Shown here in pieces: positions 1-47,669 of a stretch of 47,669 nucleotides of DNA. A model generated the notes under the pieces. It was not told the origin of the DNA and did not search any database. It saw nothing but the letters and a program-made list of their open reading frames with translations. Source of the stretch: Spirochaetes bacterium ADurb.BinA120. GTDB taxonomy: Bacteria > Spirochaetota > UBA4802 > UBA5368. Every line of letters starts with the position of its first letter. The first letter of the stretch is position 1. Where the stretch lies: the NCBI GenBank assembly GCA_002069125.1, contig MVZN01000019.1, forward strand, positions 1 through 47,669. The letters are read 5' to 3'. The position numbers and the translations under genes were made by a program.

Positions 1-54
1 AGTCGAAAGTTCAAAGTTGAAAGTTCAAAACTCGGCCATCGGCATTAACATAAA

Positions 55-95
55 CCCCCTCCGGGGGTGGCGCAGAGCGCCGGGGGCGTTAGGCT
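55..95. repeat. GC-rich 41-bp repeat, copy 1
   Basis: This copy matches 136-176 at all but about two positions, with a period of 81 bp. Each copy can fold into small hairpins: CCCCC/GGGGG at its left end and a GGCGC/GCGCC-like pair in its middle. The pattern resembles REP-type intergenic palindromes. Whether it recurs elsewhere in the genome cannot be judged from this window; I saw no third copy. Confidence 0.75.
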
Positions 96-135
96 AACGG
101 TCGCGGACTATCTGATCGGCAGGATGAAACCCCAA

Positions 136-176
136 CCCCCTCCGGGGGTGGCGCAGCGCGCCGGGGGCGTTAAGCT
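136..176. repeat. GC-rich 41-bp repeat, copy 2
   Basis: Second copy of the element at 55-95, differing by an inserted/shifted base around the GCGCAGCGCGCC core and by A for G near its right end. Its inner core is a better palindrome than in copy 1, so it could form a stable hairpin in RNA or single-stranded DNA. Confidence 0.75.
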
Positions 177-234
177 CGCCGCGCGCGTTCCTTTTCCTTC
201 AATCCTTAAAACCCCCTACAGAATAAAATAGCGC

Positions 235-264
235 TTGAAACTCGGCGTATGCAGCGAATATGTT
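235..264 (+). promoter_or_regulatory. Possible recX-alaS promoter
   Basis: TTGAAA (235-240) is followed after 18 bp by TATGTT (259-264), each matching the sigma-70 consensus at four or more positions. The elements lie inside the inverted repeat TTGAAAC...GTTTCAA (235-268), so a repressor site overlapping the promoter is conceivable. It would leave a leader of about 110 nt before recX. This is a weak call from consensus matching only. Confidence 0.3.
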
Positions 265-381
265 TCAAAAACATCCCATTGGGAGGCGGTTTATCCACGG
301 CTCTAAGCGTAAAGGGGCTTTAATCAAATCCGGCAAGCGTCCTTTTGGCTTATAAAGGCCGCTTCCCTCCGGCAGGGCCAA

Positions 382-1011
382 ATGATCGAGATAGAATCAA
401 TACAAATAAAGGAAAACCACGCCCTTGTAGCCCTGTCCACGGGGGAATCCCTTCCAATCCCCCACGGGAGCGTTAAAATATATGATATTACCCCGGGAAA
501 AGTAATTGACCATGATGAATACGGACGGCTAAAGGGAGAGTCGGACCGCTTTGTGTGCTACAGGAGGGCACTCCAGTACCTTTCCATGCGGGGGAGGTCT
601 GTGGCCGAGCTGGAGCGCTATCTGCTCGGAAAGGGCCATTCGAGGCGGCACGTGCAGGAGTCGACGGCGCGCCTGGCAGAGCTTGGCTATCTCGACGATT
701 ATGCCTACGCGATGGAGCATATCGGTAAAAGACGCGGCCGCCGCGCGGTGGGGAAAAACAGGCTGTTGGCCGAGCTCTTTCGCAAGGGAGTTCCGGGCGA
801 TGTGGCCAGGCGGGCGGTGGCGGAATATCCGGGCGAGCTGGTGGACCCGGAGGAGCTCTACCGGCTTGCCGCGGAAAAGTTCGCAAGGCTAAAGGGGAAA
901 AGGGACGCGGTGAGGAAACTCGTTTTCTTTCTAAGGCAGAGGGGATTCGAGGGCGATGAAATCCGAAGGGCCGTGGAGCGGCTCTCCGATGAGGATACAG
1001 GGCCGGAATGA
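382..1011 (+). CDS. recX: Regulatory protein RecX
   Basis: RecX binds RecA filaments and modulates recombination and SOS induction in the cytoplasm. The 209-residue product shows the RecX pattern of repeated three-helix units from about residue 58 onward, including ALQYLSMRGRSVAEL, ARLAELGYLDDYAYA and a C-terminal FFLRQRGFEGDEI segment. It also has an N-terminal extension of about 55 residues that looks like a small beta domain (MIEIESIQIKEN...), as seen in longer RecX proteins. It is followed 21 bp later by alaS, and the recA-recX-alaS order is common in bacteria. recA itself is not in the window. No strong ribosome-binding site is visible before the ATG, so the start is chosen mainly on length and family fit. 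Confidence 0.88.
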   Translation: MIEIESIQIKENHALVALSTGESLPIPHGSVKIYDITPGKVIDHDEYGRLKGESDRFVCYRRALQYLSMRGRSVAELERYLLGKGHSRRHVQESTARLAELGYLDDYAYAMEHIGKRRGRRAVGKNRLLAELFRKGVPGDVARRAVAEYPGELVDPEELYRLAAEKFARLKGKRDAVRKLVFFLRQRGFEGDEIRRAVERLSDEDTGPE

Positions 1012-1032
1012 ATAAGGCGCGCGAGGTGACGG

Positions 1033-3666
1033 ATGCAGACGGTTAAAGATCTACGTGATTCCTTTCTGGGATATTTCAGGGAGCGCGGGCACAGGATAGT
1101 CCCTTCCAGCTCATTGATACCTAAAGACGACCCCACGCTCCTCTTTACGACCGCAGGCATGGTGCAGTTCAAGCCGATGTTCGCCGGCACCGTGCGGCTC
1201 GACTACACAAGGGCCGCGAGCGTGCAGAAATGCTTTCGGACCAGCGACCTCGAGCGCGTGGGAAAGACTCGGCGTCACTGCACTTTTTTCGAAATGCTCG
1301 GTAATTTCTCCTTCGGTGATTATTTCAAGAAGGAGGCCATAGAGTACGCGTGGGACTATACCACGGGAGTGGTCCGTTTCCCTGCGGAGGATGTATGGGT
1401 CTCGATTTTTGAGGATGATGACGAGGCCTTCGAGATATGGAGCCGCCATATTGGAGTGCCCGAGCGGAAGATAATACGCCTGGGGCGCGAGGACAACTTC
1501 TGGGGCCCTGCGGGCGATTCGGGCGCGTGCGGCCCGTGTTCGGAGCTGTATCTGGACCGAGGCCCCGACTTCGGATGCGGCTCTCCCGACTGCAAACCCG
1601 GCTGCGACTGCGAGCGCTTTCTGGAATTCTGGAACCTGGTCTTTAACCAGTTCTATCAGGACGAAACCGGCAGGCAGACGCCGCTGCCGCGCACCGGCAT
1701 CGACACCGGAATGGGCCTGGAGCGCCTTGCCTCGCTTGTACAGAACACAGACTCCATCTACGGAACCGACGAGCTGAAAGGCATGGTGGATTTCGTATGC
1801 CGTGAGGCGAAGGTGGCCTACGAGGGCGAAAACGTCGCCCCGGTCAATGTGCTCGTGGAGCACTCCAGGGCGCTCACCTTCGCCATCTCGGACGGAGCGT
1901 ATCCATCGAACGAGGGGCGCGGATATGTTCTCAGGCGTATCCTGAGGCGGGCGCTGCGCTTTGCGCGCCAGATCGGAATTTCCGAGCCCTTTCTGTACAG
2001 AATGGTCGATCCTCTGGTGAAAGAAATGGGCGGGCATTATCCTGAAACAGCCTCCGGCGCGCCAAATGTGAAAAAAGTGCTGGAGGGCGAGGAGAAGCGC
2101 TTCCTCGAGACGCTCGAAAACGGCATGGATCGGCTCGAGGAATCCATAAAGGCCGCGAGGGCCGGGGGCGCAAACCTGCTCTCGGGAAGGGATGCGTTCG
2201 TTTTATACGATACCTTCGGCTTCCCCCTCGAGATGACGATCGAGATGGCTGAAGAAAACGGCGTATCGGTGGATACCGCAGGATTCGACACCGAGATGGA
2301 AAAGCAGCGCGAGCGCGGCAAGCAGAGCTGGAAGAGCGGGGAGACCGGAAGCGAAAAACTGTTCGAGGCCATCTCGGCCGCGGCGGGCCCAAGCGTGTTC
2401 CTCGGTTACGATGAAAACACGGCGGCCTCGGAACTGGCCGCCCTGGCCGGGCCGAACGGATTGACCAAAAAGCTCGTATCCGGGGAAAAGGGTCTTCTGG
2501 TAACACGGGAGAGTGCGTTCTATGGCGAATCCGGGGGACAGGTGGGCGACCGCGGCGATATAACCGGGCCGGGCGGGGCGCTCTTCAGGGTCGACGACAC
2601 AAAAAAGATAAATGGAACGATAATCCATGTCGGCGAGGTGGTGCGGGGTGAATTCTCTGAGGGCGACAGGGTCACAACCGGGATTGATCTTCTGCGGCGA
2701 AACCTGACCAGGGCGAACCACACCGCGACCCACCTGCTTCAGGCGGCCCTTAGAAAGGTGCTTGGGGACCATGTGCACCAGACCGGTTCCCTTGTGGAGC
2801 CGGAGCGCATGCGTTTCGACTTTACCCACTTCAAGGCGCTGGAGGCGGAGGAGATCGCCGAGATCGAGCGCATCGTGAACGATGTGATATGGACCTGGCG
2901 CCCTGTCGAGACGGTGGTTCGGCCGCTCGAAGAAGCGGTCAAAATGGGGGCCATGGCCGTCTTCGACGAAAAGTACGAGGACATGGTGCGCGTGGTGAGC
3001 GTAAAAGACTTTAGCATGGAGCTGTGCGGCGGCACTCACGCCGACAACACCGGCAAGCTCGGCGTGTTCAAGATACTGCGCGAGGCCTCGCCCGGAGCCG
3101 GCGTCCGACGCATTGAGGCGGTAACGCTAAAGGGCGTGCTCGAACGATTCGGAGCGCAGCAGGAGATCCTTACATCAATAGCCTCCGAGCTCAACGCGTC
3201 CGAACAGGAGCTTGCCAGAAAGGTTCATGACGCGCTGGAGCGCGCCAGGGGCCTTGAAAAACAGATGGAGAAGATGAAAAAAGAGAGCCTGGCCTCGAAC
3301 ATCGATGATATACTCGAAAGCGCGATCGACGTTAGAGGGACCAGGATGGTCCGGCACCAGCCCCAAAAAGCCGATATCGACGAGCTCCGCACGGTCGCGG
3401 ACCTGGTCCGCTCGAGGCTTCAGAATTCCGTCGTATTTCTGGGCTCGGAAAACGAGGGGAAGGCCGTTCTTCTTTGCGCGGCGACCTCGGCGGCCGTTAC
3501 CGCGGGCATAGACTGCGGCGCCATCATCAAGAAGGCGGCCCCCCTCATGGGCGGCGGTGGTGGCGGGCGAAAGGACATGGCCCAGGCCGGCGGAAAATCC
3601 CCGGAAGGCCTCTCCGGTGCGCTCGACGAGGCGGTCGAAACCGCCAAGAGGATGCTCTCCCGCTGA
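1033..3666 (+). CDS. alaS: Alanyl-tRNA synthetase
   Basis: AlaRS attaches alanine to tRNA-Ala and hydrolyses mischarged Ser/Gly-tRNA. The 877-residue length is normal for bacteria. The N-terminal class II catalytic core begins with a QTVKDLRDSFLGYF-like start and contains the FTTAGMVQFKP motif. A Cys-rich insert lies near residues 178-195. The editing domain has its zinc ligands in place: H563 and H567 in HTATH, and C665 and H669 in CGGTH. The C-terminal C-Ala domain ends in a Gly-rich loop (MGGGGGGRKDMAQAGG). GAGGTGAC just upstream of the ATG is a good ribosome-binding site. The gene lies 21 bp after recX and is probably cotranscribed with it. No terminator is evident after the stop. Confidence 0.98.
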   Translation: MQTVKDLRDSFLGYFRERGHRIVPSSSLIPKDDPTLLFTTAGMVQFKPMFAGTVRLDYTRAASVQKCFRTSDLERVGKTRRHCTFFEMLGNFSFGDYFKKEAIEYAWDYTTGVVRFPAEDVWVSIFEDDDEAFEIWSRHIGVPERKIIRLGREDNFWGPAGDSGACGPCSELYLDRGPDFGCGSPDCKPGCDCERFLEFWNLVFNQFYQDETGRQTPLPRTGIDTGMGLERLASLVQNTDSIYGTDELKGMVDFVCREAKVAYEGENVAPVNVLVEHSRALTFAISDGAYPSNEGRGYVLRRILRRALRFARQIGISEPFLYRMVDPLVKEMGGHYPETASGAPNVKKVLEGEEKRFLETLENGMDRLEESIKAARAGGANLLSGRDAFVLYDTFGFPLEMTIEMAEENGVSVDTAGFDTEMEKQRERGKQSWKSGETGSEKLFEAISAAAGPSVFLGYDENTAASELAALAGPNGLTKKLVSGEKGLLVTRESAFYGESGGQVGDRGDITGPGGALFRVDDTKKINGTIIHVGEVVRGEFSEGDRVTTGIDLLRRNLTRANHTATHLLQAALRKVLGDHVHQTGSLVEPERMRFDFTHFKALEAEEIAEIERIVNDVIWTWRPVETVVRPLEEAVKMGAMAVFDEKYEDMVRVVSVKDFSMELCGGTHADNTGKLGVFKILREASPGAGVRRIEAVTLKGVLERFGAQQEILTSIASELNASEQELARKVHDALERARGLEKQMEKMKKESLASNIDDILESAIDVRGTRMVRHQPQKADIDELRTVADLVRSRLQNSVVFLGSENEGKAVLLCAATSAAVTAGIDCGAIIKKAAPLMGGGGGGRKDMAQAGGKSPEGLSGALDEAVETAKRMLSR

Positions 3667-3806
3667 CGAAAACCAATAACTCCAACTCGGCTTTTCGGCC
3701 GTCGGTGTTTCCCATGGCTTGGGTGGGCTATCGCCGGCCCGACCGACCCTTTGCGCGGGGACATTATATAAATAAATATATATTAAATATTAATTATGCA
3801 TAGTGA

Positions 3807-3836
3807 TTGACATGCGCGGCCGCGAGGCTTTAGGGT
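3807..3836 (+). promoter_or_regulatory. Candidate promoter with AT-rich upstream element
   Basis: A perfect TTGACA (3807-3812) lies directly after a strikingly AT-rich stretch (about 3763-3803) in otherwise GC-rich DNA, which resembles an UP element. A poor -10 candidate, TAGGGT (3831-3836), follows at 18 bp. The start site would fall about 70 nt before the unknown gene at 3911. The weak -10 keeps confidence low; an activator-dependent or alternative-sigma promoter is possible. Confidence 0.35.
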
Positions 3837-3910
3837 TTGGAAGAGGGGCCGTGCGCCGGCCCGCCAGCCGGCTTTCGGCTTCAATATACATTCTTCGGCG
3901 GGGGGCCGAA

Positions 3911-4288
3911 ATGACAAAAGAAGGCACCATCATAGTTTTCGTCGACAATATGGACGATATCGTAAATTTCGATTTTCTCGAGGCTTACGGCGGCTATCTG
4001 GTATACGAGGTGCCCAGGGACGACGGCGCGACATGGGGAAAGCTCATGTCCCATTCCGAGAAATCCACAACCACTGTGATCCTCATGACCCGAAATATAC
4101 GATTTATCTGGTTTATGGCCTCTGCCATCGAGGGCCGCCGGCAGGCCGGGGAGGAGATACCGGGAAACGTCTTTTTCGTAAACATCACGAGGATTGTCCA
4201 TGTGAACGGGCTGGGGGACGTTACGGTTCGGAACGAATATGAGGTCCGAAGCCTCGAAAAAGAGGAGATTCCTTCCATCAGGCAATAG
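3911..4288 (+). CDS. Hypothetical protein, 125 aa
   Basis: I do not recognise this family. The 125-residue product has alternating strands and helices (TIIVFVDNMDDIV, YLVYEVP, TTTVILMTRNIRFIWFM, VFFVNITRIVHVNG) and looks like a small cytoplasmic alpha/beta protein; there is no signal peptide. A GTG at 3803 would extend it by 36 residues, but that extension is Arg/Gly-rich, overlaps the candidate promoter and has no ribosome-binding site, so ATG 3911 is preferred. It sits 146 bp upstream of a response regulator, glgC and a GH57 enzyme on the same strand, so it may belong to a glycogen-related unit, but that is inference from position only. Confidence 0.7.
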   Translation: MTKEGTIIVFVDNMDDIVNFDFLEAYGGYLVYEVPRDDGATWGKLMSHSEKSTTTVILMTRNIRFIWFMASAIEGRRQAGEEIPGNVFFVNITRIVHVNGLGDVTVRNEYEVRSLEKEEIPSIRQ

Positions 4289-4434
4289 CCTCCACGCGCC
4301 TCATCGCGCATGTCGGAAGTACACAGGGAGGCTTTGGCCGGTATCGTTAAAAAAATGATTGAATTATGTCTTTTCCGATAGTAGCTTGAGGTCGTCCGTT
4401 GCCTGGGAAGACTACGATCTTTCGGAGGGAAGCC

Positions 4435-4797
4435 ATGAGTAAAATTCTGGTCGTCGAGGACGAACAGCACCAGCGGGAGCTCTATGCCATGGAGCTTCAG
4501 GACGAGGGCTACGAGGTGGACCAGGCGGCCAACGGAAGGGAGGCCGTCGAAAAGGTAAAGGCCAATAAATACGATCTCGTGGTGCTGGACATACGCATGC
4601 CGGAGATGGACGGCATCGAGGCGCTTGGAAAAATCCTTTCGCGCGATAAAAAAATACCCATCATCATCTACACCGCGTACTCGAACTATAAGAGCAATTT
4701 TATGACCTGGACCGCCGACGCCTACATAACCAAATCCTCCAATCTCGACGAGTTGAAGGGTAAAATACAGGAGATCCTGGCCGGCAGATCGAAATAA
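4435..4797 (+). CDS. Single-domain response regulator (CheY-like)
   Basis: This 120-residue protein consists of one receiver domain and no output domain. The phospho-acceptor is D52 in LVVLDIRMPEMDG. The acidic pocket is E8/D9 in VVEDE, the switch Thr is T80 (IIYTAYS) and the conserved Lys is K100 (YITKSS, with Ser rather than the usual Pro after Lys). GGAGGG lies about 8 nt before the ATG; an in-frame ATG 36 nt upstream lacks such a site. Its TAA overlaps the glgC ATG by one base (4797), which points to translational coupling. No partner kinase is in the window. Likely role: a phosphorylation-dependent protein-protein switch. That it acts on glycogen metabolism is inferred only from the overlap. 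Confidence 0.93.
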   Translation: MSKILVVEDEQHQRELYAMELQDEGYEVDQAANGREAVEKVKANKYDLVVLDIRMPEMDGIEALGKILSRDKKIPIIIYTAYSNYKSNFMTWTADAYITKSSNLDELKGKIQEILAGRSK

Positions 4798-6014
4798 TGG
4801 AAAATGAATACCTCAAGCGCACGCTTGTGTTCCTGCTGTCCGGCGGACAGGGGGAACGCCTATATCCGCTGACCAGGGACCGCTCCAAACCCGCTGTGCC
4901 TTTCGGCGGGATCTATCGGATAATCGACTTCTCTCTGTCCAACTGCCTCAATTCGGATCTAAAGAGGATCATCGTCCTAACGCAATACAAGTCCCTCTCG
5001 CTGGACCGCCACATCAAAACGGCGTGGAACCTCTTTCCGCGCGAGATGGGCAGCTTCATCGACGTCGTGCCACCGCAGCAGCGGATAGACAACAACTGGT
5101 ATCGCGGGACCGCGGACGCGATCTTCCAGAACATATATATAATAGAGATGGAGCGGCCGGATTACGTCCTAATTCTCTCCGGGGACCATGTGTATAAAAT
5201 GGATTATCGAAGCATGATCCGCTATCACATCGAGAAGGACGCGGACATGACCATCGCCGCCATAGAGACGCCTGTGACCGAGGCCGCGCGCTTTGGAGTT
5301 CTGGATGTCGATTCGGCAAACAGGGTTACGGGTTTTCAGGAGAAGCCCGACAAGCCAATGCCCATACCGGGCAGGGAGGACTCGGCCTTCGTATCCATGG
5401 GAATCTATGTATTTAAAACGGAAAAGCTCGTGCAGTACCTTTCCGAGGACCACCGCCTGGAGGGCAACAACGATTTCGGAAAGGACATCATCCCGCGCAT
5501 CTATGGCACCGAGCGCGTTGTGGCCTACGATTACGTGAAGCACGAAGGGGAACGGGCCTACTGGCGGGACATCGGCACGCTGGTGTCGTTTTTCGAGTCC
5601 AACATGGATCTGGTCGCGGTGAGCCCGAAGCTCAACATGTACGACAGGACCTGGCCGATCCGCTCGAACGTGGAGCAGTACCCGCCCGCCAAGCTCATTT
5701 TCGACGCGGACGACAGGCGCGGGATGGCGGTGGATTCCATCATCTCGCACGGCTCCATCATCAGCGGCTCGAAGGTGTACCGCTCGGTTATTTCGCCCGG
5801 GGTCAAGGTAAACAGCTATGCCGAGATATCCGACTCGATCATCATGAACGGCGTAAAGATCGGAAGGCACACGCGCGTCCGAAGGGCCATTGTGGACAAG
5901 TATGTGGAGATACCCGCGAACGAATCGATCGGTTTCGACCTCGAACGCGACGCGGCGAGATTTACGGTGACCAGTGACGGCATAGTCGTCATTCCCAAGC
6001 GGTATATCTTTTAA
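4797..6014 (+). CDS. glgC: Glucose-1-phosphate adenylyltransferase
   Basis: GlgC makes ADP-glucose from glucose-1-phosphate and ATP, the committed step of bacterial glycogen synthesis. The 405-residue product has the nucleotidyltransferase signature GGQGERLYPLTRDRSKPAVP near residues 16-35. It also has the substrate-binding segments IIDFSLSNCLNS, LSGDHVYKMDY and YWRDIGTL, and a C-terminal left-handed beta-helix region (SIISHGSIISGSKV, then VISPGVKVNSYAEI). The length is slightly short of the E. coli enzyme (431). The start ATG overlaps the stop of the response-regulator gene. A GH57 enzyme follows after 24 bp. No glgA or glgB is present in the window. Confidence 0.96.
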   Translation: MENEYLKRTLVFLLSGGQGERLYPLTRDRSKPAVPFGGIYRIIDFSLSNCLNSDLKRIIVLTQYKSLSLDRHIKTAWNLFPREMGSFIDVVPPQQRIDNNWYRGTADAIFQNIYIIEMERPDYVLILSGDHVYKMDYRSMIRYHIEKDADMTIAAIETPVTEAARFGVLDVDSANRVTGFQEKPDKPMPIPGREDSAFVSMGIYVFKTEKLVQYLSEDHRLEGNNDFGKDIIPRIYGTERVVAYDYVKHEGERAYWRDIGTLVSFFESNMDLVAVSPKLNMYDRTWPIRSNVEQYPPAKLIFDADDRRGMAVDSIISHGSIISGSKVYRSVISPGVKVNSYAEISDSIIMNGVKIGRHTRVRRAIVDKYVEIPANESIGFDLERDAARFTVTSDGIVVIPKRYIF

Positions 6015-6038
6015 GCCTGCCCCGTCGGAAGGTAAAGC

Positions 6039-8126
6039 ATGACAAAATGCCGTTTTATTTTCTGCCTTCACAACCACCAGCCGGTGGGGAATTTTGACCA
6101 TGTCTTCGAGTGGGGATTCAAGGACTGTTACGACAGGACGCTGCGCGTGCTCGATGAATATCCCGAATTCAGGTTCGCCGTACACCACTCGGGCCCGCTT
6201 CTGGAGTGGATCGAAGAGCGTTACCCGAAATATATCGAAACCCTTGCCCGGATGAGCCGCAGGGGCCAGGTGGAGATAATAGGCGGAGGCTTCTACGAGC
6301 CGATTTTTTCAGTTATCGCCGAGAACGATATACGGGGCCAGCTCGATATGATGCAGGACTACTGCACGCGGCGTTTCGGCTCCAGGCCGTCGGGCTTCTG
6401 GACCGCCGAGCGCGTATGGGACCCGGAGATTCCGCGCCTTGTGTCGGGCCTGGGGCTCGATTATACCATTCTCGACGATAACCATTTCCGTTACGCCGGG
6501 ATCGAGGAGGACGAGCTCTACGGCTATTACCTTACCGAAAGGCTCGACCGCCGGCTTGCCGTGTTTCCAATAGACCGATTTCTCAGATATTCCATCCCGT
6601 TCAGGATGCCCGCCGATACGATCGATTATTTCAGGTCGGTGGCGGACAGGCGCGGGGAATGCGCATTTTTATACGGCGACGACGGGGAAAAGTTCGGCAT
6701 GTGGCCCGGCACGTACAAGTGGGTTTTCGAGGAAAAGTGGCTCGTGAATTTTGTGGAGGCCGTGCTTCGCGAGGACTGGATAGAAACGACGCTTCCTTCC
6801 GAATACCTGCGCCAAAACCCGCCTATCGGCAGGGTGTACCTGACACAGGGAAGTTATTACGAGCTCTCCGAGTGGGCGCTCCCCTCGAAGGTCGCCTCCA
6901 GACTCATCGATCTGAACGCCGAAATAAAGTCCTGGAACAGGGAGAAGGATTTTTGCCCCTTTCTTAAGGGGGGGGTGTGGAACAATTTTCTCATAAAGTA
7001 TCCCGAATCGAACGCGCTCAACAAGCGCACACTGCTTTTAAGCGGGGAGCTCGACGCTCTCGAGAGCCAAAAGGGCGTACGCCTCGAGGAGGCGCGGAGG
7101 GAGCTCTACAAGAGCGAGTGCAACTGCGCGTACTGGCACGGCCTCTTCGGCGGAGTGTACCTCTCGAGCCTTCGCCACGCGTTGCACCAAAACCTTCTTT
7201 CAGCCGAGCGGCGTTATATGGAGGCCCGGTCGATCGAGGGGCTCGATCTAAGGGACGAGGACATCTGGAACGAAGGGACGAACCAGGTGCTGGTGCGTAG
7301 TCGGACCATGGCGGCGACGGTGGCCCCCACCCACGGCGGCGCCGTCGCACAGCTCGGCGTATACTCCGGCGGCTTCGACATCTTTGCGGTCATTCCGCGC
7401 CGGTATGAGGCCTACCACGAGACCCTTAAGCGATTTAACGAAGAAGAAAGCCAGGGCGAAGAGGTCCGTTCCATACACGATATGGTGGTAGCCAAGGAGA
7501 AGGGGCTCAAGGAGAGGCTGATATACGATTCGTGCAGGCGATATTCATTCAAGGACCTCATAATGCGCGAGCTTCCGGACGCCGATGAGCTTATGAACGG
7601 AAAGGCGGACGTGGTCGAGATGGGGCATCTTCCTTACGAATACGCGGTTGAAAAGAAGCCTAAATCGGCCGTAGTCCGGTTGAACAGGCGCCATATTTTC
7701 GAGGGCCGCGAGGTGGAGGTGGTCAAGCGCCTGACCTTCAGGGCGGGACCTGCGGGGATTAAGGCCTCGTATTCGGTGGATATCGCGCCGGGTGCGGTAT
7801 TCGGGGTCGAGCTGAACATCAACCTGCTCGCTGCGCACGACGAAGACCGGTATTACGAGATTCCCGGCCTTTCGAGGGAGATGTCGTATCTGGATTGTAC
7901 CGGGGTTTCTCGATCCCTGCGATCATTCGCGCTGACGGACCGGTACTCCGGATTGAGGATTTCGATGGAATCCTCCCGAGCCTTCGATCTCCTGCGTTAT
8001 CCGGTGTATACCGTTTCGCAGTCCGACCGCGGTTTCGAAAAGAACTACCAGGGGTCTTCGCTTATTCTGGCCTACACCGCCGGGAAAGGGCGGCTCGAAT
8101 TCGAAATAGCGCTTTCGGTGGACTGA
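6039..8126 (+). CDS. GH57 4-alpha-glucanotransferase / alpha-amylase-like enzyme
   Basis: This is a glycoside hydrolase family 57 protein of 695 residues. It has the N-terminal HNHQP motif (11-15) and a putative nucleophile E124 in FWTAERVWDP. A putative acid/base D214 lies in LYGDDGEKFG. These positions closely match those I recall for the Thermococcus litoralis 4-alpha-glucanotransferase (E123, D214). The C-terminal half matches the beta-rich accessory region of that subfamily. The likely role is transfer or hydrolysis of alpha-1,4-glucan chains in glycogen turnover, in keeping with glgC immediately upstream. GGAAGG about 6 nt before the ATG supports the start. There is no signal peptide, so it should act in the cytoplasm. 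Amylase rather than transferase activity cannot be excluded. Confidence 0.9.
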   Translation: MTKCRFIFCLHNHQPVGNFDHVFEWGFKDCYDRTLRVLDEYPEFRFAVHHSGPLLEWIEERYPKYIETLARMSRRGQVEIIGGGFYEPIFSVIAENDIRGQLDMMQDYCTRRFGSRPSGFWTAERVWDPEIPRLVSGLGLDYTILDDNHFRYAGIEEDELYGYYLTERLDRRLAVFPIDRFLRYSIPFRMPADTIDYFRSVADRRGECAFLYGDDGEKFGMWPGTYKWVFEEKWLVNFVEAVLREDWIETTLPSEYLRQNPPIGRVYLTQGSYYELSEWALPSKVASRLIDLNAEIKSWNREKDFCPFLKGGVWNNFLIKYPESNALNKRTLLLSGELDALESQKGVRLEEARRELYKSECNCAYWHGLFGGVYLSSLRHALHQNLLSAERRYMEARSIEGLDLRDEDIWNEGTNQVLVRSRTMAATVAPTHGGAVAQLGVYSGGFDIFAVIPRRYEAYHETLKRFNEEESQGEEVRSIHDMVVAKEKGLKERLIYDSCRRYSFKDLIMRELPDADELMNGKADVVEMGHLPYEYAVEKKPKSAVVRLNRRHIFEGREVEVVKRLTFRAGPAGIKASYSVDIAPGAVFGVELNINLLAAHDEDRYYEIPGLSREMSYLDCTGVSRSLRSFALTDRYSGLRISMESSRAFDLLRYPVYTVSQSDRGFEKNYQGSSLILAYTAGKGRLEFEIALSVD

Positions 8127-8154
8127 GCGTTCCTCCGGGAGACGAACGGCGGGT

Positions 8155-8496
8155 TTATCCCTCCGGCTGCCGCGTGAGGTTCTTATGGACGTTCCGGTAA
8201 TGCAGCGGGCATCGCATTACCATGGTCGTATAGATATACTCGTCCTTCTGTTGCATCATCGAGTTTACGTGCGCCACCAGGTCGCGGATCTCGAAGTCCG
8301 CGCGAAGCGATCCCCGCTCGATATCGTGCCCCACGACCTCCTTGATGAAATCGAGGTAGGAATTTACAAACTCGGCCGCTATGTCCTTTTCGGGGGATCC
8401 GCCGGCCGCGTTTTTAAGCGCGGAGATGATGTTTTCCTGCGATAGAATCGCCACGGCCTCTTCGGCAACTGCTCCACGATTGAGGTTTTTATCCAT
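8155..8496 (-). CDS. Hypothetical helical protein, 113 aa
   Basis: I do not recognise the family. The product is mostly predicted helix (EEAVAILSQENIISALKNA, FVNSYLDFIKEVVGHDIERG, IRDLVAHVNSMMQQ) and ends in a basic segment with a single Cys (MVMRCPLHYRNVHKN). There is no signal peptide. The chosen ATG has GGAG about 10 nt upstream on the minus strand. A start 69 nt further out (8565) has no ribosome-binding site. It converges with the GH57 gene, 28 bp apart, and lies downstream of the small lipoprotein gene, from which it is separated by a terminator at 8616-8650. Confidence 0.65.
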   Translation of the reverse strand: MDKNLNRGAVAEEAVAILSQENIISALKNAAGGSPEKDIAAEFVNSYLDFIKEVVGHDIERGSLRADFEIRDLVAHVNSMMQQKDEYIYTTMVMRCPLHYRNVHKNLTRQPEG

Positions 8497-8615
8497 TATG
8501 CGATACTCCGTATCCCTGGTGATCAATACAACGGCAAACCGGGGAAGCGGCCCCGAATGAACCATTAGATTACACTCAAACGTTCAATTAACAAGCATTT
8601 TGCGGTGCGGACCAC

Positions 8616-8650
8616 AAAAAAGGGGGCGATCTCTCGAATGCCCCCCTTTT
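8616..8650 (-). terminator. Rho-independent terminator of the small lipoprotein gene
   Basis: On the minus strand a GGGGGC stem pairs with GCCCCC across a loop of about 12 nt and is followed by TTTTTT. It begins about 18 nt after the lipoprotein stop codon. The arms are also flanked by A/T runs on the other side, so it could work in both directions. Confidence 0.85.
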
Positions 8651-8667
8651 CGCGAAAAGAAATGAAT

Positions 8668-8835
8668 TTACTTCTTCTCTTCGGCAGGCTTCTCGGCGGG
8701 AGCGGCCGCTTCGTCCTTAACGTCTTCGGTGACTGCGGGAGCGGCGCCTTCGTCCTTTTTGCAGCCTACGAACGCGAAGCTGAACGCAAAGGCGAGAACC
8801 ATTGCGAGCGACAGAACAAGAATGTTCTTCTTCAT
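8668..8835 (-). CDS. Small Ala/Glu/Lys-rich lipoprotein, 55 aa
   Basis: The 55-residue product starts MKKNILVLSLAMVL, continues with a hydrophobic stretch and reaches a lipobox FVGC with the lipidated Cys at position 25. The 30-residue mature part is low in complexity and rich in Ala, Glu, Lys and Pro. The Phe at -3 of the lipobox is looser than the E. coli rule but acceptable in spirochaetes. AGGGG lies before the ATG. The gene has its own candidate promoter (8861-8890) and a strong terminator (8616-8650), so it appears to be a one-gene unit. Short lipoproteins of this kind are often abundant envelope proteins, but the function is unknown. Confidence 0.85.
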   Translation of the reverse strand: MKKNILVLSLAMVLAFAFSFAFVGCKKDEGAAPAVTEDVKDEAAAPAEKPAEEKK

Positions 8836-8860
8836 TTGATCTAACCCCTATATAAGGTAT

Positions 8861-8890
8861 ATTTTCACGACATCATGACCTAAGCGTCAA
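8861..8890 (-). promoter_or_regulatory. Candidate promoter of the small lipoprotein gene
   Basis: Reading the minus strand, TTGACG (8890-8885) is followed after 18 bp by GAAAAT (8866-8861). That is five of six and four of six consensus matches. Transcription would start about 20 nt before the ATG, and the leader would carry the AGGGG ribosome-binding site. This is based on consensus matching only. Confidence 0.45.
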
Positions 8891-8980
8891 TAGTGCGAAA
8901 AAATCAAGCAAAAATACAAAAAAATTATCGGCTGCATTATGTCCCTTCAGGGCGGCGGACCCAATTTGGCCACTTCCGGG

Positions 8981-9361
8981 CTAACGGGCCGGAATGTAGG
9001 TGCAGCGCGATGTATCGGACTCCCATACCGTTATCGACTCGAGGAAAATCGGGCCGGGAATGGGGGCGAGTTTGTCTGCGTAGCGGCGCGCGATATGGGC
9101 GGCAATATTCTCGGAACTCGGATTTTCGGTGAGAAAGTCCGGGTGTTCGTTCAGATTGCGGTGGTCGAGGTCGGCGAGAATGGCGCGGAGTATCTTTTTC
9201 AGGTCGCCGAAATCGACGAGCAGCCCGGTGTCGTTCAGTTTCTCACCCCGTACGCTCACCACTACCCTCCAGTTGTGGCCGTGCAGGTTTTCGCATTTGC
9301 CGCTGTAGCCTCTAAGCTGGTGCGCCGAGGCGAAACTGTCTTCTACCGTCAGGATATACAT
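8981..9361 (-). CDS. queD: 6-carboxy-tetrahydropterin synthase / 6-pyruvoyl-tetrahydropterin synthase family
   Basis: QueD converts dihydroneopterin triphosphate to 6-carboxy-tetrahydropterin in the queuosine/7-deazaguanine pathway. The 126-residue product has the zinc ligands H14 (SFASAHQL), H27 and H29 (NLHGHNW). The catalytic Cys is C23, four residues before HGH, as in the QueD pattern, with the D66/H67 pair in LDHRNLNE and E114 in ITVWES. GGGAG lies about 10 nt before the ATG. It follows the DegT-like gene by 33 bp on the same strand and is probably cotranscribed with it. No other queuosine gene (queC, queE, queF) is in the window, so a different pterin role is possible. Confidence 0.9.
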   Translation of the reverse strand: MYILTVEDSFASAHQLRGYSGKCENLHGHNWRVVVSVRGEKLNDTGLLVDFGDLKKILRAILADLDHRNLNEHPDFLTENPSSENIAAHIARRYADKLAPIPGPIFLESITVWESDTSRCTYIPAR

Positions 9362-9394
9362 GGCTTTTCTCCCATCTTCCGGGCCAGTCGTTCT

Positions 9395-10432
9395 TCAGAC
9401 GAAACGGCCGAGCGCTCGGGTTATTTTTTCGATCTCCTTTCTGGTAAGAGTCGGATAGATGGGCAGGGCGTAAAGCTTTTTTGAAAGCCTGTCGCTGTTC
9501 GGATAATCGAGCGCCCTTAAGGATAGATGGGTGTGCAGCGCGACGGGGAAGGGCCGTAAAACCTCTATGCCGCTCTTCTTCCAGTATTTTTCGATCTTTT
9601 CGGCGGGCGCGTCGAAGAGTACGGGGAAGGACTGGTAGACGAAGGACTCCCCGAAGGCGTAAGGGGCCCTATGGGGCGTAGTCTTGATTGCCTCGTGGTA
9701 GGCCCGGGAGATCTCCCGGCGGCGGCGGATAAAATCCGGGAGCCGTGAAAGCTGCGAGAGCCCCATGGCGGCCTGAAAGTCGGTCATCGTGTAATCGAAT
9801 CCAAGCCGTTCGGTGGAGGGGCCGCCCCGCAGTTCGCGCATGGCGGAATAATACCGGGAATTGTCGGTCAACACCATGCCTCCGTTTCCGGTGGTGATGA
9901 CCATCGACGGGGCGAACGAGATTACGCTAATTGCGCCGCTTTGCCCGGCCGGCCGCTCTTCGCATTCGGAGCCTATGGCATGGGAGGCGTCCTCGATGAG
10001 CGGCACCCCGGTTTCCCGAAGCTCGCTCATGGGGGCATGAAAGCCGAAGGTGTGGGCGGCCACCACAGCGCGGGTTCTGGCGCTAATTCCGCCCTTCACT
10101 CCTTCCGGGGATGGGAACAGGGAGCCCTCGGCCAGGTCGACAAGCACCGGCGTGCCGCCGGCCTGGCGAAGCGCGCTCAGAGCAGCGGGGTCGAAGTACG
10201 AGGGGATGATCACCTCGTCGCCGGGCCTAATATCGAACGCGAGAAAGGCGAGATGGTACGCGGAGGTGAGCGAGTTGACGGCCAGGGCATGCCTCACCCC
10301 GGTGAGATTGGCAATCTCGATCTCCAGGTTTTTTACAGCCTCGCCGGGATCGAGGCGTTCGCTTATAAGGCAGTCGAGTACGCTCTCGAGCTCCTTGCGG
10401 GTGATGGTGGGTTTGCTGGAAACGATGCTCAT
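9395..10432 (-). CDS. DegT/DnrJ/EryC1/StrS-family protein lacking the catalytic lysine
   Basis: This 345-residue protein has the fold-type I PLP aminotransferase pattern of the DegT/ArnB family: NSLTSAYHLAFLA, GDEVIIPSYF, PVLVDL, LIEDASHAIG (D148 would contact the pyridine nitrogen), and YTMTDFQAAMGLSQL. The segment that normally reads SFxxxKxxTTGEGG here reads SFAPSMVITTGNGG. The Schiff-base lysine position is therefore Met177, and the usual Glu is Asn. No frameshift is evident. Known lysine-less members such as ColD use His instead, so a conventional aminotransferase reaction is unlikely. It may be a pseudoenzyme, a binding or scaffold protein, or an enzyme with altered chemistry. GAGGTAAAGG precedes the ATG. 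queD follows 33 bp downstream. Confidence 0.85.
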   Translation of the reverse strand: MSIVSSKPTITRKELESVLDCLISERLDPGEAVKNLEIEIANLTGVRHALAVNSLTSAYHLAFLAFDIRPGDEVIIPSYFDPAALSALRQAGGTPVLVDLAEGSLFPSPEGVKGGISARTRAVVAAHTFGFHAPMSELRETGVPLIEDASHAIGSECEERPAGQSGAISVISFAPSMVITTGNGGMVLTDNSRYYSAMRELRGGPSTERLGFDYTMTDFQAAMGLSQLSRLPDFIRRRREISRAYHEAIKTTPHRAPYAFGESFVYQSFPVLFDAPAEKIEKYWKKSGIEVLRPFPVALHTHLSLRALDYPNSDRLSKKLYALPIYPTLTRKEIEKITRALGRFV

Positions 10433-10570
10433 CCTTTACCTCGTCCGATCCGTAACAGGCTATCAAGCAAAACGCGCCCGAAGCGCTCCGGTCAAGAAGG
10501 ATTTTTATATCAAGGCCTTTTTTGGAGCTTCCGATAATTCAATCAGATGAACCTGTGGAGGTATGATACG

Positions 10571-11500
10571 ATGGCGAGCATACGCAGGATGGCATTCTTC
10601 CTTGGAATAGCGGCTGCGATTACCATAGGCGCCTGCGCGCCCAACAAGGCGCTGACCAGGGACAGACTGGCCGGTAAGGAGACATCGCAAAGGCAGAGCG
10701 GTGATGAATTCGCGTATACATTTGAAGATTCCGGGGATGCGGCATATGAGCCCGCGCGGAAACGAAATGGACCGGCCGGCAGGCAGGATGGTAAAGCCGA
10801 CAGGGAATACGCGATTCGAGAGGACGAAAACGCGGATACCGCGCCGCAAAAGGATAAATTTTTTCAGACCGGCATGGCCTCCTGGTACGGGAGGGAATTT
10901 CACGGCCGGATGACCGCCTCGGGGGAAAGGTTCGACATGAAGGCCCTCACCGCGGCGCACCGGACGCTTCCATTCGGGACCATGATCGCTGTAAAAAACC
11001 TGGACAACGGTGAAACCGTCAAGGTGCGGATCAATGACAGGGGGCCGTATAGGAAAAACCGCATACTTGACCTTTCCTATGGGGCGGCCAGGCAGCTCAA
11101 CATGCTCCCTGAGGGGGAGGCCAAAGTGGGTATTCAAATCCTCGGCAAGGGTGGCGCTCCCAAAATATCCTCCAGGGCCAGGGAGGAGGTCGAACCCGTC
11201 TCGGGCGGCGATCTGGAAGGCGGAACCGAGGAGGATTACACGGTAAATGGCAATGCGGGAAGGGATAATGCCTCCGGCCGTTTCGCCATTCAGGCCGGGG
11301 CTTTCTATTCGAAGAAAAAGGCCGAAAACCTAAAGGAACGGCTGGCCTCCAGCACGCGGCAGCCGATTGTGGTTGTTCACGACAATGATTTTTACAAGGT
11401 GCGCATAGAAGGCATTGGCACGCGAAAAGAGGCCGAGGCCCAGAAACGCCGGCTCATGAAGGAAGATATCCACTCCTATGTGATCGAGACAGGGGAATAA
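10571..11500 (+). CDS. rlpA: RlpA-like lipoprotein: double-psi beta-barrel plus SPOR domain
   Basis: RlpA proteins are septal outer-membrane lipoproteins, and some are lytic transglycosylases for denuded peptidoglycan. The 309-residue product has a signal peptide with lipobox IGAC (Cys22) and then a low-complexity charged linker. The double-psi beta-barrel spans about 100-193 (GMASWYGREFHG, TASGERFDMKALTAAHRTLP, VRINDRGPY) and a C-terminal SPOR domain spans about 237-306 (FAIQAGAFYSKKKAENL...). E119 and H130 fall where active RlpA enzymes keep their essential residues, so catalysis is plausible. GGAGG (10557-10561) lies 9 nt before ATG 10571; an in-frame ATG at 10547 would precede that site and is rejected. 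The gene diverges from the DegT/queD pair. Confidence 0.9.
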   Translation: MASIRRMAFFLGIAAAITIGACAPNKALTRDRLAGKETSQRQSGDEFAYTFEDSGDAAYEPARKRNGPAGRQDGKADREYAIREDENADTAPQKDKFFQTGMASWYGREFHGRMTASGERFDMKALTAAHRTLPFGTMIAVKNLDNGETVKVRINDRGPYRKNRILDLSYGAARQLNMLPEGEAKVGIQILGKGGAPKISSRAREEVEPVSGGDLEGGTEEDYTVNGNAGRDNASGRFAIQAGAFYSKKKAENLKERLASSTRQPIVVVHDNDFYKVRIEGIGTRKEAEAQKRRLMKEDIHSYVIETGE

Positions 11501-11508
11501 AGTCCCGC

Positions 11509-11544
11509 GGCGGGCTGGAGGAGCGCAAGCCTCCCAGGCCCGCC
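11509..11544 (+). terminator. Strong GC hairpin after rlpA, no U-tract
   Basis: GGCGGGC (11509-11515) pairs with GCCCGCC (11538-11544), and inside it GGAGG (11517-11521) pairs with CCTCC (11530-11534) across an 8-nt loop. It begins 9 nt after the rlpA stop. No T-run follows, so it may be a transcript-stabilising or REP-like hairpin rather than a classical terminator. Confidence 0.5.
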
Positions 11545-11609
11545 GGCGTCAGTAGTCGTTCATTACAGCTACATAATCCAGCCGAAAAGGGTATTTCCAA
11601 AATTTATTA

Positions 11610-11637
11610 TTGACAAAAACGGGCTGTTTTCAATAAT
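11610..11637 (+). promoter_or_regulatory. Strong sigma-70-type promoter for tRNA-Thr and probably the supercluster
   Basis: A perfect TTGACA (11610-11615) and AATAAT (11632-11637, five of six) are separated by 16 bp. Initiation would be near 11644, about 8 nt before the mature tRNA end. It is the best promoter upstream of rpmG-secE-nusG, so it probably also feeds the ribosomal supercluster by read-through. Confidence 0.75.
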
Positions 11638-11651
11638 AGTGTGCCTCTGTC

Positions 11652-11724
11652 GCCCACGTAGCTCAGTCGGTAGAGCATTTGCATGGTAAGCAAAAGGTCA
11701 CCAGTTCGATTCTGGTCGTGGGCT
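11652..11724 (+). tRNA. tRNA-Thr (anticodon GGT)
   Basis: A complete 73-nt cloverleaf is visible. The acceptor stem is GCCCACG/CGTGGGC. The D arm is GCTC/GAGC. The anticodon stem is TTTGC/GCAAA with loop ATGGTAA and anticodon GGT at 11685-11687. The T arm is ACCAG-TTCGATT-CTGGT, and the discriminator base is T. CCA is not encoded. It reads ACC and ACU codons. A tRNA-Thr upstream of rpmG/secE/nusG is a familiar arrangement, but the tRNA-Trp often found before secE is absent here. Confidence 0.97.
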
Positions 11725-11822
11725 GATCGATGTACATAACTGGCGTCCGCATTCTGCATTCACGGCTACTCCCAGATCAACTTCCGGGAAGAGGGTACCG
11801 GCTTTGTAATTAATGCTTGACG

Positions 11823-11851
11823 TTGAAAGGGCGGCGAATAGTTTGCTCTTA
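11823..11851 (+). promoter_or_regulatory. Weak candidate promoter before rpmG
   Basis: TTGAAA (11823-11828) and TCTTAT (11846-11851) are spaced by 17 bp in an otherwise gene-free 153-bp gap after the tRNA. Both are partial matches. The stronger promoter at 11610-11637 could equally drive rpmG. Confidence 0.25.
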
Positions 11852-11877
11852 TTTTTACTATAAATGCAGGTTGAGAT

Positions 11878-12030
11878 ATGCGCGAAATAATCCTATTGTC
11901 ATGTAAAGACTGCAAGAACCGCAATTATTCCCAGACAAAGAACAAGAAGACGCAGACGGGGAAGCTTGAGGTCAAGAAGTACTGCAAGTTCTGCAACAGA
12001 CACACGCTGCACAAAGAGACAAAGGCGTAA
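11878..12030 (+). CDS. rpmG: 50S ribosomal protein L33, zinc-binding form
   Basis: The 50-residue L33 begins [18 protein letters not shown]. It has four zinc-ligand cysteines at C9, C12, C36 and C39 (SCKDC and YCKFC), making it the C+ paralogue. Its place before secE and nusG is the common bacterial arrangement. A Shine-Dalgarno-like AGGTTGAG lies just before the ATG. secE starts 35 bp downstream. Confidence 0.95.
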
Positions 12031-12065
12031 TTCCGGAAGCATATCAGGGCATTGGAAGGTGGTGC

Positions 12066-12251
12066 GTGTTCAATAAGATTGTGACATATGTCAAAGAGGC
12101 GCGCGAAGAGCTGAAAAAGGTGACCTGGCCGGACAGGGACGAGGTGACCAGTTTCACGATGGTGGTGATAGTGTCGGTCATAGTCGTTTCCCTTTTCCTG
12201 TGGCTCGTGGATTCGGCGTTGATGTCTCTTGTTAAAAAGGTAATCGGCTGA
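12066..12251 (+). CDS. secE: Preprotein translocase subunit SecE
   Basis: SecE clamps SecY in the inner-membrane translocon. The 61-residue product is the short single-span form. It has an amphipathic helix KEAREELKKVTWPDRDEV, which contains the conserved KVTWP signature, followed by one transmembrane helix (about 30-52). It starts at a GTG behind GGAAGGTGG. nusG begins 2 bp after its stop. Confidence 0.95.
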   Translation: MFNKIVTYVKEAREELKKVTWPDRDEVTSFTMVVIVSVIVVSLFLWLVDSALMSLVKKVIG

Positions 12252-12253
12252 CC

Positions 12254-12796
12254 ATGGCAAAGGAATGGTATGTTATCCATACGTATTCCGGGCACGAGAA
12301 CAAGGTCAAGCTCGCCCTGGAGAAGAAGGTCCAAAACCTCGGCTATGTCGAGAAGGTCTTTCAGATCAAGGTTCCGACGGTAGAGGTGCCGGAGATAAAG
12401 GACGGGAAAAAGCGCGTGAAATCACGCAAGTTTTTTCCCGGATACGTGCTTATAGAGATGGAATTGGATGACGAGACCTGGGTGCTGGTAAAGAATACTC
12501 CGGGCGTGACGAGCTTCGTCGGGGCTTACGGCACCAACAAGCCGAAACCTCTTTCAAGGAACGAGGTTAACGCACTGTTCGATCAGATGGGCGAGCAGAA
12601 GGCCAAGGAGAAGGTCTCCGTGGTCATGGATTTTTCGGTTGGCGAGCATGTTAAGGTAATAGACGGGCCGTTCAATAATTTCAGCGGGGTGATCGAGGAG
12701 GTCTATCCCGAGAAGGGACGGCTTAGGGTGAAAGTGGAGATTTTCGGCCGTGGGACGCCGGTCGAGCTGGATTTCCTTCAGGTCGGAAAGATCTGA
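12254..12796 (+). CDS. nusG: Transcription termination/antitermination factor NusG
   Basis: NusG bridges RNA polymerase to Rho or to the ribosome. The 180-residue product starts with the NGN domain (WYVIHTYSGHENKVK, FFPGYVLIEM, VKNTPGVTSFVG). It ends with a KOW domain (VGEHVKVIDGPFNNFSGVI). Length and layout are standard. It lies 2 bp after secE and is almost certainly cotranslated with it; rplK follows after 46 bp. Confidence 0.97.
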   Translation: MAKEWYVIHTYSGHENKVKLALEKKVQNLGYVEKVFQIKVPTVEVPEIKDGKKRVKSRKFFPGYVLIEMELDDETWVLVKNTPGVTSFVGAYGTNKPKPLSRNEVNALFDQMGEQKAKEKVSVVMDFSVGEHVKVIDGPFNNFSGVIEEVYPEKGRLRVKVEIFGRGTPVELDFLQVGKI

Positions 12797-12842
12797 CGAT
12801 ACGCTTATGCGGCGATTATACTAACGTAGCAAGGACAGGGCG

Positions 12843-13289
12843 ATGGCACCAGTAACACCTAAAAAGAAGAAAAAGGTCGCGGCCGAGATAAAGCTGCAGA
12901 TACCCGGCGGCAAGGCCAATCCGGCCCCTCCAGTAGGGCCCGCGCTCGGCCAGCATGGCCTGAACATCATGGAATTCTGCAAGGCATTCAACGAGCGCAC
13001 CAAGGACCAGGACGGGACCATCCTTCCGGTGGTTATAACCGTATACGAAGACCGTTCCTATACCTTTGTCATCAAGACGCCTCCGGCTTCAGTGCTTATA
13101 AAGAAGACCCTTGGCATCGAGAAGGGTTCGAACGAGCCCAACAAAACGAAGGTCGGCAGAATTACGCGCAAACAGCTCGAGGACATCGCCAAAATAAAGA
13201 TGCCCGACCTGAACGCTAACACCATCGACGCCGCGGCGGACATCATCGCGGGTACGGCGCGTTCGATGGGCGTTGAGGTGGTGGACTGA
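12843..13289 (+). CDS. rplK: 50S ribosomal protein L11
   Basis: L11 forms the base of the GTPase-associated stalk. The 148-residue product has the N-terminal domain ([20 protein letters not shown], with the Pro-rich linker targeted by thiostrepton). The C-terminal 23S-binding domain ([15 protein letters not shown] and [19 protein letters not shown]) follows. An AAGGACAGGG-like site precedes the ATG. A Lys-rich N-terminal extension (TPKKKKK) is slightly longer than in E. coli. Confidence 0.97.
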
Positions 13290-13307
13290 ACGAAAATTAG
13301 GGCGGGC

Positions 13308-13326
13308 GCCCCGGTGTAGACGGGGC
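13308..13326 (+). promoter_or_regulatory. Hairpin between rplK and rplA
   Basis: GCCCCG (13308-13313) pairs with CGGGGC (13321-13326) over the 7-nt loop GTGTAGA in the 77-nt gap. There is no T-run. It could be part of an L1 autoregulatory site or an RNA-processing signal; nothing in the sequence proves either. Confidence 0.4.
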
Positions 13327-13366
13327 CCGGCATTAATAAAGCATAAAGAATCGATGAGGATGCACA

Positions 13367-14050
13367 ATGGATCGCGGCAAGAAAATAACCGATGCGCGCA
13401 GCAGGATCGACAAGTCAACGCTCTACTCGCTGGAGGAGGCGGTCGGAAAAATCAAGGAGCTCAAGTTCGCTAAGTTCGACGAGACTGTCGAAGCCTCCAT
13501 GAAGCTTGTGCACAAGAGCTACCAGAATGTAAGGGGCTCGGTGACCCTTCCCGGCGGCACCGGCAAGCAGATAAAGGTTCTCGTTATCTGCAAGGGCGAC
13601 AAACAAAAGGAGGCCCGCGAGGCCGGCGCCGATTATGTCGGCGCCGAGGACCTTATCGAGAAGATAAAAGAGGGGTGGATCGACTTTCAGGCCGTCGTCG
13701 CGACCCCGGACATGATGAAGGAAGTTGGCAAACTCGGGCCGGTGCTCGGAAAAAAGGGCCTCATGCCCAAACCCAAGGCAGGCACCGTGACCGAGGACGT
13801 AAAGGGAATCATCAAGGAGCTCAAGGGCGGGCGCGTCGAGTACAAGGCGGACAAGACCGGCGTCGTGAACCTGGGGGTTGGAAAGATATCCTTTGAGACC
13901 GCTACGCTGGTGGACAACATAAAGGCCTTCTATAACCAGATAGTGAAAGACAAGCCCTCCGACGCGAAGGGCAATTATATACGGTCGCTTCATATATCCT
14001 CGACCATGGGGCCCGGCGTCAAAATAAACCATAAGGGGATCGAAAAGTAA
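13367..14050 (+). CDS. rplA: 50S ribosomal protein L1
   Basis: L1 binds the mobile E-site stalk of 23S rRNA and in many bacteria represses its own operon. The 227-residue product has the family pattern [53 protein letters not shown] and [21 protein letters not shown] precedes the ATG. Its TAA overlaps the rplJ ATG by one base (14050), which leaves no room for a classical L10 leader between the two. Confidence 0.98.
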
Positions 14051-14568
14051 TGGTCAAGCAATACAAGATCGATGAGGTCGCCGACCTTGCACGCAGGCTC
14101 CAGGAAAGAAAGAACATCATCCTGACAAATTATTCAGGTATAAAGGTCAAGAGCCTGTCCGAACTGCGCAGAAAGATACGCGAAAAGGGCGGAGAATATA
14201 AGGTAGTAAAAAACAATCTGTTCAAGCGCGCGATGAGCGAGGTCGGCGCGGTCAGCATCGACCAGCACCTTAAAGGGCCCATTGGAGTAGTTTTTATCAA
14301 GGACGATGTCGGTGAGATCGCCAAGGTCCTCAGGGACTTTTCGAAAGAACAGGAGAAATTCGCGTTCTCGATGGGCCTGCTCGACGACGTTGTGTACAGC
14401 GCCGACCAGGTCAAGCAGATTGCCGACCTTCCCTCGAGAGAGGTCCTGCTCTCTCAGGTGATGTCGCTCGTTAACGGGCCGGGGACGAAGATCGCGGTAG
14501 GCATCAATCAGATAATGGCTTCCCTTGCGAGGGGAATCGACGCCGTGGCGGGGAAAAACGCCCTGTAG
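14050..14568 (+). CDS. rplJ: 50S ribosomal protein L10
   Basis: L10 anchors L7/L12 dimers to the ribosome. The 172-residue product has the usual N-terminal RNA-binding part (VADLARRLQERKNIILTNYS, LRRKIREKGGEYKVVKNNL). Its C-terminal helix for L12 binding ends in MASLARGIDAVAGKNAL. It starts within the rplA stop codon, suggesting coupling to L1 translation. A 162-nt structured gap separates it from rplL. Confidence 0.97.
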   Translation: MVKQYKIDEVADLARRLQERKNIILTNYSGIKVKSLSELRRKIREKGGEYKVVKNNLFKRAMSEVGAVSIDQHLKGPIGVVFIKDDVGEIAKVLRDFSKEQEKFAFSMGLLDDVVYSADQVKQIADLPSREVLLSQVMSLVNGPGTKIAVGINQIMASLARGIDAVAGKNAL

Positions 14569-14585
14569 GGTTTTTTATAAAGTCG

Positions 14586-14669
14586 TTAAGGGTTGCAAGT
14601 GGTTTGTGATTTCAAAACATCAGCACTGTGCTGAAGAGGTGTCATTACACAACCTGGCTTTACCCTTAT
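14586..14669 (+). promoter_or_regulatory. Structured rplJ-rplL spacer RNA
   Basis: The spacer can fold into a long interrupted hairpin. TAAGGGT pairs with ACCCTTA near its ends, GGTTTGTG pairs with CACAACC in the middle, and the 15-nt palindrome TCAGCACTGTGCTGA (14620-14634) sits at the tip. No U-tract follows directly. It may set the high L12:L10 ratio, mark an RNase III-type cleavage, or serve as a protein-binding site. Confidence 0.45.
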
Positions 14670-14730
14670 AGGTTTTTACGGATTAACCGTATTAACTTGA
14701 ATAATTTCACTAAGTATAAGGAGTAAAACA

Positions 14731-15114
14731 ATGGCTAAACTTTCCACCCAGGAACTGCTCGATGCTATCGGCAGCCTTACGCTCGTCGAAGCGGCTGAGC
14801 TTGTAAAGGCGATGGAAGAAAAGTTCGGTATTTCCGCCGCCGCTCCGGTCGCGGTGGCCGCGGTCGGCGCCGGCGCCCCGGCCCAGGAGGCGGCCGAGGA
14901 GAAAACCGAGTTCGACGTTATCCTTACCGGTTTCGGCGACAACAAGATTAACGTCATCAAGGAGGTCCGCGCCATAACCGGCCTTGGCCTCAAGGAGGCG
15001 AAAGACCTCGTTGAAGCCGGCGGTAAAGCGGTTAAAGAGAAGGTGACGAAGGAAGAGGCGGAGAAGATTAAGGAACAGCTGGTCGCGGCCGGCGCTACGG
15101 TCGATATTAAGTAA
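14731..15114 (+). CDS. rplL: 50S ribosomal protein L7/L12
   Basis: L7/L12 forms the flexible stalk that recruits and activates translational GTPases. The 127-residue product has the N-terminal dimerisation domain ([21 protein letters not shown]). An Ala-rich hinge (about 35-55) follows, then the C-terminal GTPase-contact domain ([34 protein letters not shown]). AAGGAG lies about 7 nt before the ATG, a strong site consistent with its multi-copy stoichiometry. Confidence 0.98.
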
Positions 15115-15173
15115 GCGGAGCACCGCCCATCTTCGATTTCACTTTAAACGGCGGTTTATCAATCCAGGCGAAT

Positions 15174-15210
15174 CCGATAGGTTTGATTGCCAAGCAGTCA
15201 AACCTATCGG
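15174..15210 (+). terminator. 13-bp hairpin attenuator between rplL and rpoB
   Basis: CCGATAGGTTTGA (15174-15186) pairs perfectly with TCAAACCTATCGG (15198-15210) over an 11-nt loop. The following TGTCTCTATTT is only moderately T-rich, so termination should be partial. In E. coli the same gap holds an attenuator and an RNase III site that lower rpoBC relative to the ribosomal genes; this hairpin probably has that role. Confidence 0.7.
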
Positions 15211-15256
15211 TGTCTCTATTTAGACTGGGGAATTTTTGCATTTTTGGTAAAAAATC

Positions 15257-15286
15257 TGGACGAAGCGCTCATTGGATGGGTACTAT
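15257..15286 (+). promoter_or_regulatory. Weak candidate rpoB promoter
   Basis: TGGACG (15257-15262) and TACTAT (15281-15286) are spaced by 18 bp, each four of six to consensus, downstream of the 13-bp hairpin. It could top up rpoBC transcription. Confidence 0.28.
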
Positions 15287-15399
15287 ACGTACTTATAGCG
15301 CGCATGCCCGTATCTAATCGCCCTGTTCGGAGTCGTAATCTTCATAAAGAAGCACCCGATCGTTGATTTCAGATCATGGTAACCGAGGATAGTCCGTCC

Positions 15400-18300
15400 A
15401 TGCAAAAAGCAAGAAACGTATTGAATTTCGGTAAAATCGGCTCGAAACTCGACCTGCCGAACCTCATCGAAATACAACTGAAATCCTACGAGTGGTTTTT
15501 ACAGGATAAAATCGCGCCCAATAAAAGGAAAAGCCAGGGCCTCCAGGCGGTTTTCGAGGAGGTCTTTCCGATAGAAAGCCCGCATGAGGATGTCGTTCTC
15601 GAGTTTCTCAATTACGAGATCGGAACGCCCAAATACCCTGAAATAGAATGCAAGGAGCGGGATGCGACATACGCCGCGCCGCTAAAGGCGACGATTCGTC
15701 TTATTAAAAAGGACAGCATGGAGGTCCGTGAGCAAACCGTCTATATGGGCGATATACCGCTGATGACGCCGCGCGGCACCTTCATTATAAACGGCGCCGA
15801 ACGGGTCGTGGTCAACCAGCTCCACCGCTCGCCGGGTATCTTCTTCTCCTATGACGAGATAGAACGCGTCTACACGGTACGGGTGATTCCCGACAGGGGT
15901 TCCTGGCTGGAGTTCGAGATGGACTCCAAGGGTTACCTCGTGGCGCGGATAGACCGCAAAAAAAAGTTCCCCATTACCCAGCTCGTCAAGGCGCTCGAAT
16001 ACGAAACGAACGACGAGGTGGTCGCCCTGTTCTACGACACCAGGACCGTAAAGCTCTCCAGCGAAGAGGCCTTCGAGGGGCTTATTGGGAGACGCGTGGC
16101 CAGGGACGTTGTGAGCAAGGAAACGGGCGAGGTGATCATAGAGGCCGCCGGCAGGATCAATATCGATATAATTGACCGGCTGAGGGAAGAGAAGGTTAAG
16201 GAAGTAAGCCTCATCGAATTCCCGAACAACAAGGACGACGCGTATCTTTATAATTCTCTCGAAAAGGATGAATGCAAGAGTTCTGTAGAGGCGATCCTAA
16301 AGATGCACCAGAACCTGAGGCCGGGCGAGCCGTCCAATATTGACAATGCCCGCAACGAACTCGACAGGCTCTTTTTCAATCCGCGGACATACAACCTCGG
16401 GGCCGTTGGCCGATACAAGATCAATAAAAAGTTCGACCACATGAGGGAATTCGGCTACGGCGGCCCAGACGCTCCAAAGGAGGAGACGCTTACCAAAAAA
16501 GACATTGTCGCGTCCGTGAAATACCTCCTCTTCCTCATCGCCGAGGCGGACGGATACCATGTGGACGATATCGACCATCTGGGCAACCGCAGGGTCCGCT
16601 CGGTCGGCGAACTGATAATGAACCAGATAAAGGTGGGCTTTCAGCGCATGGAGCGCGTCATTAAGGAGAGGATGACGATTCAGGACCTCGACCAGGTGAC
16701 GCCGCAGGCGCTTATTAGCATAAAGCCCATTACAGCCGTGATAAACGAGTTTTTCGGTTCGAGCCAGCTCTCACAGTTCATGGACCAGACCAATCCGCTG
16801 GCCGAGCTTACCCACAAACGCAGGCTTAACGCTTTGGGGCCCGGCGGACTCTCGCGGGAGCGCGCCGGATTCGAGGTGCGCGACGTGCATCCATCCCATT
16901 ATGGAAGGATGTGCCCGATCGAGACCCCGGAGGGGCCGAACATAGGACTGATTGTGTCCATGAGCACTTATGCGCGAATCAACGACTACGGGTTTCTCGA
17001 GACGCCTTACAGGGCCGTGGAGAAGGGCAAGCTGTCCGACAGGGTCGACTATCTGACCGCCGACATGGAGGACCGGTACTTCATAGCGCAGGCGAACGCT
17101 CCACTCGACGATCATGGCAATCTGATGAAAGGCCTTAACCCGGCCAGGAACAGGGGAAACTTCCCGTATAAAAAGGCCAATGAGATCCAATACATGGACG
17201 TTTCGCCCTCGCAGGTCTTTTCGGTTTCGACCTGTCTGATCCCGTTTCTGGAGCACGACGACGCAAACCGGGCGCTGATGGGTTCGAACATGCAGCGCCA
17301 GGCGGTGCCGCTGCTTACCTCGGAGACGCCCCTGGTGGGGACCGGAATCGAGGCCGCGGCCGCCTACGACTCGGGCGTGCTTTTAGCGGCTGCGCGTGGC
17401 GGAGAGGTGGTCTACTCCGACGCCAAGATGATAAAGATCAAGACCTCCGGCGGAGAGATCGATGAGTATCCGCTTCTTAAATTCAAGCGAACCAACCAGG
17501 GGACGTGCTTCAACCAGACGCCGATCGTGCGCGAGGGGCAGAGGATAAAGGCGGGCGATGTAATCGCCGACGGTCCCGCCACCGACAGCGGAAGGCTGGC
17601 CCTAGGGAAGAACATACTCGTCGCCTTTATGCCCTGGATGGGGTACAACTTCGAGGACGCCATCCTGATATCCGAGCGCCTTGTACAGGAGGACATATTC
17701 ACCTCGGTGCACGTGGAGCAATTCGAGATCGAGGCCCGCGAAACCAAACTGGGCCGCGAGGTCATTACCAGGGACATCCCGAACCTTTCCGAAAAGGCCT
17801 TCCGTGATCTCGACCAGGACGGCGTTGTGCGCGTAGGGGCCTACGTCAATCCGGACGACATACTCGTCGGCAAGGTGACGCCGAAGGGCGAACAGGACCT
17901 CACTCCCGAGTACAAGCTTTTACATTCCATCTTCGGGGAGAAGGCGCGGGAGGTGCGAGACACATCCCTGCGCGTGCCAAACGGCATCGAGGGCATAATC
18001 CTGGACGTTAAGCGCTTTTCGCGCGAAAACGGGGACGAGCTCGCTCCCGGAGTTGAGGAGCTCGTAAAGGTCTACATAGCGACCAAAAGAAAAATCTCGG
18101 TCGGCGACAAGATGGCGGGGCGCCATGGGAACAAGGGGGTCATCTCGCGCGTTGTGCCGGCTTACGACATGCCCTATCTCCCCGACGGGACCCCCATCGA
18201 TATCATGCTGAACCCGCTTTCCGTCCCCTCCCGTATGAACCTGGGGCAGCTTCTCGAGACGGAACTTGGATGGGCCGCGAAGGAGCTTAACCTTCTCATT

Positions 18301-18870
18301 GAGACGCCGATATTCGACGGAGCCGAGGAGCCGGATATACGCGAGTATCTGAAAAAGGCCGGCCTGCCAGAGGATTCGAAGAGCGTGCTCTACGATGGAA
18401 GGACCGGAAAGCCTTTTGAAAACCGGGTTATGGTCGGCCAGATATACATGCTGAAGCTCGCCCACATGGTGGACGACAAGATACACGCGCGTTCCACGGG
18501 GCCCTACTCCCTGGTTACACAGCAGCCCCTCGGCGGCAAGGCCCAGTTCGGCGGCCAGCGGCTGGGGGAGATGGAGGTATGGGCGCTCGAGGCTTACGGC
18601 GCGGCATATACACTGCAGGAGCTGCTTACCGTAAAATCGGACGATATGCTGGGCCGCGCTCGTATATACGAGGCCATAGTGAAGGGGATCAACACTACGG
18701 CTCCGGGCATACCGGAATCCTTTAACGTGCTGGTGCAGGAGCTCCGGGGCCTTGCGCTGGACGTGAAGATCTACGACGAAAGCGGCAACGAAATAAGCCT
18801 CTCCGAATGGAGCGAGGGATTCAGCAAGCCCAAAAGGAAGATCAAGATCGACACGCTGCAGAATATATGA
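15400..18870 (+). CDS. rpoB: DNA-directed RNA polymerase subunit beta
   Basis: The beta subunit forms half of the catalytic cleft. The product is 1156 residues from this start. Conserved segments include the rifampicin pocket ([20 protein letters not shown]), the [18 protein letters not shown] block, [39 protein letters not shown] and the C-terminal [23 protein letters not shown]. Asn (codon 16828-16830) replaces the Ser equivalent to E. coli S531, as in spirochaetes that are naturally rifampicin-resistant. GAGGAT (15385-15390) lies 9 nt before ATG 15400. An in-frame ATG at 15376 would add eight residues but has no ribosome-binding site. The stop is 46 bp before rpoC. Confidence 0.98.
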
Positions 18871-18916
18871 GTGAAACGCGCTTTTCGAGGACATCTTTAC
18901 TGTAGAAGGATGAACA

Positions 18917-21900
18917 ATGAGGGATTTTAACGATTTCAATTCGATGCAGATACGGCTCGCCTCCCCAGACCTCATTCGCGACTGGTCGTACGGAGAGGTA
19001 AAGAAACCAGAAACGCTGAACTACCGAACGCTCAAGCCGGAGCGCGACGGCCTTTTCTGCGAGAAAATCTTCGGTACGACGAAGGAGTGGGAGTGCTACT
19101 GCGGCAAGTTCAAGTCCATCCGCTACAAGGGGGTGGTCTGCGACCGCTGCGGCGTGGAGGTTACCCATTACAAGGTGCGCCGGGAAAGGGGGGGGCACAT
19201 AGAGCTTGCCTGCCCGGTCGCCCACATCTGGTATTACCGCTCGGTACCGTCGCGCATGGGGCTTCTTCTCAACATGACGGTCAATTCGCTCAAGTCGGTG
19301 CTCTATTACGAGAAATATATCGTCATAGAGCCCGGAGAGGCCGAGGAGGACAACATCAAAAGGGGTGATGTTCTCGACGAGGAGAGTTTCAATTTCTATT
19401 ACGAAAAATACGGCGATACCTTCGTCGCGGACATGGGGGCCGCGGCGATCAAGGAGCTCCTTCTCGGCATCGATCTGGACGAGGAATCGCGAATGCTGAG
19501 GACCGAGATTCTCGAAAAAGAGTCCCGCGTCGACAAAAAGCTAATTAAGCGGCTCGAGATCATAGAGGCTTTCCGCGACTCGGGCAACAAACCCGATTGG
19601 ATGATCCTGGACGTTATTCCGGTGATACCCCCGGAGCTCCGCCCGATGGTGCAGCTTGACGGAGGGCGTTTCGCGACATCCGACCTTAACGACCTGTACC
19701 GCCGCGTCATAAACCGTAATAACCGCCTGAAGAGGCTTCTTATGCTGCGCGCCCCCGAGATAATCGTGCGCAACGAGAAAAGAATGCTACAGGAGGCGGT
19801 TGACGCGCTTTTCGACAACAGCCGCCGCAAGCGGGCGGTGAAGGGGAAGGGCAATCGTCCGCTGAAATCGATCTCGGACATGCTAAAGGGTAAACAGGGC
19901 CGTTTCCGCCAGAACCTGCTGGGCAAGCGCGTGGATTATTCGGGCCGCTCGGTAATCGTTATCGGACCGGAACTAAAACTCTATCAATGCGGCCTGCCGA
20001 AAAAGATGGCGATCGAACTCTTCAAGCCGTTCATCATGAAGCGCCTTGTCGACAAGGACTACGTGCAGAACATTAAATCCGCCAAAAAGATGGTGGAAAA
20101 CGAACGCCCCGAGGTGTGGGAGGTCCTGGAAGAGGTGATATCCGAGCATCCGGTGCTCCTCAATCGCGCGCCGACGCTCCACCGTCTCGGCATCCAGGCG
20201 TTCGAGCCGATCATCGTCGAGGGGAAGGCGATTCGCCTGCACCCGCTGGTATGCCACGCGTACAATGCCGACTTCGACGGCGACCAGATGGCGGTGCATG
20301 TGCCGCTTTCCCCCAAGGCCCAGATCGAGTGCTGGACGCTCATGCTCTCGGCGAACAATCTGCTTTCGCCGGCGAACGGGCAGCCCATCGTAACCCCGAC
20401 GCAGGATATCGTTCTGGGGATATTCTACCTTACCATGGAGCTTCCGGACGCCGCGGGAACGGGCAGTTACTTCGATGAAGAGAGCGAGGTCCTAAGGGCC
20501 ATAGACTGCGGACAGGTCAACATCCGCTCCAAAATAAAATTCTGGATGGACGGGCAGTTCGTGGAGACCACCCCCGGGAGGCTGCTCTTCAACAAGGTCC
20601 TCCCCGAGGGCTATCCCTTCGTCAATACTGTAATCAACGACAAGGGCCTTTCTAAGATCATTTCCGGCATATTCCGCGCCTATGGCCCGACGGCGACCGT
20701 CAAGGTCCTGGACGATATCAAAGAGGCCGGCTATAAGTACGCGACGCTTTTCGCCCCGACCATAAGCGTTTCCGATATCGCCGTGCCTTCGAAGAAGCCC
20801 CAGATTATCAGCGAGGCCGACAAGAAGGTCGAAGAGATAGAAAACGAATATCGTAACGGATACATCACCAACGAAGAGCGTTACAACAGGGTGATCAACG
20901 TTTGGACCAACACTAATGAAATCATCGCCGACAACATGCTCGAGGAGCTGGAAAGCAATCTATCCGGGCTTAACCCGATTTTCCTGATGGCACAATCGGG
21001 GGCCAGGGGCTCGAAGCAGCAGATACGCCAGCTCGCCGGAATGCGGGGCCTTATGGCGAAACCCTCGGGCGAGATAATCGACGTGCCGATCCGCGCGAAT
21101 TTCCGCGAGGGGCTGACCGTGCTCGAATACTTCATCTCGACCAACGGAGCGCGCAAGGGTCTGGCGGACACCGCGCTTAAGACCGCGGACGCCGGTTATC
21201 TCACGAGGCGCCTGGTGGACATAGCGCAGGACGTCGTCGTTACCATGGACGATTGCGGCACCACCGTGGGGATCGATCTCATTCCGATAAAGGAAGGGGA
21301 CGAGGTCATAGAGTCACTCGGCTCCAGGGCGCTCGGAAGGACGCTTCTGTACGATCTCGAGAACCCGGTGACCGGGGAGGTCATCTGCGGCGCCGACGAG
21401 ATAGTGACCGAAGAGGTCGCGGCGAGGATAGACGAGCTGAACATAGACTCCATCGAGATCCGTTCGGTGCTGACATGCGAGGCCCGTCACGGGGCGTGCG
21501 CCAAATGCTACGGGCGAAACCTGGCGACGGCCCGCGCGGTCGATATCGGCGAGGCGGTGGGGATAATCGCGGCGCAGTCCATAGGCCAGCCGGGAACTCA
21601 GCTTACGATGAGAACATTCCATATTGGAGGCATAGCCTCGCGCTCCGTCGAAGAGAGCGAGATCAAGCTCAATTATCCGGTATACCTTAAAAACCTGACA
21701 TTCCGCACCATCCGCACGGAGGAGAAGAAGACCATATCCGTGCGTAGGGGATACATGGTGGTGCAGCGCGTTATCGCCGAGATCGCGCTTAAGGGAGACG
21801 CCGAACCGGTGGTAAACGAGGGCGACAAGATTTACTCCGGGTCCATCGTGGCGAAGGATCCATCCGGGGAGAACATCACCTCGAAAAACGCGGGATTTAT

Positions 21901-23113
21901 AAAACTCGATAAAAAGAAGATATCCATTCTCGGCGACCCGCATTCCATCCCCGTAAATGTGGGCACGGAAATATACGCCAGGGAGGGAAAGTTCTACGAC
22001 CGGAGCGAGATACTGGCCTCGTTCGACCCATGGCTGGAGCCCATCATTACGGAGGGGGCCGGGCGTGTCGAATTCGTAGATATCGAGCTCAACAAGAGCA
22101 TGAGGGAGGAGATGGACCACCTCACCGGCAACATGAAGCGCGTTATCGTGGAATACAAGACCGAGAAGCTTCAGCCCCGCATAGACGTCTTTCCAGCCTC
22201 CGGGGAGGCCACGACATATCTTCTTCCAAAGGGCGCGCATCTGGTGGTGCACAGCGAAGAAACCGTCAGGGCGGGGGCCGTTCTGGCGAAAATACCGCGC
22301 GAGGTCGAGAAAACCAAGGATATTACCGGCGGTCTTCCCAGGGTTGCGGAGCTCTTCGAGGCGCGTACTCCGCGAGACGCGGCGACCCTTTCGGAAATCG
22401 ACGGAAAGGTCACGATAGGCGACACGGTCAAGAACAAACGTAAGATTATAATTGCCGGAGAGGACAAGGTCGAAAAGGAATATTCGATTCCATCGTCCAA
22501 GTTCCTGCGCGTGCTCGATGGTGACTGGATAGGCAAGGGGGAGAAGATAGATGATGGGCCGATCGACCCCCACGACATTCTCGCCATCAAGGGGCCCAGG
22601 GAGCTTCAGAGGTTCCTCGTCAACGAAATCCAGGGGGTGTATCGCCTGCAGGGTGTCGCGATCAACGACAAGCACATCGAGATAATCGTGCGCCAGATGT
22701 TGCGCAAGGTCCGTATAACCGAGCCGGGAGATACGACCTTCGTTATAGAGCAGATTATCGACAAGTTCGATTTTATGGACGAGAACGAGCGGGTGCTGAG
22801 TGAGGGGGGCAAGCCCGCAACCGCGATTCCGGTGCTGATGGGCATTACCAAGGCGGCCCTGAATACCGAATCCTTCATTTCGGCGGCTTCCTTTCAGGAG
22901 ACGACACGGGTGCTTACGGATGCGGCGATAAAGGGCAAGGTCGACCAGCTGCGGGGCCTCAAGGAGAATGTCATAATAGGCCACCTTATCCCCGCAGGGA
23001 CCGGCGTCAGGGCGCACGATAGAATAGAGGTATATCAGAACGAACCTGGCGATCTGGATGGTGTCCAGGCGGAAAAACCGCTGGACATGGAGGAGCAAGC
23101 GGCGGAGCAATAA
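18917..23113 (+). CDS. rpoC: DNA-directed RNA polymerase subunit beta'
   Basis: The beta' subunit carries the active-site magnesium. The 1398-residue product has the N-terminal zinc site C60, C62, C75, C78 (CYCGKF and CDRCGVEV). The catalytic NADFDGDQ is at about 450-456, with metal ligands D452, D454 and D456. The second zinc site lies in [16 protein letters not shown], and the bridge/trigger-loop region includes [16 protein letters not shown]. Length is typical for a polymerase without large inserts. A run of eight G (19188-19195) lies near the first zinc site and keeps the frame open. A hairpin separates it from rpsL. Confidence 0.98.
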
Positions 23114-23186
23114 AATCCTTGACAAAAGGGGCCTAAAATTTCAAGGGTAAAGCCACTCGCCGGGTAGATTCTCTCTGTCCACGTCT

Positions 23187-23207
23187 GGCCGGACTTCTCG
23201 TCCGGCC
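23187..23207 (+). promoter_or_regulatory. 8-bp hairpin between rpoC and rpsL
   Basis: GGCCGGAC (23187-23194) pairs with GTCCGGCC (23200-23207) over TTCTC. No T-run follows, so it is more likely a processing or stability element than a terminator. It sits in the 137-bp gap where the beta and str operons are joined. Confidence 0.5.
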
Positions 23208-23250
23208 GCCTGTAGCGGAGATTATATACGGTCATTATAGAGGAGTAAAG

Positions 23251-23625
23251 ATGCCAACTATCAATCAGCTTATTCGTATTGGACGGGAAAGCAAGAAGAA
23301 GAAATCCAAATCGCCCGCCCTGAAGTCCTGCCCGCAAAAGCGAGGCGTATGCACCCGCGTGATGACGGTGACGCCGAAGAAGCCGAACTCGGCGCTTCGC
23401 AAGATCGCCCGTGTGCGCCTGACCAACGGGATAGAGGTAACCGCCTACATCCCGGGCATCGGGCATAATCTTCAGGAGCACTCGGCCGTTTTGGTCCGGG
23501 GCGGAAGGGTGAAGGACCTTCCCGGGGTGCGATATCATATCGTTCGCGGAACGCTCGATTCGCTGGGTGTCGACTCGCGCCGGAAGAGCCGGTCCAAGTA
23601 CGGTTCCAAGAGGCCTAAGGCCTGA
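23251..23625 (+). CDS. rpsL: 30S ribosomal protein S12
   Basis: S12 lies in the decoding centre. The 124-residue product has [20 protein letters not shown] and [20 protein letters not shown], with wild-type lysines at both streptomycin-sensitive positions and the Asp that is methylthiolated in some bacteria. AGGAGTAAAG precedes the ATG. rpsG follows after 42 bp. Confidence 0.98.
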
Positions 23626-23667
23626 TTGCGTGGATGAAATTAAAGGATAGCGAATAAAGAGGATACG

Positions 23668-24138
23668 ATGTCAAGGAGAAGAAGACCCATTAAGCGGGAG
23701 GTGCTGCCCGATCCCAAGTACGGCAGCGTGCTCATCACCAAGTTTATTAACTGTATGATGTATGAGGGCAAGAAGGGGGTTTCGGAGGCCATATTTTATA
23801 GGGCCATGGACATACTCGAGCAGAGGGCCAAAAAGAACCCCGCCGAGATTTTTATGCAGGCGCTGGAAAACGTGAAGCCGGTAGTCGAGGTGAAGTCCCG
23901 GAGAGTGGGTGGCGCGACCTACCAGGTTCCTGTCGAGATACGTCCGGAACGGCGCCAGGCGCTCGGTATCCGCTGGATTATAAACTATTCGCGCTCCCGC
24001 TCGGAGAAGACGATGTTCCAGAAGCTCGCCGGCGAGCTGATGGACGCGTACAACAATACCGGCACCACAATTAAAAAGAAGGAAGACACGCACAAGATGG
24101 CGGAGGCCAACAAGGCCTTCTCGCATTACAAATTCTGA
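23668..24138 (+). CDS. rpsG: 30S ribosomal protein S7
   Basis: S7 nucleates the 30S head and contacts E-site tRNA. The 156-residue product shows [51 protein letters not shown] and a basic C-terminal tail ending AFSHYKF. Length and motifs are normal. Confidence 0.98.
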
Positions 24139-24162
24139 AAGAGAATCTTTTCGATAAATAAT

Positions 24163-24193
24163 ATAAATACCAGGGGAAACCCCTGGTATTTAT
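24163..24193 (+). terminator. Perfect 14-bp hairpin between rpsG and fusA
   Basis: ATAAATACCAGGGG (24163-24176) and CCCCTGGTATTTAT (24180-24193) form a perfect stem with an AAA loop, starting 24 nt after the rpsG stop. Part of the T-rich tract is inside the stem, and GTATAT follows it. The hairpin should cause at least partial termination or protect upstream mRNA, setting rpsLG apart from fusA-tuf. No clear promoter follows it. Confidence 0.7.
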
Positions 24194-24314
24194 GTATATG
24201 GGGACGGGCCGACCGGCGCACGTGGTGTCGACCCGGCGGAGATTCAGACGCGTGGATAGGAGCGGATGGGACCGGCTTTGCTCCGGACGATTTTAGAGAA
24301 AGGGAAATGGGATC

Positions 24315-26402
24315 ATGGGAAGGGAGCTTCCTTTAAACAGGACCAGGAATATCGGCATTATGGCGCACATAGATGCCGGCAAGACCACGCTTACGGAGCG
24401 CATACTCTATTATACCGGTAAAACCTACAAGCTGGGCGAGGTGCACGAGGGCACGGCCGAGATGGACTGGATGGCGCAGGAAAAGGAGCGGGGGATCACC
24501 ATCACCGCCGCCGCCACAACTACCATGTGGAAAAACACGCGCATCAATATAATAGACACCCCCGGCCATGTCGACTTTACCATGGAGGTCGAGCGTTCCC
24601 TGAGGGTTCTGGATTCCGCCATCGCCGTTTTCGACGGAGTGGCCGGGGTCGAGCCGCAATCCGAAACGGTATGGAGGCAGGCCGACCGCTATCATATTCC
24701 CAGAATCTGCTTTGTCAATAAAATGGACCGCGTCGGCGCCGATTTCGAACGCTGCCTGGCGATGATAAGGGATAAATTATTCGCGCGTCCACTGGCGCTC
24801 GAGGTGCCGATGGGAGCGGAGGACCGATTCGCCGGAGTGGTCGATCTGGTTCGGATGAAGAGCATAGTATGGACGGATCAGGCAGGCGAGCATTTTGAAG
24901 AGAAGGAGATACCGCCCGAATATGCGGACATCGCCGCGGGGTACCGCGAGCGGCTGATCGACGCGCTTTCGGAGGGAAATGACGAGATAATGGAGGCATT
25001 TATCGAGGGTGCCGAATTGGATGAGAGCCTTGTCCGAAAGGCCATCCGCGAGCTTACCCTTTCATTGGATTTCTTTCCGGTTTTCTGCGGAAGCGCGCTT
25101 AAAAACCGCGGAGTGCAGCCCCTACTGGACGCGATCGTGGATTATCTTCCCTCCCCCAGGGACATCAAGCCCGTCGAAGGGCATAACCCGAAGAAACTGG
25201 AACAGGTCGAGTTGCGTGAGGCGAGCGACAAGGAGCCGTTTTCGGCTTTGGTCTTTAAGATCATGTCGGACCCATATGTGGGGAGGCTCTCGTATATGCG
25301 GGTATATTCGGGGCATATCAGGACAGGGGACGCCGCGCTGAATGTCACCGATGGGAGAAAGGAGCGCATTGGAAGAATCCTGCGGATGCACGCAAACGAC
25401 AGGGAGGAGGTCTCGGAGGTCTATACCGGAGACATCGTCGCGCTTGTGGGGCTAAAGTCGGCCCGCACGGGCGACACCCTCTGTGACGAAAAGTCACCGA
25501 TACTTCTCGAAAAAATGGAGTTTCCGGAGCCCGTAATTTCAATCGCGATAGAGCCGCGCAGCAAGGCCGACCAGGACAAGATGAACGCCGCCCTCCATCG
25601 TCTGGAGGACGAGGACCCGACATTCAGGGTCAAGGTCGATGAAGATACAGGGCAGAACCTGATTTCGGGCATGGGCGAACTCCATCTTGAGATCATAATC
25701 GACAGGCTTACGAACGAATTCAATGTAAGCGCCAATATCGGCAAGCCCCAGGTTGCGTACAAGGAAACCATCACCCGCAGGGTCGAGATGGAGAACCGGT
25801 ACGAAAGGCAGATAGGCGCAAAAAACCAGTTTGGCCATGTCGTGCTCGTTCTCGAGCCCGCGAAGCCAGCGTCGGGAATTCTGTTCGAAAACCGGCTCCA
25901 GGCAGGAGTGATTCCGGAGGCTTTTGTCCCGGTAATCGAAAGCGGCGTCCGCGACGCGATGGAGGCCGGGGTTCTTGCCGGTTATCGGATGGTGGACGTA
26001 AAGGTGGCGCTTGTCGGATCGTCCTACAACGAGGCGGATTCGGTCGATGTGGCGTACAGAATAGCGGCGACAGTGGCCGTTAAGGACGGGGCGCGCAAGG
26101 CCGAGCCGACTCTGCTTGAGCCCATCATGAAACTGGAGGTGGTGGTCCCCGAGGAATACATGGGCGATATCATTAACGACATAAACAGCCGCCGCGGAAA
26201 GATAGATGGGATCGGGATGCAGGGGCAGTTAAGGGTGATAGACGCTCACGTGCCGCTCTCGGAGGTATTTGGGTACGCGACCGGGATGCGCTCCCTGAGC
26301 CAGGGCAGGGCCTCGCACACCCTCCAGTTCAGCCATTACGACCAGGTCCCAAGATCCATTACGGAGACCATCGTGGCGCGCCTGACGGGCAGGCTCTACT
26401 GA
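24315..26402 (+). CDS. fusA: Elongation factor G
   Basis: EF-G drives ribosomal translocation with GTP. The 695-residue product has G1 AHIDAGKT (17-24), G2 [11 protein letters not shown]3 DTPGHVDF, G4 NKMD, domain II, domain III ([20 protein letters not shown]), and domains IV-V ([18 protein letters not shown]). Spirochaetes commonly encode two EF-G types, one for translocation and one for recycling. The location in the str cluster and canonical GTPase motifs favour the translocase, but this was not tested. An AGAAAGGG-like site precedes the ATG. Confidence 0.96.
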
Positions 26403-26463
26403 AAAATGCCGGGATGTGACGGACGGAAACATCCCAAAAATGACAAGAATAGGAATTAATTTG

Positions 26464-26492
26464 TTGACAGAATGGGCCCGTATTTTTTAAAT
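26464..26492 (+). promoter_or_regulatory. Strong candidate tuf promoter
   Basis: A perfect TTGACA (26464-26469) is followed after 17 bp by TTAAAT (26487-26492, four of six), embedded in an AT-rich patch. Transcription would begin near 26500 and leave a leader of about 170 nt before tuf. An internal promoter here would allow EF-Tu to be made in excess of EF-G. Confidence 0.65.
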
Positions 26493-26521
26493 TCATACAC
26501 TCGGATTTTGTATGCACGGGC

Positions 26522-26562
26522 GAGGATGTCCTGTAAGTTTTCTGGATTTCCATCCTCTTTTA
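26522..26562 (+). promoter_or_regulatory. Terminator-like hairpin in the tuf leader
   Basis: GAGGATG (26522-26528) pairs with CATCCTC (26551-26557), extended inside by TCC/GGA with a bulge, and is followed by TTTTACTT. Placed inside the tuf leader soon after the predicted start, it has the form of a leader attenuator. No short leader peptide or known riboswitch is evident. Confidence 0.4.
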
Positions 26563-26672
26563 CTTGTAAATAGCACAATATCGCCGGTATTCTGTGAGCG
26601 CGAGGGCCCGGTTGGATGCCGTGTGAAGCGCGGGTATCATCTATCGACGAATAATTTTTAAGGAGAAATACA

Positions 26673-27887
26673 ATGGCAAAGGAAAAATTTGACAGGTCGA
26701 AACCGCATGTTAACGTAGGGACGATTGGACATATCGACCATGGCAAGACCACCTTGACGTCCGCGATAACCAAATGCCTCGCGGCGGCCATAGGCGGAAA
26801 GAACAAGGCGATCAACTACGATCAGATTGACAACGCTCCCGAGGAGAAGGCGCGCGGCATAACGATCGCGACCTCCCACCAGGAATATGAGACCAAGAAC
26901 CGTCATTATGCCCATGTTGACTGCCCGGGCCATGCCGATTATATCAAGAACATGATAACCGGCGCCGCGCAGATGGACGCCGCCATTCTCGTGGTCGCGG
27001 CCACCGATGGCCCCATGCCCCAGACGAAGGAGCACGTTCTCCTGGCCCGCCAGGTTAACGTTCCCTATATCGTAGTTTTCCTTAACAAGGTCGACCAGCT
27101 CGATCCGGCCGACCGCGCCGAACTCATCGAGCTCGTCGAGATGGAAGTCCGTGAGCTTCTGAGCAAGTATGAATATCCCGGTGACGAGATTCCAATCGTT
27201 CCCGGCTCCGCTCTCAAGGCCATGGAGTGCGGCTGCGGAAAGGCGGATTGTGAGGCCTGCGGCCCCATTCTCAAGCTCGCCGATGCGCTGGATTCCTATA
27301 TCCCGACCCCGGAGCGCGCCAAGGACAAGCCCTTCCTAATGCCGATCGAGGACGTTTTCTCCATTACCGGCCGCGGAACGGTTGTGACCGGAAGAATTGA
27401 GCGCGGGATGGTGAAAACCGGAGAGGAAGTCGAGATCGTGGGTTTTGTCGAGACCAAGAAGACGGTTTGCACCGGCGTCGAGATGTTCCGCAAGATATTG
27501 GACGAGGGCGTGGCCGGCGACAATGTGGGCTGCCTGCTTCGCGGCACGGCGAAAGAGGAGGTTGAGCGCGGACAGGTGCTCGCCAAACCCGGTTCCATCA
27601 CCCCCCACAAGAAGTTCCTTGGCGAGGTATACGTGCTTTCCAAGGAAGAGGGAGGGAGGCACACTCCTTTCTTCAATAACTATCGTCCCCAGTTCTATTT
27701 CCGAACCACGGACGTGACCGGCATGATCGAACTGCCCGAGGGCGTGGAGATGGTTATGCCTGGTGACAACATCACGATGACGGTGGAGCTTATTACGCCG
27801 ATCGCGATGGAGGAAACCCTTCGGTTTGCGATCCGCGAGGGCGGGAGAACGGTCGGCGCCGGGGTTGTTACCAAGATCCTGGAATAA
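26673..27887 (+). CDS. tuf: Elongation factor Tu
   Basis: EF-Tu delivers aminoacyl-tRNA to the ribosome. The 404-residue product has GHIDHGKT (19-26), the effector segment [27 protein letters not shown] and domain II-III signatures. It resembles the Leptospira protein more than the E. coli one. An insert in the G domain, [14 protein letters not shown], places four cysteines at 186, 188, 193 and 196, a possible metal site. AAGGAG lies 7 nt before the ATG. No second tuf copy is seen in the window. Confidence 0.98.
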
Positions 27888-27933
27888 ATTGTAAAAATAA
27901 CTTGAATTAATAGGCCTGTGCCTGAATAGTTGT

Positions 27934-27957
27934 CCGGCCGCTTCCTTCAGCGGCCGG
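27934..27957 (+). terminator. 9-bp GC hairpin between tuf and rpsJ
   Basis: CCGGCCGCT (27934-27942) pairs with AGCGGCCGG (27949-27957) over a 6-nt loop; the sequence after it is CGGTTATTAT, a poor T-run. It marks the join between str and S10 operons and may attenuate read-through. A partial promoter match (TTGAAT 27902-27907, AATAGT 27925-27930) lies just upstream. Confidence 0.5.
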
Positions 27958-28026
27958 CGGTTATTATGACATACGCCTTTGTGTTTAGATCTGACAGACC
28001 AAGCTTAGTTCGAACAGGATACCAAA

Positions 28027-28344
28027 GTGGCGAAGATTACAGGGCAAAAAATCAGGGTCAAGTTGCGGTCTTTCGACGCCAAGCTGCTTGACCAGTCGGC
28101 GGCCAAGATAGTCGCGACGACGAACAGAAGCGGAGCGCGGGTGGCGGGCCCGATTCCACTGCCCACCAAGATCGAGAAGTACTGCGTTCTGAGGTCGCCG
28201 CACGTCAATAAGAAGTCGCGTGAACAATTTGAGATACGCACTCATAAGCGTCTGATCGACATCATCGATCCGAACTCGGATACGGTCGAGGCGCTGATGA
28301 AGCTCGAACTCCCCGCCGGTGTCTCTGTTGACATAAAATCCTGA
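28027..28344 (+). CDS. rpsJ: 30S ribosomal protein S10
   Basis: S10 is a 30S head protein that also acts as NusE in antitermination. The 105-residue product has [40 protein letters not shown] and [15 protein letters not shown]. It starts at GTG 28027 behind an AGGA site. It opens the S10 cluster. The 86-nt gap to rplC contains a small GCTTCA/TGAAGC hairpin (28378-28390) followed by TTTT. Confidence 0.97.
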
Positions 28345-28430
28345 ACCCGGGTTTGAGATTCTTCACACGTCTAATTTGCTTCAGTGAAGCTTTTGAGGAA
28401 TTATTCTCTTATTGAGTATGGGTTGGTGCG

Positions 28431-29048
28431 ATGAAAAAGGCGCTGATAGGCAGAAAAATCGGAATGAGCCAGCATATAGCCGAAGACGGCACGATGGTAC
28501 CGGTTACGGTATGCACGCTCGGACCCTGTGTCGTTGTACAGAAAAAGACGCCCGAAAAGGACGGATATTCGGCTCTCAAGCTGGGGTTTGAGGACGTACC
28601 GGAGCGCAAGCTGACCAGGCCGCTTTTGAGTGATTTAAAAAGGAAGAACATCGCCCCCAAGCGCGTCTTGGGTGAGGTCGAGATTTTCGATGAATCCCTC
28701 GATGTGGGCAGTGTGGTGACCTGCGAGATTTTCGCCGAAAACCAGGTGGTAACGGTGACCGGCATCACAAAGGGCAAGGGCTTTACCGGGGCGATGAAGC
28801 GTCATGGTTTCGGCGGAGGCCGCAAAACGCATGGCTCGGATTTCCATCGAGCCCCCGGTTCGATAGGGGCCCATACATACCCCGGCGAGGTCTGGAAGGG
28901 AAAGAAGATGCCGGGAAGGGACGGCGGCGGACGCGTGACGGTCAAAAACCTCAAAATCGTGAAGGTTTTAAAGGACAGGAATATCGTTCTTATTTCCGGG
29001 GCCATTCCGGGGCGCAAAGATTCCCTGATCACAGTCAAAGAGAAGTAG
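28431..29048 (+). CDS. rplC: 50S ribosomal protein L3
   Basis: L3 initiates 50S assembly and its loop reaches the peptidyl transferase centre. The 205-residue product has the start KKALIGRKIGMSQ and the loop signature GFTGAMKRHGFGGGRKTHGS, with HRAPGSIGAHTYPGEVWKGK after it. The ribosome-binding site is weak (GGGTTGGTGCG). Confidence 0.97.
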   Translation: MKKALIGRKIGMSQHIAEDGTMVPVTVCTLGPCVVVQKKTPEKDGYSALKLGFEDVPERKLTRPLLSDLKRKNIAPKRVLGEVEIFDESLDVGSVVTCEIFAENQVVTVTGITKGKGFTGAMKRHGFGGGRKTHGSDFHRAPGSIGAHTYPGEVWKGKKMPGRDGGGRVTVKNLKIVKVLKDRNIVLISGAIPGRKDSLITVKEK

Positions 29049-29059
29049 GCGGGCGCGCG

Positions 29060-29686
29060 ATGATCCTCGAAAAGTTATCAAAAGACGGCAAGGTGATCGG
29101 CCAGGTAGAGCTGGACGATCGTGTATTCAACGCCAGAATAAACGATGTTCTCATATACGAACTGATAAAGGCCGCGAACGCCAACCTCAGGCAGGGGACC
29201 CACTGCGCCAAGGAAAGATCGTTCGTTAGCGGCGGCGGCTCGAAGCCGTACAAGCAGAAGGGGACCGGCAGGGCGCGCCAGGGAAGCACCAGGGCCCCAC
29301 AGTGGAAGGGGGGGGGGACCATATTCGGGCCACAACCCCGCGATTATAGGATAGAGCTTCCCAAGGCGATGAGAAGCGCGGCGTACAGGGCGCTGTTCTC
29401 CCTTAAGGCGAAAGAGGGCGCGATCAAGGTGGTCGAGGACCTAAAAATCGAAAGCGGGAAAACGAAGGATATTGCCTCGATAGGCAGGGCCCTTGACATT
29501 AGGAAGGGGGTTCTGGTCACCGACAGCGAAGATTCGACGCTCAAGAGGGCGCTTCGCAATCTCCCCTGGTTTCTCTATAACAACGTGAAGAGGATTTCGG
29601 GGAGGGATATATTTTATTCCCAAACGCTTGTTCTTACCGAGGGCGCGGTGAAGTACCTTAACGAGAAGTACGCAAAAGGTGAATAG
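29060..29686 (+). CDS. rplD: 50S ribosomal protein L4
   Basis: L4 lines the exit tunnel and in some bacteria represses the S10 operon. The 208-residue product has the tunnel loop GGSKPYKQKGTGRARQGSTR and the conserved WKGGGTIFGPQPRDY. The GGG of that motif is encoded inside a run of ten G (29308-29317), which keeps the frame open here. No S10-type leader is obvious upstream of rpsJ. Confidence 0.97.
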   Translation: MILEKLSKDGKVIGQVELDDRVFNARINDVLIYELIKAANANLRQGTHCAKERSFVSGGGSKPYKQKGTGRARQGSTRAPQWKGGGTIFGPQPRDYRIELPKAMRSAAYRALFSLKAKEGAIKVVEDLKIESGKTKDIASIGRALDIRKGVLVTDSEDSTLKRALRNLPWFLYNNVKRISGRDIFYSQTLVLTEGAVKYLNEKYAKGE

Positions 29687-29688
29687 CG

Positions 29689-29973
29689 ATGGATTACAAT
29701 GATGTGATAATTCGGCCGGTCCTCTCGGAGAAGAGCACCGAGCTTTCCGAAAACAAAAAATACGTTTTTCGGGTTTCGCTGCGGGCCAACAAGATGACTA
29801 TCAAGAAGGCGATGAAAGCGATTTTTAACGTCACCGCCGAGCGGGTGAATGTCATAATTGTACGCGGCAAGAGGAAGAGGGTCCGCCATCAGTACGGCAT
29901 CACGCCAGCCTGGAAGAAGGCTATAGTCACATTGAAGGAAGGCGAGAAGATCGACCTCTTCGAAAATCGGTAG
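29689..29973 (+). CDS. rplW: 50S ribosomal protein L23
   Basis: L23 sits at the tunnel exit and docks SRP and trigger factor. The 94-residue product has DVIIRPVLSEKSTELSE, YVFRVSLRANKMTIKKAM and the basic loop RGKRKRVRHQYG. It begins 2 bp after rplD, indicating coupling. Confidence 0.96.
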   Translation: MDYNDVIIRPVLSEKSTELSENKKYVFRVSLRANKMTIKKAMKAIFNVTAERVNVIIVRGKRKRVRHQYGITPAWKKAIVTLKEGEKIDLFENR

Positions 29974-30012
29974 CGCTGGGCGCGCCGCGGTTGCGAGAAC
30001 GGGGAAACTGAC

Positions 30013-30837
30013 ATGGGAATCAAGAAATTCAAACCGGTTACAAATACAAGGAGATACCAGACGGTACTCTCGAAGGAAGAGATAACCTCGGACAAGCCGT
30101 ACAAGCCGCTCTGCACGGGCAAGAAGGAATTCGCCGGCAGGGGGCACAACGGCAAGATATCCGTCCGCAGGCGTGGCGGGGGACACAAGCAGAAGTACAG
30201 GATAATCGATTTTAAACGCGACAAGTTCGATATCCCGGGAAGAGTGACGAGCATAGAGCACGACCCCAACAGATCGGCGAATATCGCGTTGGTGGCCTAT
30301 GCCGACGGGGAAAAAAGATATATCATCGCGCCGAATTCGCTCAGGGTGGGCGATACGATAGTCTCAGGCGGGAATGCCGAGTTCAAGGTGGGCAACAGCC
30401 TGCCATTGAAAAATATTCCTGTGGGGACAGACATCTATAACATAGAGCTGCATCGCGGGAAGGGGGGGCAGATAGTGCGCTCCGCGGGCACAAGCGCCCA
30501 GATCGCCGCCCGCGAAGGCGACTATTGCATGGTCAAACTACCGTCCGGCGAGATTCGAAAGGTAAACAAGGAGTGTTTCGCGACCATTGGAGAGGTCGGC
30601 AACAAGGACCATGTAAATGTGACGATAGGCAAGGCCGGTCGCTCCAGATGGCTCAACAGGCGACCGAAGGTCCGGGGCGTCGCCATGAACCCGGTGGACC
30701 ACCCCCTGGGCGGCGGTGAAGGGAAGTCGTCAGGCGGGCGCCATCCCGTGTCTCCCACAGGGATGCCGACCAAGGGGTTCAAGACGAGGAAGAAGAAAAA
30801 GTACAGCAATTCCATGATCATAAAGAGAAGGAAGTAA
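30013..30837 (+). CDS. rplB: 50S ribosomal protein L2
   Basis: L2 bridges the subunits and supports peptidyl transfer. The 274-residue product begins [15 protein letters not shown]. It contains [18 protein letters not shown], and the conserved His-bearing [20 protein letters not shown] near the C-terminus. It ends in a basic [15 protein letters not shown] tail. rpsS starts 3 bp later. Confidence 0.98.
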
Positions 30838-30840
30838 GCT

Positions 30841-31128
30841 ATGGCTCGCTCTATCAAAAAAGGCCCGTATATCGACATCAAACTCTTCAAGAAGGTCGAA
30901 GAGATGAACTCGACCAACACGAAGAAGGCCCTGAAAACCTGGTCCCGGCGATCGACGATTTTCCCCGAAATGATAGGCCATACATTGATGGTGCATAACG
31001 GGAAAAATTTCATCCCGGTCTACGTGACCGAGCAGATGGTGGGCCACAAGCTGGGCGAGTTTGCGCCGACGCGCACGTACAGGGGCCATACGAGCAAGGA
31101 TGACAAGGTAGCGAAGAAGAAGAAATAG
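30841..31128 (+). CDS. rpsS: 30S ribosomal protein S19
   Basis: S19 forms a complex with S13 in the 30S head. The 95-residue product has [35 protein letters not shown] and [13 protein letters not shown]. Length and motifs are normal. Confidence 0.97.
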
Positions 31129-31141
31129 ACGAGGAATTATA

Positions 31142-31480
31142 ATGGAAGCAAAGGCGATTTCCAAATATCAGAGGATCTCGGCGCAAAAGGCCCGGCTTGT
31201 GGCCGACGAGATAAGGGGCTTTTCGTTCCCTGAGGCGGTTGACGTCCTCAAGGCGGTCCCGCGCAAGGCGTCGAAGCTCATCCTCAAAGCGCTGTACTCC
31301 GCCGGGGCAAACGCCAAGTATAAGAAGCCGGATCTTCTCGAGAAGGATCTGTATATCAAGAAAATCACCGTGGATGAGGGGCCGACGATGAAGCGTTTTC
31401 GCGCCCGTGCCCGCGGCCGGGCCTCGCGGCTGCGAAAGCGGACCAGTAGCATTGTCGTCATCCTTTCCAACGAAAACTAA
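31142..31480 (+). CDS. rplV: 50S ribosomal protein L22
   Basis: L22 extends a hairpin into the exit tunnel near the macrolide site. The 112-residue product has YQRISAQKARLVADEIRG and VDEGPTMKRFRARARGRASR, the tunnel hairpin. GAGGAATTATA precedes the ATG. Confidence 0.97.
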   Translation: MEAKAISKYQRISAQKARLVADEIRGFSFPEAVDVLKAVPRKASKLILKALYSAGANAKYKKPDLLEKDLYIKKITVDEGPTMKRFRARARGRASRLRKRTSSIVVILSNEN

Positions 31481-31498
31481 GAGGCACGGAAGAGGGCT

Positions 31499-32179
31499 AT
31501 GGGTCAGAAAGTCAATCCTACAGGTCTCAGGGTCGGAGTGAACCGCACATGGGATTCGGTTTGGTATGAGGAAAAAAAGCAGTATTCCAGGAATCTGCAC
31601 GAGGATCTCGCGATACAGAGGCACGTTCAGCAGAAGCATAAGAATGCTGGAATATACAAGGTCGCTATCGAACGTTTCCCCGACAGGGTAAACGTCAACA
31701 TCCATGCCTCGCGCCCCGGGCTGCTTATCGGGAAAAAGGGCTCGGATATAGAGGTGCTGAAGGCGGAACTTCAGAAGATATCCTCCAAAAATGTATATAT
31801 CAATATCAACGAGGTCAAAAAGCCCGAGAAGAACGCGAAGATAATCGCGGAGCAGGTCGCTTCGCAGATAGTGGGGCGCTTTCCCTACAGGCGCGCCGCC
31901 AAGCAGGCGATAGCAGGGGCGATTCGGGGTGGGGCGCTGGGCATTAAAGTGGCGATTTCGGGACGGTTGAACGGCGCCGAAATTTCCCGGGCCGAATCCT
32001 ATAAAGAGGGGAGGATTCCGCTGCACACCCTCCGGGCGGACATCGATTACGGAACGGCGGAGGCCCTTACCACTTTCGGACTGATCGGAATAAAGGTTTG
32101 GATTTACAACGGCGATATACTCTCGAAGAAAGAGGAATCGGACGAGGACAAGTATACCGTTAAACGTAAGACGAAGTAA
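31499..32179 (+). CDS. rpsC: 30S ribosomal protein S3
   Basis: S3 lies at the mRNA entry channel. The 226-residue product begins [20 protein letters not shown]. It has the KH-domain loop [14 protein letters not shown] and the C-terminal [19 protein letters not shown] and [16 protein letters not shown]. It ends in a short acidic/basic tail. Confidence 0.98.
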
Positions 32180-32193
32180 GCGAGGGTTTCGCC

Positions 32194-32604
32194 ATGTTGA
32201 TGCCAAAAAGGACAAAATTCAGGAAGCTGCAGCGGGGCAGGATGAAAGGCAAGGCCTTTCGCGGATCGACCATATCCTTCGGCGAGTTCGCCCTGAAATC
32301 CATGGAGTGCGGTAAAATTTCGAGCAAGCAGATAGAGGCCGCCCGAGTGGCCATTTCGAGAAAGGTAAAACGCGGCGGAAAGCTCTGGATTCGTATTTTC
32401 CCGGACTACCCGGCCACTAAAAAACCCGCGGAAACCCGCATGGGGAAGGGAAAGGGCAATCCGGAGGGATGGGTCGCGATAATAAAGCCGGGCCGCATCC
32501 TCTTCGAGATAGCCGGGGTCAGCGAGGACCTTGCGAAAGACGCGCTGAGGCTGGCGGCGTTCAAGCTTCCGGTAAAGACGAAAATTACCGGAATTGAAAT
32601 GTAA
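32194..32604 (+). CDS. rplP: 50S ribosomal protein L16
   Basis: L16 helps position A-site tRNA. The 136-residue product begins [19 protein letters not shown]. It contains [19 protein letters not shown], where the conserved Arg that is hydroxylated in some bacteria lies in the loop [13 protein letters not shown]. Length is normal. Confidence 0.97.
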
Positions 32605-32623
32605 CAGGCTAAGGGTTAGGCAT

Positions 32624-32833
32624 ATGAAGGGAAAACTCGAGGAGCTCAACATGGAAGAGCTCGACAGAAGCATGCGCGAGGCGAAAGAAGAGATGCGCAA
32701 ACAGCGCTTTAAGAGCGTTACGAGCAAGGTGGACAACCCCAAGCGGGTGGCCGCCCTCAAGAAACACATCGCGCGGATATTGACGCTCAAACGGGAATAC
32801 ACGCTTGGCTTAAGGGCGCCGAAAGGGAAATAA
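32624..32833 (+). CDS. rpmC: 50S ribosomal protein L29
   Basis: L29 is near the tunnel exit. The 69-residue product begins MKGKLEELNMEELDR and has the two-helix pattern ending LKKHIARILTLKREY. The start at ATG 32624 lies after AGGGTTAGG; an upstream in-frame ATG (32594) overlaps rplP and is rejected. Confidence 0.95.
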   Translation: MKGKLEELNMEELDRSMREAKEEMRKQRFKSVTSKVDNPKRVAALKKHIARILTLKREYTLGLRAPKGK

Positions 32834-32859
32834 CAATTCATCAGGAGCGTTAGCGTTTC

Positions 32860-33120
32860 ATGGAGACCGCGAAAAAAAACAAGAAGCAGATCGTCGGCAA
32901 AGTGGTGAGCAACAAGATGGACAAGACCATCGTTGTCGAGATAGAGGGGCTCATGATGCACTCGCTGTATAAGAAGTCAGTCAGGATGACGAAGAGGATA
33001 AAGAGCCACGATATAAAAAACGAATGCTCGGTGGGCGACCTTGTAAGGGTTGAGGAGACAAGGCCGCTTTCCAGGGACAAACGGTATCGTCTGGTAGAGA
33101 TTATAGAGAAGGTGAAGTAG
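32860..33120 (+). CDS. rpsQ: 30S ribosomal protein S17
   Basis: S17 is a primary 16S-binding protein with an OB fold. The 86-residue product has [40 protein letters not shown] and [13 protein letters not shown]. Confidence 0.96.
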
Positions 33121-33129
33121 GGGTTTGTC

Positions 33130-33522
33130 ATGATCCAGGTGCAGACGATGTTGAATGTCGCCGACAACAGCGGCGTTAAGAGAGTGCAGTGCATCAAGAT
33201 TCTCGGCGGATCGCGGAGGCGTTACGCGACGGTCGGCGATATTATCGTGGTGGCCGTCAAGGATTCGCAGCCCTCATATGGATTGAAGGATTCGACCGGG
33301 AAAAAGGTGCACACCAAGGCGGTGCTAAGGGCGGTGGTCGTTCGGACGAGCAAGCCTGTCCGCAGGAAGGACGGATCGTACATACGCTTTGACGACAATG
33401 CCGTGGCGATAATAGACGCCAAAAACGAGCCTAAGGGATCGCGAATTTTCGGGCCGGTGGCGCGGGAGCTCAGGGACCGCAATTTCCTGAAGATCGTTTC
33501 TCTGGCCCCGGAAGTGTTATAA
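33130..33522 (+). CDS. rplN: 50S ribosomal protein L14
   Basis: L14 forms an intersubunit bridge and binds RsfS. The 130-residue product begins [17 protein letters not shown] and contains [20 protein letters not shown] and [21 protein letters not shown]. It is about eight residues longer than the usual 122 because of an insert near residues 47-60 ([18 protein letters not shown]). Confidence 0.97.
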
Positions 33523-33534
33523 GAGGCAATTGCA

Positions 33535-33855
33535 ATGGCAAGCACGAAGTTAAAGAAGAACGACAACGTCGTCATCGTATCGGGCGCCGATAGGGGAAAA
33601 AAGGGGAAGATACTCTTTGTCGACACCTCCAAGGGGAGGGTTGTCGTTGAAGGGATCAACAAGAAGAAAAAGTTCGTCCGCCCTTCGCAGGAAAATCCAA
33701 AGGGAGGGGTGATAAGCCTTGAATATCCCGTCGAAATATCGAAGGTGATGATCTTCTGCGACAAATGCAAAAAGGGCGTAAGGGTTGGGATGGAAATCAA
33801 GGATTCCGGCAAAAATCGCGTTTGCAAAAAATGCGGCAAGAGCCTGGACAAGTAG
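33535..33855 (+). CDS. rplX: 50S ribosomal protein L24 with zinc-ribbon cysteines
   Basis: L24 is an assembly initiator with a KOW domain ([19 protein letters not shown]). The 106-residue product also has four cysteines at C75, C78, C97 and C100 (FCDKCKK and VCKKCGK), the pattern of a zinc ribbon, which many bacterial L24 proteins carry. rplE starts 10 bp later. Confidence 0.97.
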
Positions 33856-33865
33856 GGTGAACGAG

Positions 33866-34417
33866 ATGGCTGCGGCACGGCTTAAAATCGATTACGACAC
33901 GAATATCAAAAAGCGGATGATGGACCGCTTCAAGTATACATCGGTGATGCAGGTTCCGAGGATTGAGAAGATTGTTCTCAATGTCGGCATGGGTGACGGC
34001 CATTCCAACCAGAACGCCCTTAACGCCGCCATCGAAGAGCTTTCCAGGATTACCGGACAGCACGCGGTAAAGACCGTGGCCAAGAAATCCATCGCGAATT
34101 TCAAGATACGTGAAGGATACGACGTCGGATGCCGGGTCACCCTGAGGGGCGCGATTATGTTCGAGTTTCTCGACAGGCTTATTAATATCGCGCTTCCCCG
34201 CGTGAGGGACTTCAAGGGGCTTTCGACCAGATCGTTCGACAACTTCGGGAATTATAACTTCTCGGTAAGGGAGCAGATCATTTTTCCGGAGATCGACTTC
34301 GACAAAGTGGACAAGATACACGGAATTAATATTACGATAGTGACAAATTCGAAGTCGAAAGATGAAACGAAAGCTTTGCTCGACGAATTTAAAATGCCGT
34401 TTAGAGAACAGGGGTGA
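33866..34417 (+). CDS. rplE: 50S ribosomal protein L5
   Basis: L5 binds 5S rRNA. The 183-residue product has the core [54 protein letters not shown] and [20 protein letters not shown] 33866 follows AGGGTGA. A longer reading from 33785 overlaps rplX and is rejected. Its TGA overlaps the upstream side of rpsN's ribosome-binding region. Confidence 0.97.
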
Positions 34418-34422
34418 CTGAC

Positions 34423-34608
34423 GTGGCAAAGACAAGCATGATCGCGAAAAGCATCAAGACTCCAAAGTTTGGGGTTCGCCTGCACAACAGGTGCAAGATC
34501 TGCGGAAGGCCCCGCGCCTTCATGAGAAGGTTTGAAATGTGCAGGCTGTGCTTCCGAAAGCTTGCAAACCAGGGGAAGGTCCCCGGCGTGACCAAATCAT
34601 CATGGTAA
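34423..34608 (+). CDS. rpsN: 30S ribosomal protein S14, zinc-binding form
   Basis: The 61-residue S14 is the short C+ type, with zinc ligands C24, C27, C40 and C43 (CKICGRPR and CRLCFRK). The start is taken as GTG 34423, giving the family start [10 protein letters not shown], with AGGGG about 8 nt upstream. A GTG at 34414 would add three residues. Confidence 0.94.
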
Positions 34609-34636
34609 AAAATCTATTGAGTGGAGCAGTGGCATT

Positions 34637-35038
34637 ATGAGCAGCGTTTCCGACCCCATTTCCGATATGCTAACTAGGATGCGCAATGCGATCAAGGCAG
34701 GGCACCTGAAGGTCGATATCCCCTCTTCGAAGATGAAGGTTGCCATAGCGAGAATTCTGAAAGACGAGGGTTTCATCAAGAACTTTAAACTTATCGATGA
34801 CAACAAGCAGAAGCTGTTGAGGGTGTACCTCAAGTATGGGGCGGGCAGTCAGTCGGCCATGCTGAGCCTCAAGCGGATCAGCAAACCCGGACGAAGGGTA
34901 TATATTGGGGCCGACGATCTCAAGCCGGTTTATAATAATGTAGGTATATGGATTCTATCGACCTCCAAGGGAATTGTTACAAACAAGGCCGCCAGGAAGC
35001 TCAACGTCGGCGGCGAAGTGGTCTGTGAGATATCTTAA
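34637..35038 (+). CDS. rpsH: 30S ribosomal protein S8
   Basis: S8 is a primary 16S-binding protein and the translational repressor of the spc operon in E. coli. The 133-residue product has [36 protein letters not shown] and [20 protein letters not shown], all characteristic. Confidence 0.97.
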
Positions 35039-35061
35039 CGCGAAATAATGAGTGGGCTGAC

Positions 35062-35607
35062 ATGTCAAGAATAGGGAAAAAGGTCATTCCAATACCCGGC
35101 GGCGTCACAATCGACGTTAAAGACCGCAGTGTAACCGTAAAAGGCCCTCTGGGGACAGAGGCTATGGAGCTTCTGCAGGGTATCGATCTCAAGCTGCAGG
35201 GCCAGGAAATTGAGGTTGTGCTCGATAAGAGCGCCGGTGTGGAACGCCCGGACGCCATCCATGGGTTGTCCCGCGCCATTCTTGCCAATATGGTGACCGG
35301 TGTGTCGAAGGGATTCGAGAAAGACCTGGAGATTGTCGGTGTCGGTTATCGAGCCACACAACAGGACAAAAGCATTGTTTTAATGCTCGGGTTCTCGCAT
35401 AATGTGACATTTACGCCTCCGGCCGGCGTTACGGTCGAGGTCCTCGATCCGACAAAGCTGAGGGTGAAAGGCATAAACAAGCAGGTCGTGGGGCAGGTGG
35501 CGGCCAACATCAGGGAATTGCGGTCTCCGGAACCGTACAAGGGCAAAGGCATCCGTTATAAAAACGAAAAGGTTCGAAAGAAAGCCGGCAAGACAGGGAA
35601 AAAATAA
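35062..35607 (+). CDS. rplF: 50S ribosomal protein L6
   Basis: L6 sits near the factor-binding site. The 181-residue product has MSRIGKKVIPIPGGVTI, GVSKGFEKDLEIVGVGYRA, GINKQVVGQVAANIRELR and the C-terminal PEPYKGKGIRYKNEKV. Its stop overlaps the rplR ATG by one base. Confidence 0.97.
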   Translation: MSRIGKKVIPIPGGVTIDVKDRSVTVKGPLGTEAMELLQGIDLKLQGQEIEVVLDKSAGVERPDAIHGLSRAILANMVTGVSKGFEKDLEIVGVGYRATQQDKSIVLMLGFSHNVTFTPPAGVTVEVLDPTKLRVKGINKQVVGQVAANIRELRSPEPYKGKGIRYKNEKVRKKAGKTGKK

Positions 35608-35972
35608 TGGATAAAATACGACTGAAGAAAAAGCGCTATACCCGCAGGCGGTTGAGCGTAAAAAGGAAGATTCGCACCGTCTCCGGCAGGATGAGGGTGT
35701 GCATTTCCAGAAGCAACAAGGGTTTTTATGCCCAGATAATCGACGATGCCGCCGGAAACACCGTCCTTGGCCTTTCGACCCTGAGCAAGGAGTTTCCCCA
35801 GATGAAAAACCGGGGCAACAAGGAGGCCGCGGCGGCCCTTGGGAAGCTTGTGGCGGGAAAGGCGAAAGAGATTGGTGTCGCAAAAGTGGTTTTCGACCGC
35901 AATGGTTATCTGTACCATGGCAAGGTTAAGGCTTTTGCGGACGCTTTGCGTGAAAACGGTCTGGAATTTTAA
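35607..35972 (+). CDS. rplR: 50S ribosomal protein L18
   Basis: L18 binds 5S rRNA with L5. The 121-residue product has RRLSVKRKIRTVSGRMRVCI, SNKGFYAQIIDDAAGNTV and VVFDRNGYLYHGKVKAFADA. It overlaps rplF by one base, indicating translational coupling. Confidence 0.97.
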   Translation: MDKIRLKKKRYTRRRLSVKRKIRTVSGRMRVCISRSNKGFYAQIIDDAAGNTVLGLSTLSKEFPQMKNRGNKEAAAALGKLVAGKAKEIGVAKVVFDRNGYLYHGKVKAFADALRENGLEF

Positions 35973-35984
35973 GGGTGATCTCCT

Positions 35985-36500
35985 ATGAAGCTGCTTAGAA
36001 AGAAGATAAAGAATGACGGCCTCGAGCTTGTCGAGAAGGTGGTTTCCATCAATCGTGTCGCCAAAGTGGTGAAGGGAGGCAGGCGTTTCTCTTTTAGCGC
36101 CCTTTCGGTTGTCGGCGACGGCCAGGGGCATATTGGCGTCGGTTTCGGCAAGGCTAACGAGGTGCCGGACGCCATCCGCAAGAGCGTTGAAGCGGCGAAG
36201 AAAAACGTCTTCAAGGTAAACCGAACCAGAAATACGATCCCCCATGAGGTCATAGGGAGATTCAAATCGGCGCGTGTTATCCTTAAGCCCGCAACGCCGG
36301 GAACCGGTATAATCGCCGGCGCTTCGGTGCGCGCCGTCATCGAGCGAGCCGGAATACACGACGTTCTTGCCAAGGTGCAGGGCTCGCGAAATCCGCTCAA
36401 CGTGGTGAAGGCCACGCTTGACGGACTGCTCCAGCTCAGGAGCCTCAAGGAGGCGGCCGAGATGAGGGAGATCCCACTGAACAAACTATGGGAAGCGTGA
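35985..36500 (+). CDS. rpsE: 30S ribosomal protein S5
   Basis: S5 contributes to decoding fidelity and mRNA unwinding. The 171-residue product has [40 protein letters not shown] and [20 protein letters not shown]. Confidence 0.97.
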
Positions 36501-36513
36501 CAGGGTGGAGCAC

Positions 36514-36702
36514 ATGGCCAACAGGATAGAAATCAAGCAGATAATGAGCAGGAACGGGAAAAAGCCGAACCAGCGCAAGACCCTTACGGCGCTTGGACTG
36601 CGCAAAATGAACGCGGTCCGTGTGCACGACGACAATCCCGTGATCAGAGGGATGATCATGAAGGTGAAACACCTCGTTGAAGTCAGGGAAATTAAAAAGT
36701 AG
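36514..36702 (+). CDS. rpmD: 50S ribosomal protein L30
   Basis: The 62-residue L30 has IEIKQIMSRNGKKPNQRKTL, LGLRKMNAVRVHDDNPVIRG and IMKVKHLVEV. ATG 36514 is preferred; a GTG at 36505 would add three residues. AGGGTGGAG precedes it. L30 is not universal in bacteria, so its presence here is informative. Confidence 0.93.
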   Translation: MANRIEIKQIMSRNGKKPNQRKTLTALGLRKMNAVRVHDDNPVIRGMIMKVKHLVEVREIKK

Positions 36703-36716
36703 AGAGCATGTGAGAC

Positions 36717-37181
36717 ATGGAAGAGCGCTATACATTGAAAAAACCCGAATCGATAAAGCGCAGAAAGAGGGTCGGCAGAGGCATGAGCAGCGGCAGCGGA
36801 AAGACGAGCGGCCGTGGCCACAAGGGACAGATGAGCCGTTCCGGCGCGAAGCGTCGGGCCTGGTTCGAGGGGGGCCAGATGCCTTTGCAGCGAAGGGTTC
36901 CCAAGAGGGGTTTTAATAATCCGTGTCGGCTGGAATATGCCGTGGTCAATCTTTCGCAACTCGGCTCGATCGGAACACCGGAAATCGACAGGGACGCCCT
37001 TCTAAAACAGGGGCTCGTCAAAGGAAAGGGCAGCGCCATCAAGATCCTCGGGAACGGTTCGATTGAAAAGGCGGTAACCGTTTACGCGGACGCCTTTTCC
37101 GCCTCGGCGAGGGAAAAAATCGAAAAGGCAGGCGGCAAGGCGATCGTCGGACGGCCGGCGGCGCAAGCGAAAGAGAGCTAA
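36717..37181 (+). CDS. rplO: 50S ribosomal protein L15
   Basis: L15 is a late 50S assembly protein. The 154-residue product has the Gly/Arg-rich N-terminus [37 protein letters not shown], and a C-terminal [12 protein letters not shown]. secY starts 9 bp later. Confidence 0.96.
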
Positions 37182-37190
37182 GAGGATTCA

Positions 37191-38537
37191 ATGGCCAGCG
37201 CGATAGTCAATATTTTCAAGATACCGGAACTCCGACGAAGGGTTCTTTTTACCCTGTTTATACTCATAGTATACCGTATCGGAGCGCATATACCCATCCC
37301 CGGAATAAATATCGAGGCGCTTAAGTCCTACTTCGACCAGGCCTCAAAAAGCCAGGCGGGCGGGCTGGTGGATTTCTTCGACCTGTTCGCGGGCGGTGCG
37401 CTGAAGCGGTTTACGGTATTCGCGCTGGGAATAATGCCCTACATATCGGCCTCCATCATCATGCAACTTCTCACCGTGGTGATACCCCAGCTTGAGCGCA
37501 TTTCGAAGGAAGGGCCGGAGGGCCACAAGAAGATCAATCAGTATACCAGGTACGGGACCGTACTGCTGTGCGCCATACAGTCGCTCGGCCTTACCTTCTG
37601 GATGAAATCGATGTCCTCGGCGAAGGGGACGGTCGTGCCGAAAGACGCTGGAATAGGTTTTATAATAGTGACGGTCATGGCGATTACCACGGGGACCATG
37701 ATCCTTATGTGGCTCGGAGAGATCATTACGGAGCGCGGAATTGGGAACGGAATATCCCTTATCATCTTCGCGGGCATAGTGGTGCGCGTTCCAGCCGCGG
37801 CGATGGACACCTGGCAGCGGGTGGTTGATCGAAGCGATCCCATCATCGGAATCATTCTTGTCGGAATTTTTGTTCTCGTAGTGGCCGCCTCGATTTTACT
37901 GACTCTCGGAATACGCAAGATCCCGGTCAATTACGGCAAGCGGGTGGTGGGGCGACGCATGGTGCAGATGTCATCGCAGGCGATCCCGCTCCGTGTGAAC
38001 GCGGCGGGGGTCATTCCCATCATCTTCGCCTCGTCCATTATCCTCTTCCCGGCCCAGATCAGCAATATGCTGGGCGGAAGCGAATATAAGATCATGCAGA
38101 CCCTGCAATACTGGCTTTCGCCGGGGCATGGTGTTTATATGTTCATCTATGCCATGCTCATCATCTTCTTCTGTTATTTTTATACCGCGATCCAGTTCAA
38201 TCCGGTCGATATTGCGGACAATCTAAAAAAATACGGCGGTTTTATACCCGGCATAAGGCCGGGGCCGAATACCGCGGACTATATCATGCGTATTCTCAAT
38301 CGCATCACCCTTTCGGGGGCCATATTCCTGGCTTTTATAGCGGTTGTTCCGGACTTCATCATACGGATCTGGCCGGAGGAGGTATCGCATGAGATGGCGT
38401 ACCTTTTCGGCGGCACATCGCTGCTCATTATAGTCGGCGTCGCGCTCGATACACTCAAGCAGATAGAGTCGCAGTTGCTCATGCGCCATTATGACGGATT
38501 TATCAAAAAAGGACGAATCCGCGGGAGGTACCAGTAA
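37191..38537 (+). CDS. secY: Preprotein translocase subunit SecY
   Basis: SecY is the channel of the inner-membrane Sec translocon. The 448-residue product shows ten likely transmembrane helices and the conserved YRIGAHIPIPGI, FALGIMPYISASIIMQLL, GIGNGISLIIFAGIV, RVNAAGVIPIIFASSII and ADNLKKYGGFIPGIRPGP. Its partner SecE is encoded at 12066. adk, which usually follows secY, is absent; the next gene is map after a short gap. Confidence 0.98.
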   Translation: MASAIVNIFKIPELRRRVLFTLFILIVYRIGAHIPIPGINIEALKSYFDQASKSQAGGLVDFFDLFAGGALKRFTVFALGIMPYISASIIMQLLTVVIPQLERISKEGPEGHKKINQYTRYGTVLLCAIQSLGLTFWMKSMSSAKGTVVPKDAGIGFIIVTVMAITTGTMILMWLGEIITERGIGNGISLIIFAGIVVRVPAAAMDTWQRVVDRSDPIIGIILVGIFVLVVAASILLTLGIRKIPVNYGKRVVGRRMVQMSSQAIPLRVNAAGVIPIIFASSIILFPAQISNMLGGSEYKIMQTLQYWLSPGHGVYMFIYAMLIIFFCYFYTAIQFNPVDIADNLKKYGGFIPGIRPGPNTADYIMRILNRITLSGAIFLAFIAVVPDFIIRIWPEEVSHEMAYLFGGTSLLIIVGVALDTLKQIESQLLMRHYDGFIKKGRIRGRYQ

Positions 38538-38567
38538 CGGATCCTTCGGCGGATTTTGCGGCGGGCA

Positions 38568-39332
38568 TTGGGTATATATATTTACAATAGAGAGCAGATC
38601 AAGAGAATTGAAGACGCCTGCCTGATCGCCGCCAGCGTGCTAGATGAAATTGAAGGGATCATTGATGCGGGTGTTTCGACCCATGAGATCGACGTCCTCG
38701 CTCGAAACGCAATCAAAAAGCACGGCGCCGTACCGGCATTTCTAGGATATAAGGGCTTTCCGGCGGCGGTTTGCGCCTCTATCAACGAGGTCGTTGTCCA
38801 CGGGATACCGCGAAGGAACGCGAAGCTAAAAAACGGCGATATCATTGGAATAGATATCGGCGTCCGTTACAAAGAGTACTATGGAGACACCGCTCGAAGC
38901 TATGCGATCGGCGCGGTGGGCGAAAAGGTCGAAAAGCTCCTCCTGGCGACGAGGGAGTCGTTGTACAAGGGGATAGAGATGGCGGTTGTCGGCAACAGGA
39001 TATCGGACGTGTCCCATGCCGTCGAGGCGCACGTCGTTCGCTTCGGATTTTCCCCGGTGGAGGAGTTTGTGGGGCATGGGATAGGCCGAAATCTACACGA
39101 GGAGCCGTCGGTGCCGAATTTCGGGGCGGCGGGGCGTGGCCCCCGGATAAGGGAGGGGATGGTCTTTGCCATCGAACCGATGATCAATGCCGGCGTCAGA
39201 GAGGTGGATGTCCTTGGTGACGGATGGACGGTAGTAACACGAGACGGGGAATTTTCGGCGCATTTCGAGCATACTGTGGCCGTCGTGGACGGCAAGGCTC
39301 AAATTTTGACGCGCGGCAAAAATTTTAATTGA
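38568..39332 (+). CDS. map: Methionine aminopeptidase, type I
   Basis: MetAP removes N-terminal methionine from nascent proteins. The 254-residue product has all five metal ligands: D96 (GIDIG), D107 (YGDTARS), H170 (FVGHGIGRN), E203 (AIEPM) and E234 (FEHT), at nearly the same numbers as in E. coli. No ATG is available. TTG 38568 gives MGIYIYNREQI, which aligns with the E. coli N-terminus; TTG 38556 would add four residues. No clear ribosome-binding site supports either. It lies directly after secY. Confidence 0.94.
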   Translation: MGIYIYNREQIKRIEDACLIAASVLDEIEGIIDAGVSTHEIDVLARNAIKKHGAVPAFLGYKGFPAAVCASINEVVVHGIPRRNAKLKNGDIIGIDIGVRYKEYYGDTARSYAIGAVGEKVEKLLLATRESLYKGIEMAVVGNRISDVSHAVEAHVVRFGFSPVEEFVGHGIGRNLHEEPSVPNFGAAGRGPRIREGMVFAIEPMINAGVREVDVLGDGWTVVTRDGEFSAHFEHTVAVVDGKAQILTRGKNFN

Positions 39333-39346
39333 AATAGAGAGTATAT

Positions 39347-39565
39347 ATGCCAAAAGAGGAACCCATAGAGGTCGAGGGCGTTGTGGTGGAGCCGCTTCCC
39401 AACGCCATGTTCAGGGTTAAACTGCAGAACGGGCATGTAGTGCTTGCGCACATATCGGGCAAGATGAGGATGCATTATATACGCATCCTGCCCGGGGACC
39501 GGGTCACGGTGGAGTTGTCGCCGTACGACCTGACCAGAGGGAGGATTACCTACCGGTCGAAGTAG
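39347..39565 (+). CDS. infA: Translation initiation factor IF-1
   Basis: IF-1 occupies the A site during initiation. The 72-residue OB-fold protein has [40 protein letters not shown] and [13 protein letters not shown]. It follows map by 14 bp. Confidence 0.97.
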
Positions 39566-39611
39566 GCGGGGGTTTTTTCGCGTTTATACAGCGATCTATA
39601 CGAGGTCAGTG

Positions 39612-39740
39612 ATGAAGGTACGCGTTTCGATAAAGAAGATTTGTTCGGAGTGCAAGGTGATCAAACGCCACGGAGTGGTAATGGTGATCTGCTCCAATCC
39701 CAGGCACAAACAGCGCCAGAAGAAGAGAACTGCAAAATAA
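39612..39740 (+). CDS. rpmJ: 50S ribosomal protein L36, zinc-binding form
   Basis: The 42-residue L36 begins [17 protein letters not shown]. It has zinc ligands C11, C14, C27 and H32, the C+ form. It has a basic tail ([10 protein letters not shown]) a few residues longer than the usual 37-38. GAGGTCAGTG precedes the ATG. rpsM starts 10 bp later. Confidence 0.96.
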
Positions 39741-39750
39741 GAGGTCATAT

Positions 39751-40122
39751 ATGGCACGAATTTCAGGCGTAGATTTGCCCAACAACAAGCGCATCGAAGT
39801 GGCGCTTACCTATATTTTCGGAATAGGAAACACCGCCGCCAAGAATATCCTGGAGATTTCGAAGGTCAATCCGGACACGAGGGTCAAGGACCTCACCGAC
39901 GAGGAGATCAACGTTCTCAGACAGGCGATCGAGAAAAATTTCAAGGTTGAAGGCGATCTGAGAACCGAAGTGGCGATGAACATCAAGCGCCTTATGGATA
40001 TTGGGTGCTACAGGGGCATCCGTCATAGAAGGGGGCTTCCTGTCCGGGGCCAGAACACCAAGAACAACGCGAGGACCCGCAAGGGCAACAGAAAACCGTT
40101 GATGGGCAAAAAGAAGAAATAG
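39751..40122 (+). CDS. rpsM: 30S ribosomal protein S13
   Basis: S13 bridges the 30S head to the 50S. The 123-residue product has [33 protein letters not shown] and [20 protein letters not shown], with a basic C-terminal tail. It begins the alpha-operon block. Confidence 0.97.
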
Positions 40123-40153
40123 CGGCATTATACGCGCATAAGGAGAATTAAAC

Positions 40154-40540
40154 GTGAAGCAGAAAAGGACAAAAAAGAAAGAAAAAAAGAACGTGCCGGT
40201 GGGAAAGGCTTTCATCCAGGCAACGTATAATAACACGATTATAACGCTGACCGATATGCAGGGTAACGTGATATCCTGGGCATCGTCGGGCGGTGAGGGA
40301 TTCCGCGGATCGCGCAAATCGACCCCGTTCGCGGCGCAGATGGCGGCGAAGGTAGCCGCACAGAAGGCCATCGATACTGCCGGCCTGCGCAGCGTGGAGG
40401 TGCTGGTCAAGGGCCCCGGGATCGGAAGGGAGGGGGCGATACGATCGCTTTCGCAGACCGGCATTACGGTCACTAAAATAAAGGATATCACACCGATCCC
40501 GCACAACGGATGCCGGCCGCCGAAACGGCGCAGAGTCTGA
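40154..40540 (+). CDS. rpsK: 30S ribosomal protein S11
   Basis: S11 lies on the platform near the E site. The 128-residue product has [40 protein letters not shown] and [14 protein letters not shown]. It starts at GTG 40154 behind AAGGAG. Confidence 0.97.
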
Positions 40541-40559
40541 GAGGATCGGGAGGGACCAT

Positions 40560-41189
40560 ATGGCAAAGTATACCGGACCATCGTGCAAGCTATGCAGAAG
40601 GGAGATGACTCAGCTCATGCTGAAGGGCCAGCGTTGTCTGACCGACAAGTGCGCGGTTAAAAAGAAAAAATATCCTCCGGGACCTCCCCGTAAAAGGAGG
40701 GGAAAGCTGTCCGAATATGGAGTACAGCTTCGGGAGAAGCAGAAGATCAGAAGAAGCTATGGTCTTCTCGAAAAGCAGTTCAGGCTCATATTCGAGGAAG
40801 CGAACAGGATGAAGGGCGTAACGGGCGACAATATGCTTTCTCTGCTTGAGCGCAGGCTCGATAATGTCGTTTACCGGATCGGTTTCGCCTCATCGCGCAT
40901 GCAGGCCCGCCAGCTCATACAGCACGGCCATGTGCTCGTTAACGGGGCCAGGGTGGATATCCCCTCGTTCAGGATTCGCGAAGCCAATGTTGTCGAAATC
41001 GCCGAGAGATACAAGGCCAATGTTATGGTGGAGGACTCGATCAAGCTTTCGAAGGCCTTGAGCTCGGCCCCGGAGTGGGTTGAAATCGATTTCGAAAGCA
41101 AGAAGGCTAAAATTCTAAGATTGCCGGCGCGCCAGGACGTAACCGCACCGTTCAACGAGCAGCTGGTCGTCGAATTGTATTCCAAGTGA
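40560..41189 (+). CDS. rpsD: 30S ribosomal protein S4, zinc-binding form
   Basis: S4 nucleates 16S folding and regulates the alpha operon in E. coli. The 209-residue product has zinc ligands C9, C12, C26 and C31 (SCKLC and CLTDKC) and the central LSEYGVQLREKQKIRRSYG. The S4 RNA-binding fold (RLDNVVYRIGFASSRMQARQ and HGHVLVNGARVDIPSF) follows. AGGGACC lies just before the ATG. Confidence 0.97.
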   Translation: MAKYTGPSCKLCRREMTQLMLKGQRCLTDKCAVKKKKYPPGPPRKRRGKLSEYGVQLREKQKIRRSYGLLEKQFRLIFEEANRMKGVTGDNMLSLLERRLDNVVYRIGFASSRMQARQLIQHGHVLVNGARVDIPSFRIREANVVEIAERYKANVMVEDSIKLSKALSSAPEWVEIDFESKKAKILRLPARQDVTAPFNEQLVVELYSK

Positions 41190-41244
41190 TTCTGCGCCAG
41201 ACAGCGCGGATATCCTGTTGTGCGGCTGAACACCGGAGGTTATA

Positions 41245-42210
41245 ATGGCCCCAAAGAACCTTTTAAAAGGTTTCAAGAGACCCAGTAAAATCGTCTTTGA
41301 ACATGACGAACTACAGAAGGATTACGGACGTTTCATCGCGGAACCGTTTGAGAAAGGTTATGGCCTGACAGTCGGGAATTCGCTTCGCAGGGTGCTTCTC
41401 TCATCGATTGAGGGTTCCGCGATTACCGCGATTAAAATAGAGGGCGTTCCGCACGAATTTCATTCGATCGAAGGGGTATATGAGGACGTTACCAAAATCA
41501 TCCTCAATCTGAAGAAGTTGAGGTTGAGATATCACGGGGAACTGCCAAAGGTTATGCATGTGGTGAAGCAGGGTCCCGGCGAGCTGACCGGTGCGGATTT
41601 CAATATCGATTCCGATATCGAAATAATGAACCTTGACCTGAAAATAGCCACCCTGAACGAAAAGGCGAAAATAGATCTGGAGATACAGGTGGAGAAGGGC
41701 AGGGGATACGTTCCCGCCGAGCTCAACAAGGGCAATACGGAAACAATCGGAGTCATTCCGATAGACGCGATATTCACTCCGGTCAAAAAGGTCAACGTCA
41801 AGGTGGAGGATACCCGCGTTGGACAGAGGACGGACTACGACAAGCTGACAATCGAGGTATGGACAGACGGCGCCGTTTCCCCCGATGACGCGCTTGCCCA
41901 GGCCGCGAAAATCATCAAGGACCACATGACCATCTTCATAAACTTCGAGGAGGAGATCGAGGAAGAGGCCGAAGTGGTGGATGAAAGCGCCGAACGCATT
42001 AAGAACGTGCTTGCCAAATCGATAGACGAACTGGAGCTTTCGGTGAGGGCGCACAACACCCTGAAGAGCCTGGATATAAACGATCTCGAGAGTTTAGTGA
42101 GAAAAACCGAGGAAGAACTTAAAAAGTCCAAACATTACAGCGATCAGATACTCAAGGAGATCAAGGGAAGGCTGGACGCCAATCACCTGAGTCTTGGATT
42201 GAAGGAATAA
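41245..42210 (+). CDS. rpoA: DNA-directed RNA polymerase subunit alpha
   Basis: The alpha dimer nucleates polymerase assembly. The 321-residue product has the N-terminal assembly domain (FIAEPFEKGYGLTVGNSLRR and LSSIEGSAITAIKI). An acidic linker (EEEIEEEAEVVDE) follows, and the C-terminal domain (LELSVRAHNTLKSLDI) contacts UP elements and activators. It lies 55 bp after rpsD. Confidence 0.98.
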   Translation: MAPKNLLKGFKRPSKIVFEHDELQKDYGRFIAEPFEKGYGLTVGNSLRRVLLSSIEGSAITAIKIEGVPHEFHSIEGVYEDVTKIILNLKKLRLRYHGELPKVMHVVKQGPGELTGADFNIDSDIEIMNLDLKIATLNEKAKIDLEIQVEKGRGYVPAELNKGNTETIGVIPIDAIFTPVKKVNVKVEDTRVGQRTDYDKLTIEVWTDGAVSPDDALAQAAKIIKDHMTIFINFEEEIEEEAEVVDESAERIKNVLAKSIDELELSVRAHNTLKSLDINDLESLVRKTEEELKKSKHYSDQILKEIKGRLDANHLSLGLKE

Positions 42211-42225
42211 CCGAGGAGAGATTCG

Positions 42226-42678
42226 ATGCGTCACAAGAACAGCGTACGACAGCTTGGCAGGACCCAGTCGCACCGCAAAGCGATGTTCGCCAACATGGTA
42301 AGCTCCCTTTTCGAAAAGGAACGGATCGTTACGACCAAACAGAAGGGACGGGAGCTGAAAAAGATATCCGAGAAGTTAATAACGCGCGCCAAGAACAATA
42401 TCGGTCTTCCGGAGGACGCGGCGGATAAAAGGCTCCATAACAAGCGCGTGGTGATGAAGACCATAAAGAACCGCGACATTCTGAAAAAGCTGTTTGACGA
42501 CATCGCCCCGAGGTTCAAGGGGCGCAACGGCGGTTATACGCGCCTCTATTTGCTGGGAAGGCGGCCCGGCGACGCGGCGGAAATGGCGATCGTCGAACTG
42601 GTCGAGAGAAAGGCCGCAGCCGGGAAAGCCGGGGCGGACAAGGGGAAGGCGAAGGAAAAGACCAAGGACAAGAAGTAG
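42226..42678 (+). CDS. rplQ: 50S ribosomal protein L17
   Basis: L17 is near the tunnel exit. The 150-residue product begins MRHKNSVRQLGRTQSHRKAM. It has RIVTTKQKGRELKKISEKLI and GGYTRLYLLGRRPGDAAEMA. A Lys/Ala-rich tail of about 25 residues (GKAKEKTKDKK at the end) extends it beyond the core. It is the last gene of the supercluster; a strong terminator follows 26 nt after the stop. Confidence 0.97.
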   Translation: MRHKNSVRQLGRTQSHRKAMFANMVSSLFEKERIVTTKQKGRELKKISEKLITRAKNNIGLPEDAADKRLHNKRVVMKTIKNRDILKKLFDDIAPRFKGRNGGYTRLYLLGRRPGDAAEMAIVELVERKAAAGKAGADKGKAKEKTKDKK

Positions 42679-42704
42679 ATCGCGGCTTAGGCTGACATTG
42701 ACTT

Positions 42705-42730
42705 AAAAAGCCCCTGAACAGGGGCTTTTT
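42705..42730. terminator. Bidirectional Rho-independent terminator ending the supercluster
   Basis: AAAAAGCCCC pairs with GGGGCTTTTT across TGAACA. It is A-rich on one side and T-rich on the other, so it serves rplQ on the plus strand and the convergent gene at 42757-43626 on the minus strand. It is the clearest terminator in the 31-kb run. Confidence 0.95.
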
Positions 42731-42756
42731 AATTGATCTGGCCGATGGGGGATTCC

Positions 42757-43626
42757 CTAACGTTTGTCCGAATTCTTTCTGACCAGGCGCTCTTTTTCCA
42801 CTGAATAAATCAGTTTAATATTGTCGTTTGCGTCCACCTTGAATTCCTCCGGAATGCGGTCATCGAAAACCGGCTCAAGCGTGGCCCCGGCAAGGTTGTA
42901 TTTCCGCTGGATATCTCCTATCTGGTGAACCTTGATCATTTTGTGGATCTCGATTCCGTATTGTTTGGCAAGGCGGCAGTTTTCGACGGCCGAGGCATAG
43001 TGGTTTATCATAAAATCCAGGTTTGCGGAGGTCTTGTTCTTTTTGGCCTTTATGACCTCAAGGTCGGGGTCGGCCAGAAGGTTTCTTGCGTCTTGAAGAT
43101 TCTTATATCCGCCGCGCAGGTATCGTTCTATGGTTTCGCGGCTGTGGAAAAAATGGTATTCCTCCTCCTTGTACGGCTTGACGTCCTCCAGTGGATTGAA
43201 CGGCTTCCTGAAATACCTGGCCATAGGTCCGTCCTTGCTGTAATTGACAAGAATATCGAAAGAGGCCTTGGACGTGGAATCGAGTATGTCCTGGGAGCGC
43301 TTAATGTACATATCGGCGATGGTTCCCATCAGAACCGAGAGACGTTCCTTGAGGTTGTAGTATTTCTCGTACGAGGAAACGAAATTCTGCGCGTAGAATT
43401 CCTCGGAGGCCCTGTTGAAAAGGGACTTTATATCCTCGAACTGCTTTTTTTGTTCGTCATCGCCGAAGTTGTCCACAATGACGCGAATCTCGCGTATATG
43501 ATTGAGGGTAAAAACGTAATCCATTTGTGATTTTACGGCGGAGGAAACCGCGATTAGGGGAGTTGGCGCCGCCGAGATGGAAAGGATGAGCAGCAGTGCC
43601 GATATAAAAGCGTTTCGCGTGTTCAT
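42757..43626 (-). CDS. Exported protein of unknown function, 289 aa
   Basis: I do not recognise the family. The N-terminus (MNTRNAFISALLLILSISAA) is a signal peptide with likely cleavage near residue 26, so the protein should be periplasmic or envelope-associated. The rest is charged and mostly helical (LNHIREIRVIVDNFGDDEQK, LKERLSVLMGTIADMYIKRS, IMKVHQIGD-like segments), rich in Lys, Asp, Glu and Tyr. It has no cysteine-bearing lipobox. GAGG lies 6 nt before the ATG. It converges with rplQ across a shared terminator and diverges from the DUF2225 gene. Confidence 0.75.
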   Translation of the reverse strand: MNTRNAFISALLLILSISAAPTPLIAVSSAVKSQMDYVFTLNHIREIRVIVDNFGDDEQKKQFEDIKSLFNRASEEFYAQNFVSSYEKYYNLKERLSVLMGTIADMYIKRSQDILDSTSKASFDILVNYSKDGPMARYFRKPFNPLEDVKPYKEEEYHFFHSRETIERYLRGGYKNLQDARNLLADPDLEVIKAKKNKTSANLDFMINHYASAVENCRLAKQYGIEIHKMIKVHQIGDIQRKYNLAGATLEPVFDDRIPEEFKVDANDNIKLIYSVEKERLVRKNSDKR

Positions 43627-43848
43627 TTCGGGCCTCGATGGAGTATTTTAAATATTATCGGCAATGCGCCTTTCAGTCTTAATATAAGGATTTATCCGGC
43701 TTGAGGCGCTGAAATAAAGACTGTGAAGGGCGGAAACAAGAGGGGACCCGGGGAGTCGGAGGGAATTGCAAAATAATGGTTGAATAATACACCATGATGT
43801 GGATTTTAATTGGACCAGCAACGCAAAGGGAACAGGTGTTGATTCGAC

Positions 43849-44727
43849 ATGGAAGAAAAGAAGATTTCGTACAGGCTTAAGGACCCTGCAAAGTGCCCGG
43901 TCTGCTCTTTCGAGTTCCACAGGGAGGAGATGCTGACGGGTGGCGGCCGTTTGATCGCCGGAAAGCTTACGGACGAGTTGCGGCGTTTGTTCGAGGATAA
44001 CGCAAAATTCGGAAAGGTTTACCCCCTGGCATATCTGGTGGTCGTCTGCCCGAGATGCCTTTACTCCGCTTATCCGAGGGATTTTTCGGTGGTGACTCCG
44101 GGGGAGATCGAGAAGCTGAGCGCGACCGCCCAGGCGCGGCTTGCTTCTTTAAAGAAATTTTTTGGAGATGTCAGTTTCGAACGGAACAGGGATCTCGCGC
44201 TCGGCGCGGCATCGTATATGCTGGCAGTCGATTGCTATACCTTTAGAAACAAACAGTCCGCCCCGACCTTCAAAAAGGCGGTTTCTTCCATCCGGGCGGC
44301 CTGGCTGTTCTCGGACCTCGCCTTAGAGGTTCCGGAAAAGCCTTATAAAAAGGTTGCGGAATTCTTTTATAAAAAGGCGTACCAGTTTTATCAGGAGGTG
44401 CTCGAACTGGTGCAGAGCGGCGGAGAGACCATGGAGGCCGCCGGCAACATCGGGCCGGATTATGATAAAAACTGGAGCTACGAGGGAATACTCTATATGA
44501 ACGCCGTGCTTACCCTCAAGGTGGGCGGCCTGGAACCGGATATCGTGAAGCGTATTGAAAACTTTGAAAAAACGAAGCGATACCTGAGCAGGCTTTTCGG
44601 ATCGGGAAAATCATCGAAGTCTAAGCCGGGGGCGCTGATAGATATGACGCGAGATCTGTACGATCGCATGAACCAGCTTATCGAACAATGGAAACAGCAG
44701 ACGGAGCAGGGCCCGGCCCAAGAATAG
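43849..44727 (+). CDS. DUF2225 domain protein
   Basis: The 292-residue product matches the DUF2225 pattern of paired Cys motifs: C16/C19 in AKCPVCSFEF and C67/C70 in VVCPRCLYSAYPRDF, probably a zinc site. They are followed by a helical, TPR-like region (AASYMLAVDCYTFRNKQSAP, FYKKAYQFYQEVLELVQ). The family is found in Firmicutes and spirochaetes; its function is not established. There is no signal peptide, so it should be cytoplasmic. Its last 40 nt overlap truA in another frame. No good ribosome-binding site precedes the ATG, but the Cys motifs fix the reading frame. Confidence 0.88.
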   Translation: MEEKKISYRLKDPAKCPVCSFEFHREEMLTGGGRLIAGKLTDELRRLFEDNAKFGKVYPLAYLVVVCPRCLYSAYPRDFSVVTPGEIEKLSATAQARLASLKKFFGDVSFERNRDLALGAASYMLAVDCYTFRNKQSAPTFKKAVSSIRAAWLFSDLALEVPEKPYKKVAEFFYKKAYQFYQEVLELVQSGGETMEAAGNIGPDYDKNWSYEGILYMNAVLTLKVGGLEPDIVKRIENFEKTKRYLSRLFGSGKSSKSKPGALIDMTRDLYDRMNQLIEQWKQQTEQGPAQE

Positions 44728-45488
44728 CCCTGCTCGTTCAGTACGATGGCACCGGTTTTAACGGCTGGCAGGTTCAGAACGGCGGCCGTACGGTGCAGGG
44801 AGAGATCGAGCGGGCCGTGAGGGTTTTGACCGGGGCGGAGCGCAGGCTGACCGCAGCCGGAAGGACCGACTCCGGCGTCCACGCACTGGGCCAGGTCGCG
44901 CATTTCGACTGCCCTATTCGAATCGGGCTTAAGAGGCTGTGCACGGGGCTTTCCGGCATTCTGGACAGGGACGTTTCGGTGATAAACGCTTATGCGGTAA
45001 CATCGGACTTCCATGCCCGTTACGGCGCGATAGCGCGCGAGTACCAGTATCTTGTATATAACGGACGGCAGCGGAGCCCGTTCATGCTCCATCGGGCCAT
45101 GTGGGTCCATCATCCGCTCGACGTGGAATATCTCCGGGCGGCCTCGTCTTATCTTGTTGGCGAGCTCGATTTCGCCTCTTTTTGTAAAAAGATATCCGCC
45201 GACGGCGTCACCACGAGAAGGCTCGATTCCATAGAGATTGACAGGATAGATGACCTCGTGGTGTTCCGGCTACGGGGGAACGCCTTTCTTCATAATATGA
45301 TACGCATCATCATCGGCACGCTGTGCGATATGCAAAGGCGGGGCGACAAGCCGGAGAGGATGCTTGAGATACTCGCGGGCCGCGACAGGGACAGGGCGGG
45401 GGCCACGGCGCCGCCTTATGGCCTGTATCTTAAAAGGGTGGAGTACGCCACGCCCCTGGAAACATACGAATCCGCCTACCCGCTTTAA
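44688..45488 (+). CDS. truA: tRNA pseudouridine(38-40) synthase
   Basis: TruA isomerises uridines 38-40 in the tRNA anticodon stem. The 266-residue product has the catalytic Asp D61 in AAGRTDSGVHALGQVAHFD. It also has YDGTGFNGWQVQ, FHARYGAIAREYQYLVYN and RGNAFLHNMIRIIIGTL. It overlaps the end of the DUF2225 gene by 40 nt, so it is probably translated by coupling. The first 12 residues (METADGAGPGPR) are not conserved and the ATG lacks a ribosome-binding site, so the true start may lie a little further downstream. Confidence 0.94.
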   Translation: METADGAGPGPRIALLVQYDGTGFNGWQVQNGGRTVQGEIERAVRVLTGAERRLTAAGRTDSGVHALGQVAHFDCPIRIGLKRLCTGLSGILDRDVSVINAYAVTSDFHARYGAIAREYQYLVYNGRQRSPFMLHRAMWVHHPLDVEYLRAASSYLVGELDFASFCKKISADGVTTRRLDSIEIDRIDDLVVFRLRGNAFLHNMIRIIIGTLCDMQRRGDKPERMLEILAGRDRDRAGATAPPYGLYLKRVEYATPLETYESAYPL

Positions 45489-45493
45489 TTTAA

Positions 45494-45522
45494 TTGACAT
45501 GGAGTGAGGTATTCGGGATAGT
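45494..45522 (+). promoter_or_regulatory. Candidate promoter for the outer-membrane/lipoprotein pair
   Basis: A perfect TTGACA (45494-45499) and GATAGT (45517-45522, four of six) are separated by 17 bp, right after truA. Initiation near 45530 would leave a leader of about 65 nt before the beta-barrel gene. Confidence 0.6.
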
Positions 45523-45593
45523 AGCCCGAGCGCGTTCCCGCAGGGTAACCTTTGAGCTTATAGTGATACATATTGTTTATCCGGCTTAGACAG

Positions 45594-46163
45594 ATGAAAT
45601 ATTTTGAAACAGCGGCGCTTATCGCGTTAATCCTGACTGCGACCGCGGACGCTTTCGCCCAGCGCAGGGCGACGGATTATTTCCTGCGCCCGCAGGCGGG
45701 GCTGTGGTTCGGGCCGGTAACTCCGGTATATACCACGCGCGACGACGTGGATACCCGGCTTGGAGGCGGCATATATTTCAGATATAACACGCCGTACCAT
45801 CCACTGAAGCTGGGAATAGACGCCTCCTACCAGAGATTCAAGTCGGAGGGGGTAAACGAGCTTACCCTGTGGCCGGTTTACGGTTCGATGATTTACAGGC
45901 TTCCGATCAAATTTCCGCTGGCCTTTCTGGTAAAGGCCGGGGCGGGGGGGGCGAACGTAAAGATAAAGCCCGACAACGAAAAGCAATGGGACCCCATGGG
46001 CATGCTGGGCTTTGAAACATCGTTTCCGGCGGGGCGCTATATCAACATTGGCCTTCGGATCGATTACCTCTTCATTTACGAAAGCTATCTTCCCGGGGCG
46101 ACACGAAACGGGCATATAATAAATACCGGGATAACCCTTTATTTCAACCTGGGGGGGAGATGA
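45594..46163 (+). CDS. Predicted outer-membrane beta-barrel protein
   Basis: The 189-residue product has a signal peptide with cleavage likely after Ala22 (ADAFA|Q). The mature part is made of alternating short strands typical of small outer-membrane barrels (PQAGLWFGPVTPVY, RLGGGIYFRYNTPYHPLKLG, NIGLRIDYLFIYESY) and ends in an aromatic strand TGITLYFNLGGR. A TTG at 45573 could extend it but would precede the signal peptide. The weak ribosome-binding site leaves some doubt on the start. Its stop overlaps the next ATG by four bases (ATGA), showing coupling to the lipoprotein gene. Confidence 0.8.
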   Translation: MKYFETAALIALILTATADAFAQRRATDYFLRPQAGLWFGPVTPVYTTRDDVDTRLGGGIYFRYNTPYHPLKLGIDASYQRFKSEGVNELTLWPVYGSMIYRLPIKFPLAFLVKAGAGGANVKIKPDNEKQWDPMGMLGFETSFPAGRYINIGLRIDYLFIYESYLPGATRNGHIINTGITLYFNLGGR

Positions 46164-47512
46164 GCCCCGTGCGTTTCGAAAGATTTAAAATTCTTTTTAC
46201 GCTCTGTGCGGCGGGGCTTCTTTCCTGCGGCAACCAGCCGCTTTTCGACGAGCTTGCCACCAACAGGCTCAAGGTGGTTATAAAAGGCACCTACGAGTCC
46301 AACGGCCCGAGACTATGGGACGCTGCCCCATTTCCTGGTGACGATTCCATCAACGATTGTACCGCCCCGCCGGATGGAGGGGCGGGGAGTCCGGACGAAT
46401 TCATGATGGACATTGCGGAGATTCGCCTGAACGGGGAAAAGTTCGCAAATTATCGGAGGACCTTCAGGGCGCCGCTCGATGATTCGTCGGGTTTTTTTAA
46501 TGACGGCTTCGTGTACGAGAACGACGATGTGCCCGACGGATTGTATACGCACGTAAACATGTATATTCGGAAGATGATCTTCGACAACGCGCGGACCTAT
46601 CATAAAACCGGCCCGGGCGCCTGGGAATACGACGAGGATTCCGAAACCATATTCAGAGAGAAGGTGGTAAAGGGCTTCGACTTCAACCAGCTTCAGGTCA
46701 ATTCCTATTTCGACAGCCTAAGGGTGGAGTCGGGCCGAATAAACAGGATATTCCCGCTGGTAGTCCCGATCGAGGGGGGGCTTGCTTATTCGAGGCAGAA
46801 CGGTGAGACCGTACTCGAGATAAGGCTGGTAATAAAGAACTTTATAAAAAAGTACGAGTACGATTATTACTCGGATTACCACTATGTTGTCCATTACTTC
46901 GGCCTCTCCGACTGGCTGAGGGATGTGAAGGCCGACGAGAGCGATATAGGAGGGAATGTAATAGCCGTGGCAAGGGCTTATGTTCCCGGGAAGACTGCGA
47001 CGGTGCGGGGAACGGTAGGTGCCGCAATTAATAAGTATGTAGTAATGATCCCTGCCGAGAAAGATATTAACGACTATAAATTATCCGGCCCCGCGCCCAT
47101 CAGGCCTTTGGTTGACCCGCCGAAACCGCCTTCGCTCGCCGGATACTCCATAGAGGCCTATCTGGATTACTTTCTGGCTTACGAAAAATATAAAGAAGAT
47201 TATAATATTGAGTTTGCCACTCGACTAATCGATGATTACGAAGGGAATTACGCCGGGCCCTGGGAGGCCTATAATGACGCTTGCAACGCCTTCCGGATAC
47301 CGTCGTTGGTTACTTATTCTGATGACTCTGGTAATTTCTCTTTCACCAATGTGCCGGTAGGGCGAAGCTATAAGGCATATTATTGGACCGGTGTTCCGGG
47401 CTCATCGGATTTGCCGGGCAAGGTTGGTGGGGGAAATTTTACTTCAATTGATGAAACAGTGGAGATATTGGAAAGGGACGCCGGCTCGACTGTCACGATT
47501 CCAACCCCTTAG
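46160..47512 (+). CDS. Large lipoprotein with C-terminal carboxypeptidase-regulatory-like domain
   Basis: The 450-residue product has a signal peptide with lipobox LLSC (Cys23). The first 300 residues are beta-rich, aromatic and Asp-rich, with strands such as LKVVIKGTYES, FMMDIAEIRLNGEKFANYRR and VLEIRLVIKNFIKKYEYD. The last 60 or so residues (YSDDSGNFSFTNVPVGRSYK) look like a carboxypeptidase regulatory-like or fibronectin-like beta-sandwich. It is probably surface-exposed or periplasmic. The family is not recognised by name. A run of G just before the ATG acts as a ribosome-binding site and overlaps the end of the barrel gene, which suggests the two proteins act together. Confidence 0.8.
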   Translation: MSPVRFERFKILFTLCAAGLLSCGNQPLFDELATNRLKVVIKGTYESNGPRLWDAAPFPGDDSINDCTAPPDGGAGSPDEFMMDIAEIRLNGEKFANYRRTFRAPLDDSSGFFNDGFVYENDDVPDGLYTHVNMYIRKMIFDNARTYHKTGPGAWEYDEDSETIFREKVVKGFDFNQLQVNSYFDSLRVESGRINRIFPLVVPIEGGLAYSRQNGETVLEIRLVIKNFIKKYEYDYYSDYHYVVHYFGLSDWLRDVKADESDIGGNVIAVARAYVPGKTATVRGTVGAAINKYVVMIPAEKDINDYKLSGPAPIRPLVDPPKPPSLAGYSIEAYLDYFLAYEKYKEDYNIEFATRLIDDYEGNYAGPWEAYNDACNAFRIPSLVTYSDDSGNFSFTNVPVGRSYKAYYWTGVPGSSDLPGKVGGGNFTSIDETVEILERDAGSTVTIPTP

Positions 47513-47563
47513 GGAGATGTTTTTAACGCTATTCATAGTTTTATATTCATATTGATTCGGGTA

Positions 47564-47590
47564 TGCCCCTTCCCCGGGGATGAGTTTTTT
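47564..47590 (+). terminator. Weak terminator-like hairpin after the lipoprotein gene
   Basis: CCCCTTCCCCGGGG can form a short stem and is followed within 5 nt by TTTTTT. The stem is short and off-register, and the rest of 47513-47669 shows no gene, so this is a low-confidence call. Confidence 0.3.
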
Positions 47591-47669
47591 CCGCTTTTTT
47601 AATGAAGGTTTAAATTATTTTTATCCCCTTTCGAATAATTGTTGTGCAAATGTACGGCGGCCGATAATA

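Follow-up and report, generated by a model that had tools for sequence, protein, structure and literature searches.

A spirochaete DegT-fold family without the Schiff-base lysine is a probable pseudoenzyme

Among fold-type I PLP proteins, SPTLC1 is a dead subunit that pairs with SPTLC2. The DegT fold, its superfamily and lysine-free enzymes within it (ColD and E1) are likewise already known. ColD is a lysine-free DegT enzyme that uses PMP, and both ColD and the E1 3-dehydratases have His at the lysine site (PMC8987622). We analyzed a DegT-fold gene in a window of 47,669 nucleotides, positions 1-47,669 of contig MVZN01000019.1 from Spirochaetes bacterium ADurb.BinA120. Its product is similar to ArnB and GDP-perosamine synthase in fold (TM 0.92 to ArnB), length, Asp148, Ser172, T180 and G184, but differs from both in lacking the Schiff-base lysine and in having Leu55 and Asp213. 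It shares the fold and the missing lysine with ColD and the E1 3-dehydratases. However, ColD (compared using PDB sequence 2gms) keeps Gly, Ser, Asp and Asn at the pocket positions, whereas the window family loses contacts and does not conserve the site of the lysine, residue 177. Since ColD retains these four residues, loss of the lysine alone fails to explain the other losses. In searches of the open-access literature we found no description of the family, nor of any phylum-wide lysine-free lineage with a dismantled pocket, which is weak evidence of novelty.

The window gene and its family in Spirochaetota

The Pfam model DegT_DnrJ_EryC1 covers the full length of the window protein, and Foldseek returned ArnB as the top match for its AF2 model (pLDDT 94), placing it in the DegT/DnrJ/EryC1/StrS fold family. 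ArnB was also the top match for the AF2 model of a treponemal-type member (pLDDT 93, TM 0.87). The segment SFAPSMVITTGNGG is present in the window protein and corresponds to SFHAIKNITCAEGG in the alignment with ArnB. As originally predicted, the alignments put Met177 at the position of the catalytic lysine and Asn183 on the usual Glu of DegT enzymes, and queD lies directly downstream (Table 1). The window protein thus lacks the Schiff-base lysine of a DegT-type PLP aminotransferase. A scan for promoters and terminators around the gene gave sites no more frequent than chance. Downstream of queD is a 136-aa ORF that has no Pfam or NCBIfam match and whose position is conserved across nine related loci.

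Table 1. Features of the window and the GlgD-like genes of related loci
Feature	Position	Strand	Basis or remark
DegT-fold gene, 345 aa, without Schiff-base lysine	9395-10432	-	Pfam PF01041, 232.7 bits
Codon 55, Leu instead of small residue (Gly/Ala/Cys), PLP phosphate loop	10268-10270	-	alignment
Codon 148, Asp, kept in 117/118 lysine-free members	9989-9991	-	family alignment
Codon 172, Ser of SFxxxK block; present here, lost in 65/118 lysine-free members	9917-9919	-	family alignment
Codon 177, Met; equivalent to ArnB Lys188 and ColD active-site His	9902-9904	-	alignments
Codon 213, Asp instead of GxNYRM Asn	9794-9796	-	alignment
queD, CxxxHGH motif intact, 33 bp downstream of DegT-fold gene	8981-9361	-	TIGR03367
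136-aa ORF	8155-8565	-	
GlgD-like gene upstream of DegT-like gene	L060, L062, L114, L120, L121, L141, L144, L189, L190		
GlgD-like gene in own genome, away from DegT-fold gene	L168:1450-2664, contig C56		

Searches with profile A2 (E<=1e-55), which bridges both family types, gave a family match in 309/393 Spirochaetota genomes and in 265 of the 328 good ones; the count takes in Lys and Arg members. The value of 309/393 is a lower bound, given that divergent copies, for example in G050 and G062, fall under the threshold. There was one match per genome, and the sole listed exception, with two matches, has 7% contamination. Within the order, a search of 46 genomes, the window's own among them, gave an orthologue in 44; the DegT matches of the other two, G016 (94% complete) and G045 (72% complete), were all ordinary. 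The gene is also retained in a single-contig genome of 1.14 Mb. In a tree built with the pocket columns masked, the family was monophyletic, forming one clade apart from the canonical DegT enzymes (bootstrap and SH-aLRT 100/100), and its members share an N-terminal signature close to PTITRKELExVLxCLIxDxL. The loss of a catalytic residue, purifying selection and clade-wide conservation expected of a pseudoenzyme are all found.

Among 132 distinct members from Spirochaetota, site 177 is Lys in eight and Arg in six; the other 118 have M, D, S, H, G, E, N, C, T, Q or A, with His accounting for 14. Most genomes of the order have Met177, and others have Gly, Asp, Ser or Cys. With such free variation among orthologues, a property common to the family cannot depend on Met, and the special role that had been proposed for it is not borne out. 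Met as a new catalytic residue was rejected on the same grounds, with 11 residues other than Lys or Arg occurring at the site. We also looked for a replacement lysine, but in the lysine-free set Lys never makes up more than about 60% of a column, indicating that no other lysine took over; in the family alignment K319 is invariant in the window's own order only.

Pocket residues and the probable loss of PLP chemistry

The prediction of an otherwise intact PLP pocket held in part: Asp148, Ser172 and Thr56 are present, but Leu55 in the phosphate loop and Asp213 in GxNYRM are not the expected residues. In a test of cofactor contacts, Ser172 and Asp148 passed, while Leu55 and Asp213 failed. Across the family, Gly55 is found in 13/14 members with Lys or Arg at site 177 versus 0/118 lysine-free members (Fisher 4e-17), and Asn213 in 11/14 versus 0/118 (Fisher 1e-13), though these values ignore phylogeny and count members that are non-independent events. 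An independent-pairs test for joint loss of the pocket residues yielded just 2-3 such pairs, not enough to reach significance, and the Fisher values therefore overstate independence. Residue 55 of lysine-free members is usually Leu, Tyr, Pro, Val or Phe, in place of the Gly, Ala or Cys of ordinary DegT enzymes. Residue 213 is Asp or Glu in 92/118, Ser172 is retained in 53/118, T180 in 113/118 and G184 in 118/118. Read from the alignment, with few independent events behind the residue associations, the pocket appears to have decayed as a set, with the lysine, Gly55 and Asn213 gone together.

The members with Lys or Arg at site 177 branch near the base of the family, a placement that an enzymatic ancestor would predict, although support for the basal branches is weak. 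The best tree has the K/R state changing three times, too few for a phylogenetic test. Seven members have Lys177 together with Gly55, and the ancestral activity may thus persist in a minority. One treponemal-type member (L155:1425-2462) combines Lys177 with Tyr55 and Asp213, as if Lys had reappeared by chance after the pocket was dismantled. Asp148, whose counterpart in canonical enzymes pairs with the pyridine nitrogen of PLP, is near-invariant, which could mean that a pyridine-like or other heteroaromatic ligand still binds.

We favor the reading, to which we assign a rough probability of 0.6 as a whole, that these proteins are PLP-free DegT-fold pseudoenzymes with a ligand-binding, regulatory or scaffold role in a core spirochaete process. 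Taken separately, and judged from sequence, the protein is very probably not a transaminase and probably does not bind PLP. The spirochaete-wide, single-copy family would descend from a PLP-dependent nucleotide-sugar aminotransferase. By sequence, the Schiff-base lysine has gone, along with the small phosphate-loop residue and the GxNYRM Asn. The fold, Asp148, T180, G182-x-G184 and the N-terminal PTITRKELExVLxCL strap are retained under tight purifying selection. The present-day protein would be a homodimer with no Schiff base, probably no PLP and no transamination, and its remodelled pocket or surface may have been reused for ligand binding, regulation or scaffolding in a core process of most spirochaetes; QueD would be no more than one partner, and in some lineages only. 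Since the lysine and other PLP contacts are lost and yet a single copy is under strong selection in most genomes, a job other than aminotransfer is probable. Of the options first put forward for the missing lysine, new PLP chemistry is unlikely and a PLP-binding scaffold doubtful, while the best fit is a regulatory or structural role without catalysis.

The same residues bear on a PLP-free enzyme in which the pocket has been rebuilt around Asp148, the acidic residue 213 and the T180-G-x-G loop for new chemistry. The near-complete conservation of Asp148, T180 and G184 and the prevalence of Asp or Glu at 213 are in line with such an enzyme. However, residue 213 is non-acidic in many treponemal-type members, and the conserved Gly and Thr also occur in ordinary DegT enzymes and may be structural, leaving this alternative unlikely.

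Gene neighborhoods and the queD link

The queD of the window scores above the TIGR03367 cut-off and encodes an ordinary 6-carboxytetrahydropterin synthase with its motif intact; the neighborhood alone is unusual. No other queD was found in the genome, and queC and tgt lie elsewhere, so ordinary queuosine synthesis is the simplest reading of its function. Both queD and queC were found throughout family f1 and in the window's own genome, and tgt wherever searched. The QueF-II model had no match in family f1 and QueF-I none in the three tested, leaving the preQ0 reductase step unaccounted for.

A search of genomes for the same gene pair recovered it repeatedly: queD adjoins the DegT-like gene in 31/44 genomes of the order (in G002 a contig end cuts queD) and in four loci outside it (L058, L096, L099 and L103). 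This adjacency speaks for the protein as a partner or regulator of QueD in pterin or deazaguanine metabolism, the link originally suggested. Consistent with that link, the pair is present in G009 and G018 (L049, L052), where searches found neither queC nor queF, and G014 and G026 (L044, L047) have the linked queD plus another beside queC and queF. On the other hand, the entire Gly177 sublineage (G017, G025, G029, G032, G033 and G034) has no adjacent queD, and no queD match at all was found in G033 or in G053, though both carry the family gene (with Arg at the site in G053). The gene also fails to co-occur with queD, queC and queF as a queuosine-pathway gene would. The pairing is therefore real but not required, and the pterin link is weakly supported; a dedicated role with QueD seems improbable.

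Outside the order, the neighbors of most orthologues are genes other than queD. Those of treponemal-type members, which are cheW, nadK and recN, also argue against QueD as a general partner. In 20 loci of this putative type, a label given, like the Borrelia type below, on the basis of genome size and gene order, nadK adjoins the family gene in all 20, followed by recN in 19 and preceded by cheW in 17, the cheW and recN counts covering the available stretch of each locus. The gene order in the 1.14-Mb genome is cheW-X-nadK-recN, where X is the family gene. In three putatively Borrelia-type genomes (L182, L183 and L191; chromosomes of 0.91-0.92 Mb) the order is cheW-nadK-recN, with the family gene missing between.

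In nine loci, a degenerate GlgD/GlgC-like gene lies directly upstream of the DegT-like gene (Table 1). The GlgD-like protein scores 94.5 bits, below the curated cut-off, and has lost the GGxGxRLxPLT loop; possibly it is a second pseudoenzyme of the same system.

Remaining alternatives and implications

A PLP or PMP enzyme of the ColD/E1 kind, with another base in place of the Schiff-base lysine, would account for the retained fold and Asp148 and for the members with His at the site, as in ColD and E1. However, site 177 is unconserved and mostly Met, Asp, Ser or Gly, and the window protein has neither the catalytic His nor the intact PMP pocket. ColD keeps the pocket Gly and Asn, while the family does not, even in its His-bearing members (L119: Tyr55, Asp213), and we consider an enzyme of this kind quite improbable. 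Still less probable is a heterodimer in which the protein is the dead subunit and its partner a lysine-bearing DegT paralogue, after the model of SPTLC1-SPTLC2. The window protein is like SPTLC1 in being a dead homologue under selection, and its genome holds one lysine-bearing DegT (G000:C34), but this paralogue is only 32% identical and far from the DegT-fold gene. Paralogue number varies while the family is near-universal, and in G009 (97% complete) and G018 the lysine-free gene is the only DegT match at E<=1e-10, so that, unlike for SPTLC1, a lysine-bearing partner is seemingly unneeded.

Beyond the odd residue itself, nothing points to a sequencing error or a decaying pseudogene, and the chance of either is negligible, given that codon 177 is ATG in 5/5 species of the genus (the four other orthologues being 81-89% identical), reading frames are open in all five, pairwise dN/dS is 0.06-0.09 and Lys is missing across the order, not in the genus alone. 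The view that the gene is not decayed is thereby upheld, and no close homologue with Lys was found within the genus.

Within the favored pseudoenzyme reading, we tentatively suggest that the emptied pocket binds another ligand, with Asp148 kept and an acidic residue 213 gained in most members, and that the protein acts as a sensor or scaffold, possibly with the degenerate GlgD-like protein, in a spirochaete-specific core function shared from free-living species to the 1.1-Mb genome.

PF01041 scores these genes as DegT aminotransferases, and the model gives no sign of the missing lysine. Annotation on this basis would place a reaction that probably does not occur in metabolic models of a phylum with important pathogens. 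Given that the family includes Lys, Arg and other intermediates, the stepwise loss of a PLP site is open to study. Being single-copy, near-universal and still present in a 1.1-Mb genome, the putative pseudoenzyme is a good candidate for having a core function that has been overlooked.
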